From contig NC_014484.1 in assembly GCF_000147075.1 (NCBI RefSeq), positions 947,501 to 1,011,500 of the forward strand: DNA of 64,000 bases. Direction: 5' to 3'. The notes beneath the pieces were generated by a model, which saw nothing but the letters and a program-made list of their open reading frames with translations, did no database searches and was not told the DNA's origin. Of the stretch, positions 1-64,000 are shown one piece after another. Position 1 is the first letter of the stretch. Each line of letters begins with the position of its first letter. The position numbers and the translations under genes were made by a program. This DNA comes from Spirochaeta thermophila DSM 6192 (GTDB lineage Bacteria > Spirochaetota > Spirochaetia > Winmispirales > Winmispiraceae).

Positions 1-843
1 CCTTCGGGCAGAGAGAGCCCTTCTCCCATCGGTGTGTACCTCTGCTGGCAGCAACCCCATCCCATCATGTATGCGGAACTCCTCCGGAGGGCCTTTCCCT
101 CCAGGCCCGTGGTGGAGGAGTACGCCGAGATCGTCTTCCAGACCGCCAGGTTCATGGTGGACTTTCTGCAGTGGGATGGGCGGCGCTACAATCTCGGGCC
201 ACCCCTCATCCCGGTCCAGGAGACGCATCGTCCCATCGAGACCCTCAACCCGGTCTTCGAACTCGCCTACTGGAGGTGGGCGCTGGAGACAGCCCGTGAA
301 TGGATGCGCATGTCGGGACGGGAGACTCCTCCCGAATGGGAGCGGGCGCTGTCCCTCCTCGCCCCGCTTCCCGTGAGCGGAGGGGCCTTTCCTGCCCACG
401 AACGGTGTAGCACCACGTGGACCGAGCACAACCGGGATCATCCCTCCATGCTCTTCCCCCTCGCCCTGCTGCCGGATCCGCCGGTGGACAGACAGGTGGT
501 CCGTCGGACCCTCGGGCTGGTGCTTTCCACCTGGGACTTCCCCAGTATGTGGGGATGGGACTTCCCTTTCCTCGCCCTCGTGGCGGCCCGGGTGGGGGAA
601 GTGGAACGGGTTCCGGGACTCCTCCTCATGGAGTCGCCCAAGAACACCTATCTCCCCAACGGTCACAACTACCAGGGGCCCGACCTGCCCGTGTATCTTC
701 CCGGTAACGGCGCGCTCCTGTGGGCCGTGGCCCTCATGGCGGGGAAGGACGGAGCAGGGGAGGCGAGGGGCTTTCCCGCTTCCATGGGATGGATGGTCGA
801 GGTGGAAGACCTCCCGGGCGTATCTTTTATAAGAGAATTTTAA
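1..843 (+). CDS. six-hairpin glycosidase-like protein, C-terminal part
   Basis: The reading frame is open from the left edge, so this is the C-terminal part (about 280 residues) of a larger protein. It is rich in Trp and aromatic residues and carries PLIPVQETHRP and, near the end, NGHNYQGPDLPVYLPGNGALL-type sequence. That style is seen in (alpha/alpha)6-barrel glycosidases related to GH65/GH95-type enzymes. The assignment rests on general resemblance, so substrate and family are uncertain. It lies directly upstream of the GH10 xylanase, which fits a role in plant-polysaccharide breakdown (inference). The stop codon precedes the xylanase promoter by only a few bases. Confidence 0.6.
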   Translation, partial: PSGRESPSPIGVYLCWQQPHPIMYAELLRRAFPSRPVVEEYAEIVFQTARFMVDFLQWDGRRYNLGPPLIPVQETHRPIETLNPVFELAYWRWALETAREWMRMSGRETPPEWERALSLLAPLPVSGGAFPAHERCSTTWTEHNRDHPSMLFPLALLPDPPVDRQVVRRTLGLVLSTWDFPSMWGWDFPFLALVAARVGEVERVPGLLLMESPKNTYLPNGHNYQGPDLPVYLPGNGALLWAVALMAGKDGAGEARGFPASMGWMVEVEDLPGVSFIREF

Positions 844-850
844 AAATACT

Positions 851-859
851 TGCTATAAT
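851..859 (+). promoter_or_regulatory. extended -10 promoter for xylanase gene
   Basis: TGCTATAAT is a perfect extended -10 (TG-N-TATAAT) with no convincing -35. It sits in a short AT-rich island just after the upstream stop codon. Transcription would start near 866. That leaves about 20 nt before the ATG at 886, or about 134 nt before the better-supported ATG at 1000. Confidence 0.55.
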
Positions 860-999
860 CCTGATTCCGGGGTATACTTGTCCCCATGATGAAGACAAGT
901 ACGGGAAGTACACACCCTGTACCAAGAGGTGCCATCCTCATCATGGCCTTCCTGGTGGGGCTGGGGGTCCTCCATCCCGCGGGTATGAAGGAGCGTTCC

Positions 1000-2001
1000 A
1001 TGGCGTATGCCCCTCTCAAAGAGGTATATAAAGACTACTTCTCCATCGGTGCTGCGGTGAAGCTGGGCGAGTACAACAGCACGCCCTTCTACCAGGCCTA
1101 CGGAGAGGATGTGCTTCAGCACTTCGACTCGTTCACCGCAGAGAACGGGATGAAGCCCGAGAACGTCTACCGGAATGGCACCTACGACTTCACCTACGGC
1201 GACAGGCTCGTCCGATACGCCCGGGAGCATGGGGCCGTGGTGAGAGGCCACACCCTCGTGTGGCACAACCAGACCTCCTCCCTCATCCCACGCCCGCTCC
1301 CCAAAGAAGAGGCACGGCGGCTCCTCGAGGAGTACATCAGCACTGTGGCGGGCCATTTCCGGGGGGGGATCCATGCCTGGGACGTGGTGAACGAGGCGGT
1401 GGGTGACGGCTCGCAGTGGCGCACCTCTTCTCCCTGGTACCAGTCGTATGGAGGGCCCGAGTACATCAGGGAGGCCTTCGAGTATGCGCGGATGGCGGAT
1501 CCCGACGCCAGGCTCTTCTACAACGACTACAACGTGGTCCAGCCCGCAAAGAGGGCACGGATCGTCCGCATGATCGAGGAGCTCGATCTCGTCGAGGCCG
1601 GTCTCGACGGCATAGGGATCCAGGCCCACTGGAACCTCCAGTGGCCCTCTGCCGAGGAGATCTCCAGGACGATCGAGACCTTCGCCTCCATGGGGCTTGA
1701 GGTGCACATCACCGAGCTCGACATCGACTGCTACAACGGCAACCCCGCGGCCCCGGAGATGGCGTACACATCGGAACTCGAAGAGAAGCTCGCCCGTCGC
1801 TACGCGGAGATATTCGAGGTCCTCAGGCGACACAAGGGCGAGGTCACATCGGTCACGTTCTGGGGTATCGCGGATCCCGATTCGTGGCTCAACGGGTTCT
1901 CGGGAGGACGCTTTCTTGAAAAGCGAAGGGAGAACTATCCCCTGCTCTTCGACGGAAAGGGCGATCCCAAGGAGGCCTTTTTCTCGATCATCAACTGGTA
2001 G
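1000..2001 (+). CDS. GH10 endo-1,4-beta-xylanase, probably intracellular
   Basis: Retaining GH10 beta-xylanase (TIM barrel) hydrolysing xylan or xylo-oligosaccharides. Family motifs visible are GHTLVWHNQT, WDVVNEAVGD (acid/base Glu) and HITELDID (nucleophile Glu), followed by VTFWGIAD. The frame extends up to an ATG at 886, which would add 38 residues with a hydrophobic stretch. That ATG has no ribosome binding site. The ATG at 1000 has AAGGAG 6 nt upstream and begins MAYAPLKEVYKDYFSIGAAV, matching the N-terminus and roughly 330-residue length of the intracellular GH10 enzymes of bacilli. I therefore prefer a cytoplasmic enzyme acting on imported xylo-oligosaccharides. If 886 is used, it could be exported. 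A run of eight G lies at 1361-1368 inside the gene. Confidence 0.9.
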   Translation: MAYAPLKEVYKDYFSIGAAVKLGEYNSTPFYQAYGEDVLQHFDSFTAENGMKPENVYRNGTYDFTYGDRLVRYAREHGAVVRGHTLVWHNQTSSLIPRPLPKEEARRLLEEYISTVAGHFRGGIHAWDVVNEAVGDGSQWRTSSPWYQSYGGPEYIREAFEYARMADPDARLFYNDYNVVQPAKRARIVRMIEELDLVEAGLDGIGIQAHWNLQWPSAEEISRTIETFASMGLEVHITELDIDCYNGNPAAPEMAYTSELEEKLARRYAEIFEVLRRHKGEVTSVTFWGIADPDSWLNGFSGGRFLEKRRENYPLLFDGKGDPKEAFFSIINW

Positions 2002-2007
2002 ACCACG

Positions 2008-2059
2008 GTAAGGGGTTTTCTCCTTACATGTGAGGGGCAGTGCCGTTGGCCTGCCCCTC
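2008..2059. terminator. two hairpins between convergent genes
   Basis: A 6-bp hairpin (GTAAGG 2008-2013 with CCTTAC 2022-2027) is followed by a 9-bp hairpin (GAGGGGCAG 2032-2040 with CTGCCCCTC 2051-2059). Neither has a long T-run. They lie between the convergent xylanase and acyl-CoA synthetase genes and probably end transcription from one or both sides. Confidence 0.5.
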
Positions 2060-2106
2060 TTACTTCGTCTATCGATATGGTTTCGAGGACGTGATTCCTC
2101 CGATCG

Positions 2107-4017
2107 TCAGCGGGAGAACAACCTCTCTATCTTCTCGCGATACATCTCGCTTATCACGTGGCGTTTCACCTTGAGTGAGGGGGTGAGCTCCACACCCACC
2201 TCAAAGGATTTGGGGATCACCTCGAAGCGGAAGATCCTCTCGAAAGGCTTGAACCCCTGCGCCGGGCTGATGAGCCGCTGGATCTCGTCGTTGATGGCCT
2301 CCTGGACCTCTGCCTGTTCCACCAGGTCCTCGTACTCCATGTAGGAGAGGCCCTTCTCCCGCGCGTACTCCTCTATCCGCTCCCTGTTGGGGACGATGAG
2401 GGCGCCGAGGAACTTCTGGTCCTGTCCCACCACCACCGCGTTCTCGATGAACTCCGACTCCTTGAGCTTCTCCTCGATGGGACCTGGCTCCACGTTCTCC
2501 CCTCCCCGGAGCACGATGGTGTCCTTTGCCCGGCCGACTATGGCGAACTCCCGACCGTGGGTGAACCGTACCAGATCCCCCGTGTTGAGCCATCCGTCCT
2601 TGAGGACCTCGGCCGTGGCCTCGGGACGTTTGTAGTAGCCGAGCATCACCTGGGGGCTCTTCACCCAGAGCACCCCCTTGTGTCCCGGAGGCAGGGGATT
2701 CCCGTGCTCATCGAGCACCTTGTACTCCACCTCGTCGAGAAGGGGACCCACGGTACCGACCATGGGGGCCTTCTGGTCCCGCACGGCGAGCACAGGTCCT
2801 GTCTCGGTGAGGCCGTAGCCCTCGAGGACCTGTATACCCACCGCCTGGAAGAACGTATCCACATGAGGCGGAAGCGCACCCCCTCCGGAGACCCCTGTCT
2901 TGAACCTGCCGCCCAGTTTTGCCTTGAGCTTTCGAAAGACGAGCACCTCTCCTAAACCACGGAAGGGGGCGAGGAGCGCCAGAGGCACGAAGGCCACCAC
3001 CTTGTCGAGGATGCGGTTCCGGGGGAGGAAGTCGGGCAGGAGACCGCGGAACATGTTGGAGAAGTAGGCGTAGAGCTCTCCCACCCCCACGAAGAAGTGG
3101 AAGAGCACCCTGGAGACGGCCGGACCCTTGTTCACGTTGCGGTAGACCGCGTTCCGTATCCCTTCGAAGACCCGGGGAACCGCAGCGAGCCACTGGGGCC
3201 GTACCTTGGTCATGTCCTCGAGAAGGATCTTCCCCACCGGTTTCGAATAGGCCACGGCGCCTCCGCGTTCCATGAGAATATAGTCCACGGCACGCTCGAA
3301 GGAGTGCCATATCGGGAGGATGGAGAGAAAGATGTCTCCCACCTCGACGTTGAGAGGCTTCTTGAGCTTATCGATCTGGAAGATGAAACTCCGATGGGGG
3401 AGCATCACCCCTTTGGGCTCTCCCGTCGTACCGGAGGTGTAGATGATGGTGGCGAGGTCGTCGCCCGTCCCCTGGTCTATCTCGCGGTCGACCATCTCGG
3501 GATCCTGAGCGAGGACTTCCTTTCCCCGGGCAGCCAGCTCGGCAAAGGTGGTACAGGCTACTCCTTCGGGTAGCTCACACTGCTCCGGCTCGCCTTCGAT
3601 GAGGATCACCTGGGAAACCCCACCGAGTTTCTCCTTCCTGGAGAACACCTTGTGTGCCAGGGCCGGATTCTCTATGATTACCCGTCTGCACTCCGCGTGC
3701 GAGAGGATGTAGGCGATCTCCTCGGCCGTGGAATCGCTTCCCCGCGGCACGTCCACCGCACCCAGGGAGAGTAGCGCCATGTCCAGGGTGATCCATTCCC
3801 ACCTGTTGTCGCTTATGAGCCCCACGTGTTCGCCCCGCTCGATTCCCATCTCCTTGAGCCCGGCCGCCGTCTCCTTCACCTTGGACCACCACTCCCTGTA
3901 CGGCGTGGGCTGGAAGACCCCCTGGGAGTCTTTCACATAGAGGGCGACTGCCTCGGGGAACTCCTCGAGGATCTTTCGCCTCATACGTTGAGGCAGGGTC
4001 TCGTATACCGTACTCAT
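2107..4017 (-). CDS. fadD: AMP-forming long-chain acyl-CoA synthetase
   Basis: Predicted 636-residue adenylate-forming ligase that activates fatty acids to acyl-CoA through an acyl-AMP intermediate. Motifs are the phosphate-binding loop YTSGTTGEPKGVM near residue 190, GYGLTETGP, LNTGDLVRF, and the C-terminal hinge DTIVLRGGENVEP. It resembles the long bacterial FadD15-like forms. The start at 4017 (MSTVYETLPQ) has AGGAG just upstream; an in-frame codon 24 nt earlier would overlap the terminator region. It follows fabZ on the same strand but is separated from it by a strong terminator, and no promoter fits in between. The real substrate (exogenous fatty acid or another carboxylate) is not shown by sequence. 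Confidence 0.88.
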   Translation of the reverse strand: MSTVYETLPQRMRRKILEEFPEAVALYVKDSQGVFQPTPYREWWSKVKETAAGLKEMGIERGEHVGLISDNRWEWITLDMALLSLGAVDVPRGSDSTAEEIAYILSHAECRRVIIENPALAHKVFSRKEKLGGVSQVILIEGEPEQCELPEGVACTTFAELAARGKEVLAQDPEMVDREIDQGTGDDLATIIYTSGTTGEPKGVMLPHRSFIFQIDKLKKPLNVEVGDIFLSILPIWHSFERAVDYILMERGGAVAYSKPVGKILLEDMTKVRPQWLAAVPRVFEGIRNAVYRNVNKGPAVSRVLFHFFVGVGELYAYFSNMFRGLLPDFLPRNRILDKVVAFVPLALLAPFRGLGEVLVFRKLKAKLGGRFKTGVSGGGALPPHVDTFFQAVGIQVLEGYGLTETGPVLAVRDQKAPMVGTVGPLLDEVEYKVLDEHGNPLPPGHKGVLWVKSPQVMLGYYKRPEATAEVLKDGWLNTGDLVRFTHGREFAIVGRAKDTIVLRGGENVEPGPIEEKLKESEFIENAVVVGQDQKFLGALIVPNRERIEEYAREKGLSYMEYEDLVEQAEVQEAINDEIQRLISPAQGFKPFERIFRFEVIPKSFEVGVELTPSLKVKRHVISEMYREKIERLFSR

Positions 4018-4038
4018 AGACGCTCCTCTCGATAGAAT

Positions 4039-4065
4039 CAAAAAGGAGGGGCGACCGCCCCTCCT
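4039..4065 (-). terminator. rho-independent terminator between fabZ and fadD
   Basis: On the minus strand AGGAGGGGC-GGTC-GCCCCTCCT forms a 9-bp GC-rich stem with a 4-nt loop, followed by TTTTT (4044-4040). It begins a few bases after the fabZ stop and ends about 22 nt before the fadD start. It may act as an attenuator controlling read-through into fadD. Confidence 0.8.
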
Positions 4066-4069
4066 CCCA

Positions 4070-4504
4070 TCATTTCACCTCTGCCGGTACATCCCCCACC
4101 AGGCAGAGCCATTCGGCCTCGGCGGCGAGCTCGTCGCCCACATAGGCCTTGCCGCTCTGCTTGATCATCCTGCTCGAGATCCGCTGGTTGGTGATCACCA
4201 GCTTCACCCTGTCACCCGGCCTCACCTGGCGCCTGAACTTCGCCTTCTCTATGGTGGCCAGGAAGAAGAGCTTGTCGTCGGCGATGAGTCCCTTCGCCCG
4301 CACACCGGCACCGCCGCACTGGGCCATGGTTTCCACCAGGATCACACCGGGAACGACCGGGTATCCGGGGAAGTGTCCCTTGAAGAAGAAGTCCTTCTCC
4401 GTGAATGTCCTGTACCCGACGATCTCCTCGTCGCTGACCTTCTCCAGCTCTTCCACGAAGAGGAAGGGTTCCCTGTGGGGTAGAAGTGCGGTGATCTCCT
4501 GCAT
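4070..4504 (-). CDS. fabZ: 3-hydroxyacyl-ACP dehydratase
   Basis: A 144-residue hot-dog-fold FabZ that dehydrates (3R)-hydroxyacyl-ACP to trans-2-enoyl-ACP in type II fatty-acid synthesis. The active-site helix motif GHFPGYPVVPGVILVETMAQ holds the catalytic His and Glu. The N-terminus MQEITALLPHREPF is typical of the family. The frame continues 43 codons further upstream, but AAGGAG 8 nt before 4504 and the family length fix the start here; the extension would run through the promoter. It is divergent from the accBCDA operon, so two steps of fatty-acid synthesis share one control region. Confidence 0.93.
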   Translation of the reverse strand: MQEITALLPHREPFLFVEELEKVSDEEIVGYRTFTEKDFFFKGHFPGYPVVPGVILVETMAQCGGAGVRAKGLIADDKLFFLATIEKAKFRRQVRPGDRVKLVITNQRISSRMIKQSGKAYVGDELAAEAEWLCLVGDVPAEVK

Positions 4505-4555
4505 CTCACAGCTCCTTTCCTTGTATCGTCTCGAAACGGCACGCTTGTCCATACC

Positions 4556-4584
4556 AGTATATATGGAAATCGGGAAAGACACAA
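4556..4584 (-). promoter_or_regulatory. fabZ promoter
   Basis: On the minus strand, -35 TTGTGT (4584-4579), a 17-nt spacer and -10 TATACT (4561-4556). Transcription should start near 4549, giving a leader of about 45 nt with a normal ribosome binding site. Confidence 0.65.
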
Positions 4585-4593
4585 GCGAAAAAT

Positions 4594-4606
4594 CGGCCGA
4601 TGGCCG
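4594..4606. promoter_or_regulatory. inverted repeat between divergent promoters
   Basis: CGGCC-GAT-GGCCG is a perfect 5+3+5 palindrome. It lies between the fabZ -35 (4579-4584) and the accB -35 (4615-4620), where an operator for a shared regulator of lipid synthesis would sit. The regulator is not identifiable from sequence. Confidence 0.3.
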
Positions 4607-4614
4607 AAAAACCA

Positions 4615-4643
4615 TTGACGAAGCCTCCGCCACGTGCTAGCGT
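4615..4643 (+). promoter_or_regulatory. accB operon promoter
   Basis: -35 TTGACG (4615-4620), a 17-nt spacer and -10 TAGCGT (4638-4643) preceded by an extended TG at 4635. The start point should be near 4650. GGAGGA lies 5 nt before the accB ATG. Confidence 0.6.
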
Positions 4644-4675
4644 CTTCATAAAGGAGACTGCACGCGGAGGAAAGA

Positions 4676-5152
4676 ATGAATCTGGAAGAGATCTTCGCCC
4701 TCATGGACCGGTTCGAGAAGAGCGGCCTCGACGTCCTCAAGATAGAACAGGAGGATTTCACCATCGTCTTGAAGAAACACCCGGCTGTCCCTGCATCACA
4801 GCCGGTCATGATCGCGCCGCACCCTGCCACTCCGCAGGCGGCGCCGGTGGCTGCCCCCACCACCCAGGAGGGTGCAGAGGGCATCTCCGCTGCGGCACCG
4901 GGAGCCCCCGACCTCGAGGTCATCACCTCGCCCATCGTAGGTACCTTCTACCGGGCCCCCTCCCCCGATGCGCCTCCCTTCGTGGAGGAAGGGCAGAGGG
5001 TCGAGCGGGGGCAGACGTTGTGCATCATCGAGGCCATGAAGATCATGAACGAGCTCGAGGCCGAGTTCCCCATGGAGATCGTGCGCGTCCTGGCAGAGAA
5101 CGGGCAGATGGTGGAGTACGGTACCCCGCTCTTCGAGGTGAGGCGTCTATGA
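4676..5152 (+). CDS. accB: biotin carboxyl carrier protein of acetyl-CoA carboxylase
   Basis: A 158-residue BCCP. It has a short N-terminal helical domain, a Pro/Ala-rich linker (about residues 36-78) and a C-terminal biotinyl domain. The domain contains EAMKIMNE, with the biotinylated Lys at residue 122, and the thumb-type segment [15 protein letters not shown]. It carries the carboxyl group between biotin carboxylase and the transferase, making malonyl-CoA for fatty-acid synthesis. It is the first gene of the accB-accC-accD-accA operon, and its stop overlaps the accC start (ATGA). Confidence 0.97.
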
Positions 5153-6477
5153 TCCGATCGGTCTTCATCGCGAACAGGGGTGAGATCGCGGTCCGTATCA
5201 TCCGAACATGCAAGGAGATGGGGATCCGTACCGTGGTGGCCTGCTCGGAGGCGGATCGCACCTCGCTCGCCGTGCGGATGGCCGACGAGGCGGTGTGCGT
5301 GGGACCTCCGCCCGCATCCGAGAGCTACCTCAATCAGAGCAACCTCATCGCCGCAGCGGTCCTCAAGGGGTGTGACGCCGTGCACCCCGGATTCGGTTTC
5401 CTCTCGGAACGGGCGGACTTCGCCCGCAGGGTGAGGGAGGAGGGCCTCGTCTTCATCGGCCCCTCGCCCGAGGTGATCCACCTCCTGGGGGACAAGGTCC
5501 AGGCCAAGGAGACCGCTCGGAAGTACGGCGTACCGGTGATTCCGGGGAGCGACGGCGCGGTGGAAGACGTGGCGCAGGCCAGGGCCCTCGTGAGGGAGAT
5601 GGGCTTTCCCGTGATCGTCAAGGCCGCGGCAGGTGGCGGAGGGAAGGGGATGCGGATCGTGTGGAAGGAGGAGGACCTCGAGCGTACGCTCCGCATCGCC
5701 TCGCAGGAGGCCGAGAAGGCCTTCTCCGACGGCACCCTCTACATCGAGAAGTTCCTCCAGAATCCTCGGCACGTGGAGGTCCAGCTCCTCGGGGATGCCC
5801 ACGGCAACGTGGTCCACCTCGGGGAGCGGGACTGCTCCGTGCAGAAGAACCACCAGAAGCTGGTGGAAGAGAGCCCTTCGCCGGTGGTCACTCCCGAGAT
5901 GCGCGAGGCCATGGGGGAGGCCGCGGTGCGGCTCTTCAAGGGCATAGGATATGTGGGAGCGGGCACGGTGGAGTTCCTCGTGGCCGACGGTCGGTTCTAC
6001 TTCATGGAGGTGAACGCCCGCATCCAGGTGGAGCACCCGGTGACCGAGATGATCACCGGCGTGGACATCGTGCGTGAACAGATCAGGGCGGCCGGTGGAG
6101 AGGCCCTGTCCATCACCCAGGATGAGGTGCGTCTCGACGGATACGCCCTCGAGTGCCGCATCAACGCCCTCTCGCCTGGGAAGGTGACGGCCTTCCACGC
6201 CCCTGCAGGATTCAAGACCAGGATCGACAGCTACCTCTACACCGGTGCCGAGGTGCCGCCCTTCTACGACTCCCTCGTGGCCAAAGTGATCGTGGGTGCC
6301 ACCACGAGGGAAGAGGGGATCGCCCGGATGCTCCGCGCCCTCGACGAGCTCGTGGTGGAGGGGATCACGGTGAATACCGACCTCCAGAAGCGCATCGTCT
6401 CCCACCCCATCTTCCGGAGCGGTCGGTTCGGTACCGACGTGCTCGAGAAGATCCTCGAGGAAGGAGGCCAGGAATGA
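5149..6477 (+). CDS. accC: biotin carboxylase subunit of acetyl-CoA carboxylase
   Basis: A 442-residue ATP-grasp enzyme that carboxylates biotin on AccB using ATP and bicarbonate. It starts [17 protein letters not shown]. The glycine-rich loop [11 protein letters not shown] is near residue 160 and the ATP-grasp/catalytic segment [15 protein letters not shown] near residue 290. The reading frame continues upstream through accB, but the ATG at 5149 overlaps the accB stop and matches the family N-terminus and length. Its stop overlaps the accD start by ATGA, so translational coupling is likely. Confidence 0.97.
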
Positions 6478-7376
6478 AACTCGGAGACGTCTTCCGGAAG
6501 GTCTTCGGCGGGGTGGGGGCGCCTCAGCGTCCAGGACTCAAGCCCGTGCTCGGCCTCGACCCCCGTCGGTTCGTGGAGAAGAAACACCAGTGCCCCGTGT
6601 GCCAGACCCATGTGGATTCCTGGGACCTCAAGGAGCACCTCTACGTATGTCCGTCGTGTGACTACCACTTCAGACTCGACGCATGGGAGCGGATCGAGCT
6701 CCTGGTGGACGAGGGCTCCTTCGAGGAGTACGACGCCGATCTCCGGAGCGACGATCCCCTCGGCTTTCCGGACTACAGAGAGAAGCTCCAATCGGCCATG
6801 GCGAAGACCGGACTCAACGAGGCGGTGGTGAACGGCAAGGGCGCTGTGGAGGGGAGGGAACTCCTCCTCTCGGTGATGAGCTTCTTCTTCATAGGAGGGA
6901 GCATGGGCTCGGTGGTGGGAGAGAAGGTGATGCGGGCCATGCTCCGCGCCATCGACATGCGGCTCCCGCTCCTGATCTGCACGGCCTCGGGAGGGGCCCG
7001 TATGCAGGAAGGCATCTTCTCCCTCATGCAGATGGCCAAGACCTCCCACGCGGCGGCCCTCATGGAGAAGGAGCGCATCCCCCTCTTCATCCTCCTCACC
7101 GACCCCACCACGGGGGGGGTCACCGCCTCGTTCGCCATGCTCGGGGATGTGATCCTCGCAGAACCCGGAGCCCTCATCGGCTTTGCGGGTCCCCGCGTGA
7201 TCGAGGGGACCATCCGGCAGAAGCTCCCGGAGGGGTTCCAGCGTGCGGCCTTCCAGCAGGAAAAGGGCTTCGTCGATGCGGTGGTGCATCGTAGGGATCT
7301 GAGGAAGACCCTCACCTTCCTCATGGACACCCACAGGATCCCCCAGCGGGGATGGCTCGGTACAAGGGGGGCGTAG
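6474..7376 (+). CDS. accD: acetyl-CoA carboxylase carboxyltransferase beta subunit
   Basis: A 300-residue carboxyltransferase beta subunit. The N-terminal zinc ribbon has two CxxC pairs (CPVC and CPSC, about residues 40-62). A crotonase-like fold follows, with GGSMGSVVGEK and the oxyanion-hole region TASGGARMQEG. With AccA it transfers the carboxyl group from biotin to acetyl-CoA. The frame extends upstream inside accC, but the ATG overlapping the accC stop gives the family N-terminus MKLGDVFRK. Only one nucleotide separates its stop from the accA start. Confidence 0.97.
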   Translation: MKLGDVFRKVFGGVGAPQRPGLKPVLGLDPRRFVEKKHQCPVCQTHVDSWDLKEHLYVCPSCDYHFRLDAWERIELLVDEGSFEEYDADLRSDDPLGFPDYREKLQSAMAKTGLNEAVVNGKGAVEGRELLLSVMSFFFIGGSMGSVVGEKVMRAMLRAIDMRLPLLICTASGGARMQEGIFSLMQMAKTSHAAALMEKERIPLFILLTDPTTGGVTASFAMLGDVILAEPGALIGFAGPRVIEGTIRQKLPEGFQRAAFQQEKGFVDAVVHRRDLRKTLTFLMDTHRIPQRGWLGTRGA

Positions 7377-7377
7377 T

Positions 7378-8355
7378 ATGGATGAGATAAGGACCCACCT
7401 GGAGAAGCTCAAGGCCTCCATTGAACGCACTCGACCCGACCTCCTGCCCGACCTCGACCTCCTCATAAAGAAGTGGGAAGAGAAGACGAAGGAGGACCAG
7501 CGGGTCTCGGCGTGGCACAGGGTAGAGCTGGCCAGACACATCCAGCGGCCCACCACCCTCGACTACATCCAGCGCATCTTCGACTCCTTCATGGAACTCC
7601 ACGGCGACCGGGGGTGCGGGGACGACCCCGCCATCGTGGGGGGGATCGCCCTCTTCGAGGGATTCCCGGTCACGGTGATCGGCCACCAGAAGGGCCGGAA
7701 CATGAAGGAGAACCTCATGCGCAACTACGGTATGGCCCACCCCGAGGGGTATCGTAAGGCTCTCAGACTCGCCAAACAGGCCGAGAAGTTCTCCCGGCCG
7801 GTGATCACCTTCATCGATACCTCAGGGGCCTATCCCGGCATGACCGCGGAGGAACGGGGGATCGGTGAAGCCATCGCCCGCAACCTCAAGGAGTTCAGCG
7901 TGCTCGAGGTGCCGGTGGTCTGCGTGGTGATAGGGGAGGGCGGTTCGGGAGGAGCGCTCGGCATCGGCGTGGGGGACGAGATCTACATGCTGGAGAACGC
8001 CATCTACTCGGTCATCTCGCCCGAGGGATGTGCCTCCATCCTCCTGCGGGACGCATCAAAGGCCAAGGAGGCGGCCGAACTCATGAAGCTCACCGCCCAG
8101 GACCTCCTCGCCTTCGGGATCATCGACGGGATCGTCCCCGAACCCCCGGGTGGAGCGCACACCGATCCCGATCGCACCGCCGGAGAGATCAAGAAGACCC
8201 TCAAGGATGCGCTCAAACGGCTCAGGCAGAAGAAACCCGCCCAGCTCGTGAAGGAACGGAGCCAGAAATACTTCTCCATCGGCGTGTTCGAGGAGGGAGG
8301 GGAGGAAGGTTCCTCGCTGCTCCGACGTCTCTTCGGCCAGCAGACCGGCGCCTGA
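7378..8355 (+). CDS. accA: acetyl-CoA carboxylase carboxyltransferase alpha subunit
   Basis: A 325-residue alpha subunit. It shows the AccA hallmarks ELHGDRGCGDDPAIVGG, GHQKGRNMKEN, FIDTSGAYPGMTAEERG and GEGGSGGALGIGVGD. It completes the heteromeric acetyl-CoA carboxylase with AccD. It is the last gene of an operon holding all four subunits, an arrangement many bacteria lack. The downstream gene is convergent, and I see no clear terminator in the roughly 80 nt between them. Confidence 0.97.
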   Translation: MDEIRTHLEKLKASIERTRPDLLPDLDLLIKKWEEKTKEDQRVSAWHRVELARHIQRPTTLDYIQRIFDSFMELHGDRGCGDDPAIVGGIALFEGFPVTVIGHQKGRNMKENLMRNYGMAHPEGYRKALRLAKQAEKFSRPVITFIDTSGAYPGMTAEERGIGEAIARNLKEFSVLEVPVVCVVIGEGGSGGALGIGVGDEIYMLENAIYSVISPEGCASILLRDASKAKEAAELMKLTAQDLLAFGIIDGIVPEPPGGAHTDPDRTAGEIKKTLKDALKRLRQKKPAQLVKERSQKYFSIGVFEEGGEEGSSLLRRLFGQQTGA

Positions 8356-8437
8356 CCGGGTCACCCCCCTCGTCCCCTTCGAGCCGCCGGAGTCCCGCTC
8401 CCCTCACGCCCTCGCCCACCATCCGGGGGGCGTCCGC

Positions 8438-9382
8438 TTAGAACGTGGCGCCTCCCCCCAGCACCCACACCACCGCCGCACCCGGATCCCACACGCCCCC
8501 CATCCCCAGCGCGCCCAGCACCCCCAGCACCCCACCCACGGCCACGCCCCACACCCATCCGCGCCGCCCCCGGCCCCTCCCCACCAGTCCGCGCCAGAGG
8601 CCCATCCCCCCCAGCAGCACCAGCACCCCACCCGCCCCGAGCCGGGCGATCACCGGGTGCGCCTCCCGGAACGAGCGGGCCGCCTCGTAGAGCCCGAGGG
8701 CCCATCCCGAGAGCGTGGCGTTGAGCACGAACACCCTGTTCGTCACGATGAGCACCCCTACCCCCACCAGGAACCCCCCCGAGACCAGCCTCACCCCCGT
8801 GGCGTGGCGCTTGAAGAACGAGAGCACCCCCTCGAGCCGCTCGAAGAACACCGCCACCAGGAGGAACGGCACCCCCAGGCCGACCGCGTAGAGGAGGAGT
8901 GCCCCGATCGCCGTCCCCGCCCCCTGGGCCTGACCCGCGAGCACCAGGATCCCCGCCAGGATCGGCCCCACGCACGGACTCCACCCCGCCCCGAAGGCCA
9001 GCCCCAGGACCACCGCCTGGATGAACCCCGCCCGGGCCCTCACGTGTACCCTTCGCTCCACGTTCAACCCCGGGACCAGATCGAACGCCGTGTGGATCCC
9101 GAACAGGATGACGAGCCCACCCGAGACCCAGCGCACCCAGTCCAGGGAGAAGAACCCCACCAGCCGGGAGGTCACGAACCCCAGCACCGCGAACACGATC
9201 GAGAACCCCAGCACGAACCCCAGCGCCGCACGGAGCACCGCCCCCCGTTCCTCACCGATCGACCGTACCGACACCCCCGAGACGAGGGAGAGGTACACCG
9301 GCACCATCGGGAGCACACACGGCGAGAGGAAGGAGAGCACCCCTCCAAGGAGGGCCAGAGGGAGCACCGCGATCCCGCTCAT
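8438..9382 (-). CDS. ccdA: CcdA/DsbD-type thiol-disulfide electron transporter
   Basis: A 314-residue polytopic membrane protein of the CcdA/DsbD-beta family, which carries reducing equivalents across the inner membrane to periplasmic thioredoxins. The two redox Cys are in conserved Pro/Gly contexts: LSFLSPCVLPMVPVYL (Cys22) and GWSPCVGPILAG (near residue 140). It is longer than the usual CcdA of about 230 residues. The extra C-terminal part is a very G/C-rich Arg-Gly patch followed by another hydrophobic segment. Its start overlaps the stop of the TlpA-like gene (ATGA), and the pair very likely works as electron donor and acceptor. Homologues serve cytochrome c maturation, but no cytochrome genes are visible here. 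Confidence 0.88.
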   Translation of the reverse strand: MSGIAVLPLALLGGVLSFLSPCVLPMVPVYLSLVSGVSVRSIGEERGAVLRAALGFVLGFSIVFAVLGFVTSRLVGFFSLDWVRWVSGGLVILFGIHTAFDLVPGLNVERRVHVRARAGFIQAVVLGLAFGAGWSPCVGPILAGILVLAGQAQGAGTAIGALLLYAVGLGVPFLLVAVFFERLEGVLSFFKRHATGVRLVSGGFLVGVGVLIVTNRVFVLNATLSGWALGLYEAARSFREAHPVIARLGAGGVLVLLGGMGLWRGLVGRGRGRRGWVWGVAVGGVLGVLGALGMGGVWDPGAAVVWVLGGGATF

Positions 9383-9981
9383 TCCGCGAGGGCCCTCTTG
9401 ATCGCCTCGTAGACCACCTGGGCATCCCAGTTACGTGCTCCCACGAGCTTCCCCCTCACGTTCCCCTCTTTGTCGATGAAGTAGGTGGTGGGGATCCCCG
9501 ACACCGCGTACATGCGCGCCACCTGCCCCGTGGCATCGAGAAGCACGGGGAAGGTGTACCCGTTCTCCTTGATGAACGAGCTCACCTGGCTCTTCTGTTC
9601 CTGCACATCCACCGCGAGGAAGACCACCTCCTCTCCCTTAAGCGCCCTCACCATGGTTTCGATAGACGGCATCTCCATACGACACGGCGGGCACCACGTG
9701 GCCCAGAAGTTGAGGAGCACCACCTTCCCCCTGTAATCCGAGAGCGACACCTGGCCCCCCTCGAGCAGGGGGAGCATGAAATCCGGCGCGGGTACCGGGG
9801 TGGACGGCGTACTGAACCCCGCCCGTGCGAGATACCCCTCCAACGACTCCTCCAGCGAGACGCTCACCCGTTCGAGAGCCTTCTGCCCCAGTCCGGGCGC
9901 TTGCTTCTGGGATTCCGACTGCTGCGCACTGCACCCCATCGTCGCAAGGGAGAGCACCAACACCATCGCCCACCATCGCAT
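9379..9981 (-). CDS. TlpA/ResA-like thioredoxin lipoprotein
   Basis: A 200-residue exported thioredoxin-fold protein. The N-terminus MRWWAMVLVLSLATMGC is a lipoprotein signal with Cys17 as the lipidation site, a relaxed lipobox of the kind seen in spirochetes. After a linker come residues of the AhpC/TlpA fold with the redox motif WCPPC (Cys97, Cys100) and the cis-Pro segment SGIPTTYFID. It reduces periplasmic disulfides using electrons from the adjacent CcdA. The frame is open further upstream, but GAGGAGG just before 9981 and the signal sequence decide the start. Confidence 0.9.
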   Translation of the reverse strand: MRWWAMVLVLSLATMGCSAQQSESQKQAPGLGQKALERVSVSLEESLEGYLARAGFSTPSTPVPAPDFMLPLLEGGQVSLSDYRGKVVLLNFWATWCPPCRMEMPSIETMVRALKGEEVVFLAVDVQEQKSQVSSFIKENGYTFPVLLDATGQVARMYAVSGIPTTYFIDKEGNVRGKLVGARNWDAQVVYEAIKRALAE

Positions 9982-10011
9982 GAAGACCTCCTCGAGAGAA
10001 AATATAGAAAA

Positions 10012-10040
10012 AATATGATATTTATGACCAAAAAAATCAA
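10012..10040 (-). promoter_or_regulatory. promoter for TlpA-like/ccdA pair
   Basis: Minus strand -35 TTGATT (10040-10035), 17-nt spacer, -10 CATATT (10017-10012) in a very AT-rich patch. The leader to the start at 9981 would be about 25 nt and contains a strong ribosome binding site. Confidence 0.55.
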
Positions 10041-10063
10041 GCCTTTCTGGACCGCACATCCTC

Positions 10064-10732
10064 TCACCGACCCCCGAGCCACAGGAGCGCGAGCACGCCC
10101 ATGTTGTAGAGGGCATGGGCCCACGCCACCTCGTGTATGTTGCCGCCTCGGGCGTACCGCTCCCCCAGGAAGACCCCCAGGAGGAAGGTGAACCCCCCGC
10201 CGTACCACCCTCCCTCGTAGAGGTGTCCCATGGCGAACAGGAGTGCCGAAAGACCCGTCGCCACCCAGCCCGGCGCACCCAGTACCGTGAGACGACCCAT
10301 GACATACCCACGGAAGACCACCTCCTCCCAGTACCCCGTGATCAGCGAGAAGAGGAAGGCCCAGAGGGGAAAGAAGGATGGCGTCATCCGGAAAGGGAGC
10401 ACCTCGTCCGGCCGGATATCCTGGAAGACGAATGCCCACGATCCCACCAGCACTCCCATCCCCAGGAGGGTGACCAGGACCCGGCCGGGACGCACCTCCC
10501 TCACCCCCCCCAAGGGGAAGGGAGGCACGCCCCAGCGGACCATCACCTTCCTGAGGAAGAGCACCAGGGTCATCAATGGGAGCGCTCCCAGCCCGTAGAC
10601 CAGGACAAAATCGGGAGAAAGTGTTACACTGATAGGATCGGGGCCCACCGCATACTGCGATGCATACCCCGGGACGAGGAGAAGGAGGATAACCCCCATC
10701 TCCGCGAGGACCAGGCCCTGTAGGTGTCCCAC
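10064..10732 (-). CDS. CPBP-family intramembrane metalloprotease
   Basis: A predicted 222-residue multi-spanning membrane protein of the CPBP (Abi/CaaX protease-like) family. The conserved catalytic motifs are visible: EE and R in YWEEVVFRGYV, His in FAMGHLYEG, and His/Asn in AHALYNMG. Family members are Rce1-like glutamate intramembrane proteases; the bacterial substrate is unknown. The GTG start at 10732 has no Shine-Dalgarno but lies exactly 6 nt after a -10 element, which suggests a leaderless mRNA. A downstream ATG at 10699 is a less likely alternative because it would remove part of the first membrane segment. Confidence 0.8.
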   Translation of the reverse strand: MGHLQGLVLAEMGVILLLLVPGYASQYAVGPDPISVTLSPDFVLVYGLGALPLMTLVLFLRKVMVRWGVPPFPLGGVREVRPGRVLVTLLGMGVLVGSWAFVFQDIRPDEVLPFRMTPSFFPLWAFLFSLITGYWEEVVFRGYVMGRLTVLGAPGWVATGLSALLFAMGHLYEGGWYGGGFTFLLGVFLGERYARGGNIHEVAWAHALYNMGVLALLWLGGR

Positions 10733-10738
10733 GTGAAG

Positions 10739-10767
10739 GTGATAACAGGAATTCTCGTAAGCATCAA
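10739..10767 (-). promoter_or_regulatory. promoter placing CPBP gene start at +1
   Basis: Minus strand -35 TTGATG (10767-10762), 17-nt spacer, -10 TATCAC (10744-10739), then CTTCAC and the GTG start. The predicted transcription start coincides with the first base of the start codon. Confidence 0.5.
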
Positions 10768-10800
10768 GGATACCACACGATCCGTCGAAAAGGGTAATGT

Positions 10801-11874
10801 ATGACCGTGTTTTTCATCATCATGGGCATCTCCCTCTTCGTCTTCCTCATCGGGTTCCAGAGGATGGGCGGCTTCACCTTCCCCTGGATCAAGTTCTATG
10901 TGGAAGGGAAAGAGGCGGGATTCTCCTTCAGTGATCTCAATCTCCTCAGGCGCCTTGCAGTGGACAACCACCTCAAGGATCCCACGGCCCTCTTCTGGTC
11001 AGAGAAGACCCTCAACCTCTGCATACGAAACACCATCATCAAGTTCAGGAACCAAGGGAGGGAGCACGACCCGCACTCCATAGAGTACATAGGCCGGCTC
11101 TTCGACTACAGGAAGCGGGTGGAATTCAGCCTCCCCAAGTACCGCCTGGGGTTGAGGAGCACTCGCGAGATAGAGGCGGGACAGATCCTCAGGATCATCC
11201 TCCCCGAGATGAGAGGGCGCATCTTCACCAGTTCCGTGGTGGAGAACATGAGAAAGTACATCGCCATAAGCTATCCCCAGAGTCCGCACCCGATCCCTCC
11301 CGATTTCTCCTGGATGGGAAGGGAGATACACGTCTATTTCTGGCGAAAGGACGATGCCGGGTATTTCTTCACGAGCAGGGTGCTCGGCGATTTCAAGGAG
11401 AGAAAGTTCGAGATCCTCCACATCGATCATGCCGAGGAACTCGTCCGGACCCAGAAGCGCAAGTCGATACGACTCCCCATAACGGTTCCGGCCCTCATCT
11501 TCCCCCTCAAGGACATCCACCAGGCGAGCGAGGAACCGGAGAAGATGGGAGGCTTCAAGTGTCGTATGGTGGACGTCTCCGAAGACGGGGCCGCGGTCCT
11601 GGTGGGAGGGCGCGCGAAGCCCGGTATCCCCGTGAAGATCCAGTTCCGCCTCGGGGAGGACCTCATCGTCATGTGCGGCATGGTGAAGGGGGTCTCGTAC
11701 AAGAAGAAGACCCACCAGTCCATCCTCCACATCCAGAGCGTACCGCTCTCACGGAAGATGAAGAACACCATACTCACCCACGTCTACAAAGTCTTCGATG
11801 TAGAGGAAGGGAGGAAGGGCGGATCTCCGGTCTCTCCTGCTCCCGGAATGGACGTATCTCGAAAAAACAGTTGA
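10801..11874 (+). CDS. membrane-anchored PilZ domain protein
   Basis: A 357-residue protein. One N-terminal membrane segment (about residues 2-19) precedes a long central region of no recognised family. A C-terminal PilZ domain follows, with the c-di-GMP signature RKSIR (RxxxR, near residue 219) and DVSEDG (DxSxxG, near residue 257). It is predicted to bind c-di-GMP and transmit it to an unknown partner. Spirochetal PilZ proteins influence motility, but this gene is not among the flagellar genes. The C-terminal tail is short and low in complexity. A weak AGGG precedes the ATG. Confidence 0.82.
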   Translation: MTVFFIIMGISLFVFLIGFQRMGGFTFPWIKFYVEGKEAGFSFSDLNLLRRLAVDNHLKDPTALFWSEKTLNLCIRNTIIKFRNQGREHDPHSIEYIGRLFDYRKRVEFSLPKYRLGLRSTREIEAGQILRIILPEMRGRIFTSSVVENMRKYIAISYPQSPHPIPPDFSWMGREIHVYFWRKDDAGYFFTSRVLGDFKERKFEILHIDHAEELVRTQKRKSIRLPITVPALIFPLKDIHQASEEPEKMGGFKCRMVDVSEDGAAVLVGGRAKPGIPVKIQFRLGEDLIVMCGMVKGVSYKKKTHQSILHIQSVPLSRKMKNTILTHVYKVFDVEEGRKGGSPVSPAPGMDVSRKNS

Positions 11875-11899
11875 AATTCCACACTTTTCCCATTACTCT
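11871..11899 (+). promoter_or_regulatory. promoter for HEAT-repeat gene
   Basis: -35 TTGAAA (11871-11876, overlapping the PilZ stop codon), 17-nt spacer, -10 TACTCT (11894-11899). The start point would be near 11906, just ahead of TAAGGAG and the ATG at 11920. Confidence 0.45.
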
Positions 11900-11919
11900 C
11901 TCTAGTAAGGAGCAGGACG

Positions 11920-13122
11920 ATGAAAAAGATACTCGCCTTTGCGACAGGGCTTTTTCTCTTTGTCACAGGGTCGGCAGGTGCCCAGGAAGCCGCCGAGAGC
12001 GGGGAGCTCGCGACCTACCGTGAGCAGTTCCAGAACGCCTCCCTTCCGGTGAAGGTCCAGATCATCACCGACGCCCTCGAACTGGGGAGGACCGACTTCG
12101 GTCCCCTCTACAAGGACGCCCTCACCTATGTGGTCAACCAGAGGGACAAGCTCAAAGGCGATCCTGCCCTCCGGGAACTCGCCGCTCTCGCGGTACGGGG
12201 GGTCGACGAGACCGCCTACGCCCCGGCCGCCCTCGACCTGTGGACCCTTTTCGAGGCCGACGAAGAGACCACTCTCAGGGTAGCGATCTTTCGTGCCCTT
12301 CAGAAGATCGTACGTCCGGGCGATCCGGTCATGGAGGGAGTCCACAGGTGGTTGCAGGAACAGAACGCGGGCGCCCTCGTCTCAGGGGTGCAGCGCGACA
12401 GGCAGGTGCTCGAGGCCTGCATGGACGCACTCGCGGTCATAGGTGATCCTGCGTCCTTTGATCCCCTTGTCCATACGATCCTGGTCCAGTACTCGCAGAC
12501 CATCACCCAGAAGGCGTTCCAGGCCCTCCTCTCACTCGGCGACGTCGATGTGGTCGACGGTCTCGGGCGGATGATGGAGAGGGAACAACAGGAAGTCCGG
12601 GAGAAGATCTACGAGGTCTTCACCACGGCCCCTACCCTCACCGAGGAACAGCACAGGAGGGTGGCGGAGAAGGCCCTCGAAGTGGCTATCGAGGTCATAA
12701 AGGCCCTTCCCGCGCCCCTCAAGCAGGTGAGCATGTGGCGGTACCGCATCGCCTCTTTCCTGGTGGAGAACCCTCCTGAAGGGAGCTTCACTCCGGTGGC
12801 CATCGATCACTTCAACCTCACCCTCCTCGAGTACGACAGAGGGATCGCGCCGCGGAGTGCCGTGGCCGAGGCCGTGGCCCTCCTCGGTGCCATGGATACC
12901 GACGAGGCCGCGGAACGCCTCACCGCCTACCTCGACCTCATCAACACCTACACCGAGCGGAGCCTCCACTACGACATCCAGATCACCCTTGCGGTGATCG
13001 AAAATCTCAGGAACCTGGGGAGGAAGGTCGCCTACAACAGCCTCCTCTACACCACCTTCCTCAACTATCCCGCCCGGATAAAGAATGCAGCACGGGAAGC
13101 CATGCAGGCCCTCAACGATTGA
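11920..13122 (+). CDS. exported HEAT-repeat protein
   Basis: A 400-residue protein with a clear signal peptide (MKKILAFATGLFLFVTGSAGAQ, cleavage after AGA). The body is built of alpha-helical repeats of the HEAT/armadillo type, with recurring segments such as ALLSLGDVDVVDGL and LGAMDTDEAAERL. These proteins are scaffolds, so a periplasmic protein-binding role is likely, but no specific function can be read. AAGGAG lies 9 nt before the ATG. Its 3' end overlaps the predicted comEC start by 38 nt. Confidence 0.75.
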   Translation: MKKILAFATGLFLFVTGSAGAQEAAESGELATYREQFQNASLPVKVQIITDALELGRTDFGPLYKDALTYVVNQRDKLKGDPALRELAALAVRGVDETAYAPAALDLWTLFEADEETTLRVAIFRALQKIVRPGDPVMEGVHRWLQEQNAGALVSGVQRDRQVLEACMDALAVIGDPASFDPLVHTILVQYSQTITQKAFQALLSLGDVDVVDGLGRMMEREQQEVREKIYEVFTTAPTLTEEQHRRVAEKALEVAIEVIKALPAPLKQVSMWRYRIASFLVENPPEGSFTPVAIDHFNLTLLEYDRGIAPRSAVAEAVALLGAMDTDEAAERLTAYLDLINTYTERSLHYDIQITLAVIENLRNLGRKVAYNSLLYTTFLNYPARIKNAAREAMQALND

Positions 13123-14503
13123 GGTCTCAGCATACGGGACACTGTGGGCCGGCCTCCTCGTCACAGGGGGCTGGCTCTTTCTGTGGGTGACCTTTCCCCT
13201 CCTCGGTCTTCCGGGATCTTTCGCGGCAGGCGTCCTGCTGGCTTCGTACGGCCTCGCCTCTTCCCTCATGGACAGGCGCATCTTCCTCGTGACCGTACTC
13301 CTCGCGGTCGGCCTCTTCGGGGGGTTGGGGTGGCGTGTTGCGGAGGGGAATGGATACCTGGGCCTTCCGAGGGATCGCATCGCACGTCTACAGGCTGTGG
13401 TGGTGGAGGACTCACGGTGGCGGAACCAGTGGTGGGAGACGGAGCTCTCGGTGCATGGGGTGGAGGGAAGAGACACCAGCCGGACCGAGGCACGATTCCG
13501 CTGCCTCTTCAGGAGCCCCGAGGGGCCTTTTTGGAGGGGGATGAAGGTGGAGGGGGTCCTGGAGGGATATGCCGACGACGGAACCCTGAGGGGACGCCTC
13601 GTGTTCCGGGGGTGGACATCCCCGGTCGCACGGATCCGGGCAGAGGCGCAGGAGAGGGTCCGGCGCATCCTCTCCCGCTGGGAACCCGAGTGCGCGGCCC
13701 TCTTCACCGCCCTCTTCCTCGGTGACAGGCACCTCATCCCCACACCCCTCTACGAGCGGTTCAGGAAGGCCGGGGCGCTCCACGTGCTCGCCCTCTCCGG
13801 ACTCCACGCGGGGATCATCGTCGGCCTCCTCGCCCTCCTCCTCCGCCCCTTCCCCGGATCCTCCTGGAAGCCCTTCGTAGCGGCGGCTGGGCTCTGGATC
13901 TACGTGTGGTTCGTAGGGCCCTACCCCTCGCTCCTCCGCGCATCCCTGGTGGTGGGCCTCTCGCTGTTCCTCCTCCCCCGGAAGATCCCCGCCCCCTCCC
14001 TCCTGGGGGCTCTGCTTCTCTTCATGGTGCTCTTCCTCCCTCGTGCGCTCTTCTCCCTCAGCGGGGTGCTCTCCATGGCGGCCTTCGCGGGCATCGTGTT
14101 CCTCGCTCCCCTCCTTCGCGCCGCGGTGACCCGGTTCCTGCCGGACCTCCTCGCCGTGCCCCTTTCGGTGGGCGCAGGAGCCTTCCTCGGTACAGCGCCC
14201 TTGGTCTCGCTCGTCTTCTCCTCCCTCCCCCTTCAGGGTCTCCTCTCGGGTCTCTTCATCGTACCCTGTGCGGCGGGCTTCCTCCTCCTGGGTATCGCGA
14301 GAGTCGTCCTCGAGGCCCTGGGAAGTACGCTCCTCGCCGGGGCCCACAGGACCCTGCTCGCCGTGCTCCTGTGGGTCGTGCGGGCCTGGGGCGGTCTTCC
14401 TTCACTTCCGGGCCCTTTCCCGGGTATACTGCTTCTCATGGGAGCAGCGGCGGTGCCTTTCGTATGCAGATCCATCCCGTGGGGAGGGACGGCCCGTGGG
14501 TGA
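13085..14503 (+). CDS. comEC: ComEC/Rec2-family DNA-uptake channel, short form
   Basis: A 472-residue polytopic membrane protein. A short N-terminal part with two membrane segments precedes the competence domain. Its hallmark ALHVLALSGLHAGIIVGLL is near residue 235, followed by many hydrophobic helices. The family forms the inner-membrane channel for single-stranded DNA during natural transformation. The C-terminal metallo-beta-lactamase domain of full-length ComEC proteins is absent: the protein ends shortly after the last hydrophobic segment. The start is uncertain because it lies inside the preceding gene and has only a weak purine tract. The end overlaps rsmA by 8 nt. Confidence 0.82.
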   Translation: MQHGKPCRPSTIEVSAYGTLWAGLLVTGGWLFLWVTFPLLGLPGSFAAGVLLASYGLASSLMDRRIFLVTVLLAVGLFGGLGWRVAEGNGYLGLPRDRIARLQAVVVEDSRWRNQWWETELSVHGVEGRDTSRTEARFRCLFRSPEGPFWRGMKVEGVLEGYADDGTLRGRLVFRGWTSPVARIRAEAQERVRRILSRWEPECAALFTALFLGDRHLIPTPLYERFRKAGALHVLALSGLHAGIIVGLLALLLRPFPGSSWKPFVAAAGLWIYVWFVGPYPSLLRASLVVGLSLFLLPRKIPAPSLLGALLLFMVLFLPRALFSLSGVLSMAAFAGIVFLAPLLRAAVTRFLPDLLAVPLSVGAGAFLGTAPLVSLVFSSLPLQGLLSGLFIVPCAAGFLLLGIARVVLEALGSTLLAGAHRTLLAVLLWVVRAWGGLPSLPGPFPGILLLMGAAAVPFVCRSIPWGGTARG

Positions 14504-15347
14504 GACCTCCTATCCCATCCGGATGAGAGAGCTCATGGCACGCCACGGGCTCAGCGCCTTGAAACGGTTCGGCCAGCACTTCCTCGTGCGGGACGACGTG
14601 CTCGGGAGGATCGTGCAGGCCCTCGATCTCCACCCCGGGGAGCAGGTCTGGGAGATCGGGCCGGGGATAGGCGCCCTCACCGCCCACCTCCTCGACGAGG
14701 GGGTGGAGGTGGTGGGCTTCGAGATCGACAGGGGATTCGTCTCGATCCTCAGAGAGGAGTTCGGCGGGGCACCGCTCACCATCGTGGAAGGCGATGTGCG
14801 GGACACCTGGCGCACCGTGTACGCTACACGTGTCCCACACCGGGTGGTGGGCAACCTCCCCTACAACGTCGCCACGAGCATCATCCTCGACTTTCTCGAA
14901 GGTGGACTCATAGTCCCGCAGGTCTTCATGGTCCAGAAAGAGGTGGCCGAACGCATGGCCGCCTCGGTGGGGAGTTCGGCATACGGGGCCCTCTCCGTGA
15001 TCGTGGCTACCTTTTATCGTTGTGAACTGCTCTTCCACGTGCCTCCTACGGCCTTCCATCCCCGCCCGAAGGTCTGGTCCTCCGTCCTCCGCCTTCACCC
15101 AGTCGCATCTCCGGTGCCGCGGGAACACATTCCCCCGTTCCTCTCGTTCGTCTGGGACCTCTTCAGGTACCGGAGGAAGATGCTGAAGAACGTGCTCCTT
15201 CGGTCACCGCTGGCGGCAAGGGGAGTGGAGGGGGTGGTTTCGCTCCTCGAGAGGGTAGGGATAGACCCTACCCTCAGGGCGGAGCAGCTCCCCCTCGACC
15301 GCATCCACGCGCTATGGAAGGAGTGGAAGGAAGAGGGGACTAGATGA
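14496..15347 (+). CDS. rsmA: 16S rRNA dimethyladenosine transferase
   Basis: A 283-residue KsgA/RsmA methyltransferase that dimethylates two adjacent adenines near the 3' end of 16S rRNA during 30S maturation. Motifs are KRFGQHFLVRDDV, the SAM site EIGPGIGALT and the catalytic NLPYNVAT. I chose the GTG at 14496 because it has GGAGG about 9 nt upstream and overlaps the comEC stop. The ATG at 14523, also in frame, would leave an N-terminus starting MRELMARHG. The open frame further upstream is inside comEC and carries no family similarity. It ends 8 nt inside the convergent dapA. Confidence 0.94.
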   Translation: MGETSYPIRMRELMARHGLSALKRFGQHFLVRDDVLGRIVQALDLHPGEQVWEIGPGIGALTAHLLDEGVEVVGFEIDRGFVSILREEFGGAPLTIVEGDVRDTWRTVYATRVPHRVVGNLPYNVATSIILDFLEGGLIVPQVFMVQKEVAERMAASVGSSAYGALSVIVATFYRCELLFHVPPTAFHPRPKVWSSVLRLHPVASPVPREHIPPFLSFVWDLFRYRRKMLKNVLLRSPLAARGVEGVVSLLERVGIDPTLRAEQLPLDRIHALWKEWKEEGTR

Positions 15348-16221
15348 TGCCCAGTTCCTCGAGCACGGCCTTGACGACTCGTTTCTTGTCCTCGGCCAGG
15401 GGACAGAGCGGGAGACGGTAGACCTCCTGGATGGAGAGGGAGGAGAGGAGGGTCATCGCGTACTTCACGGGAATGGGGTTGGTGTCTATGAAGATCGCCT
15501 TGAAGAGGGGCAGGAGTTCGTAGTGACTGCGCCGGGCTTCCTCCATGCGCCCCTCGAGCAAGGCCTTCACGAAGGCGCTCATCCTCCGGGGGACGATATT
15601 GCTCGCCACCGAGACCACGCCGTCTCCTCCCAGGGCCACGATGGGAAGGGTGAGATTGTCGTCACCTGAGAGGACCGCGAACCCCTCCGGCCGTTTGGCG
15701 AGGATCTCCATCACCTGGGCCATACTCCCGCTCGCCTCCTTCACCCCTGCGATGAGGGGATGCCCGGCGAGACGGAGGATGGTCTCGGGTTCCACGTTCT
15801 TGCCCGTGCGGCCGGGGATGTTGTAGACGATCACGGGAAGCTCACACGTCTCGGCAATCGTCACGAAGTGACGGTAGAATCCCTCCTGGTTCGGCTTGTT
15901 GTAGTAGGGCGCCACCTGGAGCGTCGCATCTGCCCCTATCTCCTTGGCCCGCTTCGTCATCTGGATGGCCTCGTCGGTGCAGTTGGACCCCGTACCCGCG
16001 ATCACAGGGACCCTGCCCTTCGTCTGATCGACCACCACCTCCACGATCTTCACGTTCTCCTCATGGGTCACCGTGGGACTTTCCCCCGTGGTGCCCACGG
16101 GAACGAGACCATTCACCCCTTCGGTGATCTGGATCTCCACCAGATCCCTGAGGGCCCCGTAGTCCACGGAACCGTCCTTGTTGAACGGTGTGATGAGCGC
16201 GGTGAACACGCCTCTAAACAT
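15340..16221 (-). CDS. dapA: 4-hydroxy-tetrahydrodipicolinate synthase
   Basis: A 293-residue class I aldolase-type enzyme that condenses pyruvate with aspartate semialdehyde in lysine/diaminopimelate synthesis. The Schiff-base Lys is residue 161 (GVKEASGS). The catalytic Tyr133 lies in YNIPGRTG and the Thr pair in GTTGESPT at residues 44-45. It overlaps dapB by 8 nt and forms a pta-dapB-dapA group. Diaminopimelate or ornithine may be used in spirochete peptidoglycan; the sequence alone does not say which. Confidence 0.96.
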   Translation of the reverse strand: MFRGVFTALITPFNKDGSVDYGALRDLVEIQITEGVNGLVPVGTTGESPTVTHEENVKIVEVVVDQTKGRVPVIAGTGSNCTDEAIQMTKRAKEIGADATLQVAPYYNKPNQEGFYRHFVTIAETCELPVIVYNIPGRTGKNVEPETILRLAGHPLIAGVKEASGSMAQVMEILAKRPEGFAVLSGDDNLTLPIVALGGDGVVSVASNIVPRRMSAFVKALLEGRMEEARRSHYELLPLFKAIFIDTNPIPVKYAMTLLSSLSIQEVYRLPLCPLAEDKKRVVKAVLEELGII

Positions 16222-16969
16222 TGGCTACCTCCCCGAAGATATCGTCTATGAACGTCTCCACCGTGAAGAACCCCTTTCGTCCCAGGAGCCATTCGGCGGC
16301 CCTCACCGCCCCCACGGCGAACCCCTTCCGGTTCCGGGCCCGGTGGGTGATCTCCACGGTGTCGGCCTCGCTGTCGAGCATGAAGGTGTGGGTCCCGGGC
16401 ACCTCGCCACCGCGTACCGAGGCCACATGAAGCTCATCGGGCTCCGGAGCCCGTGAGAGTCGCTCGGTGACCACACGTCTCTTCCTCGTACTCGCCTCCA
16501 GGACCTTCTGCGCCAGCGTGAGGGCCGTGCCGGAGGGCGAGTCCTTCTTGCGTCTGTGGTGTAGCTCGTACGCCAGGACGTCGTACTCAGGGAATGCGTT
16601 CGCCAGCTTTGTCGCATAGACTGCGAGGGCGAAGAAGAGGTGGGCTCCTATGGAGAAGTTGGAACCCCAGAGGTATCCTATCTTCCCGCCCACCATCCGC
16701 CTGACGTCCTCGATACGATCCGTCCACCCCGTGGTCCCCACCACGGCCGGCACTCCTGCCTCCACGTAGATGCCACAGTTGGCCACTACGCTCGAGGCAT
16801 GTGAGAACTCGATCGCCATGTCGGCACCGGAGAGGAGGGAAGGCGTGAGCCTGGGGGCGTCGCCGCTGCCCGAGGGGTCCACCCGGCAGGTGACCTCGTG
16901 TCCACGTTCCCTGAGCACCAGCTCCACCTCTCGTCCCATCCGGCCGTAGCCTACCAGCACCACCTTCAT
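16214..16969 (-). CDS. dapB: 4-hydroxy-tetrahydrodipicolinate reductase
   Basis: A 251-residue DapB that reduces the DapA product with NAD(P)H. The Rossmann motif is VGYGRMGREV at the N-terminus. The substrate/catalytic segment is ELHHRRKKDSPSGTAL, with the conserved His pair and Lys. Its end overlaps the start of dapA by 8 nt, so the two consecutive enzymes are translationally coupled. GGGAGAAG precedes the ATG, and 10 nt separate it from pta. Confidence 0.96.
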   Translation of the reverse strand: MKVVLVGYGRMGREVELVLRERGHEVTCRVDPSGSGDAPRLTPSLLSGADMAIEFSHASSVVANCGIYVEAGVPAVVGTTGWTDRIEDVRRMVGGKIGYLWGSNFSIGAHLFFALAVYATKLANAFPEYDVLAYELHHRRKKDSPSGTALTLAQKVLEASTRKRRVVTERLSRAPEPDELHVASVRGGEVPGTHTFMLDSEADTVEITHRARNRKGFAVGAVRAAEWLLGRKGFFTVETFIDDIFGEVANV

Positions 16970-16979
16970 GGTCTTCTCC

Positions 16980-17972
16980 CTAGTCCTGGGCGAGTGTGGC
17001 CGCCGCGGTGTTCACGATATCGTCCACGGAACACCCACGGGACAGGTCGCTCACCGGTTTCGCGAAGCCCTGGAGGAACGGCCCGTAGGCCTCCGCCCCC
17101 GCGAGCCGCTGGACCAGCTTGTACCCGATGTTCCCTGCATTGAGATCCGGGAAGATGAGGACGTTCGCGCGGCCCGCCACCTGGGAACCGGGCGCCTTCT
17201 TCTTGCCCACTTCCGGGACCAGCGCGGCGTCGGCCTGGAGCTCCCCGTCCACCACGAGGTCGGGCCGCTTCGCCCGTACGAGCTCGAGGGCCTCCACCAC
17301 CTTGTCGACCAGGGGATGTTGGGCCGACCCTTTGGTGGAAAACGAGAGCATGGCCACCACCGGTTCGGCGTTGAGGAAGTTCCTGCACGATTCAGCAGAG
17401 GCGATGGTGATCTCCGCGAGTTGCTCCGGAGTGGGATCGGGAATGGTGGCGCAGTCCGCGAAGACGAGATGGCCCTCCACCCCCCAGGAGGTGTCCCTCA
17501 TCTTCATCACGAAGCAGGACGAGGCGTACTTGATGCCCTCGCGCGTCTTTATGATGGTGAGGGCGGCCCTGAGGACGTTTCCCGTGGAGTTCTCGGCCCC
17601 TGCCACCATGACGTCTGCTTTGCCGAGACGCACCATCATGGCCCCCCATCGGAGGGGATCACAGATCTCCTTGTAGGCGGTCTCCTTGGTCATCCCCTTG
17701 TGTTTCCTCAGCTCGTAGTATTCCTCCGCGAAGGCCTCGAGGTCGTCGGGCACACCCGGCTGCATCACGCTGATGCCCTCGAGCGAGACCCCTGCCTCGT
17801 GCGCCTTCGCCTCCACCTCCCCGGGATCCCCCAGGAGGACCACCTGGGAAGCGAGTCCCTGTTTCCGGATGATCTGTGCGGCCTTCAGGGTTCGTTCTTC
17901 CGTTCCTTCGGGGAGCACGAGTCTTCGCTGGCGATCCTTGGCCTTCTTCCACATCTCGGCTACGAAATCCAT
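16980..17972 (-). CDS. pta: phosphate acetyltransferase
   Basis: A 330-residue Pta of the short type, interconverting acetyl-CoA and acetyl phosphate in fermentative energy metabolism. Family signatures include the N-terminal [31 protein letters not shown] and a C-terminal block containing [17 protein letters not shown]. The frame begins at a GTG at 18023, but the ATG at 17972 (MDFVAEMWK) gives the usual length and has AAGGAG 9 nt upstream. The GTG lies almost on the predicted transcription start, so a leaderless longer form cannot be excluded. Confidence 0.94.
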
Positions 17973-18028
17973 GTCCTTCTGCTCCTTACGCATCGGTGAT
18001 TCAAGGGTGATCATGTCCCTCACGAGCT

Positions 18029-18057
18029 ATTATAGATGAGATCCCGTGAAATTGAAA
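18029..18057 (-). promoter_or_regulatory. pta-dapB-dapA promoter
   Basis: Minus strand -35 TTTCAA (18057-18052), 17-nt spacer, perfect -10 TATAAT (18034-18029). The start point is near 18022, giving a 50-nt leader to the preferred pta start. It overlaps, on the opposite strand, the region just upstream of the tyrA promoter. Confidence 0.6.
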
Positions 18058-18066
18058 TACCGGGGA

Positions 18067-18095
18067 TTGTGAAAGGTGTGCAAACTTTCTATGAT
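18067..18095 (+). promoter_or_regulatory. promoter placing tyrA start at +1
   Basis: -35 TTGTGA (18067-18072), 17-nt spacer, -10 TATGAT (18090-18095), then GCTCCC and ATG at 18102. No Shine-Dalgarno is present, and the predicted +1 is the A of the ATG. Confidence 0.55.
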
Positions 18096-18101
18096 GCTCC
18101 C

Positions 18102-18857
18102 ATGCGCGTCGGTGTCTACGGGCTCGGTCGGTTCGGTCGGTTCTGGGCGGAGACCCTCGGAACCCGTTTCGAGGTGTACGGATACAGCAGGACGCCCAAG
18201 ACCATCGCCCCCCGGCATTTCACGCTGACCACCTACGAAGGGCTCCTCTCGTGTGACGTCATCGTCCTGTGCGTCTCCATCTCCGCGGTCGAGGAGGTGG
18301 CCCGATCTCTCGCCCGGGACCTTCCCCCTTCCACCCTGGTGATGGATACCTGCAGCGTGAAGACCTATCCCCTCGAGGTGCTCTCCAGAACCCTCCCCGA
18401 CGGGATCGACATCCTGGGGACACACCCCATGTTCGGTCCCGACTCTGCGAGAGACGGTATCGCCGGTCTCCCCATCGTCCTCACCCCCTGCAGGGTCACG
18501 GAGGAGCAGAGTTCCTTCTGGGAAGAGACCTTCCGGGAGATGGGACTCAGCGTCCACCGGATGACGGCAGAAGAACACGACAGGGAGGCGGCCTACACCC
18601 AGGGCATCACCCACTTCGTGGGGAGAGTCCTCGGGGAGCTCCACCTCGAGGACAGCCCGATCGCCACTGTCGGGTACAGGAAGCTCCTTGAGATAAGGGA
18701 ACAGACCTGCAACGATCCCTGGCAGCTCTTCCTGGATCTGCAGCACTACAACCCCTACACGCGCCGGATGCGGGAGGATCTCGCCCGGGCCTTCACCCGC
18801 ATACTCGCCGTGCTCGACAGGACGCTTGACGGAGGAGCGGACCCCTCTGTACGATAA
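18102..18857 (+). CDS. tyrA: prephenate dehydrogenase-family protein
   Basis: A 251-residue TyrA-like dehydrogenase. The N-terminal dinucleotide-binding motif is VGVYGLGRFGRFW. Conserved TyrA segments are VMDTCSVKTYPLE, GTHPMFGPDS (substrate His/Pro region) and the helical C-terminal TQGITHFVGRVL. It probably converts prephenate (or arogenate) to the tyrosine precursor. No ACT or chorismate mutase domain is present. The frame extends 22 codons upstream through the promoter, but the ATG at 18102 starts the Rossmann fold and lies exactly 6 nt after the -10. Confidence 0.85.
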   Translation: MRVGVYGLGRFGRFWAETLGTRFEVYGYSRTPKTIAPRHFTLTTYEGLLSCDVIVLCVSISAVEEVARSLARDLPPSTLVMDTCSVKTYPLEVLSRTLPDGIDILGTHPMFGPDSARDGIAGLPIVLTPCRVTEEQSSFWEETFREMGLSVHRMTAEEHDREAAYTQGITHFVGRVLGELHLEDSPIATVGYRKLLEIREQTCNDPWQLFLDLQHYNPYTRRMREDLARAFTRILAVLDRTLDGGADPSVR

Positions 18858-18878
18858 CCTTTCCGAAGGAGGGTGTAC

Positions 18879-19232
18879 GTGCCACGTTTTCTGGAACGAC
18901 ATCTCGAGTTTTCGCAGTTCCACATGGTCCTCGGTGAGGATGCGGAGTTCGAGGGCAAGATCGAGGTCCCGGAGGCCCTGTGGATCAGGGGCAGGGTGAA
19001 GGGTGAGGTCGCTTCCTCCGGGGAGGTGGTGATCTCCGAGGAAGGGGCCCTCGAGGGAGAGGTGGAGGCCCGGGCCGTCCAGGTGAGGGGGACCGTCGAA
19101 GGAAAGGTCTCGTGCGCAGGCCTCGTGGAGCTCTTTCCCTCGGGGAAGGTAGGGGGGGAGATCGATACCAAGGAGCTCGTGATCCAAAGGGGCGCCCGAT
19201 TCTCAGGGGAATGCAGGATGGAGGGAGTATGA
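18879..19232 (+). CDS. bactofilin-like polymer-forming protein
   Basis: A 117-residue protein with the repetitive Gly/Val pattern of a right-handed beta-helix: IEVPEALWIRGRVKGEV, VVISEEGALEGEV, VQVRGTVEGKV. This is typical of bactofilins, self-assembling cytoskeletal proteins used in cell shape or localisation. Helical-shape roles are known for other bactofilins; that role here is inference. The ribosome binding site AAGGAGG (18866-18872) selects the GTG at 18879. An in-frame GTG at 18873 overlaps the site. The stop overlaps the next start (ATGA). Confidence 0.8.
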   Translation: MPRFLERHLEFSQFHMVLGEDAEFEGKIEVPEALWIRGRVKGEVASSGEVVISEEGALEGEVEARAVQVRGTVEGKVSCAGLVELFPSGKVGGEIDTKELVIQRGARFSGECRMEGV

Positions 19233-19861
19233 GACGTGCGTTCCTGCTGGCGTTCTTCATCGGCGGCATGGCCTTGAGCCTCTATGCCCAGGAGAAGCCC
19301 GATGCACTCGCTCTCTACAGAGAACGACGATACAGCGAAGCGGTGGCCGTGTGTCTCCAGGAGATCCAGGAGACACCGCGTCGGGTGGATTCCTACGTGG
19401 TGCTCGGCTGGTCGCTCCTCGCCCTCGACCGCTATCAGGAGGCCCTCGACTACAGCGAGCGGGCCCTCGCATTCGCACCGTACGACTACAGGCTCCTCAT
19501 GAACGCAGGGGAGAGCGCCTATTTCCTGGGCGCATACGATAAGGCCCTCTCCTACTTCCAGCAGTACGTGGCCGTGGCGCCCACGGGCCGTCACATCCCC
19601 GAAGTGTACGCCTACATGGGCGAGATCTACCTCAGGTGGGGAGAGTTCTACCACGCCGACATCGCCTTCAGCACTGCTGTGTACCACAGGAAGGATGTGC
19701 CCACCTGGTGGATACGGTTGGGATACGCCCGTGAGCAGTCGAGACAGCTCCGTCTCGCTCTCGCGGCCTACGAGGAGGCGGTGAAGCTCGCCCCCTCGAA
19801 CCAGGAGGCGACCGCCGGGGTCGAGCGCGTACGTGAGGTCCTCGCCCGTAGCACGCCCTGA
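19229..19861 (+). CDS. exported TPR-repeat protein
   Basis: A 210-residue protein with a signal peptide (MRRAFLLAFFIGGMALSLYAQ, cleavage after YAQ or YA) and about four to five tetratricopeptide repeats, for example RYQEALDYSERALAFAP and LRLALAAYEEAVKLAP. It is predicted to be a periplasmic scaffold. It is coupled to the bactofilin gene by an ATGA overlap and to mtaB by a 1-nt overlap. A direct partnership with the bactofilin is plausible but unproven. The frame runs on upstream inside the bactofilin gene; GGAGGG and the signal peptide set the start. Confidence 0.82.
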   Translation: MRRAFLLAFFIGGMALSLYAQEKPDALALYRERRYSEAVAVCLQEIQETPRRVDSYVVLGWSLLALDRYQEALDYSERALAFAPYDYRLLMNAGESAYFLGAYDKALSYFQQYVAVAPTGRHIPEVYAYMGEIYLRWGEFYHADIAFSTAVYHRKDVPTWWIRLGYAREQSRQLRLALAAYEEAVKLAPSNQEATAGVERVREVLARSTP

Positions 19862-21210
19862 TGAAGCCGGTGGTGGTTTTCTACACCCTCGGGTGTAAAC
19901 TCAACCAATACGAGACCGAAGGTATAGCCGCTGCCTTCCGGGAGGCGGGGTACCGGATAGGGGAGTTTCCCCAGTCGGGTGATCTCTACATCGTCAACAC
20001 CTGCACGGTCACGAGCAAGAGCGAGCAGAAGGCGCGCAGGATCATCCGGAAGATCGCCCGGGAGCATCCGGAGGCCCTCGTCGTGGTGACGGGCTGCTAT
20101 CCACAGCTCGAGAGGGACGAGGTGCAGGCCCTCTCGGACCGTGTCATCGCCCTCCCATTGGAGGAGAAGCCCCTCCTCCTGCAACTGCCTTCCCGGCTTC
20201 AAGATGAGGATCTGGATCCCTCACGCGTGGAGCGTCTCCTCCAGGAGATCCGGACACAGGCCCCCCTCGACGGCACGGCCGGACGCTTCCTCTACCGGGT
20301 GGACCGTCCTGCCTTCCACGCCCGCTCCTTCCTCAAGATACAGGATGGGTGTGATCGACGGTGCGCCTACTGTCGGGTCCCGCTCGCGCGTGGAAGGGCG
20401 GTGAGCGACGACCCCGCGCGGATCCTGGAGCGGGTCCAGGAGCTCGAGGGACGGGGCGTGCGGGAGATCGTGCTCACCGGTGTCAACCTCGCCCAGTACC
20501 GGTGGGAATCCCTCGACCTCGGGGGGCTTCTCCTCCATCTCCTCTCGCATACCTCACGCCTCCGGTTCCGCATCTCGTCTCTGGAACCCGAGGGTTTCTC
20601 GGAGGCCCTCTGGGAAGCCCTCTCCTCCCCAAGGATCTGCCCCCACTTCCACCTCCCTGTCCAGTCCGGATCGAACCGTGTCCTCAAGAGGATGGGGAGG
20701 TGGTACACGGCGGAAGAGATCTCGGCCCTCATCGCGAGACTCCGGGAGGTCTCCCCGGATCCCTTCATCTCGGGGGACTTCATCGTGGGATTTCCCGGGG
20801 AGACCCGGGAGGACTTCGAGGCCACCTGTGCCTTCCTGGATGAGAACGCCTTCTCCGGGGCCCACCTCTTCCGCTACTCCCCCAGACCGGGGACTGCGGC
20901 CTATGCTTCCAAAGCGCACGTGCCCGAGCGGGTGGCGAAGGAACGGGAGGAGGCCCTGCATGCCTGTGTGGAGGTGTACGCCTCGGCCTATCTCGCACGG
21001 CAGCGGGGAAGGGTGGTGGAGGTGATCCCCGAGCAGGAGAGGGAGAAGGCCGGACAGAGGTATGCGGTGGGTACCTCGGAGAACTACCTGCTCGTATGGG
21101 CACCGGTTCCCCTCGAGGGGGAGACGGTCCGAGTCGAGGTGGGGGATGTGGTCGAAGGGGAACCGCGTTCGGTCTATGGATCTCCCGTTCGATTTGAAAA
21201 CCAGGGGTGA
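19861..21210 (+). CDS. mtaB: tRNA t6A37 methylthiotransferase MtaB
   Basis: A 449-residue MiaB-family radical-SAM enzyme. The N-terminal UPF0004 domain opens FYTLGCKLNQYETE, with Cys ligands including NTCTVT and TGCYPQ. The radical-SAM motif is CDRRCAYC near residue 164. A C-terminal TRAM-like domain follows. The TLGCKLNQYE signature is that of MtaB, which converts t6A to ms2t6A at position 37 of ANN-decoding tRNAs, rather than MiaB or RimO. The start overlaps the previous stop by one base. Confidence 0.92.
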   Translation: MKPVVVFYTLGCKLNQYETEGIAAAFREAGYRIGEFPQSGDLYIVNTCTVTSKSEQKARRIIRKIAREHPEALVVVTGCYPQLERDEVQALSDRVIALPLEEKPLLLQLPSRLQDEDLDPSRVERLLQEIRTQAPLDGTAGRFLYRVDRPAFHARSFLKIQDGCDRRCAYCRVPLARGRAVSDDPARILERVQELEGRGVREIVLTGVNLAQYRWESLDLGGLLLHLLSHTSRLRFRISSLEPEGFSEALWEALSSPRICPHFHLPVQSGSNRVLKRMGRWYTAEEISALIARLREVSPDPFISGDFIVGFPGETREDFEATCAFLDENAFSGAHLFRYSPRPGTAAYASKAHVPERVAKEREEALHACVEVYASAYLARQRGRVVEVIPEQEREKAGQRYAVGTSENYLLVWAPVPLEGETVRVEVGDVVEGEPRSVYGSPVRFENQG

Positions 21211-21293
21211 TCGGTCTATATTGAAGTAGTGGTGGGACCTCCTGTAACTTTTGGAGATTTTTGAGGTTTTAGAGATTCTGGAGAACGATCGAG

Positions 21294-22460
21294 ATGCGAG
21301 TATATCCCCCGGCGTTGCTGCTCCTCGTGTGTGTCCTCACGGCGCCTGTCCTCTTCGCAGAGGAGGACCCGCTCCTCATCCCCCTTCGGCCTCACACGGT
21401 GAGCACCGCCGGGGCGGGCTGGCTCTTCGATGAAGGATACGCCTCTTTCTTCGCCAATCCCGCGATGCTGCCCGAAGACGGTTTCGACCTGACCCTCCTC
21501 GACGCTTCGGTCTGGCTCCATGAAGACCCTCTGGGCACCGTGGACACCCTCGCTGCCCTTCTCCTCGCGGAGGAGGGGGAGGCGCTCCTTCCATCCCTGG
21601 AGGAACAGCTCGAAGCGACGGGTCTCGGCGCGGGCTCTCATCTCGGATTGGGATATGCAGGAGGAGGCCTCGGGCTGGGCCTCTCCGTGACCACTGACTC
21701 TTTCTTCTGGGGGACGTCGATCCCCTCCCATGTCCATGGGGTGATCCTGGGCGAGTACTCCTTCTTCCTGGGCGGGGCCTTCTCCTTCGGACTCGGGAGC
21801 ATGCGGGTGCGGGTGGGTACGGACGTGAGGCCCTTCATGCGCGCGTATGCCCCGCTCGACGAGGAGGAGGCCGGCGCGCTCTTCGCCTCGCTCCTCGATC
21901 TCCCTTCATCGGGGACCTTCGGAGATGCGGCGAACACCCTCACCGGGTACGGTGTGGCCTGGGACGTGGGGGTCGTGCTGGCCTTGCCGGGATCCCTCGC
22001 CGTGGCCTTGGCGGTGCGGGACGTGGGAGGGACCCGGATCTCCTATACCAGGACATCGTTCGATAGGGCGAAGGACGCCTTCCTCCGCATGGGACTCCCG
22101 GAGGGAGGGGAACGCGTGGGAGAGGACTACACGATTCCCATGACCATCTCGGCGGGGCTCCGATGGGCCCCTGACACCGGAGAGACCTGGGCCCCCCGTC
22201 TCTTCGTCTCCGTGGGACCCTTCTCCGGCGACTGGGAGGACCTGCCCGATGCGCTCCGCATAGGTGCCGAGGTGACGATCCTTCGCACCTTTACACTGAG
22301 TGCCGGTTACGGATCGGGGGCCCTCTCCGGGGGTCTGGGCCTGGACATGGGTGTGCTCGAGGTGGATCTCGGCGCAGGGTTCCCGCTTCGTGAATCCGGA
22401 GAGAGGGACGTTCTTTCCCTTTCGGGTATTTCGCTGGGAGTGAGACTCGGCCTCCCGTAA
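21294..22460 (+). CDS. predicted outer-membrane beta-barrel protein
   Basis: A 388-residue protein with a signal peptide (MRVYPPALLLLVCVLTAPVLFAE) and long alternating Gly-rich amphipathic strands (LGLGYAGGGLGLGLSVT, LDMGVLEVDLGAGFPL), as in outer-membrane barrels. Near the mature N-terminus, TAGAGWLFDEGYASFFANPA resembles the start of PorV/FadL-like spirochetal barrel families. The specific substrate is unknown. GGAGAACG precedes the ATG. A weak promoter (TTGAAG 21221, TAACTT 21245, spacing 18) may drive it. Confidence 0.65.
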   Translation: MRVYPPALLLLVCVLTAPVLFAEEDPLLIPLRPHTVSTAGAGWLFDEGYASFFANPAMLPEDGFDLTLLDASVWLHEDPLGTVDTLAALLLAEEGEALLPSLEEQLEATGLGAGSHLGLGYAGGGLGLGLSVTTDSFFWGTSIPSHVHGVILGEYSFFLGGAFSFGLGSMRVRVGTDVRPFMRAYAPLDEEEAGALFASLLDLPSSGTFGDAANTLTGYGVAWDVGVVLALPGSLAVALAVRDVGGTRISYTRTSFDRAKDAFLRMGLPEGGERVGEDYTIPMTISAGLRWAPDTGETWAPRLFVSVGPFSGDWEDLPDALRIGAEVTILRTFTLSAGYGSGALSGGLGLDMGVLEVDLGAGFPLRESGERDVLSLSGISLGVRLGLP

Positions 22461-22474
22461 GGAGGGGCTGGATG

Positions 22475-22503
22475 TTGACATTCTGGAGGCCTTGGTGTAT
22501 AGT
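22475..22503 (+). promoter_or_regulatory. consensus promoter of tRNA pair
   Basis: TTGACA (22475-22480), exactly 17 nt, TATAGT (22498-22503). This is the best sigma70-type promoter in the window. The start point is near 22510, 9 nt before the mature tRNA-Lys. Confidence 0.8.
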
Positions 22504-22518
22504 CCACGCCGTCGCGGG

Positions 22519-22591
22519 GGGCCGCTAGCTCAGCTGGTAGAGCAACGCCCTTTTAAGGCGTGGGTCACAGGTTCGAATCCTGTGCGGCTCA
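22519..22591 (+). tRNA. tRNA-Lys(TTT)
   Basis: A 73-nt cloverleaf. Acceptor GGGCCGC pairs with GCGGCTC (one G-U), the D-arm is GCTC/GAGC, and the anticodon stem ACGCC/GGCGT closes loop CTTTTAA with anticodon TTT at 22552-22554. The T-arm is ACAGG-TTCGAAT-CCTGT and the discriminator is A. The 3' CCA is not encoded. Confidence 0.97.
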
Positions 22592-22607
22592 AGCTTCGGC
22601 GATACAT

Positions 22608-22679
22608 GTCTCCTTCGTCTAGGGGTTAGGACACAGGGTTTTCATCCCTGTAACAGGGGTTCGAATCCCCTAGGAGACG
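22608..22679 (+). tRNA. tRNA-Glu(TTC)
   Basis: A 72-nt cloverleaf. Acceptor GTCTCCT pairs with AGGAGAC, the anticodon stem CAGGG/CCCTG closes loop TTTTCAT with anticodon TTC at 22641-22643, and the T-arm is AGGGG-TTCGAAT-CCCCT. The discriminator is G and CCA is not encoded. It is co-transcribed with tRNA-Lys, 16 nt upstream. Confidence 0.97.
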
Positions 22680-22682
22680 CTG

Positions 22683-22709
22683 GCCGCCATCGGAGATGGC
22701 GGCTTTTTT
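22683..22709 (+). terminator. rho-independent terminator of tRNA operon
   Basis: GCCGCCATC-GGA-GATGGCGGC forms a perfect 9-bp stem followed by six T (22704-22709). Confidence 0.92.
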
Positions 22710-22720
22710 CATGTCCCAGC

Positions 22721-22749
22721 AAGCAGAAAAGCCCCGCCTACGCGGGGCT
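22721..22749 (-). terminator. rho-independent terminator of small barrel gene
   Basis: On the minus strand AGCCCCGC-GTAG-GCGGGGCT forms an 8-bp stem followed by TTTTCTGCTT. It lies just after the stop of the gene ending at 22757 and faces the tRNA terminator. Confidence 0.75.
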
Positions 22750-22756
22750 CCCTGTG

Positions 22757-23245
22757 TCACCTGCTCCAGAATCTGAATCCGAGGGATCCCTGGAGTCCGA
22801 AGTTGAAGTCCGGAAACTTGAAGGGATCCGCGATCCTCTGGGTGAAGGTGGGAGCGAGCTCGAGGAAGAGCTCGAGCGGACTCAAGGGGAAGATGTTGAG
22901 TCCGATGGGCACCCTCCCCCCCAGCTGGATGTCGTTCTCGTCGTTCATCCTGGCGTACCCCACGTAGAACCCCAACCCGAGGTAGTAGTTGAGCACGCCC
23001 ACGAGCTGCTCGTTTGTGAACCAGTAGTCCCCGGTGAGGCCGATGGAGATCTGCTCGGACCCCACCGTGAATCCGAGCCCCCAGAGGAGAGGGGAACCGT
23101 TGGGTTTCACGGACAGGAAGGCGTTGGTACCGGGGAGCCCTCCGACCGGTTCGAGTCCGAATGCGAGGCCGATGCCGAATCCGTGAGCGCTGAGGGCCAC
23201 TGCCGTCAGGAGCGCCACCATGAGCACGCGTTTCCGTACGGTCAT
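22757..23245 (-). CDS. small predicted outer-membrane beta-barrel protein
   Basis: A 162-residue protein with a signal peptide (MTVRKRVLMVALLTAVALSAHG). Roughly eight amphipathic strands follow (WGLGFTVGSEQISIGLTGDYW, YYLGLGFYVGYARM), ending in the aromatic tail LGFRFWSR typical of barrel proteins. Size and pattern recall the eight-stranded OmpA-like barrels of spirochetes such as the BAPKO_0422/DUF3996 group; this match is tentative. AAGGAGG lies 6 nt before the ATG. It is monocistronic, with its own promoter and terminator. Confidence 0.68.
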   Translation of the reverse strand: MTVRKRVLMVALLTAVALSAHGFGIGLAFGLEPVGGLPGTNAFLSVKPNGSPLLWGLGFTVGSEQISIGLTGDYWFTNEQLVGVLNYYLGLGFYVGYARMNDENDIQLGGRVPIGLNIFPLSPLELFLELAPTFTQRIADPFKFPDFNFGLQGSLGFRFWSR

Positions 23246-23289
23246 GCCGTTTCCTCCTTACTCTATGAATCTGAACGGTGCACCCATAC

Positions 23290-23318
23290 AACATAGAGCG
23301 TATCGAGATGAAAAACAA
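23290..23318 (-). promoter_or_regulatory. promoter of small barrel gene
   Basis: Minus strand -35 TTGTTT (23318-23313), 17-nt spacer, -10 TATGTT (23295-23290). The start point is near 23283, giving a leader of about 38 nt. Confidence 0.5.
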
Positions 23319-23407
23319 GTGGAGAGGGCCTTCCAAGCGGGTGTCGATCCTTGACCGACGTCGTCGAGGGGATCCTGTTGCATTGTGCAGGGAGGTGGGG
23401 CATTCCC

Positions 23408-23437
23408 TTGACTTTCCTCCGCGGGCCTGGATAGGCT
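23408..23437 (+). promoter_or_regulatory. promoter placing TPR lipoprotein start at +1
   Basis: -35 TTGACT (23408-23413), 18-nt spacer, -10 TAGGCT (23432-23437), then CCTCTC and ATG at 23444. There is no Shine-Dalgarno before the ATG. Confidence 0.5.
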
Positions 23438-23443
23438 CCTCTC

Positions 23444-24361
23444 ATGGGTGTACGAGGCCTCGTCCCGGCGGCGATCCTCTGTCTCCTCGTGGTCACCTCT
23501 TGTGCCTCCTCGCCCCGGCCCGATCTCGCAGAGGCGTACTTCTCTCTCGGGAACGCCTACTACGACGAAGGAGACTTCTCCCGGGCCGTTGAGGCGTATA
23601 CCCAGGCACTGAGGTTCTCCCCGCACACTCCACGTATCGAATACAACCTCGCCCGTACCTACATACGGATGGGTGAGTACGACCGGGCCGAGGCCCTCCT
23701 CGAGGGCCTCCTCGAGAGGGATCCCGTGAACACCATGGTCCTCTCCACCCTGGCCTACCTCTTCATCTGCAAAGGTGATCCCGACACCGCCGAGGACTTC
23801 TACCGTCGGGCGCTCGAGCTCTCGCCGGGCGATGTCACGATCCTCTACAACCTCGCCCGTCTCCGCATGGAGGAGGGTGATGTGGACGAAGCGCTCTCGT
23901 ACGCAGGGGAGGCCTACGAGATCTCTCCGGATAAGAAGGAGGTGCTGCTCCTCTATGCCATCCTGCGGCTCGAGTCCGCTCCCACGGACGAGGAGGCCGT
24001 GGCCCTCGGGGAGACGGCGCTCTCCTCGTATCCCAAGGATCCGTATCTGCTCCGCGCGCTCGCCCGGGCGTATGAAGCGACCCAGCGATACGCCGATGCC
24101 CTCACCCTCCTTTCCACACTCACCGCGGCGAACCCCGAGGATCCCGATGCCTTCTTCTTGAGGGCGCGCCTTCGGCTCCTCTATGCCGGTGAGGTGAAGG
24201 AAGGGCTCGACGACCTCCGGAAGGCCTGTGAACTGGGGTTCTCCGACAGGGAACGGGCAGGGGAGCTCCTCTCCTCTCCCTTCCTCGTCCCTGTGGATGA
24301 GGTGAAGGAGATCCTGGGGGAGCACGATCTCCTTCCGGAAGGGGTGCTCCCCCGGGAATGA
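23444..24361 (+). CDS. TPR-repeat lipoprotein
   Basis: A 305-residue protein. The lipoprotein signal MGVRGLVPAAILCLLVVTSC has Cys20 as the likely lipidated residue. At least five tetratricopeptide repeats follow, for example DFSRAVEAYTQALRFSP, EYDRAEALLEGLLERDP and DPDTAEDFYRRALELSP. Its role is unknown; such proteins serve as assembly scaffolds at the inner or outer membrane. No ribosome binding site precedes the ATG, which sits 6 nt after a -10 element. It ends 4 nt from the convergent adk stop. Confidence 0.82.
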   Translation: MGVRGLVPAAILCLLVVTSCASSPRPDLAEAYFSLGNAYYDEGDFSRAVEAYTQALRFSPHTPRIEYNLARTYIRMGEYDRAEALLEGLLERDPVNTMVLSTLAYLFICKGDPDTAEDFYRRALELSPGDVTILYNLARLRMEEGDVDEALSYAGEAYEISPDKKEVLLLYAILRLESAPTDEEAVALGETALSSYPKDPYLLRALARAYEATQRYADALTLLSTLTAANPEDPDAFFLRARLRLLYAGEVKEGLDDLRKACELGFSDRERAGELLSSPFLVPVDEVKEILGEHDLLPEGVLPRE

Positions 24362-24365
24362 AGTG

Positions 24366-24998
24366 TCAGAGGCCTCGTACGGCCTGTTCGACGAGGTGGA
24401 CCACCTCTTCTATCGAACGATCGGCGGGTATGTCCACCAGCCTGGACTTCTTGCCGTAGTAGGTGATGAGGGGTGCGGTCTGGGTGCGGTAGACCTCGAG
24501 GCGATGGCGTATGGCCTCGGGCCTGTCGTCCGGACGGATGACGAGGTCTTCCCCGGTCTCGTCGTCCTTCCCTTCCACCTTCGGGGGGTTGTAGATGACG
24601 TGGTACACCCTCCCCGTCGAAGGGCAGACCCTTCGCCCCGAGAGGCGCTTCACCACTTCCTCGTCGTCGATCACGAAGTTGACTACCTTCTCCGGAGGTG
24701 AGAAGGCCTCCAAGGCTTCCGCCTGGGCGATGGTGCGAGGGAATCCGTCGAGGATGTATCCGTTTCCGGCATCGGGGGCCTTGAGCCGCTCCCGGACGAG
24801 GGCCACGGTGAGCTCGTCGGGGACCAGTTCCCCCCGGGCGAGGATCCCTTCCACCTCTCTGCCCAGGTCGGTCTTCCGGGAGACGGCGTCCCTGAAGAGG
24901 TCCCCGGTGGATATGTGGGGGATCCCGAGCCGGTCCTTCAGGACGGCTGCCACCGTACCTTTACCCGCCCCCGGGGGGCCGAGGAATACCAATCGCAT
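24366..24998 (-). CDS. adk: adenylate kinase
   Basis: A 210-residue nucleoside-monophosphate kinase catalysing ATP + AMP to 2 ADP. Motifs are the P-loop MRLVFLGPPGAGKGT at the N-terminus, the AMP-site segment HISTGDLFRD, DGFPRTIAQAEAL and the long LID. The LID keeps one Cys in RRVCPSTGRVYH but lacks the four-Cys zinc site. The frame runs far upstream; the ATG at 24998 has AAGGAG 8 nt before it and starts the P-loop. A possible promoter (TTGTCA, 17 nt, TACATG) lies in the divergent region. Confidence 0.96.
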   Translation of the reverse strand: MRLVFLGPPGAGKGTVAAVLKDRLGIPHISTGDLFRDAVSRKTDLGREVEGILARGELVPDELTVALVRERLKAPDAGNGYILDGFPRTIAQAEALEAFSPPEKVVNFVIDDEEVVKRLSGRRVCPSTGRVYHVIYNPPKVEGKDDETGEDLVIRPDDRPEAIRHRLEVYRTQTAPLITYYGKKSRLVDIPADRSIEEVVHLVEQAVRGL

Positions 24999-25067
24999 CA
25001 GCATGCTCCTTCCCATCGTGGATGTATGGCTCTCATGTACCATGGAAGACGTGGTATGACAAGCATG

Positions 25068-25096
25068 TTGTACAGCGCTCGCGAATGGGGTAGTAT
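25068..25096 (+). promoter_or_regulatory. promoter of small coiled-coil gene
   Basis: -35 TTGTAC (25068-25073), 17-nt spacer, -10 TAGTAT (25091-25096). The start point near 25103 lies at the AGGAGG ribosome binding site of the gene at 25113, so the 5' leader is very short (about 10 nt). Confidence 0.5.
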
Positions 25097-25112
25097 GGAA
25101 CAGGAGGTGTGT

Positions 25113-25433
25113 ATGGATTTTCTTGCAAAACTCAGGGAGTTGGTGGACAAGGGAGTAGACGTGTCGGCGGAATTCCTCGCCAAGGCCAAGGCCAAGGCCG
25201 AGGAGGCGGGAGAGAAGGGTGCGCTCAGGGTCGAGATCTATCAACTCGAGCAAAAGGCCAAGCAGGTGAGCACCCTGCTCGGGGCGGAAGTGTACCACGC
25301 CTTCATCGAGAAGGGACAGAAGACCATCACCGCCGAGTCCCCGGCGATACGGGACCATCTCGAGGAGCTCTCGCGTCTCCGTTCCTTGCTCGAGACCAAA
25401 CAGCGGCGTCTCGAGGAGTTGTCGGATACATAA
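25113..25433 (+). CDS. small helical protein of unknown function
   Basis: A 106-residue protein, almost entirely helical and charged, with an Ala/Lys/Glu-rich N-terminal half (FLAKAKAKAEEAGEKG) and a predicted coiled coil at the C-terminus (LRSLLETKQRRLEEL). The segment IYQLEQKAKQVSTLLGAEVY is reminiscent of small bacterial proteins that usually end in a zinc ribbon, but no Cys pairs are present. The longer upstream frame is ruled out by AGGAGG 6 nt before this ATG. I do not recognise a function. Confidence 0.7.
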   Translation: MDFLAKLRELVDKGVDVSAEFLAKAKAKAEEAGEKGALRVEIYQLEQKAKQVSTLLGAEVYHAFIEKGQKTITAESPAIRDHLEELSRLRSLLETKQRRLEELSDT

Positions 25434-25449
25434 CCTCGCGGGTTTCCTC

Positions 25450-25478
25450 TTGCACAATACCATATCCTCCCTTATTCT
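25450..25478 (+). promoter_or_regulatory. cheW promoter
   Basis: -35 TTGCAC (25450-25455), 17-nt spacer, -10 TATTCT (25473-25478). The start point is near 25485, ahead of GAAGGGGGAAG and the ATG at 25496. Confidence 0.5.
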
Positions 25479-25495
25479 ATGGGGAAGGGGGAAGC

Positions 25496-25975
25496 ATGGC
25501 CGAACAGGATCAACTCCAACTGGTGACGTTTCAGCTCGGGAACGAGATCTACGGCGTGGATATCTTCGATGTGCGGGAGATCCAGCGGAGGCAAGAGGTC
25601 CGTCCCATTCCCAACGCCCCTCCTTTCATCGAGGGTATCTTCAAGTTGCGGAAGGATATCATCCCGGTGATCAACCTCCACAGGCGGTTCCACATCCCGG
25701 AGCCCGAACTCTCGGAGGAGGATCGCCTCCTCAGTGGAATACTCATCCTCGAGATCGACAGGAACAAGATAGGGGTCCTCATCGACAAGGTGCTCAGGGT
25801 GGTCTCCATTCCGCACGAGAAGGTGCAGCCTCCTCCCGAGGTCTTCACCGGTATCGGTACCGAGTACATCGAGGGGGTGGTCCAGCAGGAGGATGGGTAC
25901 CTCATCGTTCTGGATGTCCACAGACTCTTCAGCCCCAAGGAGCTCAGGCAGATTGAACGCACCATTGCAAGGTAA
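25496..25975 (+). CDS. cheW: chemotaxis coupling protein CheW
   Basis: A 159-residue CheW that links chemoreceptors to the CheA kinase in the cytoplasmic receptor array. The fold opens LQLVTFQLGNEIYGVDI and shows the conserved interface segment RPIPNAPPFIEGIFKLRKDIIPVINLH (in part) and GVLIDKVLRVVSI. The frame extends upstream through the small helical gene region, but the ATG with a purine-rich site at 25496 is the natural start. It leads a cluster with a DegT-like gene, nadK and recN; I recall a similar order in Treponema. Confidence 0.93.
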   Translation: MAEQDQLQLVTFQLGNEIYGVDIFDVREIQRRQEVRPIPNAPPFIEGIFKLRKDIIPVINLHRRFHIPEPELSEEDRLLSGILILEIDRNKIGVLIDKVLRVVSIPHEKVQPPPEVFTGIGTEYIEGVVQQEDGYLIVLDVHRLFSPKELRQIERTIAR

Positions 25976-25985
25976 GGGGTCCGGC

Positions 25986-27002
25986 ATGTCGATTCCTCTG
26001 TTCCGTCCCTCAATCCGACGGAGGGACATGGAGGCCGTGCTCGCACAGATGGTCGACGAACGCCTCGCCCCGGGTGAGGTCTCCAGGACCTTCGCGAGGG
26101 ATCTCTCGAAGGTCCTCGGTGCAGTCGACGGGGTGGCCTTTCGGGAGTACGAGCGTGCCCTCCTCACACTGATGGGGGTGCTCGAGCTCTCTCCCGGTGA
26201 CCGCATCCTTGCCTCGCCCCTCCTTCCGGCTGTGTACGGTGAGGTGTGGGCGCGGTTAGGGGTGGACGTGGTGGTGGCCGACGTGGATCCGAGGACGGGT
26301 GATCCCCGGGGGGTCGAGGACCTCGTGGACGGGGTGAGGGCGGTCTTCTGGAATCTCCCTCTGGGGGTGGTGCCGCACATGGGCACGCTCGCCTCCCTGG
26401 GGGTACCGCTCGTCCTGGATGTGTCCCAGGGGGTGGGGGCATCGTGGGAAGGCGCGCCGGTGGGGACGTCCGCCTCCTACGTGGTGGTGAGCCTCGAGTC
26501 GGATGGGATCATCACCACCGGGGGTGGTGCGGTGATCGGGGGATGCGGGAGGAAGGAGGCCCAGGTCCTTGCCCGGGTGAGGGCGGAGATCCATTTCGGC
26601 AACCTCCTCTCGGACATGAACGCCGCGCTCGGCATGACACAGCTCGCCCAGCTCGACGAGTTCCTGGAACGGCGCAGGGGGATCTGGGATGTCTACCTCG
26701 ATGCCCTCATGAGGTCCCGACATTCGGGCTTCTCCTCCGTCCACGAAGGGGCTGTGTCGGTGCCTTGGACATTTCCCGTTCTCCTCTCCTCGGAACGGAA
26801 GGCGGCCTTCCAGTATGCGAAGAAACAGGGGGTGGAGGCGGGCGACGCCTTCCAGGATACGCTCATCGCCTGTTTCGATGTGGGAAGGTCGTGTCCGGGA
26901 GCGGAGGAACTCCTCCGTCGGTGTCTCATCTTCCCGCTCTATCCCATCATGTCCAGGGAGCGGGTCCAGCGGGTGGCGCGTGTGATCGCCTCCCTCCCTT
27001 GA
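25986..27002 (+). CDS. DegT/DnrJ-family protein lacking the PLP lysine
   Basis: A 338-residue protein with the overall pattern of sugar aminotransferases of the DegT/DnrJ/EryC1/StrS fold: N-terminal PLFRPSIRRRD, GDRILASPLLPAVY, PLVLDVSQGVGASWEG and C-terminal RCLIFPLYPIMSRERV. The usual active-site stretch S-x5-K-N-x-G-E-G-G reads SLESDGIITTGGGAVI (from about residue 168), so the Lys that binds pyridoxal phosphate is missing. It is therefore unlikely to be a normal aminotransferase; a non-catalytic or altered function is inferred. The ATG at 25986 follows AGGGG. It is embedded between cheW and nadK. Confidence 0.78.
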   Translation: MSIPLFRPSIRRRDMEAVLAQMVDERLAPGEVSRTFARDLSKVLGAVDGVAFREYERALLTLMGVLELSPGDRILASPLLPAVYGEVWARLGVDVVVADVDPRTGDPRGVEDLVDGVRAVFWNLPLGVVPHMGTLASLGVPLVLDVSQGVGASWEGAPVGTSASYVVVSLESDGIITTGGGAVIGGCGRKEAQVLARVRAEIHFGNLLSDMNAALGMTQLAQLDEFLERRRGIWDVYLDALMRSRHSGFSSVHEGAVSVPWTFPVLLSSERKAAFQYAKKQGVEAGDAFQDTLIACFDVGRSCPGAEELLRRCLIFPLYPIMSRERVQRVARVIASLP

Positions 27003-27016
27003 ATCCGGGTGGACGT

Positions 27017-27862
27017 ATGCCAGATGTCGTGGTGATCGCAAATCTCGAGAAGCCGCGTACTCCTCGTATCCTCCATGAGGTGGAGGAGCGTCTCAGGGGG
27101 GAAGGGCTTTCGTACCGCGTGCTCGGTCTGGAGGGGTCACTCCCTGAAGCCTCCCTCGACGGCGCGCGGTTGGCGATCTCCATAGGAGGCGACGGTACGG
27201 TTCTCTACAGCGCGAGGCTCGTGGCTTCCCACGGGGTACCGCTTCTGCCGATCAACGCCGGGAGGTTGGGCTTCCTCGCGGAGCTCGGCGAGGGGGAGTG
27301 GAGCGAGGTCTTCTCTTCCTGGAAGGAGGGGGAGGCCCTTGTGAGCGAGCGTCTCATGCTCAAGGCCACGGTCTCCAGGGGTGGGGAGGTGGTCGCCTCG
27401 TGCATCGGGCTCAACGATGCGGTGATCTCTTCGTCCGGTATCTCGAAGATCGTGCGTCTCTCGGTGGTCATGCACTCCTGTACCATGGGCGAGTACCATG
27501 CCGACGGGGTGATCATCGCCACGCCCACGGGGTCCACGGCCTACTCGGCCGCGGCCGGAGGCCCCATCCTCCATCCCGAGGTGCCGGCCTTCATCGTCAC
27601 GCCCATCTGTGCCCTCTCGCTCGCGAGCAGGCCGGTGGTGACCCCTTCTTCCGAGCCGGTGATCGCCCGGGTGCATCACCACCTGCGTACGGGGGTGCTC
27701 CTCACCATAGACGGGCAGGAGGTGGTGGAGCTCGCTCCCGGCGACGAGGTGCGGGTGGAGGATGCGGGGATCAGGGCGCGCCTCCTGCTGTCTCCGCGGT
27801 GGACGTTCTACGACGTGCTCCGGACCAAACTCGGATGGTCGGGAGGACCGGTGTATGCTTGA
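27017..27862 (+). CDS. nadK: NAD kinase
   Basis: A 281-residue ATP-NAD kinase making NADP. The catalytic GGDGT motif is near residue 57, followed by NAGRLGFLAE, CIGLNDAVIS and the nucleotide-binding HADGVIIATPTGSTAYS. The frame extends well upstream within the DegT-like gene; the ATG at 27017 has GGGTGG before it and gives the family length. It overlaps recN by 8 nt. The nadK-recN pairing is common in bacteria. Confidence 0.95.
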   Translation: MPDVVVIANLEKPRTPRILHEVEERLRGEGLSYRVLGLEGSLPEASLDGARLAISIGGDGTVLYSARLVASHGVPLLPINAGRLGFLAELGEGEWSEVFSSWKEGEALVSERLMLKATVSRGGEVVASCIGLNDAVISSSGISKIVRLSVVMHSCTMGEYHADGVIIATPTGSTAYSAAAGGPILHPEVPAFIVTPICALSLASRPVVTPSSEPVIARVHHHLRTGVLLTIDGQEVVELAPGDEVRVEDAGIRARLLLSPRWTFYDVLRTKLGWSGGPVYA

Positions 27863-29552
27863 GCAGCTCTCGGTGCGTAACTATGCGATCATGCGTGAGC
27901 TCGTGGTGGACTTTTCCTCGGGGTTCACGGTCCTCACGGGTGAGACCGGGGCGGGGAAGTCCATACTCATAGGGGCGTTGGGGCTCCTCGGCGGGGGCAA
28001 GGCGGATGCGGATGTGGTGCGCGCCGGGCAGGAGCAGGCCGAGGTGGCGGGGGTCTTCGTGGTGGAGGGCAATCGGGAGGCCCTGGCCTGGCTCGGGGCA
28101 CGCGAGATTGAACCCGAGGACGGCCGGGTGGTGGTGCGGCGGGTGGTCAGGAGTTCCGGTCGGTCGAGCGCCTTCATCCAGGCCGCGCCGGTGACGGTCG
28201 CGGACCTCGCGGAGTTCTCGGGGTTCCTCTTCGACATCCACGGTCAGCACGAGCACCAGTCGCTCTTCAGAACCGAGTTGCATCGGCAGTACCTGGATGC
28301 CTTCGGCGGGTTGGAGGGGGATGCGGCCGCGTACGCGGAGGTCTTCAGGCGGCTCACCGAGCGGCGGCGTGAGCTCGAGGATCTCCTCTCCAAGGAGCGG
28401 GACCTCGTACGGGAGCGGGAGCTCCTCGCCCATGCGGTGGAGGAGATCGAGGCGGCACGGCTCACACCGGGCGAGGACGAACAGGTGGAGCAGGAGCTCT
28501 CCCTCCTTTCCCACCTCGAGCAGGTGGCCGAGGACCTCAAGGACTTCTTCTCCCTCGCGACCGAGGGACCACAGGCGGTGCTTCCCGCCCTCAAACAGAT
28601 GCGGAGGCTCCTCGGTCAGGTGGAGCGGGTGGACAGGAGGGTGGAGCCCCTGGGGGCACGTCTCGAGAGCGCCTACTACGAGCTCGAGGATGTGACGGAG
28701 CAGATCAGGTCGTATCGGGAGGGGCTCGATTTCTCTCCCGAGCGGCTCGAGGCGGTGGCGGAGCGGAGCGCGCTCATCCAGCGCCTCAAGCGCAAGTACG
28801 GCGACACCGTGGAGGAGGTGCTCTCCTTCCTCGAGGAGGCGCGCCGGAAGCTCTCGAGGCTCGAGTCGTACGATGAGGAGACGGCCCGTCTCAGGATGGA
28901 GGTGGAGGAGCTCCAGCGGGAGGTGCTCCGACGGGCAAAGGCCCTCATGGAGGCCCGCGTCCGGGTGGGCGAGGAGTTCGCCCGGAGGGTGGAGACGATC
29001 ATCCGCTCGCTGGGGATGCAGAAGGCACGGTTCTCCGTCCAGGTGGAGCAGCGTCTCTCGGAGCGGGGGGCGCCCGTGTGCACCCCTTCGGGTATGGACC
29101 GGGTGGAGTTCCTCATCGCCCCCAATCCGGGTGAAGACTTCAAGCCTCTCCGAAAGATCGCCTCTGGTGGTGAGATCTCCCGGGTGATGCTCGCCATAAA
29201 GACCCTCACGGCGCAGAGCGATCCCATCGCCACCCTCGTGTTCGACGAGGTGGATACGGGTATAGGGGGGGAGGTGGCCCTCGCGGTGGGCGAGTACCTC
29301 TACGAGGTGGCCAGGTACAAGCAGGTGCTCTGTATCACGCACATCGCATCGATCGCCGCCAGGGGGGATCGTCACCTGGTGGTGCGCAAGCGGGTTGAGG
29401 GAAACGAGACTATGGCCGATATTGAATATGTGGAAGGGGATGACCGGGAGGAGGAACTGGCGCGCATGCTCTCGGGGGACGTGGACAGCAGGGTCTCGCG
29501 GGAGCATGCACGGGAGCTACTCATGAAGTACGGAGGATCCACGCGTGGCTAA
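27855..29552 (+). CDS. recN: DNA repair ATPase RecN
   Basis: A 565-residue SMC-like ATPase acting in double-strand-break repair. The N-terminal MLEQLSVRNYAIMRELVVDF leads into Walker A GETGAGKSI. Then come IHGQHEHQSL, long central coiled coils (about residues 150-380), the signature-type SGGEISRVMLAIK, Walker B DEVDTGIGG and the switch ITHIASIAA. The start at 27855 overlaps nadK by 8 nt, and the end overlaps the next gene by 8 nt. Confidence 0.96.
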   Translation: MLEQLSVRNYAIMRELVVDFSSGFTVLTGETGAGKSILIGALGLLGGGKADADVVRAGQEQAEVAGVFVVEGNREALAWLGAREIEPEDGRVVVRRVVRSSGRSSAFIQAAPVTVADLAEFSGFLFDIHGQHEHQSLFRTELHRQYLDAFGGLEGDAAAYAEVFRRLTERRRELEDLLSKERDLVRERELLAHAVEEIEAARLTPGEDEQVEQELSLLSHLEQVAEDLKDFFSLATEGPQAVLPALKQMRRLLGQVERVDRRVEPLGARLESAYYELEDVTEQIRSYREGLDFSPERLEAVAERSALIQRLKRKYGDTVEEVLSFLEEARRKLSRLESYDEETARLRMEVEELQREVLRRAKALMEARVRVGEEFARRVETIIRSLGMQKARFSVQVEQRLSERGAPVCTPSGMDRVEFLIAPNPGEDFKPLRKIASGGEISRVMLAIKTLTAQSDPIATLVFDEVDTGIGGEVALAVGEYLYEVARYKQVLCITHIASIAARGDRHLVVRKRVEGNETMADIEYVEGDDREEELARMLSGDVDSRVSREHARELLMKYGGSTRG

Positions 29553-30378
29553 GGTGAGCGCCGAGGCACGGGCGCGCTACACGGAGCGTATTCGGAAGTA
29601 TACGAGCAGGCTCGAGCAGCTCTCGGCGAGGGAGCGGAACCTGTCGGCCATCGTCTCGAAGGCCGATTCGGGGTTCGAGGTGCAGAAGCTCGCCCTCGCG
29701 GAACTTCTCCTCAACAAGGTCTCCTGCTACCTGGTGATGGACGCGCTCTCGGAGAGGCTCCTGGGGGTGAAGAACGATGGGTTCCTCAACGAGGCGAGAA
29801 AGGTGTGGTCACAGAGCGTGATCCAGATCGAGGAGGTGGTCTCCGACTTCATCGACCCTTCCATCTCCGATCTCAAGGACAGGCTGGATGCCATAAGCGG
29901 TCTGGATGAGAAGGAGCGGTTCCGCCTCATCCACAAGTTGGGGTTCGCCCTGGAGAGCGTGAGGGAGGCCTTCGGTGAGGGCTCGAAGTGGAAGTGGGCC
30001 TTCGTGGATATGGAGGCTCGATTCGCCACGGTGGCGAAGAATATCCTCGACCTGCGCACCCTGGTGGAGAAGCTCGATCCCCGGGTGGAGGGGTACAGGG
30101 AGCGGGTGCAGTACCTGGAGCTCGTGAAGCGCCTCCTCATGCAGGCGGCGGAGCGCTACAGGGAGCGCTATGAGCTGGCCACCCACAGGCTCGAGGATTT
30201 CAGGAAGGCGATCCTCTATCTCGAGAGCTACAAGCGGCTCATGATGCTCCTGGGTGAGCGCGAGGAGGTGGAGATGGTGTCGAAGAAGATCGAGGTGTGG
30301 CGTAACAAGATGGAGGACGACGAGAAGAAGATGCAGCAGAGGGGCGCTGCGGGCGGGGGACAGCCTCAGGGTGCCTGA
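29545..30378 (+). CDS. helical protein of unknown function, spirochetal type
   Basis: A 277-residue, largely alpha-helical cytoplasmic protein with coiled-coil segments (near residues 10-45 and 195-260), no signal peptide and no membrane segment. The tail is low-complexity (MQQRGAAGGGQPQG). I cannot assign a family with known function. It is translationally coupled to recN (8-nt overlap, GTG start) and closes the cheW-degT-nadK-recN group. Its 3' end overlaps the end of the convergent cdd by 13 nt. Confidence 0.75.
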   Translation: MAKVSAEARARYTERIRKYTSRLEQLSARERNLSAIVSKADSGFEVQKLALAELLLNKVSCYLVMDALSERLLGVKNDGFLNEARKVWSQSVIQIEEVVSDFIDPSISDLKDRLDAISGLDEKERFRLIHKLGFALESVREAFGEGSKWKWAFVDMEARFATVAKNILDLRTLVEKLDPRVEGYRERVQYLELVKRLLMQAAERYRERYELATHRLEDFRKAILYLESYKRLMMLLGEREEVEMVSKKIEVWRNKMEDDEKKMQQRGAAGGGQPQGA

Positions 30379-30380
30379 GG
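30364..30380. terminator. hairpin spanning two overlapping convergent stop codons
   Basis: CCTCAGG-GTG-CCTGAGG is a perfect 7-bp inverted repeat. It contains the cdd stop (30366-30368, minus) and the stop of the plus-strand gene (30376-30378). It has no T-run on either side, so its termination strength is uncertain. Confidence 0.4.
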
Positions 30381-30788
30381 GTTGAGATGGCGGAGGGAGT
30401 CGTGGGGATACAGTTCGCCCAGGGTGAATATCCTCGGTTCTCCTTCGGGATCGTGGCAGACGATCGGGGTTTCGGGGGGGAGGAACTCGCTGAGGACCTG
30501 CCTGCAGGCCCCGCAGGGGGTGAGGAGGGTGGGGACGTCGGGGCTGTAGATGGCGAGGGCGGTGAATGCGCGTCGGCCTTCGAGGAGGGCGCGGAACAGG
30601 GCGGTGCGTTCGGCGCACACGGTGAGGCCGTACGATCGGTTCTCCATGTTGGCTCCTTGGACGATGGTGCCGTCGTCGCAGAGGAGGGCTGCGCCCACGT
30701 GGATGTGGGAGTAGGGGGCGTAGGCGAGGCCGGCGGCGGTGTGTGCGGCGGTGAGGAGTGCCTCGATGTGTCGGGGGTCGAGGGGCAT
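30366..30788 (-). CDS. cdd: cytidine deaminase
   Basis: A 140-residue homotetrameric-type cytidine deaminase for pyrimidine salvage. Zinc-site motifs are CAERTALF (Cys and proton-shuttle Glu) and PCGACRQVL (two Cys). The N-terminal YAPYSHIHVGAALL is typical. GGAGG lies 6 nt before the ATG at 30788; the long upstream open frame on this strand is an artefact of GC-rich sequence. Codon use is strongly biased to G/C at third positions, like the neighbouring gene at 30859. Confidence 0.95.
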   Translation of the reverse strand: MPLDPRHIEALLTAAHTAAGLAYAPYSHIHVGAALLCDDGTIVQGANMENRSYGLTVCAERTALFRALLEGRRAFTALAIYSPDVPTLLTPCGACRQVLSEFLPPETPIVCHDPEGEPRIFTLGELYPHDSLRHLNPQAP

Positions 30789-30811
30789 GAGGGCCTCCGG
30801 ATCCAGTTTTG

Positions 30812-30841
30812 TTGACAGTCTTCCTTCCGATTTTATAGGAT
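30812..30841 (+). promoter_or_regulatory. promoter upstream of G-rich membrane-protein gene
   Basis: -35 TTGACA (30812-30817), 18-nt spacer, -10 TAGGAT (30836-30841). A 16-nt alternative uses TATAGG. The start point near 30848 is about 11 nt before the GTG at 30859. Confidence 0.45.
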
Positions 30842-30858
30842 AGTCCCGGGAGTGGGAA

Positions 30859-31851
30859 GTGAGTCGAGCAGGTGTCTTCTGGATCCTGGTGCTTTCGGTG
30901 GTGTTGTTCGTCGTCTTCCCGTACAGGGTGAGGACGGGTGTGGGATTGGTGCCGGAGTGGGGCGGAGGGGAGGGGGGGGATGTGGGGGGGGTGGTGTGGG
31001 TGTACGGCGGACCGGGGGTCGTGGGGGCGGTGGGGGAGGAGGGGTGGCGGGAAGTGAGGGGGGAGGGTGTGGTGGGGGGGAGGTGGGGTGTGGTGGCGCG
31101 GGAGGGGGATGGCTGGGTGGTGCGGGGGTGGGACGGGAGGGTGCAGGGGCGGCTCCCGGACAGAGGGGTGCCGTTCGTGAAGGATGATCGGCTCTTCATG
31201 GTGGGGCGGTTCGGGAGGAGGGTCTGGGAGTGGGGGACCGATGGGCGGGAGCGGGGGATGTGGGTCCATGCGGGGATGCTCACGGCGCTGGACGTGAGGG
31301 GGGGAGTGATGGCGTCGGGGGAGGTGGGGGGGCGGGTGGTGGTCCGGGGGAGGGGGGGTGAGGGGGTGTGGGAGGGGGGGGGAGTGGTGTACGGTGTGGC
31401 CCTCAGCCCGAATCTCTCCCTCTGTGCGGCGGTGGTGGGGCTCCACCCCCAGCAGGTGGTACTCCTCGGCATCGACGGAGGCCTCGAGGAGCGTATGCGC
31501 TTCGTCCTCGACTCCTCCTTCAGGCGTCCGGTCTTCCTTTCTTTTCTTTCAGACACCCTTCTGGGTGTGGAATCGGCGCAAGGGTTCCTCCTCGTTGATC
31601 TGAGGACCCGCGCGATCTGGACGCTTCCTCTCTCCTCTCCCCGCCTCACCGCCGCCCTGGGTGCGGATCTCCACCTGGTGGACCACGGCGATGGTCCGGG
31701 GAGGATGCTCTCCTTCATCTCATCCCTCACGCATGCGGTCCTCTTTTCCCTTCCCCTTCCTCCTCCTGCCTTCTCCGGTTCCGAAGGACGGAGGGTCTTC
31801 CTCCGCCATCCGGGAGGGGTGTTCTCCTTGTCACTGGAGGATGACGTATGA
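30859..31851 (+). CDS. membrane-anchored beta-propeller-like protein
   Basis: A 330-residue protein with one N-terminal membrane anchor (VFWILVLSVVLFVVFPY). A repetitive Gly/Val/Trp-rich part resembles blades of a WD40-like or YWTD-like propeller (VVAREGDGWVVRGWDGRV, GVALSPNLSLCAAVVGL). No catalytic motif or known family is evident. The coding strand of the first half is extraordinarily G-rich (30950-31390) with runs of 8-9 G; the second half is normal. It overlaps the next gene (ATGA), so the two probably work together. The GTG start has only a weak purine-rich site. Confidence 0.68.
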   Translation: MSRAGVFWILVLSVVLFVVFPYRVRTGVGLVPEWGGGEGGDVGGVVWVYGGPGVVGAVGEEGWREVRGEGVVGGRWGVVAREGDGWVVRGWDGRVQGRLPDRGVPFVKDDRLFMVGRFGRRVWEWGTDGRERGMWVHAGMLTALDVRGGVMASGEVGGRVVVRGRGGEGVWEGGGVVYGVALSPNLSLCAAVVGLHPQQVVLLGIDGGLEERMRFVLDSSFRRPVFLSFLSDTLLGVESAQGFLLVDLRTRAIWTLPLSSPRLTAALGADLHLVDHGDGPGRMLSFISSLTHAVLFSLPLPPPAFSGSEGRRVFLRHPGGVFSLSLEDDV

Positions 31852-32687
31852 GGAAGGCCCTCTTTCCCTTCCTGGGGGTGCTGTTCTCCTTTCTGACGTC
31901 TCCTCTCTGCGAGGCCTATCAGTGGCCCGTGGATCCCTCCTTCCTCTCCATGGGGTTCGGAAGCCATGTCGAGGGGATGACGCTCCCCGGGCTCATCTTC
32001 ACCTCACGGGGGACGGTGTCGCCAGTGGCGGCCGGTGAGGTGGTCTTCACGAGAGAGGCCGGGGATGCAGGTTCCCTTCCCCTGTGGACGTCCTCTCTCG
32101 TGGTGATCGCACACGAGGAGGACTTCTTCTCCATCTATCAGGGGCTTCCCCCTTCTCCCCTGCCCCCTGTGGCGGGGCCGATTACTCCTCTCGCCGATAT
32201 CGAAGGGACCTCGTGGTACTTCGAGCTCTTCGATCTCCGGTGGCAAAAGATTGTGAATCCCCTCATCGTCCTTCCCCCCGTCGATCCTCCCGATACCCGT
32301 CCTCCCCGTATCCTGGACCTCGTTATGGAGAGGGAGGGGGCACGGATCTCACTCCCCCCCAGGGGGGAGACCGTCATACCCCCCGGCGTGTGGAGGTTCT
32401 TCCTGCGGGCTGACGATCCTGGGCCCCTGGGAGAGGGCCTCTGGTTCCGGTGTTCACTCCTCCTCCAAGGGGTGGAGCTTTCGACGATCGAGTGGAGCAG
32501 TCTCTCCCTGGTCCAGAAGGCCCTTCTCCCCGAGGGGAGTGTGCCGGGAGAGCCTGTCTACACCGAGGACGGGTTGGTCTTTCTCGGTGCGTTCAGGCTC
32601 CTCCCAGGCCGACAGCAGCTTCGGGTCGTGGCCCGTGATCTTGCCGGAAATCTCTCCTCCCGGGTGTATCCCCTGGTCGTACGATAG
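31848..32687 (+). CDS. degenerate LytM/M23-like exported protein
   Basis: A 279-residue protein with a signal peptide (MRKALFPFLGVLFSFLTSPLCEA). The N-terminal half follows the LytM (peptidase M23) pattern: GTVSPVAAGEVVF, VVIAHEEDFFSIYQGL, then SWYFELFD and IVNPLIVLP. The metal ligands of active enzymes, His and Asp of HxxxD and the HLHFE His pair, are replaced, so it should not cleave peptidoglycan. Catalytically dead LytM proteins such as EnvC and NlpD activate amidases, so a similar role is an inference. The C-terminal half looks like Ig-type beta-sandwich sequence. It is coupled to the preceding gene. Confidence 0.72.
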   Translation: MRKALFPFLGVLFSFLTSPLCEAYQWPVDPSFLSMGFGSHVEGMTLPGLIFTSRGTVSPVAAGEVVFTREAGDAGSLPLWTSSLVVIAHEEDFFSIYQGLPPSPLPPVAGPITPLADIEGTSWYFELFDLRWQKIVNPLIVLPPVDPPDTRPPRILDLVMEREGARISLPPRGETVIPPGVWRFFLRADDPGPLGEGLWFRCSLLLQGVELSTIEWSSLSLVQKALLPEGSVPGEPVYTEDGLVFLGAFRLLPGRQQLRVVARDLAGNLSSRVYPLVVR

Positions 32688-32696
32688 GAGTGTGTG

Positions 32697-33551
32697 ATGA
32701 AGACGTATTCCTCGATGCCTGGAGACGAGCCCGTACGAGAAATCCCGTGTTACGTGTGCGGATCGGAGGAGCGCCTCCCCTTCTGGAAGGGAGAGGGCTT
32801 CGGTTACGTGAGATGCAGGGCGTGCGGGTTCGTGTACCAGTATCCCCAACCGGTGCCTCGGGCCCTCCATGCCCGGTACGACCAGCGGTACTTCCAGTAT
32901 GAGCTGGAGAACGAGGAGAACTTCTTCCAGCTCATGCTCAAGGGGCTCCGGGACGTGGGGTTCTTCCGGCTCGAGCGGACCCTGCCCGTCCGTCGGTTTC
33001 TGGACATCGGCTGTGCCACGGGTCGCCTCATCGCCCACCTCTCCTCCAGGGGATGGGAGACGAAGGGGGTCGAGATCTGTCACCACTCGGTCTGTCACGC
33101 ACGGGAACACCATGGTGTGGACGTCTTCGAGGGGACCCTCGAGGAAGCTCCCTTCGAGCCCGAATCCTTCTCGGTGATCCATTCCTCGCACGTGATCGAA
33201 CACGTCCCAGATCCCGTGAGTTTTCTCGAACGCATCCATTCGCTCCTCGTGCCGGGAGGCTGGTGTATCCTGGTCACTCCGAACCGGGAGGGCCTCCAGG
33301 CCCGTCTCCTCAAGGAACGCTGGAGGTCGGCCATTCCCGATCACGTCTTCCTCTTCACGAAGCGACATCTCTCCCGTCTCCTCGTCCGGGCAGGGCTCCC
33401 TCCCGTGCGGTGGAAGACCTGGGGAGGGATCGCGAAGGGCCTCGCCCCCGAGTATCTCAAACGCCCGTTGGACGTGCTGGCGAAGTGGTGGGGGTTTGGC
33501 GACGTGATGATCGTCCTTTCCAGGAAGACGGATGCGTTACTTGACAGGTGA
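32697..33551 (+). CDS. SAM-dependent methyltransferase with N-terminal zinc motif
   Basis: A 284-residue protein. Residues 15-45 hold two CxxC pairs (CYVC and CRAC), a small zinc-binding knuckle as in some sugar or antibiotic methyltransferases. A class I methyltransferase domain follows, with motif I FLDIGCATGRLIAHL, VIHSSHVIEHVPDP and LVPGGWCILVTPN. The substrate is unknown; similar proteins modify surface sugars. AGGAG lies 6 nt before the ATG at 32697; the GTG three bases earlier is less well placed. Confidence 0.8.
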   Translation: MKTYSSMPGDEPVREIPCYVCGSEERLPFWKGEGFGYVRCRACGFVYQYPQPVPRALHARYDQRYFQYELENEENFFQLMLKGLRDVGFFRLERTLPVRRFLDIGCATGRLIAHLSSRGWETKGVEICHHSVCHAREHHGVDVFEGTLEEAPFEPESFSVIHSSHVIEHVPDPVSFLERIHSLLVPGGWCILVTPNREGLQARLLKERWRSAIPDHVFLFTKRHLSRLLVRAGLPPVRWKTWGGIAKGLAPEYLKRPLDVLAKWWGFGDVMIVLSRKTDALLDR

Positions 33552-33570
33552 AAAAGCTTTTCCATAGGAT
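33541..33570 (+). promoter_or_regulatory. promoter placing DUF4912 gene start at +1
   Basis: -35 TTGACA (33541-33546, inside the end of the methyltransferase gene), 18-nt spacer, -10 TAGGAT (33565-33570), then AGACGT and ATG at 33577. There is no Shine-Dalgarno. Confidence 0.6.
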
Positions 33571-33576
33571 AGACGT

Positions 33577-34290
33577 ATGTTGAGAAAGCGACTCGAGCAG
33601 CTTTCGGTCGCGGAACTGCAGCGCCTTGCGGACAGGGAAGGGGTGCGCCTCCCCGAGGATGCGGAGAAGGACGAGCTGGTGGACATCCTCCTGGATTTCT
33701 ACGAGGAGAGGAGGGAGGAACGCGAGTTGTTCACCAATCATCCCATGAGGATAGAGCAGCGGAAGTACGAGATCTCGCTCGACGAGGAGATCGACTACGG
33801 TGAGGAGGAGTTCCCCTTCCCGCGGGAATACAACCGGACAGGCATCTACCTCCTTCTGAGGGATCCTTCCTGGGCCTTCTGCTACTGGGAGATACCTCAG
33901 ACCTTCCTCGTTCGCCTCAAGAAGGAGGAGTTCGGGGGGCTCTTCCTGAGAGTACATCGGGGAACGATGGATGGAGAGGGGTTCCTCTCCGAGGAGAGCT
34001 TCGTGATTCCCGTACAATTGCAGGACCGCTCCTGGTACATCAACATCCCCGTGCAGGGAGCGGCCTACCGCGTGGATCTCATCACCATGGAGAAGGATCG
34101 CGAGGTGCTGCTCTGCAGGTCCAACGTGGTACACGTCCCCGTGCCGCAGGTGAAACCGAAACGACCCGGCGAGGTGAGTCTCAACTCCGATATCCTCATC
34201 TCCATCTCGGCCCTCCACAACCGCGATGAGCTCTTCTTCCCCGATGGGGGGGTTGATAGTACGAGTTCAAGTTCCTACTATGGTGGGTGA
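33577..34290 (+). CDS. DUF4912 protein with N-terminal SAP/Rho-N-like domain
   Basis: A 237-residue protein. Residues 1-45 (LEQLSVAELQRLADREGV) look like a small helical SAP/Rho-N domain. The rest matches the DUF4912 pattern, with IYLLLRDPSWAFCYWEIP and a central region resembling a carbohydrate-binding-like fold (LQDRSWYINIPVQGAAYRVDL). The tail is acidic and Ser-rich. DUF4912 genes are commonly next to GH57 genes, as here (3 nt gap), suggesting a role in alpha-glucan metabolism. The ATG at 33577 is 6 nt after a -10 element. Confidence 0.75.
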   Translation: MLRKRLEQLSVAELQRLADREGVRLPEDAEKDELVDILLDFYEERREERELFTNHPMRIEQRKYEISLDEEIDYGEEEFPFPREYNRTGIYLLLRDPSWAFCYWEIPQTFLVRLKKEEFGGLFLRVHRGTMDGEGFLSEESFVIPVQLQDRSWYINIPVQGAAYRVDLITMEKDREVLLCRSNVVHVPVPQVKPKRPGEVSLNSDILISISALHNRDELFFPDGGVDSTSSSSYYGG

Positions 34291-34293
34291 CGT

Positions 34294-35910
34294 ATGACCC
34301 AGGGATACCTGCTCTTCCACCTCCACGCACATCTCCCTTTTGTCCGTCATCCCGAGCACCCGCGTTTTCTGGAAGAGTTCTGGCTCTACGAGGCCATCTC
34401 GGAGACCTATCTCCCCCTCCTGCGGGTCTTCGAACGCCTGGAGAAGGACGGAGTCCCGTTTTCCCTCTCGATGTCCGTCTCCCCGACCCTCATCTCCATG
34501 CTCACCGACCCCCTCCTCCAGGAACGTTACGTCCATCATCTCCATCTCCTCCTCGAGCTGGGGGAGAAGGAGCAGCGGCGGGTCCAGGGAAAGGCCGCAC
34601 TCGAACGCGTGGTGGAGATGTACCTCCACCTCTACCGGACGAATCTCGAGGACTTCGAATCGAAATACGCTCGCAACATCGTAAAGGGTTTCGATTACTT
34701 CTACAAGAAGGGATATCTCGAGATCATCCCCACGGCGGCCACGCATGCCTATCTTCCCCTCTTCACCATCTATCCCTCTGCGGTGTGGGCCCAGATCTCC
34801 CTGGGGATGAGCACCCATCTGTCCACCTTCGGGCTTCCGGCCCGGGGGTTCTGGCTCCCTGAATGCGGGTATGAGCCGGGTCTCGAGGAGTACCTCCACG
34901 CCGCGCAGATCGATTACTTCTTCACCGCGGCCCATGGCATCCTCTTTGCCGAGAGGCGGCCGGAGTACGGCATCTTCGCACCGGTCCGAACCCCGTCCGG
35001 CGTGGTGGCCTTCGGTCGCGATCCTGCAGCGGCACGCGCCGTGTGGTCGTCCGAGGACGGCTACCCGGCCGATCCGGTCTACCGGGACTTCTACCGGGAT
35101 GTGGGGTACGAGCTCCCCCTCGAAGACGTGGCGTTCTTCCTCCCCGACGGGGAGAACCGGGTCTTCACGGGCTACAAGTACCATGCGATCACGGGCCGCT
35201 CGGGAGAGAAGGAGATCTACGATCCGGACCGGGCCCTCGCCCGGGTGGAGGAGCATGCCGCGCACTTCGTGAAAGAGCGGGCGGAGCAGGTGCGTCAGGT
35301 GTCCAAGCACATGCCCTTTCCTCCTGCGATCGTCTGTCCCTACGATGCGGAGCTCTTCGGCCACTGGTGGTTCGAGGGACCCGCCTGGCTCGAGGCGATG
35401 ATCAGGAAGGTGGCTGAGGAGGAGACCCTCTCCCTCATACGTCCCTCCGACTACCTGAAAGGGGGATACCCCTTCCAGGAGAACCTTCCCTCGTTCTCCA
35501 GCTGGGGGACCAAGGGCTATTCGGAGGTGTGGCTCGACGGTCGGAACGACTGGATCTATCGACACCTCCATGCGGCCGTGGAGCAGATGGAAGACCTCGT
35601 GGAGCGTTTCTCCGATGCCGAGGGGCTGCGGCGGCGGGCCCTCAATCAGGCGGCGAGGGAGCTCCTCCTCGCGCAGGCCTCGGACTGGCCCTTCATCATC
35701 CGGAACGGCACCATGGTCCCCTACGCGCTCCGGAGGATCAAGGAACACCTCTTCTATTTCAGAAAGATCTACGACGCGTTTGCCCGGGGGGCGCTCCCTG
35801 CGGATCTCATCACCGGGAGGGAGCGGCAGTATCCTCTCTTCGGAGATATGGATTATCGTGTCTTCGCTCGAGCGAACGTGCCGGTGAGTCCGTCCCTCTA
35901 CCTCCTCTGA
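34294..35910 (+). CDS. GH57 alpha-1,4-glucan branching-type enzyme
   Basis: A 538-residue GH57 protein (GH57 N-terminal plus DUF1957-type C-terminal region), the type described as 1,4-alpha-glucan branching enzyme, which makes alpha-1,6 branches in glycogen. It starts GYLLFHLHAHLPFVRHPEHP. The predicted nucleophile Glu190 is in FWLPECGYEPG and the acid/base Asp351 in CPYDAELFGHWWFEG. It is followed by a strong hairpin terminator. The branching assignment is by family resemblance; an amylase or transferase activity is possible. Confidence 0.88.
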   Translation: MTQGYLLFHLHAHLPFVRHPEHPRFLEEFWLYEAISETYLPLLRVFERLEKDGVPFSLSMSVSPTLISMLTDPLLQERYVHHLHLLLELGEKEQRRVQGKAALERVVEMYLHLYRTNLEDFESKYARNIVKGFDYFYKKGYLEIIPTAATHAYLPLFTIYPSAVWAQISLGMSTHLSTFGLPARGFWLPECGYEPGLEEYLHAAQIDYFFTAAHGILFAERRPEYGIFAPVRTPSGVVAFGRDPAAARAVWSSEDGYPADPVYRDFYRDVGYELPLEDVAFFLPDGENRVFTGYKYHAITGRSGEKEIYDPDRALARVEEHAAHFVKERAEQVRQVSKHMPFPPAIVCPYDAELFGHWWFEGPAWLEAMIRKVAEEETLSLIRPSDYLKGGYPFQENLPSFSSWGTKGYSEVWLDGRNDWIYRHLHAAVEQMEDLVERFSDAEGLRRRALNQAARELLLAQASDWPFIIRNGTMVPYALRRIKEHLFYFRKIYDAFARGALPADLITGRERQYPLFGDMDYRVFARANVPVSPSLYLL

Positions 35911-35930
35911 CAGCCTCGTCATCACCTCTT

Positions 35931-35964
35931 CTCATCTCAACATGTGTTGAGATGAGCCCTTTTT
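35931..35964 (+). terminator. rho-independent terminator after GH57 gene
   Basis: CTCATCTCAACA and TGTTGAGATGAG form a 12-bp perfect stem (2-nt gap in the middle, so the effective loop is 4 or more) followed by CCCTTTTT. It separates the glucan genes from the division cluster. Confidence 0.85.
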
Positions 35965-36000
35965 ATCGGCAGAATCCCGTGTCACCTTGAGTCTTTTTTA

Positions 36001-36028
36001 TTGACAAACCTCAAAAATGCGGTAGTAT
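36001..36028 (+). promoter_or_regulatory. dcw cluster promoter (PmraZ)
   Basis: TTGACA (36001-36006), a short 16-nt spacer, TAGTAT (36023-36028). The start point near 36035 lies within the MraZ boxes, so self-repression by MraZ is expected. This is the only clear promoter seen ahead of the long plus-strand block. Confidence 0.7.
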
Positions 36029-36052
36029 GGGAAATAAGTGGGAAAAAGTGGG
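36028..36052 (+). promoter_or_regulatory. MraZ-binding boxes
   Basis: Three TGGG(AAA) direct repeats start at 36028, 36039 and 36049, spaced 11 and 10 nt, with a related GGGGGAAA at 36061. TGGNN-type repeats at about 10-nt intervals upstream of mraZ are the known operator of this regulator in other bacteria. The first overlaps the last base of the -10 element and the others cover the +1 region. Confidence 0.75.
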
Positions 36053-36075
36053 AAATTTTAGGGGGAAAGTGGAAC

Positions 36076-36516
36076 ATGATCACCGGGGAGTTCAGGAACA
36101 CGCTGGATGACAAAGGCAGGCTCCTCCTCCCTTCCAAGATGAGGGTCGAGCTCCCCGGCAACTCTCTGATCCTCACGCGTGGGATCGATCGATGCCTCTG
36201 GCTCTTTCCCCCTGAGGAGTGGGCCCGTATCTCCGAGAACCTGCTCACGAGCATCTCTCCCTTCCAGCAGAAGGCCCGGCTCCTCCAGCGGAGGATCGTC
36301 GCTCCCGCCCAGGAGGTGGAGATCGACAAGGCGGGGAGGATCACGGTTCCCCAGGCGATGCGTGAGTTCGCAGGGCTCCAGAGGGATGTGGTGATTCTGG
36401 GCATCAAGAAGTATATAGAGCTCTGGGACGCCGAGGAGCTCGAACGGTACTGGGAACTCCATGAGGAAGAGTTCCAGGAGGCGGCCGAGGACCTGGGGAA
36501 GATGGTGTTCTTCTGA
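36076..36516 (+). CDS. mraZ: transcriptional regulator MraZ
   Basis: A 146-residue MraZ with two SpoVT/AbrB-like swapped-hairpin domains: GEFRNTLDDKGRLLLPSKMR at the N-terminus and IDKAGRITVPQAMREFAGL near residue 80. It is a DNA-binding repressor of the division and cell-wall cluster. The frame runs upstream through the promoter to 36001, but MITGEFRNT is the family start and the upstream DNA holds the operator. It is the first gene of the dcw cluster. Confidence 0.95.
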   Translation: MITGEFRNTLDDKGRLLLPSKMRVELPGNSLILTRGIDRCLWLFPPEEWARISENLLTSISPFQQKARLLQRRIVAPAQEVEIDKAGRITVPQAMREFAGLQRDVVILGIKKYIELWDAEELERYWELHEEEFQEAAEDLGKMVFF

Positions 36517-36533
36517 ACAAAGGAGGAGACGAG

Positions 36534-37508
36534 ATGGTGAGCATGGAGATAGTACATGTACCGGTATTGAGGGAAGAGGTGGGCGCCTTTCTTTCGGTGC
36601 GGGAAGGTCTGGTGGTGGACGCGACGCTCGGTGAGGGCGGACACAGCGAGGCCCTCCTGGAATCTCGCCCCGGCATCCGGATCCTCGGGGTGGATGCGGA
36701 TCCCATCATGCTCTCCCGGGCTGGCGAGCGTCTCAGTCGGTTCGGGGATCGGGTGCGCCTCGTCCAGGGGTGGTTCGACGAGGTCCTGGAGTCCTTCCCT
36801 GCGGAGGACAGACCCGTGGGGATCCTCATGGATCTGGGTATCTCGTCGTATCATCTCGAGAAGTCTGGGAGGGGTTTCTCTTTTCTCCGGAGAGAGCCGC
36901 TCGACATGCGGCTCTCTCCGTATCTCCCCATGAAGGCCTCCGACGTGGTGAATACCTATTCCGAGACCGAGCTGGTGGATATCTTCTCCCGGTTCGGGGA
37001 GGAGCCCTTCTCGAAGCGGATCGCACGGGCGATCGTGAGTGAGAGGAGGAAGATGCCCATCACCACGAGCGATCACCTGGCTGAGGTGGTGATGAAGGCC
37101 GTGCCTCCCAAGGCACGGCGTGGACGGATCCATCCGGCCACGAGGGTCTTCCAGGCCCTGAGGATCGTGGTGAACAAGGAGCTGGAGAGAGTGGAGAGGG
37201 CCGTGAGGGCGGGAGTGAGACTCCTCGCGCCGGGGGGGAGGATGGCGGTCATCTCCTTTCACTCCCTCGAGGACAGGATCGTGAAGCGTCTCTTCCGTTT
37301 CTATGCCGGCGCCTGTACCTGCCCCCCGGAAGAGCCGATATGTAGGTGTGGGGGACAGGGCATAGTCGAAGTGCTCACGAAGAAGCCGGTCCGTCCCGGC
37401 GAAGAGGAGGTGAGGGCCAACCCGGCTTCCAGGAGCGCCAGGCTGAGGGTGCTCGAGAAGGTCCGGGATGCGGCGCACCTCAGGGAGGAGGGACATGCGC
37501 TACCTTAG
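36534..37508 (+). CDS. rsmH: 16S rRNA m4C1402 methyltransferase
   Basis: A 324-residue RsmH (MraW) that N4-methylates C1402 in the decoding centre. It opens EIVHVPVLREEV with the SAM motif VVDATLGEGGHSEALL, then DLGISSYHLEKSGRGFSF and the C-terminal VISFHSLEDRIVKR. A Cys-rich insert (CTCPPEEPICRCGG) near residue 262 resembles that of many RsmH proteins. AAGGAGG lies 7 nt before the ATG. It overlaps ftsL by 14 nt. Confidence 0.96.
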   Translation: MVSMEIVHVPVLREEVGAFLSVREGLVVDATLGEGGHSEALLESRPGIRILGVDADPIMLSRAGERLSRFGDRVRLVQGWFDEVLESFPAEDRPVGILMDLGISSYHLEKSGRGFSFLRREPLDMRLSPYLPMKASDVVNTYSETELVDIFSRFGEEPFSKRIARAIVSERRKMPITTSDHLAEVVMKAVPPKARRGRIHPATRVFQALRIVVNKELERVERAVRAGVRLLAPGGRMAVISFHSLEDRIVKRLFRFYAGACTCPPEEPICRCGGQGIVEVLTKKPVRPGEEEVRANPASRSARLRVLEKVRDAAHLREEGHALP

Positions 37509-37764
37509 GTGGCTCGGTGTGTTTCTCTTTTCTCTCCTCTTCTTTCTCAATATCTGGCAGGGGTACCGGTATGCGGCCCTCAAGGAGGAACTCCGGCGGC
37601 TCGAACTGGAGCAGCAACGGATGGTGGAGGAGAACAAGAAGCTCATCACCGCGGTGGAGGCCCTCAGACATCCTCAGCGGATAGAGCGCCTCGGCGAGGA
37701 ATCCCTGGGCCTCGGGCCCGTGGGAGACCGCCTCGTCATCGAGGTGGAAGGAGGAGGGGAATGA
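37495..37764 (+). CDS. ftsL: FtsL-like septum protein
   Basis: An 89-residue bitopic protein: a short cytoplasmic N-terminus, one membrane helix (LGVFLFSLLFFLNIWQGY) and an extracytoplasmic coiled coil (LKEELRRLELEQQRMVEENKKL in part). This is the architecture of FtsL/DivIC, which links FtsQ and the septal synthase. Identification is by position between rsmH and murF and by topology; sequence conservation is low in this family. GGAGGAGGGAC precedes the ATG. Confidence 0.78.
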   Translation: MRYLRWLGVFLFSLLFFLNIWQGYRYAALKEELRRLELEQQRMVEENKKLITAVEALRHPQRIERLGEESLGLGPVGDRLVIEVEGGGE

Positions 37765-39173
37765 GCGCCCGTACCCTTCCCGCCCTCTCCCTGGACCAGC
37801 TGGCTTCCATCGTAGGAGCTCGCCTCGTCGCCCCATCCGGAGAACGCCCCCCGATCCGGAGGGTCACGATCGATTCCCGGGAGTGTGAAGAAGGCGTGCT
37901 CTTCGTCCCACTCAGAGGTCGTTTCACCGATGGTCACCTCTACCTGGGAGAGGCCTTCCAACGAGGTGCGTCTGCAGCCCTGGTGCAGGAGACCGTGTTC
38001 TCTGAAGCGGGATCGGCCCTCCTGAAACACGTGGTCCAGACCCGCGGGGCCCTCCTCGTGGTGACCGATACGCTCGAGGCCCTTCAGACCCTGGGCGAGT
38101 GGTACCTTTCGTCCCTCCGGGTTCCGATTCGGATAGGGGTGACCGGGAGCAGCGGGAAGACGTCCACCAAGGAGATGCTCAGAGCCGTGCTCTCCCTCCA
38201 CTATTCGAGGGTGTGGGCCACCGAAGGGAACCTCAATTCGGAAATAGGCGTGCCGCTCTCGATCCTCGGTATCCGGGAGGAGCCTGAGGTGGTGATCTGC
38301 GAGATGGGTATCGATCATGTCGGGGAGATGGACGTGCTCGCGCGTATCGTGAAGCCCAATCTCGCGGTCGTCACGGGGATAGGGAGTGCGCATCTGGAGC
38401 GGTTCGGCACGAGGGAGCGCATCGCACGCGAGAAGGCGAAGATCTTCTCCTCTTTCGACGATCGCTCGGTGGGCTTCATCCCCGAGGACGAGGAGTTCTT
38501 CCATGTCCTGGTGGAGGGGTGGCGTGGAACCTTCCTCCCCTACGGACCTGCCACGGTGGAGGGCTTCGAGGGGTGGGAGAGTCGGGGGCTCGAAGGCGTG
38601 ATCCTTTCGTGGAAGGGGCTGCGTATACCGCTCCAGGGATACGGGGAACACATGGTGAGGAATGCCCTGGGGGTTATCCGTCTCTCCGGTCACCTGGGTG
38701 TTCCTCCCTCGATGGTGGCGGAGGGGCTCCAGGCCTACCGTCCGCTCTTCGGGAGAGGGGAGCTCAAGGAGATCGGGGGGGTGTGGTTCCTCGTGGATTG
38801 TTACAATGCGAATCCCGAGTCCATGAGGGCTTCGCTCGAGGGCGTGCGGGGTCTCAAGGGGATCCGGAGGCGCATCGTGGTCCTCGGGAGCATGCGTGAG
38901 CTGGGGGATGCCGCTCCGTCCGAGCACAGGAGGCTGGGGGACTATCTCGCCGGATATCCGGCGGATGTGGTGCTGCTGGTGGGTGAGGAGATGGAAGCCG
39001 CCTTTGCTGTACTCGAGGGGCGGAGCGGGGTCTGGTGGATGAGGACCGTGGAGGAAGCGTCCTCGCTCCTCGTTTCGATCGTTCAGGAAGGGGATCTCGT
39101 ACTGCTCAAAGGCTCGAGGGCACTGGGCCTGGAACGGATCATCCAGGACTTCGAGGGGAGGTATCATGCTTAA
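37761..39173 (+). CDS. murF: UDP-MurNAc-tripeptide D-Ala-D-Ala ligase
   Basis: A 470-residue Mur ligase adding D-Ala-D-Ala to the cytoplasmic peptidoglycan precursor. The N-terminal substrate domain contains VTIDSRECEEGVLFVPLRG. The ATP loop IGVTGSSGKTSTKEML is near residue 126, then ATEGNLNSEIGVP, MGIDHVGEMD and VDCYNANPESM. The longer upstream frame is inside rsmH/ftsL; the ATG overlaps the ftsL stop (ATGA). In this cluster murF follows ftsL directly, without ftsI or murE. Confidence 0.95.
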   Translation: MSARTLPALSLDQLASIVGARLVAPSGERPPIRRVTIDSRECEEGVLFVPLRGRFTDGHLYLGEAFQRGASAALVQETVFSEAGSALLKHVVQTRGALLVVTDTLEALQTLGEWYLSSLRVPIRIGVTGSSGKTSTKEMLRAVLSLHYSRVWATEGNLNSEIGVPLSILGIREEPEVVICEMGIDHVGEMDVLARIVKPNLAVVTGIGSAHLERFGTRERIAREKAKIFSSFDDRSVGFIPEDEEFFHVLVEGWRGTFLPYGPATVEGFEGWESRGLEGVILSWKGLRIPLQGYGEHMVRNALGVIRLSGHLGVPPSMVAEGLQAYRPLFGRGELKEIGGVWFLVDCYNANPESMRASLEGVRGLKGIRRRIVVLGSMRELGDAAPSEHRRLGDYLAGYPADVVLLVGEEMEAAFAVLEGRSGVWWMRTVEEASSLLVSIVQEGDLVLLKGSRALGLERIIQDFEGRYHA

Positions 39174-40248
39174 GGAACTACTTTATCCGCTCGTGAAGTA
39201 CTTCACGCCTTTCAATATCTTCCAGTATATCACCTTCAGGGCGGCCTACGCCGCTGTCACCGCGCTCCTCATCTCCTTCGTCTTGGGGCCCATGGTGATC
39301 GACTGGCTTCGTCGACTCAAAGCGGGGGAGGAGGTGAGAGAGGACGGGCCGAGCACCCATCGGGCCAAGTCGGGTACACCTACCATGGGGGGAACCTTCA
39401 TCATCTTCTCCATCCTGATCTCGGTGCTCCTCTGGCAAGATCTTCGCAATCCTTACACCTGGATCATTCTCCTCTCGGTGGTGGGTTTCGGTCTTCTCGG
39501 TTTTGTCGACGACTACCTCAAGGTCTTCAAGAAGAACCGTACGGGATTGCGGGCAGGGGTGAAGTTCATAGGACAGATCGTCCTCTCCCTTCTCATCCTC
39601 TTCTTCATCGTCAGACAGGGGAACGAGTACACCACCCTCCTCTACATCCCCTTCTTCAAGAATCCGGTCCTCGATCTCTCGTATTGGTACATCCCCTTCG
39701 CCGTGATCTTCATCGTCGGGTATTCCAATGCCGTGAACCTGACCGACGGGCTCGACGGTCTCGCCACCGGCCTGGTGATCATGGTGGGGCTGGCGGTGGC
39801 GGTCTTCGCCTACCTGTCCGGTCGTGTGGACTTCTCGGAGTACCTCCAGATACCGTATCTTCCCGGGAGCGGAGAGCTCGCGGTCTTCGCCACGGCCCTG
39901 GTGGGGGCGAGCATCGGTTTCCTCTGGTTCAACGCGCATCCCGCCGAGGTCATGATGGGCGACACGGGGAGCCTCAGCCTGGGGGGAACCCTCGCCGTCC
40001 TGGGTATCCTCCTCAAGAAGGAAATCCTTCTGCTCATCGTGGGAGGGGTGTTCGTTGTCGAGACAGCGTCCGTGATCCTCCAGGTCCTCTCCTACAAGCT
40101 TCGGGGAGGGAAGCGGATCTTCAGGATGGCGCCGCTCCACCACCACTTCGAGCTCTCGGGCTGGCCCGAGAGCAAGGTGGTGATCCGCATGTGGATACTC
40201 GGAGGCCTGTTCGCGATCATAGGGCTCTCCACGCTCAAGATCCAGTAA
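39166..40248 (+). CDS. mraY: phospho-MurNAc-pentapeptide transferase
   Basis: A 360-residue polytopic membrane enzyme with about ten helices that makes lipid I from UDP-MurNAc-pentapeptide and undecaprenyl phosphate. Hallmarks are HRAKSGTPTMGG, the Asp pair in GFVDDYLK, NAVNLTDGLDGLA, MMGDTGSLSLGG and the His cluster RMAPLHHHFELSGWPE. It overlaps murF by 8 nt and starts MLKELLYPL, as expected for the family. Confidence 0.97.
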   Translation: MLKELLYPLVKYFTPFNIFQYITFRAAYAAVTALLISFVLGPMVIDWLRRLKAGEEVREDGPSTHRAKSGTPTMGGTFIIFSILISVLLWQDLRNPYTWIILLSVVGFGLLGFVDDYLKVFKKNRTGLRAGVKFIGQIVLSLLILFFIVRQGNEYTTLLYIPFFKNPVLDLSYWYIPFAVIFIVGYSNAVNLTDGLDGLATGLVIMVGLAVAVFAYLSGRVDFSEYLQIPYLPGSGELAVFATALVGASIGFLWFNAHPAEVMMGDTGSLSLGGTLAVLGILLKKEILLLIVGGVFVVETASVILQVLSYKLRGGKRIFRMAPLHHHFELSGWPESKVVIRMWILGGLFAIIGLSTLKIQ

Positions 40249-40256
40249 GGGGTACC

Positions 40257-41387
40257 ATGAGAGGCGGATTCGCACCCGAACGTGTCCACGACTCCTCGAG
40301 AGGCACCTTCCTCCCGTTGCTGGTGGTGCTCCTCCTCTCGGTGGGGCTCTCCATGCTCTTCTCCGCCTCCCACTATCGCTCGGAAGTCCTGGTGGGCAAC
40401 CCCTACTACTTCGTGCTCCAACAGGCGGTGAGGGTTGTGGTGGGTCTCGTGGTGGCGGGAGCCCTCGTCCTCATCCCTCTCGAGGTCCTGCAGCGCACCG
40501 TGCCCTGGATGGTCCTGGGCACCCTGGGGCTCCTCCTCCTCACCTTCGTGCCCGGTATAGGGGTGTCGTTCTTCGGTGCGAACCGCTGGATCGTGGTAGC
40601 CGGCGTCTCCTTCCAGCCCTCGGAACTCGCCAAATTCGTCCTCGTCTTCTACCTCTCCTACATCCTCTCCAGGAAACGTGACAGGTTCGAGGATCCGGGG
40701 GTCTCCATCGTGCCGCCCGCGGTCGTCCTCTTCTCCTTCGTGTTGCTCGTCTATCTCCAGAACGACTTCTCCACCGCCATCTTCCTCCTCTTCTCGGGGA
40801 TGTACGTGTTCTTCGCGGCAGGGGTGCCCTTCAGGTACTTCGCCTTTTTCTTCATGGTGGGCGTTCCGCTCTTCCTCATCCTTCTGTTCACCAGGGAACA
40901 CCGGGTGCTGAGGCTTCTGGCCTATCTCGACCCGTCCCGTGATCCCGACGGTGTGGGATACCAGATTCAGGCCTCGCTCCGCGCCCTTTCGGAGGGGGGC
41001 TTCTGGGGCAAGGGCATGGGAAACGGCACCTACAAGTATGGGGTGTTGCCCGAAGCCCATTCGGACTTCATCTTCGCCACGGTGGGGGAGGAGTTGGGAT
41101 TCGTGGGGGTGGTGGGGATCTGCCTTCTGTTCGCGATGCTCGTCCTGGAAGGGTACCGGATAGGGATGCGCCAGGGAGAGGACTTCCCCAGGCTGCTCGC
41201 CTTTTCCGTGACGACCACCCTCGCCCTCCAGGTGCTCATCAACCTCTCGGTGGTGTGCGGTCTGCTTCCCACGACCGGGGTGCCGCTCCCGTTTTTCTCC
41301 GCAGGAGGGTCGGCGGCCCTCGTGACCCTCATGTTCTGCGGACTCCTGGGGAATCTGTCACGGAGGGGGGGGGACTCGCATGGCTGA
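40257..41387 (+). CDS. ftsW: septal peptidoglycan polymerase FtsW
   Basis: A 376-residue SEDS-family glycosyltransferase that polymerises lipid II at the septum. Family motifs are SASHYRSEV, FGANRWI followed by FQPSELAKFVLVFYLS, QNDFSTAIFLL, LPEAHSDFIFATVGEELGF and TGVPLPFFSAGGSAAL. Position in dcw favours FtsW over RodA. The ATG at 40257 follows TAAGGGG; the longer upstream frame overlaps mraY and is not real. Confidence 0.95.
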   Translation: MRGGFAPERVHDSSRGTFLPLLVVLLLSVGLSMLFSASHYRSEVLVGNPYYFVLQQAVRVVVGLVVAGALVLIPLEVLQRTVPWMVLGTLGLLLLTFVPGIGVSFFGANRWIVVAGVSFQPSELAKFVLVFYLSYILSRKRDRFEDPGVSIVPPAVVLFSFVLLVYLQNDFSTAIFLLFSGMYVFFAAGVPFRYFAFFFMVGVPLFLILLFTREHRVLRLLAYLDPSRDPDGVGYQIQASLRALSEGGFWGKGMGNGTYKYGVLPEAHSDFIFATVGEELGFVGVVGICLLFAMLVLEGYRIGMRQGEDFPRLLAFSVTTTLALQVLINLSVVCGLLPTTGVPLPFFSAGGSAALVTLMFCGLLGNLSRRGGDSHG

Positions 41388-42195
41388 CCACATGCTCTAT
41401 GCGGAATACCTGACCCCTGCGAAGGAACGGGGATCGAGAGGGCGGTGGATCTGGTGGCTGCTTGCCTGCTCCTTGCTGGCGGGCGCCCTCTATCTCGTAG
41501 TGCAGGTGGTGCTCCTCCCCCGGCTCAGGATCACGAGGATCATCCTGGAGGGGGATCTCCCGGCGTCTTCCGAGGTGATCCTCGAGCGGGCGGGACTCGA
41601 TGTCGGACATCCCATCCTTTTCACGGTGAGGACCGAGGAGATCCGGCGGAGACTCGAGGCCTGGCCCGTGGTGGCCCACGTGGAGGTGGAGAAGGTCTTC
41701 CCCGGGACCTTGAGGATAAGCCTTGCCTCTCGCACGCCGCTCGTGTATCTTCTCGTCGATCGGGACGGGGTGCTCGTCCCTGCGGTGTGCGACGAGGAGG
41801 GCGTGGTGTTCCTCGCGGGGAAGCAGGTCCCCGCTGTGGACCTGCCCGTGCTCAGCGGTGTGCGGTTCTCCAAGTTCATGGTGGGGGCCCGGGTGCCTGA
41901 GGCGGTACGGGCCTTCCTGAAGGATGTAGGCGAACTCCGGAAGACGAGTCCCCGGACTCTGGGGCTGATCTCGGAGTTCAGGCTGGTGGCCCGCGGGGAA
42001 TACCTCTTCGACATCCAGGTCTTCTTCAGAGGCTACCGGGTGCCGGTGAGGTTCGAGGGTCATCTCACCGAGGAGAAGGTGCACTATGCCCTCATGATTC
42101 TCGATGTGCTCTCGAAGGAGGGCCTCCTGGAGGGGATGTCTGAAGTGGATTTCAGGGGAGGGCGTATTACGTATACGAAGAGGAGTGGTGTCTGA
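41380..42195 (+). CDS. ftsQ: cell-division protein FtsQ
   Basis: A 271-residue bitopic protein: a 20-residue cytoplasmic tail, one membrane helix (WIWWLLACSLLAGALYLVV), a POTRA domain (LRITRIILEGDLPASSEVIL and following) and a beta domain (VFPGTLRISLASRTPLVYLL). It recruits FtsL/FtsB-like partners to the septum. It overlaps ftsW by 8 nt and ftsA by 1 nt. Confidence 0.92.
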   Translation: MADHMLYAEYLTPAKERGSRGRWIWWLLACSLLAGALYLVVQVVLLPRLRITRIILEGDLPASSEVILERAGLDVGHPILFTVRTEEIRRRLEAWPVVAHVEVEKVFPGTLRISLASRTPLVYLLVDRDGVLVPAVCDEEGVVFLAGKQVPAVDLPVLSGVRFSKFMVGARVPEAVRAFLKDVGELRKTSPRTLGLISEFRLVARGEYLFDIQVFFRGYRVPVRFEGHLTEEKVHYALMILDVLSKEGLLEGMSEVDFRGGRITYTKRSGV

Positions 42196-43424
42196 TGGAT
42201 CCCGTGGTAGTCGGACTGGATATAGGGACCACACAGGTGAGGAGTCTCATCGCCGAGCTTTCCGAGAGGGGGGAGCTCGAGGTGACAGGGGTGGGGAGGG
42301 CCGTCTCTCCTGGTCTGCGCCGCGGGGTGGTCATCAATATCGATGCCACCCTCGAGGCGGTGCGTGAGGCGATCGAGCATGCCGAGATGATGGCGGGAAG
42401 GGAGGTGGAGGATGTCTTCACCGGGATCGCGGGCACACATATAGAGGGGATCAACTCGAAGGGAGTGGTGGCCGTCTCTCCCAGGGGCAAGGAGCGGAAG
42501 GTCTCTCAGGAGGATATCGTGCGGGTCCTCGATGCGGCCAAGGCCCTTGGGCTCCCCATGGACCGAGAGATCCTCCATGCGATTCCCCAGGAGTACACGG
42601 TGGACGAGCAGGACCACATCAAGGACCCGCTCAACATCCTCGGTGTACGCCTGGAGGCCGACGTGCACATCATCACCGGATCGGTCACGGCTTCCCAGAA
42701 CCTCATCAAGTGCGTCCAGCGGGCAGGGTATGACGTGCACGGCCTCTTCCTCGAAGCCCTTGCCGCAGGCAAGGCGGTCCTCACCGAGGACGAGAAGGAC
42801 CTGGGGGTCGTCCACATCGACATCGGAGGAGGCACCACCGATGTGGTGGTGTATCTGGGCGGGGCTCCGTACCTCACGGGAGCCATTCCCATAGGGGCCG
42901 CCCAGGTGACTTCCGACCTCTCCATCATGCTGGAGACACCGTTCGAGGCCGCCGAGCGGCTGAAACGCCAATCGGGCTGCTGTTTCCTCCCTCTCGTGGA
43001 GGACGAGGAGGTCATCATCCCGGGGGTGGGGGGACGGCCTCCCCTCGCGACCAGCAGGGCCGAGGTGGTGCACATCATACAGGCCCGTATGACCGAGATC
43101 TACGAGCTCATACTCGAGAAGATCCAGAAGAAGGGCTATCTCCCCCACGTGGGTGGGGGGGTGGTGCTCACAGGAGGAGGCGCCCTCCTCGAGGGGGCTT
43201 CCGAGCTCGCCATGGAGGTCTTCGGCAAGCCCGCCCGTGTGGGGTATCCCATGGGGGTCAAGGGGCTTCCTCCGGAGTTCGAGACGCCGGAGTTCGCCAC
43301 CGCGGTGGGTCTCCTCCTCTTCGGGAAGGAAGTGCTCCTCGAGGAAGGTGTGAGGCCGTTGTCCCAGAGGAGATCGTCGTGGTTCTCCTCGATCGGGCAG
43401 TGGCTCAAGAACTTTTTCGAATGA
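42195..43424 (+). CDS. ftsA: cell-division protein FtsA
   Basis: A 409-residue actin-fold ATPase that tethers FtsZ to the membrane. It starts [19 protein letters not shown] (phosphate-1), with [18 protein letters not shown] (phosphate-2), [17 protein letters not shown] (adenosine site), and a C-terminal amphipathic membrane-targeting helix ending [11 protein letters not shown]. It overlaps ftsQ by one base and precedes ftsZ by 25 nt. Confidence 0.96.
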
Positions 43425-43449
43425 CGCCCTTGAGGCGAAGGGAGGGGAA

Positions 43450-44610
43450 ATGAATATCGAATTGATCGACGAGTTTTCGCAGAACCCCACGCGAATAAAG
43501 GTGATCGGCGTGGGCGGAGGCGGGTGCAACGCCGTGAACCGCATGATAGAGGCGGGGGTGCAGCACGTGGACTTCGTCGCCATGAACACCGACGTGCAAG
43601 CCCTGGGGCTCTCCCTGGCCGATACCAAGGTGCCCCTGGGTAAGAAGCTCACCGGTGGTCTGGGAGCCGGAGGGAATCCCGAAGTGGGTGGAAAGGCGGC
43701 CGAGGAGGACAGGGACACCATACGGGATCTCCTCACCGGTGCGGACATGGTGTTCATCACTGCGGGTATGGGAGGAGGGACGGGGACCGGAGCGGCGCCG
43801 GTGATCGCGAGTGTGGCGAGGGAACTGGACATCCTCACCGTGGGGGTGGTGACCAGACCCTTCGGCTTCGAGGGCAAACAGAAGGCTCGGATCGCCGAGG
43901 AAGGGATCCGAAAGATGCGCGAGTTCGTGGACACCCTCATCATCATACCCAACGAGAACCTGCTCAAGGTGGTGAAACCGAACACCCCCCTCAGAGAGGC
44001 CTTCAAGGTGGCGGACGATGTCCTCAGGCAGGGGGTGCAGGGCATCTCCGACCTCATCACCAGGCCGGGTATCATCAATATCGATTTCGCGGACGTCCGC
44101 AAGATCATGAAGGGAAGGGGCGATGCCCTCATGGGGGTCGGAAGGGGTCGTGGTGAGAATCGAGCCGTCGACGCCGCCACCACCGCCATCAACAACCCCC
44201 TCCTCGACGACATCCAGATCGAAGGGGCGAAGGGAATACTCGTGAACGTGACGGCGGGGCCCGACTTCACCCTCCAGGAGTACAGCGAGGTGATGAACAT
44301 CATCAATGCGAACTCCAAGTCCGACGAGGAGACCGAGATCATCGTGGGCACGGCCGAGGATCCCGAGATGGAGGACTGGGTGGTGGTCACGGTGATCGCC
44401 ACCGGATTCCAGCACGTGAGGGCGGTGGAGGAGGAGAAGCCCGCCCAGGAACGAAAGGAAGTCCTCTCGGTGGACGAGTGGGACAGGATACTCGGGAAGG
44501 GGGGGGCCCCGAAGAAGGAAGAACGGATGGTTCCACGGTCGCTCTTCCCCAGCGAGGACGAGTTGGGCATCCCTGCTGTCCTGAGGTATCAGCGAAGGAA
44601 GGGACAGTGA
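43450..44610 (+). CDS. ftsZ: cell-division GTPase FtsZ
   Basis: A 386-residue tubulin homologue forming the Z-ring. [16 protein letters not shown] and the tubulin signature [10 protein letters not shown] (near residue 108) bind GTP; the T7-loop segment [11 protein letters not shown] follows. The C-terminal tail ends in the conserved partner-binding peptide [13 protein letters not shown], which contacts FtsA. GGGAGGGGAA precedes the ATG. It closes the division part of the cluster. Confidence 0.98.
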
Positions 44611-44619
44611 GGAAGGTCT

Positions 44620-45519
44620 ATGACTACCGGGCATGAGCGCCTGCTGCGCCGATACCGGACGCATCTCGTTGCAGAGCTGGGGCGTTCGCGCCTCACCGAG
44701 GAGACGTATCTACCTCTCTGTGAACGGTTCTGCGCATGGTTGGAGTGCAGGGGATTGGAGGTGGGGACGGTCTCCCGCCGTACGTGTGAGGAGTTCATCG
44801 TCGACGAGCGGGGGGAGGGCAAGGAGACCCGCACGATCGCCAAGGAGATGAGCGCCCTCCGATCGTTCTTCAGGTTCCTTGTGCTCGAGGGAGTACGGCC
44901 CGACAACCCGCTCGAGGAGATGGATGCGCCCCGGATCTCGCGGACCCTGCCCCGCGTCCTCGAGGAAGAGGAGGTGGAGATCCTCCTCGAAGCGGTGGAT
45001 ACCGCCCCCCCCGAGGGGATGCGGGACAGATGCCTCCTGGAGGTGCTCTATTCCTGCGGGCTTCGGGTCTCCGAGGCGTGCGGACTCGACCTCCAGGACA
45101 TCTTTCTCTCCGAGGGGTTCGTGAAGGTGCGGGGCAAGGGGGAGAAGGAGCGTCTCGTGCCCTTCGGAAAGGAGGCCGGGCACTGGATGAGGCGATACCT
45201 CTCCGAGGCGCGACCGGTCCTGGCGGCACGCCGTCCTGGCTCGCGGGAGCAGGCGGTCTTCCTCAACAGATGGGGACGACGTCTTTCGCGGAAGGGCGCC
45301 TGGATCCGACTCAAGAGGCTCGTCGCGGCCAGCGGGGTGGACGCAAAGCTCCATACGTTTCGACACACGTGCGCCACTCACCTCCTCCACGGAGGGGCGA
45401 ATCTGAGGGAGGTGCAGGAGTTCCTTGGGCATGCCGATATCTCCACGACGCAGATCTACACCCATGTGGACGCCCGTCGCCTCGCATCCTACCATCACAT
45501 GTACCACCCAAGGGGGTAG
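44620..45519 (+). CDS. Xer-type tyrosine recombinase (first copy)
   Basis: A 299-residue tyrosine recombinase of XerC/XerD size. The N-terminal SAM-like core-binding domain covers about residues 1-90. The catalytic set is Arg149 (SCGLRVSEA), Lys in VRGKGEKERLVPF, HTFRHTCATHLL (His and Arg), GHADISTTQIYTHV (His) and nucleophile Tyr280. It is expected to resolve chromosome dimers at dif, perhaps as a pair with the second copy at 49419. It lies 9 nt after ftsZ. Confidence 0.9.
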   Translation: MTTGHERLLRRYRTHLVAELGRSRLTEETYLPLCERFCAWLECRGLEVGTVSRRTCEEFIVDERGEGKETRTIAKEMSALRSFFRFLVLEGVRPDNPLEEMDAPRISRTLPRVLEEEEVEILLEAVDTAPPEGMRDRCLLEVLYSCGLRVSEACGLDLQDIFLSEGFVKVRGKGEKERLVPFGKEAGHWMRRYLSEARPVLAARRPGSREQAVFLNRWGRRLSRKGAWIRLKRLVAASGVDAKLHTFRHTCATHLLHGGANLREVQEFLGHADISTTQIYTHVDARRLASYHHMYHPRG

Positions 45520-45521
45520 CC

Positions 45522-46235
45522 ATGAGAGCTCGTGTCCTCCTCACTCTGGTGCCTCTGCTTCTCCTTGGAGGGTGCAGGAAGGACGATACCGAGGCCATGC
45601 TCGAGCGACTCCTCGTCTTCGAGCCCGAACCTGAGCAGACGAGGCAGGACCCCGAACGTATCGCCGAACTGAAGGAGGGTATAGAGAAGTACAGGCAGGT
45701 GGTCCAGGAGAAGGTCCGTGCCGCAGGACAGCTCGGGGTCTACTACAAGCTCCTGGCCGAGGCCTACATGCAGCAGGGTATGTTCGGTCTCGCGCTCGAG
45801 GCCCTTGAAGAGGCGATCACCATCTATCCCGAGAATCCGGTATTGTTTCAGATGGCGGGAATCTGCGCGGGCCGGATGGCGAAGGCCCAGATGGATCCCG
45901 TGGAGCGCGATCGGTATCTCCAACTCTCCGAGTCCTACTACCTCAGGGCCCTCGATCTCGACCCCAGGCTCAAGGAGAGCCTCTACGGGATCGCCATCCT
46001 CTATGTCTTCGAGATGGGGCGGCCGGAGGATGCGATTCCACATCTCAGGAAGCTCGTGGAAATCGATCCGGGCTGGATGGAGCCGCATTTCGTGCTCGCG
46101 AGGGCCTATGTGGAGGTGGGCAGGATAGAAGAGGCCAAGGAGGAGTACCGCTACGTGGTGGAACACGCCCGGGATCGTGAGATCAAGACGAGGGCCCAGG
46201 AGCATATCCTCCAGCTCTCAGGAGGCACGGAGTGA
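45522..46235 (+). CDS. TPR-repeat lipoprotein
   Basis: A 237-residue lipoprotein (MRARVLLTLVPLLLLGGC; Cys18 lipidated) with an acidic linker and three or four TPR-like repeats, such as QQGMFGLALEALEEAITIYP and GRIEEAKEEYRYVVE. No function is assigned. AAGGGGG precedes the ATG at 45522, only 2 nt after the recombinase stop, and its stop overlaps the dprA GTG. Confidence 0.8.
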   Translation: MRARVLLTLVPLLLLGGCRKDDTEAMLERLLVFEPEPEQTRQDPERIAELKEGIEKYRQVVQEKVRAAGQLGVYYKLLAEAYMQQGMFGLALEALEEAITIYPENPVLFQMAGICAGRMAKAQMDPVERDRYLQLSESYYLRALDLDPRLKESLYGIAILYVFEMGRPEDAIPHLRKLVEIDPGWMEPHFVLARAYVEVGRIEEAKEEYRYVVEHARDREIKTRAQEHILQLSGGTE

Positions 46236-47254
46236 AGGTGAATCCGCTCGCCCTTGCAGTGGACCTGCTCCCCGCTCTCTCGGGGAAGGAGAAGGAGAAG
46301 CTCTTTGCCTCGCTCTCCTCTGTGGAGGAGTTCGCCCGTCTCACTCAGGGCGAGATAGAGAGGATGATCGGCAGGATCATACCTCGGGCCCGTCTTTCTC
46401 CGGCGGAGGCCCTGAAGGCCGCGGAGAAGGAGGTGCGGCTCTGCGAGGCGAAGGGTATCTCCGTGTGTCGGAGGGGGGAGCGGCTCTATCCTCCCCTGCT
46501 TGGAGAGACTTTTGACCCTCCCTTCCTTCTTTACTATATTGGAAATCTGGAGCCAAAGGAACCCCGTTTCTTCGTCTCGGTGGTGGGGACACGGCATCCC
46601 ACCCTCGAGGGAAGCCGGGCGGCCTATCTTCTCGGGTGTGACGCGGTCCAGGAAGGGGGTGTGGTGGTCTCGGGGCTCGCGAGAGGTATAGACAGTGCAG
46701 CCCACAAGGGGGCGGTGGATGCGGGAGGTCCCACGTGGGCGGTGCTCGGATCGGGCCTGTGCGAGCTGTACCCTCGGCATCACCGACGCCTCGCCATCCG
46801 GATCGTAGAGGCGGGAGGAGCCCTGATCTCCGAGTATGCCCCCTCCGTACCGGCACGAAAGCACCACTTCCCGGAGCGGAACAGGATCATCGCGGGATGC
46901 ACGAGGGGGACCGTGGTGGTGGAGGCACCGGCGCGTTCCGGCGCTCTCATCACCGCCCAGTACGCCCTGGACGAGGGGCGGGACGTCTTCGTCCACGGCG
47001 ATCTCCTCTCCTCGCCTCAGGGAGAGGGGGTACGGGCCCTCGCCGACTCGGGGGCGAAGGCCGTAGGCGGGATTGCGGACATCCTGGAGGACTGGGGTAT
47101 CCCTTCGCAGAGGGAGGCCCCGGCCGATGGGGGAGGGGGTTCCCGAGCCGAGGACCGGGGACGCCCCGGAGAGACCGTGGCCCGCCTCATGGAGGCGGAA
47201 CTCGAGGGACACATCCTTCGACACGGTGGATCGATCATAAAGAGGAAGCCATGA
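46232..47254 (+). CDS. dprA: DNA processing protein DprA
   Basis: A 340-residue DprA (Smf) that protects incoming single-stranded DNA and loads RecA during transformation. The Rossmann-like core shows VVGTRHPTLEGSRAA, VVVSGLARGIDSAAHKGA, PERNRIIAGCTRGTVVVEA and RSGALITAQYALDEGR. A GTG start follows GGAGGCACGGA. The C-terminal tail after residue 280 is disordered and Gly-rich rather than a clear winged helix. It is coupled to topA (ATGA); dprA-topA adjacency is common. Confidence 0.94.
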   Translation: MKVNPLALAVDLLPALSGKEKEKLFASLSSVEEFARLTQGEIERMIGRIIPRARLSPAEALKAAEKEVRLCEAKGISVCRRGERLYPPLLGETFDPPFLLYYIGNLEPKEPRFFVSVVGTRHPTLEGSRAAYLLGCDAVQEGGVVVSGLARGIDSAAHKGAVDAGGPTWAVLGSGLCELYPRHHRRLAIRIVEAGGALISEYAPSVPARKHHFPERNRIIAGCTRGTVVVEAPARSGALITAQYALDEGRDVFVHGDLLSSPQGEGVRALADSGAKAVGGIADILEDWGIPSQREAPADGGGGSRAEDRGRPGETVARLMEAELEGHILRHGGSIIKRKP

Positions 47255-49422
47255 AGAAAAAGCGTGACACGAACACCAGTCCTTACACCCTCCTCGTGGT
47301 GGAGTCTCCTGCAAAGGCGAAGACGATAGAGAAGTATCTGGGGAAGGGATACAAGGTGGAGGCGTCCAAGGGACACCTCATAGACCTGCCGAAGTCACGG
47401 CTCGCGGTGGACATAGAGGGCTCGTTCGAACCGGATTACATCGTGGTGAGGGGCAAGGCCCCGATCCTGAAGGCCCTGCAGGAGAAGGCCAACGCCTCCT
47501 CCAAGGTCCTCCTCGCCTCGGATAACGACAGGGAGGGGGAGGCCATCGCCTATCACATCAGGGATGCCCTCCTCAAGAAGAATCCGGATCTCGAGATAGG
47601 GCGGATCGTGTTCAACGAGATCACCCCCCAGGCGATACGGGAGGCCGTGGAGCACCCCCGGTCCATCGACATCCACAAGGTGGAAGCCCAGAAGGCGAGG
47701 CGGGTGCTCGACCGCCTGGTGGGATATCATCTCTCCCCCCTCCTCTGGAAGAAGGTGAAGAACGGCCTCTCCGCCGGACGGGTCCAGTCGGTGGCCCTCA
47801 GGCTCATCTGTGAACGAGAGCGGGAGGTGGAATCCTTCGTGCCGGAGGAATACTGGACCATCGCTGCCCGCGCCGTGGTGGGGCGTTCCTCACTCGACCT
47901 GGAGCTCGTGAGCTACAAAGGTGAGAAGCCCCAGATCAAGACGGAGGAGGAAGCCGGCAAGATTATAGCCCTCCTCCGGGAGCACCCCTGCAGAGTGAAG
48001 TCGCTCAAGGAGACGTCCCGGCAGGTGCGGCCCAAACCTCCCTTCACCACCTCCCAGCTCCAACAGGTGGCGGCGAACCGCCTCGGTTTCAGCTCACAGA
48101 AGACCATGCAGATCGCCCAACGTCTCTATGAAGGTGTGGACCTCGGTGGCACCCGCATCGGTCTCATCACCTACATGCGGACCGACTCCACGAGGGTGGC
48201 CGAATCGGCCCTCTCCATGGTGCGGAACTACATCCAGACCCATCATCCGGAGGCCCTTCCCGATGCACCCGTGCGCTATGCCCGGGGCAAGGGCGCCCAG
48301 GACGCCCACGAAGCCATCAGACCCACCGTGGTGGACTACACGCCCGATCACGTGAAACAGCATCTCTCCCGGGACGAGTGGCGCCTCTATTCCATCATCT
48401 GGGAACGGTTCGTCGCGTCCCAGATGAAACCCATGGTCACGAAGACCGTTACTGTGGAGTGTGAGGTGGGAGAAGGAATCCTCAGGGCGAGCGCCACACA
48501 GGTGGTGGAGCCGGGCTTCCTCTCCGTGCTTTCGGTCCTCAAACCGAAGGATACCAGCAAGAAGCTCCCTCCGCTCGAGGAGGGACAAGAGCTCACGATC
48601 GAGGAGTGGATCCCCTCGCAGCACTTCACCACCGGGCCGAGCAGGTACACCGACGCCACGATCGTGAAGGCCCTCGAGGAGCTGGGGATCGGCAGACCTT
48701 CCACCTACGCCCCCACCATCCAGGTGCTCTTCAACCGCTACTATGTGGTGAGGAAGGAGCGGCAGATCGTCCCCACCGAACTGGGAAAGGTGGTGAACGA
48801 CATCCTGGTGCAATCGTTCCCCGACATCTTGGACGTGGATTTCACCGCCCGGATGGAGGCCCAGCTCGACGAGATCGAGGAGGGGAAGGTCGAGTGGGTG
48901 AGCATGATCCGGGAGTTCTTCGGGCCGTTCAAGGAGAAGGTGGACCATGTGATGGAACACCTCGAGTCGATCAAGGGCACGCTCGAGGAGGAGACCGGGG
49001 AGACCTGCGAGAAGTGTGGTCGTCCCATGGTGAAGAAGCTCGGTCGGTTCGGCTACTTCCTCGCCTGTTCCGGGTTCCCCGAGTGCAGGAACGCACGCCC
49101 CCTCCCCCTCGCCGACTGCCCCATGCCGGGGTGTGACGGGAAGATCGTGGAGCGGCGGGGAAGGAGGGGGAGACGGAGGGTCTTCTACGGATGTACGCGC
49201 TATCCCGAGTGTTCGTTCACCAGCCCCTATCCTCCCAGCGGGACCTCGTGTCCCATGTGCGGCTGGCCGCTCATGGAGAAGACCTCGAAGGAGGGGAGCG
49301 TGAAGCTTTGCGTGAATCCCTCGTGTAGCTATCTCCACGAACGGGAGGGGGAGGTGCCGGTGGTGATCGATGGGAGCGACACCTCCGAGCTGGAGATCTC
49401 CACCGTGGGGAGTGAGGAATGA
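47251..49422 (+). CDS. topA: DNA topoisomerase I
   Basis: A 723-residue type IA topoisomerase that relaxes negative supercoils. The Toprim domain begins TLLVVESPAKAKTIEKYLG and contains ASDNDREGEAIAYH. The active-site Tyr308 is in GLITYMRTDST. The C-terminal part carries three zinc-ribbon units with Cys pairs starting near residues 588, 625 and 668. The upstream frame inside dprA is excluded by the ATGA overlap and the family start. Confidence 0.97.
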   Translation: MKKKRDTNTSPYTLLVVESPAKAKTIEKYLGKGYKVEASKGHLIDLPKSRLAVDIEGSFEPDYIVVRGKAPILKALQEKANASSKVLLASDNDREGEAIAYHIRDALLKKNPDLEIGRIVFNEITPQAIREAVEHPRSIDIHKVEAQKARRVLDRLVGYHLSPLLWKKVKNGLSAGRVQSVALRLICEREREVESFVPEEYWTIAARAVVGRSSLDLELVSYKGEKPQIKTEEEAGKIIALLREHPCRVKSLKETSRQVRPKPPFTTSQLQQVAANRLGFSSQKTMQIAQRLYEGVDLGGTRIGLITYMRTDSTRVAESALSMVRNYIQTHHPEALPDAPVRYARGKGAQDAHEAIRPTVVDYTPDHVKQHLSRDEWRLYSIIWERFVASQMKPMVTKTVTVECEVGEGILRASATQVVEPGFLSVLSVLKPKDTSKKLPPLEEGQELTIEEWIPSQHFTTGPSRYTDATIVKALEELGIGRPSTYAPTIQVLFNRYYVVRKERQIVPTELGKVVNDILVQSFPDILDVDFTARMEAQLDEIEEGKVEWVSMIREFFGPFKEKVDHVMEHLESIKGTLEEETGETCEKCGRPMVKKLGRFGYFLACSGFPECRNARPLPLADCPMPGCDGKIVERRGRRGRRRVFYGCTRYPECSFTSPYPPSGTSCPMCGWPLMEKTSKEGSVKLCVNPSCSYLHEREGEVPVVIDGSDTSELEISTVGSEE

Positions 49423-50357
49423 CCATGGAGGGAGGATCCGTGAGCACACTCCCACAGGAGACACTCATCGATCGGTTTCTCGCCCACCTCTCGCACATGA
49501 GGGGACTCTCGGAAGCCACCGTGAGATCGTACCGGAACGACCTGGTGAAGGTGGGGGCCTTCCTGGAGAAGCTGGGAACCGATCTGGTCTCCGCCACGCG
49601 CGAGGACATACGCCACTGCGTGGCGGAGTACACGCTCGCCCGTCAGGCCCCTTCCTCCATCAACCGCATGCTCTCCTCGCTCCGCAGCTGGTACCGATTC
49701 CTGAGGAAGGAAGGGGTGAGGAGCGACTCGCCCATGGAGGGGATCTCCTCGGTGAAGGCAGGGAAGCGGCTTCCCTCGTTTCTCTTCGAGGACGAGGTGG
49801 ATCGTCTCCTCGACATAGAGGGGAGCGACTTCGCGAGCCTCAGGGACAGGGCCCTCCTCGAGGTCCTCTATTCCACCGGGTGCCGGGTGCAGGAGCTCGT
49901 CTCGCTCACCACAAGTGGTGTGCAGGTCTCCCGGGGGTGGTGTGTGGTGAAGGGGAAGGGTGGCAAGGAACGGCTCCTCTTCCTCGGCTTGGGTGCGCGC
50001 AAGGCCCTCGCCGCCTATCTCCCCCTTCGGCAGGCCCTCCTCGAGCGGATGGGGAGACGTGAGGAGGGGGCGCTCTTCGTGAACCAGAAGGGAAGCCCTC
50101 TCACGCCCAGGGGCGTGGCCTACATCATCGAACGGCGGGCCAGGGAGAAGGGACTGGAGAAGCGCATAAGCCCCCACGTCTTCAGGCACTCGTTCGCCAC
50201 GCACGTCCTCTCGAGGGGGGCCGACCTCCGGGTGGTGCAGGAGATGTTGGGCCACGCGAGTCTCTCCACCACCCAGGTGTACACGCACTTGAGCCTTCCC
50301 GCCCTCAAGCGGATGTACCGGAAGGCGCACCCTCATGCGGAAAGGAGCGATTCATGA
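49419..50357 (+). CDS. xerC: Xer-type tyrosine recombinase (second copy, XerC/CodV position)
   Basis: A 312-residue tyrosine recombinase with catalytic Arg156 (STGCRVQEL), Lys in [40 protein letters not shown] and nucleophile Tyr288. The topA-xerC-hslV-hslU-flgB order matches the codV position in firmicutes, so I call it XerC. The ATG overlaps the topA stop; a GTG at 49440 with GGAGGAT just upstream is a possible alternative start. It ends coupled to hslV. Confidence 0.92.
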
Positions 50358-50890
50358 GCGAGGTGAAGAGCACCACGGTGATCGCGGTTCGGAGGAACGG
50401 CGTGGTGGCCATGGCGGGGGACGGCCAGGTGACCATGGGCACCACCATCATGAAGGGAAACGCTCGCAAGGTGAGGACCCTCTACGACGGGAGGGTCCTG
50501 GTGGGGTTCGCCGGTGCCACGGCCGACGCCTTCACCCTCTTCGAGCGGTTCGAGGGCAAGCTCAAGGAGTTCTCGGGGGACGTACTCCGGAGTGCGGTGG
50601 CCCTGGCCAAGGACTGGCGTACCGACAGGATGTTGCGGCGACTCGAGGCGCTGCTCCTCGTGGCCGACAGGGAGCGGATGCTCCTCCTCTCGGGCACGGG
50701 AGACGTGGTGGAACCTGAAGACGGGGTCCTCGCGATAGGATCGGGAGGGCCGTATGCCCATGCCGCGGCGAAGGCCCTGCTCGCCCACACCGACCTCTCC
50801 GCCAGGCGGATCGCCGAGGAGTCCTTGCGGATAGCCGCATCCATCTGCATCTATACCAACGAACAGATCATAGTGGAGGAGCTCTCATGA
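50354..50890 (+). CDS. hslV: HslV peptidase subunit
   Basis: A 178-residue proteasome-like peptidase of the HslUV protease. It begins [16 protein letters not shown]: mature HslV has an N-terminal catalytic Thr, so a six-residue propeptide must be removed to expose Thr7. Further signatures are [42 protein letters not shown] and [17 protein letters not shown]. It overlaps xerC and hslU by ATGA on both sides. Confidence 0.96.
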
Positions 50891-52233
50891 GTGAAGGGGT
50901 GAAGCGGAAGCTGGAGGACCTCACGCCCAGGCAGATCGTGGAGGAACTCGACAAGTACATCGTGGGTCAGGGGCAGGCCAAGAAGGTGGTGGCCATCGCC
51001 CTCCGCAACAGGTGGCGGCGGCAGCAGCTTCCCCCCGAGCTGCGGGACGAGATCGCACCAAAGAACATCATCATGATCGGTCCTACGGGCGTGGGGAAGA
51101 CCGAGATTGCGCGGCGGATCTCCCGCCTCACCGGGGCACCCTTCCTCAAGGTGGAGGCCACGAAGTACACCGAGGTGGGGTACGTGGGGCGTGACGTGGA
51201 ATCGATGATCAGGGACCTCATGAGCGTGGCGGTGGCCATGGTGAAATCGGAGATGCAGGAAGGAGTCCGGGAAGAGGCGGAACGGAGGGTGGAGGAACGC
51301 CTCCTCGACCTGCTCCTCCCCGGGAGCAGGACCGCCACCGGCGAGTCGGGTGTCTCGCCCGGTACGAGGGAGCGGTTCAGGGAGATGCTGAGGAAGGGGG
51401 AGCTCGACGACCGGATGGTGGAGGTGAGCGTGCGGCGCCCGCTCATGCCCTCCATTGAGGTCTTCTCCGGTACGGGATTCGAGGAGATAGGTATGAGTCT
51501 CGGCGGACTCGCCAATCTCTTCGGAGGGGAGAAGAGGAAGAGGGTGAAGGTGCGACAGGCGAAGGAGTTGCTCCTCGCCGAGGAGATGGAGCGGCTCATC
51601 GACACCGATCAGGTGGCGGAGATCGCCAGACAGCGGGTGGAGCAGATGGGTATCGTCTTCATCGACGAGATCGACAAGATCGCCGTGAAGGAAGGCAAGA
51701 CGGGTGGGGTGGATGTGTCCCGTGAGGGTGTGCAACGGGATCTGCTTCCCATCATAGAGGGAGCCAAGGTGAATACGAGATACGGCATCGTGGATACCTC
51801 CCACATCCTCTTCATCGCTGCCGGGGCCTTCCACATGAGCAAACCGAGCGATCTGATCCCCGAACTCCAGGGTCGGTTTCCCCTTCGTGTGGAACTCGAG
51901 CCCCTCGCACGGGACGAGTTCTTCAAGATCCTCACCCAACCCCAGAACGCCCTCATCAAGCAGTACACCGAACTCCTCAAGACCGAGGGGGTGGAGATCT
52001 CTTTCACGCAGGAAGCGCTCGAGGAGATCGCCCGGATCGCCGAGGAGGTGAACACGCGTACCGAGAACATAGGAGCCCGTCGGCTGCACACCATCATGGA
52101 GGTGGTGTTGGAGGAGGTCTCGTTCGCAGGTCCCGAGATCCAGGGGCAGAAGATCACCATCACCGCCGACTATGTGAAAGAACGATTGGCGAAGGTGCTC
52201 GTCAATGAAGATATCACACGGTACATCCTCTAG
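50887..52233 (+). CDS. hslU: HslU unfoldase ATPase
   Basis: A 448-residue AAA+ ATPase that unfolds substrates and feeds them to HslV. It opens [17 protein letters not shown], with Walker [15 protein letters not shown], the pore loop [14 protein letters not shown], Walker [11 protein letters not shown] and the C-terminal tail ending EDITRYIL, which docks into HslV. The inserted I-domain covers about residues 110-240. Confidence 0.97.
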
Positions 52234-52236
52234 GCA

Positions 52237-52295
52237 TGGAGAAATCCGTAATCTCCACGGGGAGGCGACCGATAGGTAAAGAGAGGGAATCTCTC
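52237..52295 (+). other. two small hairpins between hslU and flgB
   Basis: TGGAGA (52237-52242) pairs with TCTCCA (52252-52257), and GAGAG (52281-52285) pairs with CTCTC (52291-52295). No T-run follows. They could be a weak attenuator or an mRNA-processing site at the border between protease and flagellar genes. Confidence 0.35.
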
Positions 52296-52315
52296 CAGTT
52301 CAGGGAGGCGCAGTG

Positions 52316-52732
52316 ATGTTCATCGGCAACACGTTCGGAAAGACGCTCGATATCCTCCATCGTGAGATGGACGTGAACCTCATACGCCGGCAGATCATCG
52401 CGAACAATATCGCGAACGCCGACACCCCCAACTTCAAGCGGAGTGAGCTCAATTTCGAAAGCTCCCTCAAGAAGGCCCTGGAGTCCGAGAAGGTGAGGAA
52501 GCTGCCTGCCTTCATCACCGACCCACGGCACATCCCTTTCAACAGGCCGGTGGACTACCGTACGGTGCGGCCGAGGAAGATCCTCGATTTCTGGACGACC
52601 AGTAAGAACAACGGCAACAACGTGGACCTGGAGCAGGAGACCATGGACCTCCTCAACAACGAACTGCTCTACAATATGATGGTGCAGGCGGTCTCCCACC
52701 AGTTCTCCCAGGTCCAGCTGGTGCTCAGGTGA
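52316..52732 (+). CDS. flgB: flagellar rod protein FlgB
   Basis: A 138-residue proximal rod protein, first of the flagellar genes. The rod signature ANNIANADTPNFKRSELNFE is near residue 30 and the C-terminal helix LLNNELLYNMMVQAV is typical. I chose the ATG at 52316 (GGGAGG 7 nt before it) over the GTG three bases upstream. It follows hslU by 82 nt, a gap holding two small hairpins. Confidence 0.95.
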   Translation: MFIGNTFGKTLDILHREMDVNLIRRQIIANNIANADTPNFKRSELNFESSLKKALESEKVRKLPAFITDPRHIPFNRPVDYRTVRPRKILDFWTTSKNNGNNVDLEQETMDLLNNELLYNMMVQAVSHQFSQVQLVLR

Positions 52733-52743
52733 GGAGGTGAGGG

Positions 52744-53202
52744 ATGGGGCTCTTTACACCGATCAACATAGCGGCCACGGGGCTCACGGCCCAGCGTCTC
52801 CGGATGGATGTGATCTCCAACAACATCGCGAACGCCACCACCACCCGCACCACCGAAGGGGGCCCCTTCAGACGGAGCAGAGTGGTCTTCAGACCACGGG
52901 TGGAGCAGCCCTACTGGCGGAGTCCGTTCCTCCCCAAGCCGCTCGACAACGGTCTCGGCAAGGGGGTGAGGGTGGTGAAGGTGGAGAAGGACTACGACGC
53001 GAAGACCAGACTCGTCTACGATCCCACCCATCCGGACGCCATCAAGTCGGGACCGCTCAAGGGCTATGTGGAGTATCCCAACGTGAACATCGTGAACGAG
53101 ATGGTCGACCTCATCGACGCCTCGAGGGCTTACGAGGCGAACCTGGCCGTCGTGAACGGGTCGAAGACCATGTTCCTGAAAGCCTTGGAGATAGGGAGGT
53201 GA
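52744..53202 (+). CDS. flgC: flagellar rod protein FlgC
   Basis: A 152-residue proximal rod protein. The N-terminal LTAQRLRMDVISNNIANATT and C-terminal YVEYPNVNIVNEMVDLIDAS and AYEANLAVVNGSKTMFLKAL are the rod/hook conserved ends that pack in the periplasmic rod. A strong GAGGTGAGGG precedes the ATG, 11 nt after flgB. Confidence 0.96.
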   Translation: MGLFTPINIAATGLTAQRLRMDVISNNIANATTTRTTEGGPFRRSRVVFRPRVEQPYWRSPFLPKPLDNGLGKGVRVVKVEKDYDAKTRLVYDPTHPDAIKSGPLKGYVEYPNVNIVNEMVDLIDASRAYEANLAVVNGSKTMFLKALEIGR

Positions 53203-53207
53203 GTTAG

Positions 53208-53534
53208 ATGCAGTTCCTGACAGAGACCACGGCCGTAGGACACAAGATCACCCTTCAGAAGGCTGATCCACGCCACTTCCAGGGCCACAAGCCCGAGGAA
53301 AAGCCTGTGGACCCGGACGATTTCTCCCGACTCCTCTTCGAGGCGCTCGACGGAGTGAACAGCCTTCAACAGAAGAGCGCACTCCTCAGCCAGCAGATGA
53401 TCACGGATCCGGATTCCCTGGACCCGCACGACGTGACCATCGCCATGGCCAAGGCGAATCTCGCCCTCTCCATCACCAAGTCGGTGGTGGACAGGGCCGT
53501 ACAAGCATACAGGGAGATCCTGTCGTTGCGCTGA
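53208..53534 (+). CDS. fliE: flagellar MS-ring/rod junction protein FliE
   Basis: A 108-residue FliE connecting the FliF ring to the rod. Its C-terminal two-thirds carry DDFSRLLFEALDGVNSLQQ, DPDSLDPHDVTIAMAKANLA and TKSVVDRAVQAYREIL. It lies between flgC and fliF, as in other spirochetes. The spacing to flgC is 5 nt and the ATG has GGGAGGTGAG upstream. Confidence 0.94.
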   Translation: MQFLTETTAVGHKITLQKADPRHFQGHKPEEKPVDPDDFSRLLFEALDGVNSLQQKSALLSQQMITDPDSLDPHDVTIAMAKANLALSITKSVVDRAVQAYREILSLR

Positions 53535-53567
53535 CGCGGATAGGATCTACCGTACCGGGAGGGGAAC

Positions 53568-55277
53568 ATGAATGAGTGGCTCAAGAACGTTCTGGAGCGC
53601 GTGAAGAACGCGTGGGGTAAGTGGTCGCTCGTCCAGAAGATCATCTTCATATCGATCGTGATGGTGCTCGTGGGAAGTCTCGTCTTCCTCGCGAGCCTGA
53701 GCGGTGCGCCCTCGATGGTTCCGCTCCTCAACAAGGCCATCACCGATCCACAGGTGCTCGAGGACATCACCACCCGCCTGGAGGAAGAGAACGTCCCCTA
53801 CCAGGTGACGGCGGACAACCGTATCCTGGTCTCGGATGAGAAGACCGCACGCAGGATGCGGGCCATCCTCGTGCGGGAAGACCTCGTTCCCCGAGGGACC
53901 GATCCCTGGGAGCTCTTCGACATCGAGCGGTGGACCATCACCGACTTCGAACGAAACGTGAACCTGCGTAGGGCCATCACCAGGACCGTTGAGGAACACC
54001 TCAAGGCCCTGGACGACATCGATGATGCGAGTGTCACCCTGGTGCTGCCCGAGAAGGCTCTCTTCGCCGAGGATCAGGAACCGCCGAGCGCCTCCATCAT
54101 CATCGTGCCCAAGCCGGGATCGGACATCACCAGTAATCGAAAGAAGATAGAGGGGATCGTGAAGCTGGTTCAGTTCGCCGTTGAGGGCCTCGATCCCGAA
54201 AACATCACGATCACCGATCAGCGGGGAGTGGTGCTCAACGACTTCGAAGGTATGGAGCAGTTCGATCGTCTCGAACTCGCCCGGAGGCAGCTGAAGACCA
54301 AGCAGGAACTCGAGAACGAGTACAAGAAGCGGATCCTCTCTGCCCTTGCTACGGTCTTTCGTCCGGACAGGGTCGAGATCGTGAACCTCGACATCGAGCT
54401 CGACATGAGCGACGTGGAGGTGAAGACCGAGGAACACTTCCCCATCACGATGAAACCCGACAACCCCAGGACGCCCTACGACGAGAGCGAGGTGGTGCCT
54501 TCCATCACCCTCTCCAAGGAGATCCAGGACGAGAAGTTCGAAGGCACGGGCTTCAACCCCGAAGGTCCTCCGGGACAGGAGGGCCAGACACCTCCCGCGT
54601 ACAAGGATCTCGAAGGCCTGGTAGGAAAGTACTCCCGCAATTCGGTGATACAGAACGAGGTGGTGAACACGAGGAACATCACCGAACGGAAGGACCCATG
54701 GGAGATCAAGCGCATCAGCGTGGCCGTCGCACTCGACGGGGTGTGGAAGTGGGAGTATAATGAGAAGGGGGAGGTAGTCTTCAATCCGGATGGCTCCATC
54801 AAGCGGACGTACCTCCCTGTCTCGGACGAGGACATCAGGAAGGCTGAGGAGCTGATCAAAGCAGCGGTGGGCTACAAGAGGGAACGAGGAGACCTGATCA
54901 CGGTGCAGCACATCCAGTTCGACAGGACGCTCCAGTTCGCCGAAGAGGATGCGGCGTTCCGGGCGAGACGCCAGCTCGAGAGGACTGTCTTCTATTCCCT
55001 CCTGGGTGTGGCCGCTCTTCTCGTGGCGTTCATCATCTTCAGGCTCATCGCGAGGGAGATGGAGAGGCGGCGGCGTCTCAAAGAGGAAGAGCTCGCCCGT
55101 CAGCATCAGGCCATGAGGGAGGCCGCCTTGCGGAGCGCGGAGGAAGAGGCCGCGGCCGTGGAGATGTCCGTGGAGGAGAGGGCCAGGATGGAGCTCCAGG
55201 AGCAGGCCATCAACATGGCACGGGAGCATCCGGAAGAGGTGGCCCAGCTCATACGAACCTGGTTGATGGAGGAATGA
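53568..55277 (+). CDS. fliF: flagellar MS-ring protein FliF
   Basis: A 569-residue MS-ring subunit with two membrane helices (about residues 22-43 and 474-497), two periplasmic ring-building motifs between them (VPYQVTADNRILVSDEKTAR; ASVTLVLPEKALFAEDQEP) and a C-terminal cytoplasmic FliG-binding tail (ARMELQEQAINMAREHPEE). It forms the inner-membrane base of the motor. It is immediately followed by fliG (1-nt gap). Confidence 0.96.
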   Translation: MNEWLKNVLERVKNAWGKWSLVQKIIFISIVMVLVGSLVFLASLSGAPSMVPLLNKAITDPQVLEDITTRLEEENVPYQVTADNRILVSDEKTARRMRAILVREDLVPRGTDPWELFDIERWTITDFERNVNLRRAITRTVEEHLKALDDIDDASVTLVLPEKALFAEDQEPPSASIIIVPKPGSDITSNRKKIEGIVKLVQFAVEGLDPENITITDQRGVVLNDFEGMEQFDRLELARRQLKTKQELENEYKKRILSALATVFRPDRVEIVNLDIELDMSDVEVKTEEHFPITMKPDNPRTPYDESEVVPSITLSKEIQDEKFEGTGFNPEGPPGQEGQTPPAYKDLEGLVGKYSRNSVIQNEVVNTRNITERKDPWEIKRISVAVALDGVWKWEYNEKGEVVFNPDGSIKRTYLPVSDEDIRKAEELIKAAVGYKRERGDLITVQHIQFDRTLQFAEEDAAFRARRQLERTVFYSLLGVAALLVAFIIFRLIAREMERRRRLKEEELARQHQAMREAALRSAEEEAAAVEMSVEERARMELQEQAINMAREHPEEVAQLIRTWLMEE

Positions 55278-55278
55278 C

Positions 55279-56340
55279 ATGGGCAAGACCAAGACCGCAG
55301 CGCCCGCTTCCGGGCATCAGGTGAAGAAGCCGGGGGTGAAGAGAGAGCTCACCGGCCGGCAGAAAGCGGCCATCCTCCTGGTGACGCTGGGTTCGGAGCT
55401 CTCGGCGGAGATCTTCAAACACCTCAAGGAGGACGAGATAGAGAGCCTCACCTTCGAGATCGCCCGTCTCGAGACGATCGATTCGGAGGAACGGGACAAG
55501 GTCCTCATGGAGTTCCAGGAACTCATGATGGCCCAGGAGTTCATCATCACCGGCGGGGTCGACTACGCCCGCGAACTCCTCGAGAAGGCCCTCGGCACCC
55601 AGAAGGCGGTGGACATCATCAACAGGCTCACGAGCAGTCTCCAGGTGCGGCCCTTCGACTTCGTGCGGCGTACCGATCCCACACAGCTCCTCAACTTCAT
55701 CCAGCAGGAGCACCCGCAGACCATCGCCCTCATCCTCTCCTACCTGGATCCCCAGAAGGCCTCGGTGATCCTCGCGAGCCTCGACCACGACATCCAGGCC
55801 GAGGTGGCGAAACGGATCGCCACCATGGACCGCACCTCACCCGAGGTCTTGCGCGAGGTGGAGCGGGTGCTCGAAAAGAAGCTTTCCACCTTGGCCTCCG
55901 AGGATTACACCATGGCCGGAGGGGTGGACGCCATCGTGGAGATCCTCAACATGGTGGATCGTTCCACCGAGAAGTCCATCATCGAGTCGCTCGAGGAGGA
56001 GGACCCTGAGCTCGCCGAGGAGATCAAGAAGAAGATGTTCGTCTTCGAGGACATCGTGCTCCTGGACGACAGGGCGATCCAGAAGGTGCTCCGCGAGGTG
56101 GACACGCAGGAGCTCGCCAAGGCCCTCAAGGCCGTGGATGCCGAGGTGCAGGACAAGATCTTCCGCAACATGTCCAAGCGTGCGGCGACCCTCCTCAAGG
56201 AGGACATGGAGTACATGGGGCCGATCCGTATGAGGGACGTCGAGGAGGCCCAGCAGAAGATCGTCTCCATCATCAGGAAGCTCGAGGAGCAGGGCGAGAT
56301 CGTCATCGCGCGCGGCGGTGAGGATGAGATCGTGGTATAG
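55279..56340 (+). CDS. fliG: flagellar motor switch protein FliG
   Basis: A 353-residue switch/torque protein with three armadillo-like domains. Typical segments are LTGRQKAAILLVTLGSELSAE, EHPQTIALILSYLDPQKAS and the C-terminal torque helix MSKRAATLLKEDMEYMGPIR with its charged residues. It couples MotA to ring rotation. A slightly extended N-terminus (about 25 residues, Lys/Ala-rich) precedes the core. Confidence 0.97.
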   Translation: MGKTKTAAPASGHQVKKPGVKRELTGRQKAAILLVTLGSELSAEIFKHLKEDEIESLTFEIARLETIDSEERDKVLMEFQELMMAQEFIITGGVDYARELLEKALGTQKAVDIINRLTSSLQVRPFDFVRRTDPTQLLNFIQQEHPQTIALILSYLDPQKASVILASLDHDIQAEVAKRIATMDRTSPEVLREVERVLEKKLSTLASEDYTMAGGVDAIVEILNMVDRSTEKSIIESLEEEDPELAEEIKKKMFVFEDIVLLDDRAIQKVLREVDTQELAKALKAVDAEVQDKIFRNMSKRAATLLKEDMEYMGPIRMRDVEEAQQKIVSIIRKLEEQGEIVIARGGEDEIVV

Positions 56341-56366
56341 GCCCCTAGACGAGGGAGGACAGACCG

Positions 56367-57347
56367 GTGGCCAAGTATATCTTCAAGGCAGGGGAGATCA
56401 CCCCCCTCTCCACGAGGATCGTGCTCCCCTCACCCGAACCGGTACGGCGGGGGACACCTCCTCCGAAACACGCACAGAGAGAGGAGGAGCCGCATCTCCT
56501 TGAGACGGTGGAAGAGATGGAGACGGTGGAGGCGGAGGGAGAGGTGGTCGAGAAGGTGGATCTCGAACACCTGCACCGCCAAGAGGAGGAACTCCGGAAG
56601 CAGTGGGAGAAAGAACGGGAGGCCATCATCTCGGGGGCCAAGGTCGAGGCCGACCGCATCATCAAGGAGGCGGAACAGGTCGCCTTCGAGGAGGTGAAGA
56701 AGCGAAACGAGGAGGCTGCCCGGCTCAAGGAAGAGGCCTCGAAGGAGGCCGAACGTATCGTGACCGAGGCGCAGAAGCGGGTGGAGGACCTGGTTGCAGA
56801 GGCCCGGAAGAAGGCCGAGGAGATCGAGCAGGCCGCCTACGACAAGGGGTATGCCGAGGGAAGAGAGGAGGGGTTCCGCAGAGGTAAGGACGAGGTGGAT
56901 CGTCTCATAGACAGGCTTCATCTGGTGATTTCCAAGGTGATCGAGGCGAGGCAACGGGTTCTCGCGGAGTCCGAGGCCCAGATCGTCCAGCTCGTGCTTC
57001 TCATCGCCCAGAAGGTGGTGAAGGTGCTCTCGGAGCATCAGAAAAACATCGTGATCAACAACGTGGTCCAGGCCCTCCGCAAGCTCAAGTCCAAGACCGA
57101 CGTGGTCATCCGTGTGAACCTCGAGGACCTCGAGGTCACCTCGGCGCATCTCAAGGAGATCATAGAGAAGATAGAGCACGTGGGCAACGTGACGGTGATG
57201 GAAGACCATACGGTGGACAGGGGCGGATGTATCGTCGAGACCGACTTCGGACAGATAGATGCGAGAATCTCCACTCAACTCAAGCAGATAGAGGAGAAGA
57301 TCCTGGAGACCGTTCCCATCGTCGAGAGGGAACGAATACAGGAGTAG
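56367..57347 (+). CDS. fliH: flagellar export ATPase regulator FliH
   Basis: A 326-residue FliH stator of the flagellar type III export apparatus, which binds FliI and the C-ring. It has an extended Glu/Lys-rich coiled coil (about residues 60-170) and the C-terminal V-ATPase E-like domain (QLVLLIAQKVVKVLSEHQ; GGCIVETDFGQIDARISTQL). It uses a GTG start with GGGAGGACAG upstream. The coiled coil is longer than in enterics, consistent with the spirochete rod-like linkers. Confidence 0.9.
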   Translation: MAKYIFKAGEITPLSTRIVLPSPEPVRRGTPPPKHAQREEEPHLLETVEEMETVEAEGEVVEKVDLEHLHRQEEELRKQWEKEREAIISGAKVEADRIIKEAEQVAFEEVKKRNEEAARLKEEASKEAERIVTEAQKRVEDLVAEARKKAEEIEQAAYDKGYAEGREEGFRRGKDEVDRLIDRLHLVISKVIEARQRVLAESEAQIVQLVLLIAQKVVKVLSEHQKNIVINNVVQALRKLKSKTDVVIRVNLEDLEVTSAHLKEIIEKIEHVGNVTVMEDHTVDRGGCIVETDFGQIDARISTQLKQIEEKILETVPIVERERIQE

Positions 57348-57350
57348 TCC

Positions 57351-58697
57351 ATGTTCGGAAAGTATCTGGCCCTGGTGGAAAAGACCGAGACGGTGAAATG
57401 CAGGGGGAGGGTGAAGGCCGTACAGGGTATGAGGATCGAGGGGCAGGGCCCCCTCGCAGTGGTGGGTGAACTCTGCCGCATCCATCCCCCGGACGATCCT
57501 GATGCCGGGATATGGGCCGAGGTGATAGGTCTCAAGGGATCGACCGTCTATCTCATGGGATACCGGGACCCTGAGGGGATCCAGGTGGGGGATGTGATAG
57601 AGGCGATGGGTGAGCCCCTCTCCATACGGGTCTCCGAAGGTCTTCTCGGCAGGGTACTCGATGCCCGCGGCATGCCCATAGACGACAAGGGGCCCCTCCC
57701 TCCAGGGATACGGTACCCGGTGCAGGGGGGTCCTCCGCACGTACTCAAGCGCAGACGCATAGAAGAGCAGATCGCCACGGGGATCAGGGCTCTCGACGGC
57801 CTCCTCCCCATAGGCAAGGGACAGCGTGTGGGTGTCTTCTCAGGGAGCGGGGTGGGAAAGTCGACCCTTCTGGGGATGGTCGCCCGCAACACCAACGCGG
57901 ACGTGAACGTGATCGCCCTCATCGGCGAGCGGGGGAGGGAAGTCGCGGAGTTCATAGAGCACGATCTGGGAGAGGAGGGGCTGAAGCGCTCGGTCGTAGT
58001 GGTGTCCACTTCCGACACCCCTGCGGTGGCGCGCTATCGAGGGGCGTTCGTGGCGGTCGCCATAGCCGAGTACTTCCGGGATCAGGGGAAGGACGTCATG
58101 CTCCTCTTCGACTCCATCACCCGGTTCGCGAGGGCCCTCAGGGAGATGGGGCTCGCCCTGGGGGAGTCTCCTGCGACGAGGGGCTATCCCCCTTCGGTCT
58201 TTTCCACCCTCCCCAAGCTTCTCGAGCGATGTGGAACATCGGAGAAGGGGACCATCACCGGGTTCTTCTCGGTCCTCGTGGAGGGGGACGACATGGACGA
58301 GCCCGTCTCCGATGCCGTGCGTGGCATCCTCGACGGCCATGTGGTGCTCTCGAGGAGACTCGCCCAGCGGCAGCACTATCCTGCGATCGACGTCCTCTCA
58401 TCGGTCTCGAGACTGGCTCCCAAGATCACCACCCCTCCTGTGAGGGATGCGGCGAGACGAGTCATGAGGTGGCTCGCCGCCTATCAGGAGACCGAAGACC
58501 TCATCAACGTAGGAGCCTACGCGAGGGGGAGCAACCCGGAGGTGGACAAGGCCATAGAGAAGCTGCCTGATATCAACGCCTTCCTGAGGCAGGAGATCGA
58601 GGAGCGGGCCCCTCTCGCCGAGACGATTCACCGCCTGTTTGACCTTGCGGAGATGGAGACCACGGAGGAGGAATCCGGCGACGATGAGACGGTTTAG
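57351..58697 (+). CDS. fliI: flagellar export ATPase FliI
   Basis: A 448-residue F1-beta-like ATPase energising flagellar export. Walker A GVFSGSGVGKSTLLGM is near residue 163, followed by GERGREVAEFIE, the Walker B region VMLLFDSITRFARALREMG and TITGFFSVLVEGDDMDEP. It begins 3 nt after fliH and overlaps fliJ by 14 nt. Confidence 0.97.
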   Translation: MFGKYLALVEKTETVKCRGRVKAVQGMRIEGQGPLAVVGELCRIHPPDDPDAGIWAEVIGLKGSTVYLMGYRDPEGIQVGDVIEAMGEPLSIRVSEGLLGRVLDARGMPIDDKGPLPPGIRYPVQGGPPHVLKRRRIEEQIATGIRALDGLLPIGKGQRVGVFSGSGVGKSTLLGMVARNTNADVNVIALIGERGREVAEFIEHDLGEEGLKRSVVVVSTSDTPAVARYRGAFVAVAIAEYFRDQGKDVMLLFDSITRFARALREMGLALGESPATRGYPPSVFSTLPKLLERCGTSEKGTITGFFSVLVEGDDMDEPVSDAVRGILDGHVVLSRRLAQRQHYPAIDVLSSVSRLAPKITTPPVRDAARRVMRWLAAYQETEDLINVGAYARGSNPEVDKAIEKLPDINAFLRQEIEERAPLAETIHRLFDLAEMETTEEESGDDETV

Positions 58698-59142
58698 GTT
58701 CCCTTTCGCCCGCATGCTCAGGTTGAGGGAACACGTGGAAGAGCAGAAGAAGGAAGCACTCGGAAAGGTGGTACAGGAACGACAGGAGGTGGACCAGGCG
58801 ATCCGACACGTGGTGGCGGAGTCGGTCAGGGCCCTCCGTCAGGGGAGGGAGGGAGGGGGCCTCGATCTGTGGACGATGCAGGCAGCCGCCCTCTACCGGG
58901 AGAGGCTCGAGAGAGAGCGGGACGAGCTTCTCGCGAGGAGAGGTCGCCTGGAGGACGAGGAAGCCCGGGCCCGTGAAGAATTCCTCAAGGCTCGGGCCGA
59001 GACGCAGGTGTTCGAGCGTCTGAGGGACCGCTGTTTCCAGGCGTACCGGAAGGAGTGGATGAAAGAGGACCAGAAGGCCGTTGACGAAGCGGCAGGGATA
59101 CAGTATGCCGCCACGCATGTGAGGGAGGATCACGATGCCTGA
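58684..59142 (+). CDS. fliJ: flagellar export chaperone FliJ
   Basis: A 152-residue, almost entirely coiled-coil protein (RFRFPFARMLRLREHVEEQK at the N-terminus) in the fliJ position after fliI, with a 14-nt overlap. It stimulates FliI and the export gate. Sequence conservation in this family is weak, so length, coiled-coil character and position carry the call. It overlaps flbB by 8 nt. Confidence 0.88.
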   Translation: MRRFRFPFARMLRLREHVEEQKKEALGKVVQERQEVDQAIRHVVAESVRALRQGREGGGLDLWTMQAAALYRERLERERDELLARRGRLEDEEARAREEFLKARAETQVFERLRDRCFQAYRKEWMKEDQKAVDEAAGIQYAATHVREDHDA

Positions 59143-59758
59143 AAACTATACCCGTGTGGGGCCGGGTCTCCGTATCTTCGCCCTCGTCTTTCTCATCGTG
59201 TTGCTCCTCCTGGGAGGAGGGCTCTGGCTCACGTATCTCGGGGTGATAGACGTGAGGGAGCAACTCTCCCCGTTGCTCGATCTCATCGGGGTGAAACGCC
59301 CCCAGCCCGCCGCGGCCCTTCCGGGCATCACCCTCCTGGAGAGCGCCCGGATCGAGAAGGAACGGGAGGCCCTCAAACTCAAAGAGGCCGAGCTGGAAGA
59401 GTGGGAACGGCGTCTCGGAGAGCGGGAAGCGGAACTCGAGAGCATGTGGGAGGAGCTCCAGGAGAAGCAGAAGGCGTTGGAGGAGCAACAAAAATCGTTC
59501 AATGAACAGATGAAACAATACGAAAATAAAAGGGCCATCGTACGGCAGACGGCCCAGTACCTCATCAACATGCCGCCCGACCGCGCCGTGGAGATTCTTC
59601 TGAATATGGAGGACGATCAGGATGTCATCGATATCCTCTGGATGGTTGACGAAATCGCAGCGGAGACGGGAGAGGATTCGATCGTACCGTACTGGCTTTC
59701 TCTCATGCCGGCGGATCGTGCGGCCAGGCTTCAGCGCAAGATGGTGCGGAGGCCCTAG
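59135..59758 (+). CDS. flbB: spirochetal flagellar collar protein FlbB
   Basis: A 207-residue protein: one N-terminal membrane helix (FALVFLIVLLLLGGGLWLTYL), a long coiled coil (about residues 70-140) and a C-terminal MotE/MgtE-N-like domain (INMPPDRAVEILLNMEDDQD; LMPADRAARLQRKM). In Borrelia FlbB is the base of the periplasmic collar around the motor and positions stators. The fliJ-flbB-fliK order is spirochete-specific. Confidence 0.9.
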   Translation: MPENYTRVGPGLRIFALVFLIVLLLLGGGLWLTYLGVIDVREQLSPLLDLIGVKRPQPAAALPGITLLESARIEKEREALKLKEAELEEWERRLGEREAELESMWEELQEKQKALEEQQKSFNEQMKQYENKRAIVRQTAQYLINMPPDRAVEILLNMEDDQDVIDILWMVDEIAAETGEDSIVPYWLSLMPADRAARLQRKMVRRP

Positions 59759-61090
59759 ATGAAGGCCTTGCTCCTCTCCGAGGTCGACCTCTCCCCTCAG
59801 CCCTCCTCCCAGCAGACCAGGACTCCCGGAGGGCCGCGTTCGGATACCTTCGCCCGTATCCTGGAGGAGCACCTTGAGAGGGGGGAGGAGGGGGTGCGGG
59901 AAAGCCGTCCGACGGCCTCTTCCGAAGAGGGGGGGATCGATGAGGTGGATGAGAAATCTCCCTCTGCCGGGGAGATGAAAGCCCGAAAACCGAGGAAGGG
60001 AGAGGACCATGTCCGGAGTGAGGGGAGGGAGGAGCGGATGGGGGAGGATGTCCCGGTGGGCAAGAAAGGGGAGAAGCCCCCTGTACGCAAGGATGCGGCG
60101 AGAAACCGTGAAGTACCGATGGATCCTCGTTCCACGAAGGGGGAGAAGCCGAAGCAACCCGTGTCCCTTCGTCACAGCGCACTCCTGAAGGATGCCCCCG
60201 CTCCAGAGCGAGGTGATGAGAGCCGCAGCGGAGACAAGGGGCGCACGGAGAACACGAAGTCACCGCATGCCGATCGGGTCGCCTCCTCGTTCGTCTCCGT
60301 TGGACCACCATTCGCGGGCTCCTCCTCGGACAAGGCGTTGCCCCGATCGAAGGAAGGGGAAGACGTCCGTACCGAAGGGGCCGCCCCTGTGAAGGAGCCT
60401 CGGAGCATCAAGCCGATAGTCATAGAGGTGATCCGGGAACGAAGCGTGGCGGGGAAGGCCGAGGGGGAACCTTCCCCGAAAGCGCCTTCGAAGGCTGCAC
60501 AGGAGGACCTCCGTGCCCTTTCCCGCGAACATCTCCCCTCGGGGGAGGACCCCATCCTCGATCCCCTTGTGTTCAGGGGTAAGGAGGGGGATTTCCAGCA
60601 GATCCGGACGCCCCAGAACCCCTCACCTTCCGATCTCTCGATCGTTCAGAGACAACTTCTTTCTTCGCTCAGGGAGGCCGGAAACGACGAGATCGTGCGC
60701 CAGGCGAGGCTCGTCCTTCGTGATCAGGAGAAGGGAGACATCCATCTGGTACTCCGACCGCCGAGCCTCGGACGCGTGCGTATCCACGTGGAAGTCACGG
60801 AGGGGAGGCTTTCGGGGAGGATCCTGGTGGAGAACATGGTGGTGAAGGAGGTCTTTCAGCAGAACCTCAACGACCTCCTTCAGCACTTCAAGTCCCAGGG
60901 CTTCCAGGTGGGGCAGTTTCTCGTGGACGTTGAGGGAGGGAACGGTTCCTTCTCCCCGCAGCGTGACCCGTCTTCCGAGGAGCCGGAGGCCGGCCCTGTG
61001 AGGGTGGTCGTTTCCCACGGAGTGCTTGAGCATGCGGTACCTGCTGCCGATGAGGTATATGAGACGACGACGATCAACCTTACCGTGTAG
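59759..61090 (+). CDS. fliK: flagellar hook-length control protein FliK
   Basis: A 443-residue protein. The first 270 residues are low-complexity, charged and rich in Ser/Pro/Glu/Lys, as expected for a molecular ruler. The C-terminal Flg_hook domain contains VLRPPSLGRVRIHVEV, GRILVENMVVKEVFQQNL and LLQHFKSQGFQVGQF. It measures hook length and switches export specificity. It directly follows the flbB stop. Confidence 0.9.
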   Translation: MKALLLSEVDLSPQPSSQQTRTPGGPRSDTFARILEEHLERGEEGVRESRPTASSEEGGIDEVDEKSPSAGEMKARKPRKGEDHVRSEGREERMGEDVPVGKKGEKPPVRKDAARNREVPMDPRSTKGEKPKQPVSLRHSALLKDAPAPERGDESRSGDKGRTENTKSPHADRVASSFVSVGPPFAGSSSDKALPRSKEGEDVRTEGAAPVKEPRSIKPIVIEVIRERSVAGKAEGEPSPKAPSKAAQEDLRALSREHLPSGEDPILDPLVFRGKEGDFQQIRTPQNPSPSDLSIVQRQLLSSLREAGNDEIVRQARLVLRDQEKGDIHLVLRPPSLGRVRIHVEVTEGRLSGRILVENMVVKEVFQQNLNDLLQHFKSQGFQVGQFLVDVEGGNGSFSPQRDPSSEEPEAGPVRVVVSHGVLEHAVPAADEVYETTTINLTV

Positions 61091-61099
61091 GAGACAGGT

Positions 61100-61537
61100 A
61101 TGGATATCTCCCTTGTGATGAACGATGTGGAGAAGGCCAAGGTGGCCGCCCAGGTGGACGCCCTCAACAAGTCTCTCGCCGAGGGCAGGCAGGTGAAGCA
61201 GGAGCTCGGGAAGGACGATTTTCTCAAGCTGCTCGTCGCACAACTCACCCACCAGGACCCCACCCAGCCTCTCGAGGACAAGGAGTTCATCGCCCAGATG
61301 GCCCAGTTCTCCACACTGGAGCAGATGACCAACATGAGCCAGGAGTTCTCGAAACTCGCACTGAGGCTCCAGAGTTCCCAGGCGTTTTCTCTCCTGGGGA
61401 AGACGGTGGTGATCAAGAACGGGGGGCAGGAGATCTCCGGTGTGGTCGAGGAGGTGAGGGGGACGGAGTTCCCGCAGCTCCTGGTGAACGGGAGATATTT
61501 CGACATGAATCAGATAGAAAGCGTGAGGATGGAGTAG
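61100..61537 (+). CDS. flgD: flagellar hook-cap protein FlgD
   Basis: A 145-residue hook scaffold needed for FlgE polymerisation. The conserved N-terminal [19 protein letters not shown] and [18 protein letters not shown] are visible; the short C-terminal part ends with a small beta region ([20 protein letters not shown]). It is shorter than enteric FlgD (about 230), as is usual for the minimal form. Confidence 0.95.
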
Positions 61538-61547
61538 GAGGCAGACC

Positions 61548-62936
61548 ATGATGCGATCCCTGTATGCCGGTGTGTCCGGACTTCAGAACCATCAGATCAG
61601 GATGGACGTGATCGGTAACAACATCTCGAACGTGAATACCACGGGATTCAAGAAGGGGAGGGTCAACTTTCATGACATGATCTCCCAGACGCTCTCCGGT
61701 GCAGCCCGCCCCACCGAGGAGGTGGGTGGGGTGAACCCCAAACAGGTGGGGCTCGGCATGACCATCGCGAGCATCGACACCATCCACACCCAGGGCTCCC
61801 TCCAGACCACCGGCGTGATGACCGATGTGGCCATCCAGGGTGAGGGCTTCTTCATCCTCCGAAAGGGTGACCGCAGTTTCTACACCAGGGCGGGGGTCTT
61901 CGGCCTCGACGAAGAGGGATACTTGGTGAATCCCGCCAACGGGCTGCGCGTCCAGGGGTGGAGGGCCGAGACCGTGAACGGACAGACCTTCATCAATACC
62001 ACCGGATCCCTCCAGGACCTCATCATCCCGGTGGGGAGCAAGGACCCCGCCTCCGCCACTACGGAGGTCTTCCTCGCCTGTAACCTCGACAAGCGGCTCC
62101 CCGAGATTCCTCCCGGCGCCGGTCCCGAGACGGTGCGTGAAGGCACCTGGGTGGCCACCTACGACATCTATGACAGTTTCGGTAACCCGCATACCCTCAG
62201 GATCGAGTTCACCAAGGTGGTGGGTGAACCCAACCGGTGGCGTGCGACGGTCACGGTGGATCCCGATGCAGAGACGCCCACGAACACCCTGGTGGACGTG
62301 GGTGAGACCAATAATGCCACCAATACCTTCATCATTCAGTTCGACAATCTTGGGACGATTCAGTCCGTGGAGGACGAGGCGGGAGACGTCCTCGATGCGG
62401 GGGCTCTCCAGGTGCAGGTGGGGTTCGATGTGCCCGAGGCCACGATCCCGCCGGGTGAGGCGGCCGTACGGCAGACCTTCAACCTCAATCTCGGTCAGGT
62501 GGGGAGTGTGGTGGACGCCGTGACCCAGTTCGCGGAACGCAGCTCCACCAAGGTCTTCCGGCAGAACGGCTACACCATGGGGTATCTGGAAGGGTTCAAG
62601 ATCGATCAGAATGGGGTCATCACCGGCGTCTACTCCAACGGTAACAACCGTCCGCTGGGTCAGATCGCGCTTGCCACGTTCGTGAACCCTGGCGGTCTCG
62701 AGAAGGAGGGTGAGACCATGTTCCGGGTCTCCCTCAACTCCGGGGATCCCAATGTGGGACCGCCGAACTTTGCGGGAAAGGGGAAGCTCATCGCAGGGGC
62801 GCTCGAGATGAGCAACGTGGACCTCGCCGAGGCCTTCACCGATATGATCGTGACGCAGAGGGGATTCCAGGCCAATTCCCGGACCATCACCACGTCCGAC
62901 CAGATGCTCCAGGAGCTGCTGACGCTCAAGCGATAG
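61548..62936 (+). CDS. flgE: flagellar hook protein FlgE
   Basis: A 462-residue hook subunit. The conserved N-terminus [19 protein letters not shown] and [18 protein letters not shown], plus the C-terminal [19 protein letters not shown] and [11 protein letters not shown], form the D0 coil. Numbered from the first Met, Lys165 (IPVGSK) and Cys178 ([10 protein letters not shown]) match the residues that form the self-catalysed lysinoalanine cross-link in Treponema denticola FlgE. If the second Met is used the numbers drop by one. Confidence 0.96.
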
Positions 62937-62956
62937 CGTCGTAGAATAGGAGGGGT

Positions 62957-63154
62957 ATGATCAAGGTCACGAAGCTCGACGGTACGGTCTTCTACGTGAA
63001 TCCTCACCACATCGAGTACATCGAGCTCAATCCCGATACCACCCTCATCATGCTCTCGGGCAAGCGTCTGGTGGTCCGTGAGGACTACCAGACGATTTTC
63101 GATAGGATCATCGAATACCGCAGGAAGATCGGCCTGTTCTTCAACGAGGAGTGA
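62957..63154 (+). CDS. flbD: flagellar protein FlbD
   Basis: A 65-residue FlbD-family protein (MIKVTKLDGTVFYVNPHHIE; LSGKRLVVREDYQTIFDRI). It is found between flgE and motA in spirochetes and many Gram-positives; its exact role in the motor is unknown. AGGAGGGGT precedes the ATG, and 3 nt separate its stop from motA. Confidence 0.92.
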   Translation: MIKVTKLDGTVFYVNPHHIEYIELNPDTTLIMLSGKRLVVREDYQTIFDRIIEYRRKIGLFFNEE

Positions 63155-63157
63155 CGA

Positions 63158-63946
63158 ATGGATCTGGGTACGATACTTGGCGTCGTCGTGGGACTCGGAC
63201 TCGTGATCTTCGGTATTGTGGTGGCGGGGGTGCCACTCGGTGTGTACGTCGACATCGCCTCGGTCCTCATCGTGTTCGGCGGTTCCTTCGGAGCGATGCT
63301 CGTGGGGAACCCGCTCGCGCGGATGCTGGGGATCATGCAGTACGTCTCACATGCCCTCAACGTCCCCAACTGGCAGGAGGGGAGGGTGATCAACGACCTG
63401 GTGGCCTACGCCGAGCGGGCGAGGCGGGAGGGACTCCTCGCCCTCGAAGACAACCTCGACGAGATCGAGGACGAGTTCATGCGCAAAGGGCTCCAGCTGG
63501 TGGTGGACGGGATCGACCCCGAGATCATAAAAACCGTGCTCTACACCGAGCTCAACGAGATGCAGTCCCGGCACGAGGTGGGCGCCAAGATCTTCGACGA
63601 CTGGTCCAAGATCGCGCCCGCCTTCGGGATGATAGGAACCCTCATCGGTCTCATCGCGATGCTCAAGAACCTCGCAGGCGGGGATACCTCTGCGATCGGG
63701 CAGGGAATGGCCACCGCCCTCATCACCACGCTCTACGGCTCGCTCTTCGCGAACCTCTTCCTCATACCACTCAAGAACAAGCTCATGGACAGGGACCGGG
63801 ACGAGACCTTGGTGAGGGAGATCATGATAGAGGGGATCCTCTCCATCCAGGCAGGGGACAATCCCCGGGTCTTGCTCGAAAAACTCCTCTCGTTCCTACC
63901 ACCAAAGGAGCGAGAGGCGGTCCGCCAGGAGGTGGGGAGGGACTGA
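63158..63946 (+). CDS. motA: flagellar stator protein MotA
   Basis: A 262-residue stator subunit with four membrane helices: two near the N-terminus and two near residues 150-205 (IAPAFGMIGTLIGLIAMLKN; MATALITTLYGSLFANLFL). A cytoplasmic charged loop (AYAERARREGLLALED) interacts with FliG. With MotB it conducts ions to drive rotation; Na+ or H+ use cannot be judged reliably here. Confidence 0.96.
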   Translation: MDLGTILGVVVGLGLVIFGIVVAGVPLGVYVDIASVLIVFGGSFGAMLVGNPLARMLGIMQYVSHALNVPNWQEGRVINDLVAYAERARREGLLALEDNLDEIEDEFMRKGLQLVVDGIDPEIIKTVLYTELNEMQSRHEVGAKIFDDWSKIAPAFGMIGTLIGLIAMLKNLAGGDTSAIGQGMATALITTLYGSLFANLFLIPLKNKLMDRDRDETLVREIMIEGILSIQAGDNPRVLLEKLLSFLPPKEREAVRQEVGRD

Positions 63947-63947
63947 C

Positions 63948-64000
63948 ATGGCGAAGGAGATGCAGAAAAAGAAGAAGTGTGACGAGGGGGCTCCCGACTA
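63948..64000 (+). CDS. motB: flagellar stator protein MotB, N-terminal fragment
   Basis: Only about 17 codons are present (MAKEMQKKKKCDEGAPDY), cut by the right edge. The Lys-rich start followed by Cys and GAP is the usual MotB cytoplasmic tail before the ion-channel helix. It starts one base after the motA stop with GGAGG upstream, as expected for the stator pair. Confidence 0.85.
   Translation, partial: MAKEMQKKKKCDEGAPD

Follow-up and report, generated by a model that had tools for sequence, protein, structure and literature searches.

Organization of the locus

The window, the whole 64,000-nucleotide stretch of DNA analysed here (G000:C1:947501-1011500), belongs to the genome of Spirochaeta thermophila DSM 6192, a single contig of 2,472,645 bases. 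It contains an array of genes encoding CheW, a DegT-family protein (referred to here as X), NAD kinase and RecN, followed by a gene for a 277-aa protein (Table 1), a homologue of which lies immediately 3' of recN in 35 of 45 large spirochaete loci. X matches PF01041 (DegT_DnrJ_EryC1) over residues 9-333 (E 1.7e-29, 103.6 bits against a cut-off of 19.8), while none of the NCBIfam equivalogs searched with X came near its own cut-off. The genes are closely spaced, with 10 nt between cheW and X and 14 nt between X and nadK, agreeing with the gaps of 10-14 nt given in the original prediction. X has a GC3 of 0.81, similar to the 0.79-0.85 of the adjacent genes, and so gives no impression of having been acquired recently.

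Table 1. Coordinates of the features of the X locus within the window
Feature	Position	Strand	Basis or remark
cheW, 5' member of the conserved array	25496..25975	+	PF01584 3.1e-32
X, DegT/DnrJ/EryC1/StrS-fold protein without PLP lysine, 338 aa, ATG start	25986..27002	+	Pfam PF01041, AF2, VIA, alignment
X R53-E-Y-E-R57, former PLP-phosphate loop (ArnB S61-S-A-T64-A65)	26142..26156	+	Arg53 in 122/133 homologues
X residues 169-184, SLESDGIITTGGGAVI; former SFHxxK lysine segment, now S-L-E171-S-D-G174	26490..26537	+	Aligned to ArnB S183-F-H185-A-I-K188
nadK, NAD kinase, directly 3' of X	27017..27862	+	PF20143 1.3e-29, PF01513 4.4e-12
recN, overlapping the end of nadK	27855..29552	+	TIGR00634 2.6e-171; start codon seen
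277-aa protein after recN, without significant Pfam match	29545..30378	+	Homologue in 37/45 large loci

Conservation of the array and distribution of X

In class Spirochaetia, NadK lies directly 3' of X in 127 of 133 loci, and CheW directly 5' in 112 of the 127 loci with a visible upstream side. The exact order cheW-X-nadK-recN is found in 62 of the best 80 named genome matches. It is present in Treponema lecithinolyticum (L143), T. zioleckii (L163) and T. parvum (L183), as well as in a T. pallidum-sized genome of 1.1 Mb (L109), so that the order which the original prediction had ascribed to Treponema is real. The same order is also present in a family of another class (f51), indicating that it is old. 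In Brucepastera parasyntrophica (L149:7035-9624), nadK apparently shares a reading frame with the start of recN while the remainder of recN lies in another, reflecting either a fusion or a frameshift. The literature within reach, which mostly excluded subscription journals, yielded nothing on TP0440, on spsC together with Treponema and cheW, or on the family as a pseudoenzyme.

X is matched at E 3e-29 or better in the genomes of 46 out of 60 relatives, and at 1e-15 in 203 of 296 Spirochaetota genomes, a count that includes the relatives from other classes described below. The best 80 of 488 genome matches are all spirochaete records, and the gene is present across dozens of families as well as in very small genomes; among the matches listed, one (G043) contains an internal stop. 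Comparison of two close genomes of the genus gives dN 0.025, dS 0.171 and dN/dS of about 0.15, compared with 0.02 for CheW and 0.04 for part of RecN, indicating that X is under purifying but looser selection and evolves faster than its neighbours. Plasmid-borne spread was considered and rejected, the matches listed in the plasmid collection being DegT proteins of about 26-27% identity only.

An intact fold without the PLP lysine

The AF2 model of X, built from the family alignment, has a pLDDT of 96.4 and a pTM of 0.93, and a homologue from the Sphaerochaeta lineage, only 33% identical to X, is also modelled with a pLDDT of 92.2. The best Foldseek match is ArnB, which superimposes on X with a VIA Z score of 39.2 over 335 of 338 residues (1mdo); perosamine synthase likewise reaches Z 39. 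X thus has the fold-type-I fold, and the PDB entries that it matches best belong to ordinary sugar aminotransferases, with no solved structure of the X family itself seen among them.

The cofactor lysine was located by two alignments that give the same register. In an HMMER profile of 57 homologues, Gly174 of X is aligned with K188 of ArnB without gaps through the segment, and the same pairing is obtained in a joint MAFFT alignment comprising 133 X homologues from class Spirochaetia, 27 relatives from other Spirochaetota classes and 12 canonical enzymes (E. coli ArnB, E. coli WecE and ten spirochaetal paralogues). The canonical enzymes all have Lys in this column (12/12), compared with 3 of the 133 X homologues, confirming the predicted absence of the PLP lysine from the active-site segment of the window protein and extending it to 130 homologues. 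The column varies freely in X (49th entropy percentile), being occupied by D (59), G (30), S (14), H (13), C (7), N (6), K (3) and others. The three Lys-bearing homologues (L134:1049-2071, L135:2036-3058 and L139:1442-2464) belong to one subclade, in which the segment reads SMEPDK and the phosphate-loop Thr and the aromatic residue are missing. A substitute lysine, whose placement in the active site was one of the observations that the original prediction said would overturn it, is ruled out by the absence of an invariant lysine column among the 133 homologues, the best candidate being K280 in the C-terminal domain (74% Lys and 22% Arg).

Erosion and rebuilding of the cofactor site

In the sugar aminotransferase Spr1654, PLP is contacted by Lys199, Asp170 (N1), Ser194 and Thr59 (phosphate), Glu205/Gly206 (via water) and Tyr84 (ring), while His196 and Lys257 hold the amino donor (PMC5936713). 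The equivalent residues in ArnB are K188, D160, S183, T64, E194/G195, W89 (Trp in place of Tyr84), H185 and K241, respectively. Among the PLP-contact positions, only D160 and G195 are fixed in X (each 133/133), the former corresponding to Asp145. In the T64 column, A, P, V, S, Y and G are the commonest of several residues (Glu56 in the window protein), and Ser is present in the S183 column in 39 of 133 homologues and in the window protein (Ser169). The phosphate-binding Thr/Ser pair is not retained in the family. The ring aromatic residue is replaced by Pro in 124 homologues (Pro81), H185 by Glu in 124 and Asp in 6 (Glu171), and E194 by Gly in 130. The trans-subunit loop carrying the amino-donor Lys/Asn (ArnB 239-241) falls in columns that are gapped in at least 132 of 133 homologues, and the stretch between the lysine column and the next helix has a median of 33 residues in X versus 56 in the canonical enzymes. 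Class Spirochaetia has therefore lost, in addition to the lysine, most of the remaining cofactor contacts and the loop by which the partner subunit covers the substrate, while the fold and the selection on it are kept. The suggestion that the fold pattern is otherwise retained accordingly holds for the overall fold and fails for the cofactor site, little of which is left; on the related question of whether the PLP pocket survives, the alignment columns indicate that it does not.

The positions lost to PLP binding differ in their later history. The columns of T64 and K188 drift, unlike their neighbours at ArnB positions 61 (Arg), 89 (Pro), 185 (Glu) and 194 (Gly), which rank in the most conserved tenth of X with residues that are new. 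More than 20 columns of X are at least 85% conserved with a residue other than the canonical one. Three pocket positions have been re-fixed to new residues (Arg53, Pro81 and Glu171), and drift at the catalytic positions beside newly fixed residues is what one would expect if the cleft had acquired a new use.

Relatives in other classes and the origin of X

The DegT relatives of X in other Spirochaetota classes (L074-L100) lack the lysine in 24 of 27 cases, the exceptions being L075, L079 and L086. The old site is better preserved in most of the lysine-less ones (Ser62, Ser183), which are found in other contexts, and five of the other-class loci share the nadK and/or recN neighbourhood. No partner common to these relatives was found among their neighbours. 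In seven loci (L084, L090, L099, L078, L092, L094 and L081), a lysine-less relative adjoins a gene of the 6-pyruvoyl-tetrahydropterin synthase (PTPS) family; a GlmU-like gene lies near both L076 and the lysine-bearing L079, and a WecG-like glycosyltransferase gene also lies near L076. These PTPS, GlmU-like and WecG-like neighbours are suggestive of a nucleotide-sugar origin. The relative at L097:3992-5044 (minus strand) scores strongly as a DegT protein and has kept its SGTAAL phosphate loop intact, but its PLP lysine is replaced by Arg.

A tree of 64 sequences, read from the canonical enzymes (ArnB, WecE and paralogues; 100/99), contains three changes of lysine state: the lysine disappears once, at the root of the lysine-less relatives, gives way to Arg in L097, and returns in L134/L135/L139. 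X descends from lysine-bearing DegT proteins. A single ancient loss, early in Spirochaetota, is the simplest reading of these sequences but not a proof, because some deep branches are modestly supported. The nadK-recN genes near L079, together with the GlmU- and WecG-like neighbours, fit an ancestor that was a nucleotide-sugar aminotransferase encoded beside nadK-recN.

Probable function of X

By sequence and fold X belongs to the DegT family, and by its residues it falls outside the PLP-dependent enzymes. Because the shape is kept and nearly all of the residues that hold the cofactor are lost, X is very probably not a PLP-dependent sugar aminotransferase, and would have another conserved job throughout class Spirochaetia, including Treponema. 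The explanation that we favour with good confidence is that X is a pseudoenzyme of ancient origin, still maintained, with the DegT fold and without PLP, and that it probably works as a dimer which binds a ligand or serves as a scaffold. Such a protein would bind no PLP and would not transaminate, and would most likely act as a (homo)dimer, with the former active-site cleft rebuilt around Arg53, Pro81, Asp145, Glu171 and Gly180. The rebuilt cleft might either hold a different small ligand or be closed by internal salt bridges, and the work of X, as a ligand-sensing or scaffold protein, would be housekeeping in nature rather than chemotactic. NadK is the neighbour that X keeps most often and, on the basis of gene order, is a candidate for a functional link. 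Two observations serve as counterpoints, namely the invariance of Asp145, through which a pyridine-type ligand could still be bound, and the three homologues with Lys in the column. A bolder and more tentative version, which we put forward as possible, holds that X is a Spirochaetia-wide DegT-fold receptor or enzyme, independent of PLP and rebuilt on Arg53/Glu171/Asp145, with a conserved, undescribed function behind a database name of aminotransferase.

The conserved polar residues also raise the possibility of catalysis. A new cofactor-independent enzyme, with a pocket rebuilt from Arg12, Asp16, Arg53, Asp145, Glu171, Asn212 and His246 for an unrelated reaction, would account for the several polar residues that are X-specific and at least 85% conserved (Arg12, Arg53 and Glu171 differing from the canonical residues) and for the retention of X in the 1.1-Mb genome; however, the neighbours of X suggest no substrate or pathway partner and the substrate-covering loop is deleted, making such an enzyme rather unlikely. 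Less likely again is a lysine-free enzyme that still depends on cofactor, using PMP with another residue in place of the lysine in the manner of the ColD and E1 dehydratases. Both of these proteins are among the structural matches of X (E1, 3bcx, Z 37.1; ColD, 3b8x, Z 36.9), Asp145 is invariant, and 13 of 133 homologues do carry His at the lysine position, but Asp, Gly and Ser predominate there, and X is also missing the phosphate-loop Thr, the aromatic residue, Glu194 and usually Ser183.

The position of X directly 3' of cheW in most loci, and in f51 of another class, invites the view that it is a chemotaxis component working with the adjoining CheW. This view is largely refuted by patterns of presence and absence, and we consider it very improbable: seven genomes of family f8, 95-99% complete, encode no CheW-domain protein and keep X, with the order X-nadK-recN in those whose loci were inspected, while Borrelia-sized genomes of family f19 (L216, L217 and L218) keep cheW-nadK-recN with X absent. 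The CheW neighbourhood therefore says little about the function of X, and of the chemotaxis/NAD kinase/RecN cluster originally proposed the gene order stands, while chemotaxis as a clue to function does not. That X is the decaying remnant of an aminotransferase gene, for which its dN/dS above those of CheW and RecN might be cited, is scarcely credible and was rejected on the open frames (with the single internal stop already mentioned), the purifying selection and the new conserved columns, besides its retention in dozens of families and very small genomes. What was found instead is a protein whose catalytic residues are lost while its frame and fold remain under selection, in a conserved gene order, which upholds the initial view of X as a maintained pseudoenzyme rather than a product of decay.

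If this explanation as a PLP-free pseudoenzyme is true, most of Spirochaetia, including bacteria with Treponema-sized genomes of 1.1 Mb, keep a gene named for a chemistry that its product cannot perform, and metabolic models that assign these bacteria a sugar aminotransferase on the strength of X are in error. In addition, the family forms a graded series, leading from the Lys-bearing L075/L079/L086, through Lys-less relatives with Ser62 and often Ser183, to class Spirochaetia in which the site is erased, and is thus a good case of an enzyme fold turning non-catalytic.

Comparison with known systems

X shares the whole fold-type-I fold with ArnB, GDP-perosamine synthase, PseC and Spr1654 (Z 37-39, rmsd 2.0-2.4 over 333-337 residues, 19-21% identity). 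Canonical sugar aminotransferases and X also have in common the Asp at PLP N1, and Asp210, Gln219 and Arg230 of the following helices. Unlike these four enzymes, X is without the PLP lysine, the phosphate-loop Thr, the aromatic residue and Glu194, and its trans-subunit loop is shortened. In the PMP-dependent dehydratases ColD and E1, which resemble X in combining the DegT fold with a replaced active-site lysine, a fixed His takes the place of the lysine and the bound cofactor is kept; by contrast, X has no fixed residue at this position (Gly174 in the window protein) and has lost most of the cofactor contacts. The serine palmitoyltransferase subunit SPTLC1/LCB1 is a lysine-less fold-type-I protein of the eukaryotic alpha-oxoamine synthase family, kept as a non-catalytic partner that pairs with an active paralogue, whereas no active paralogue is encoded beside X. 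A further comparison is with the relatives in other Spirochaetota classes, which like X have mostly lost the lysine, but which more often keep Ser62 and Ser183 and are encoded at other locations.
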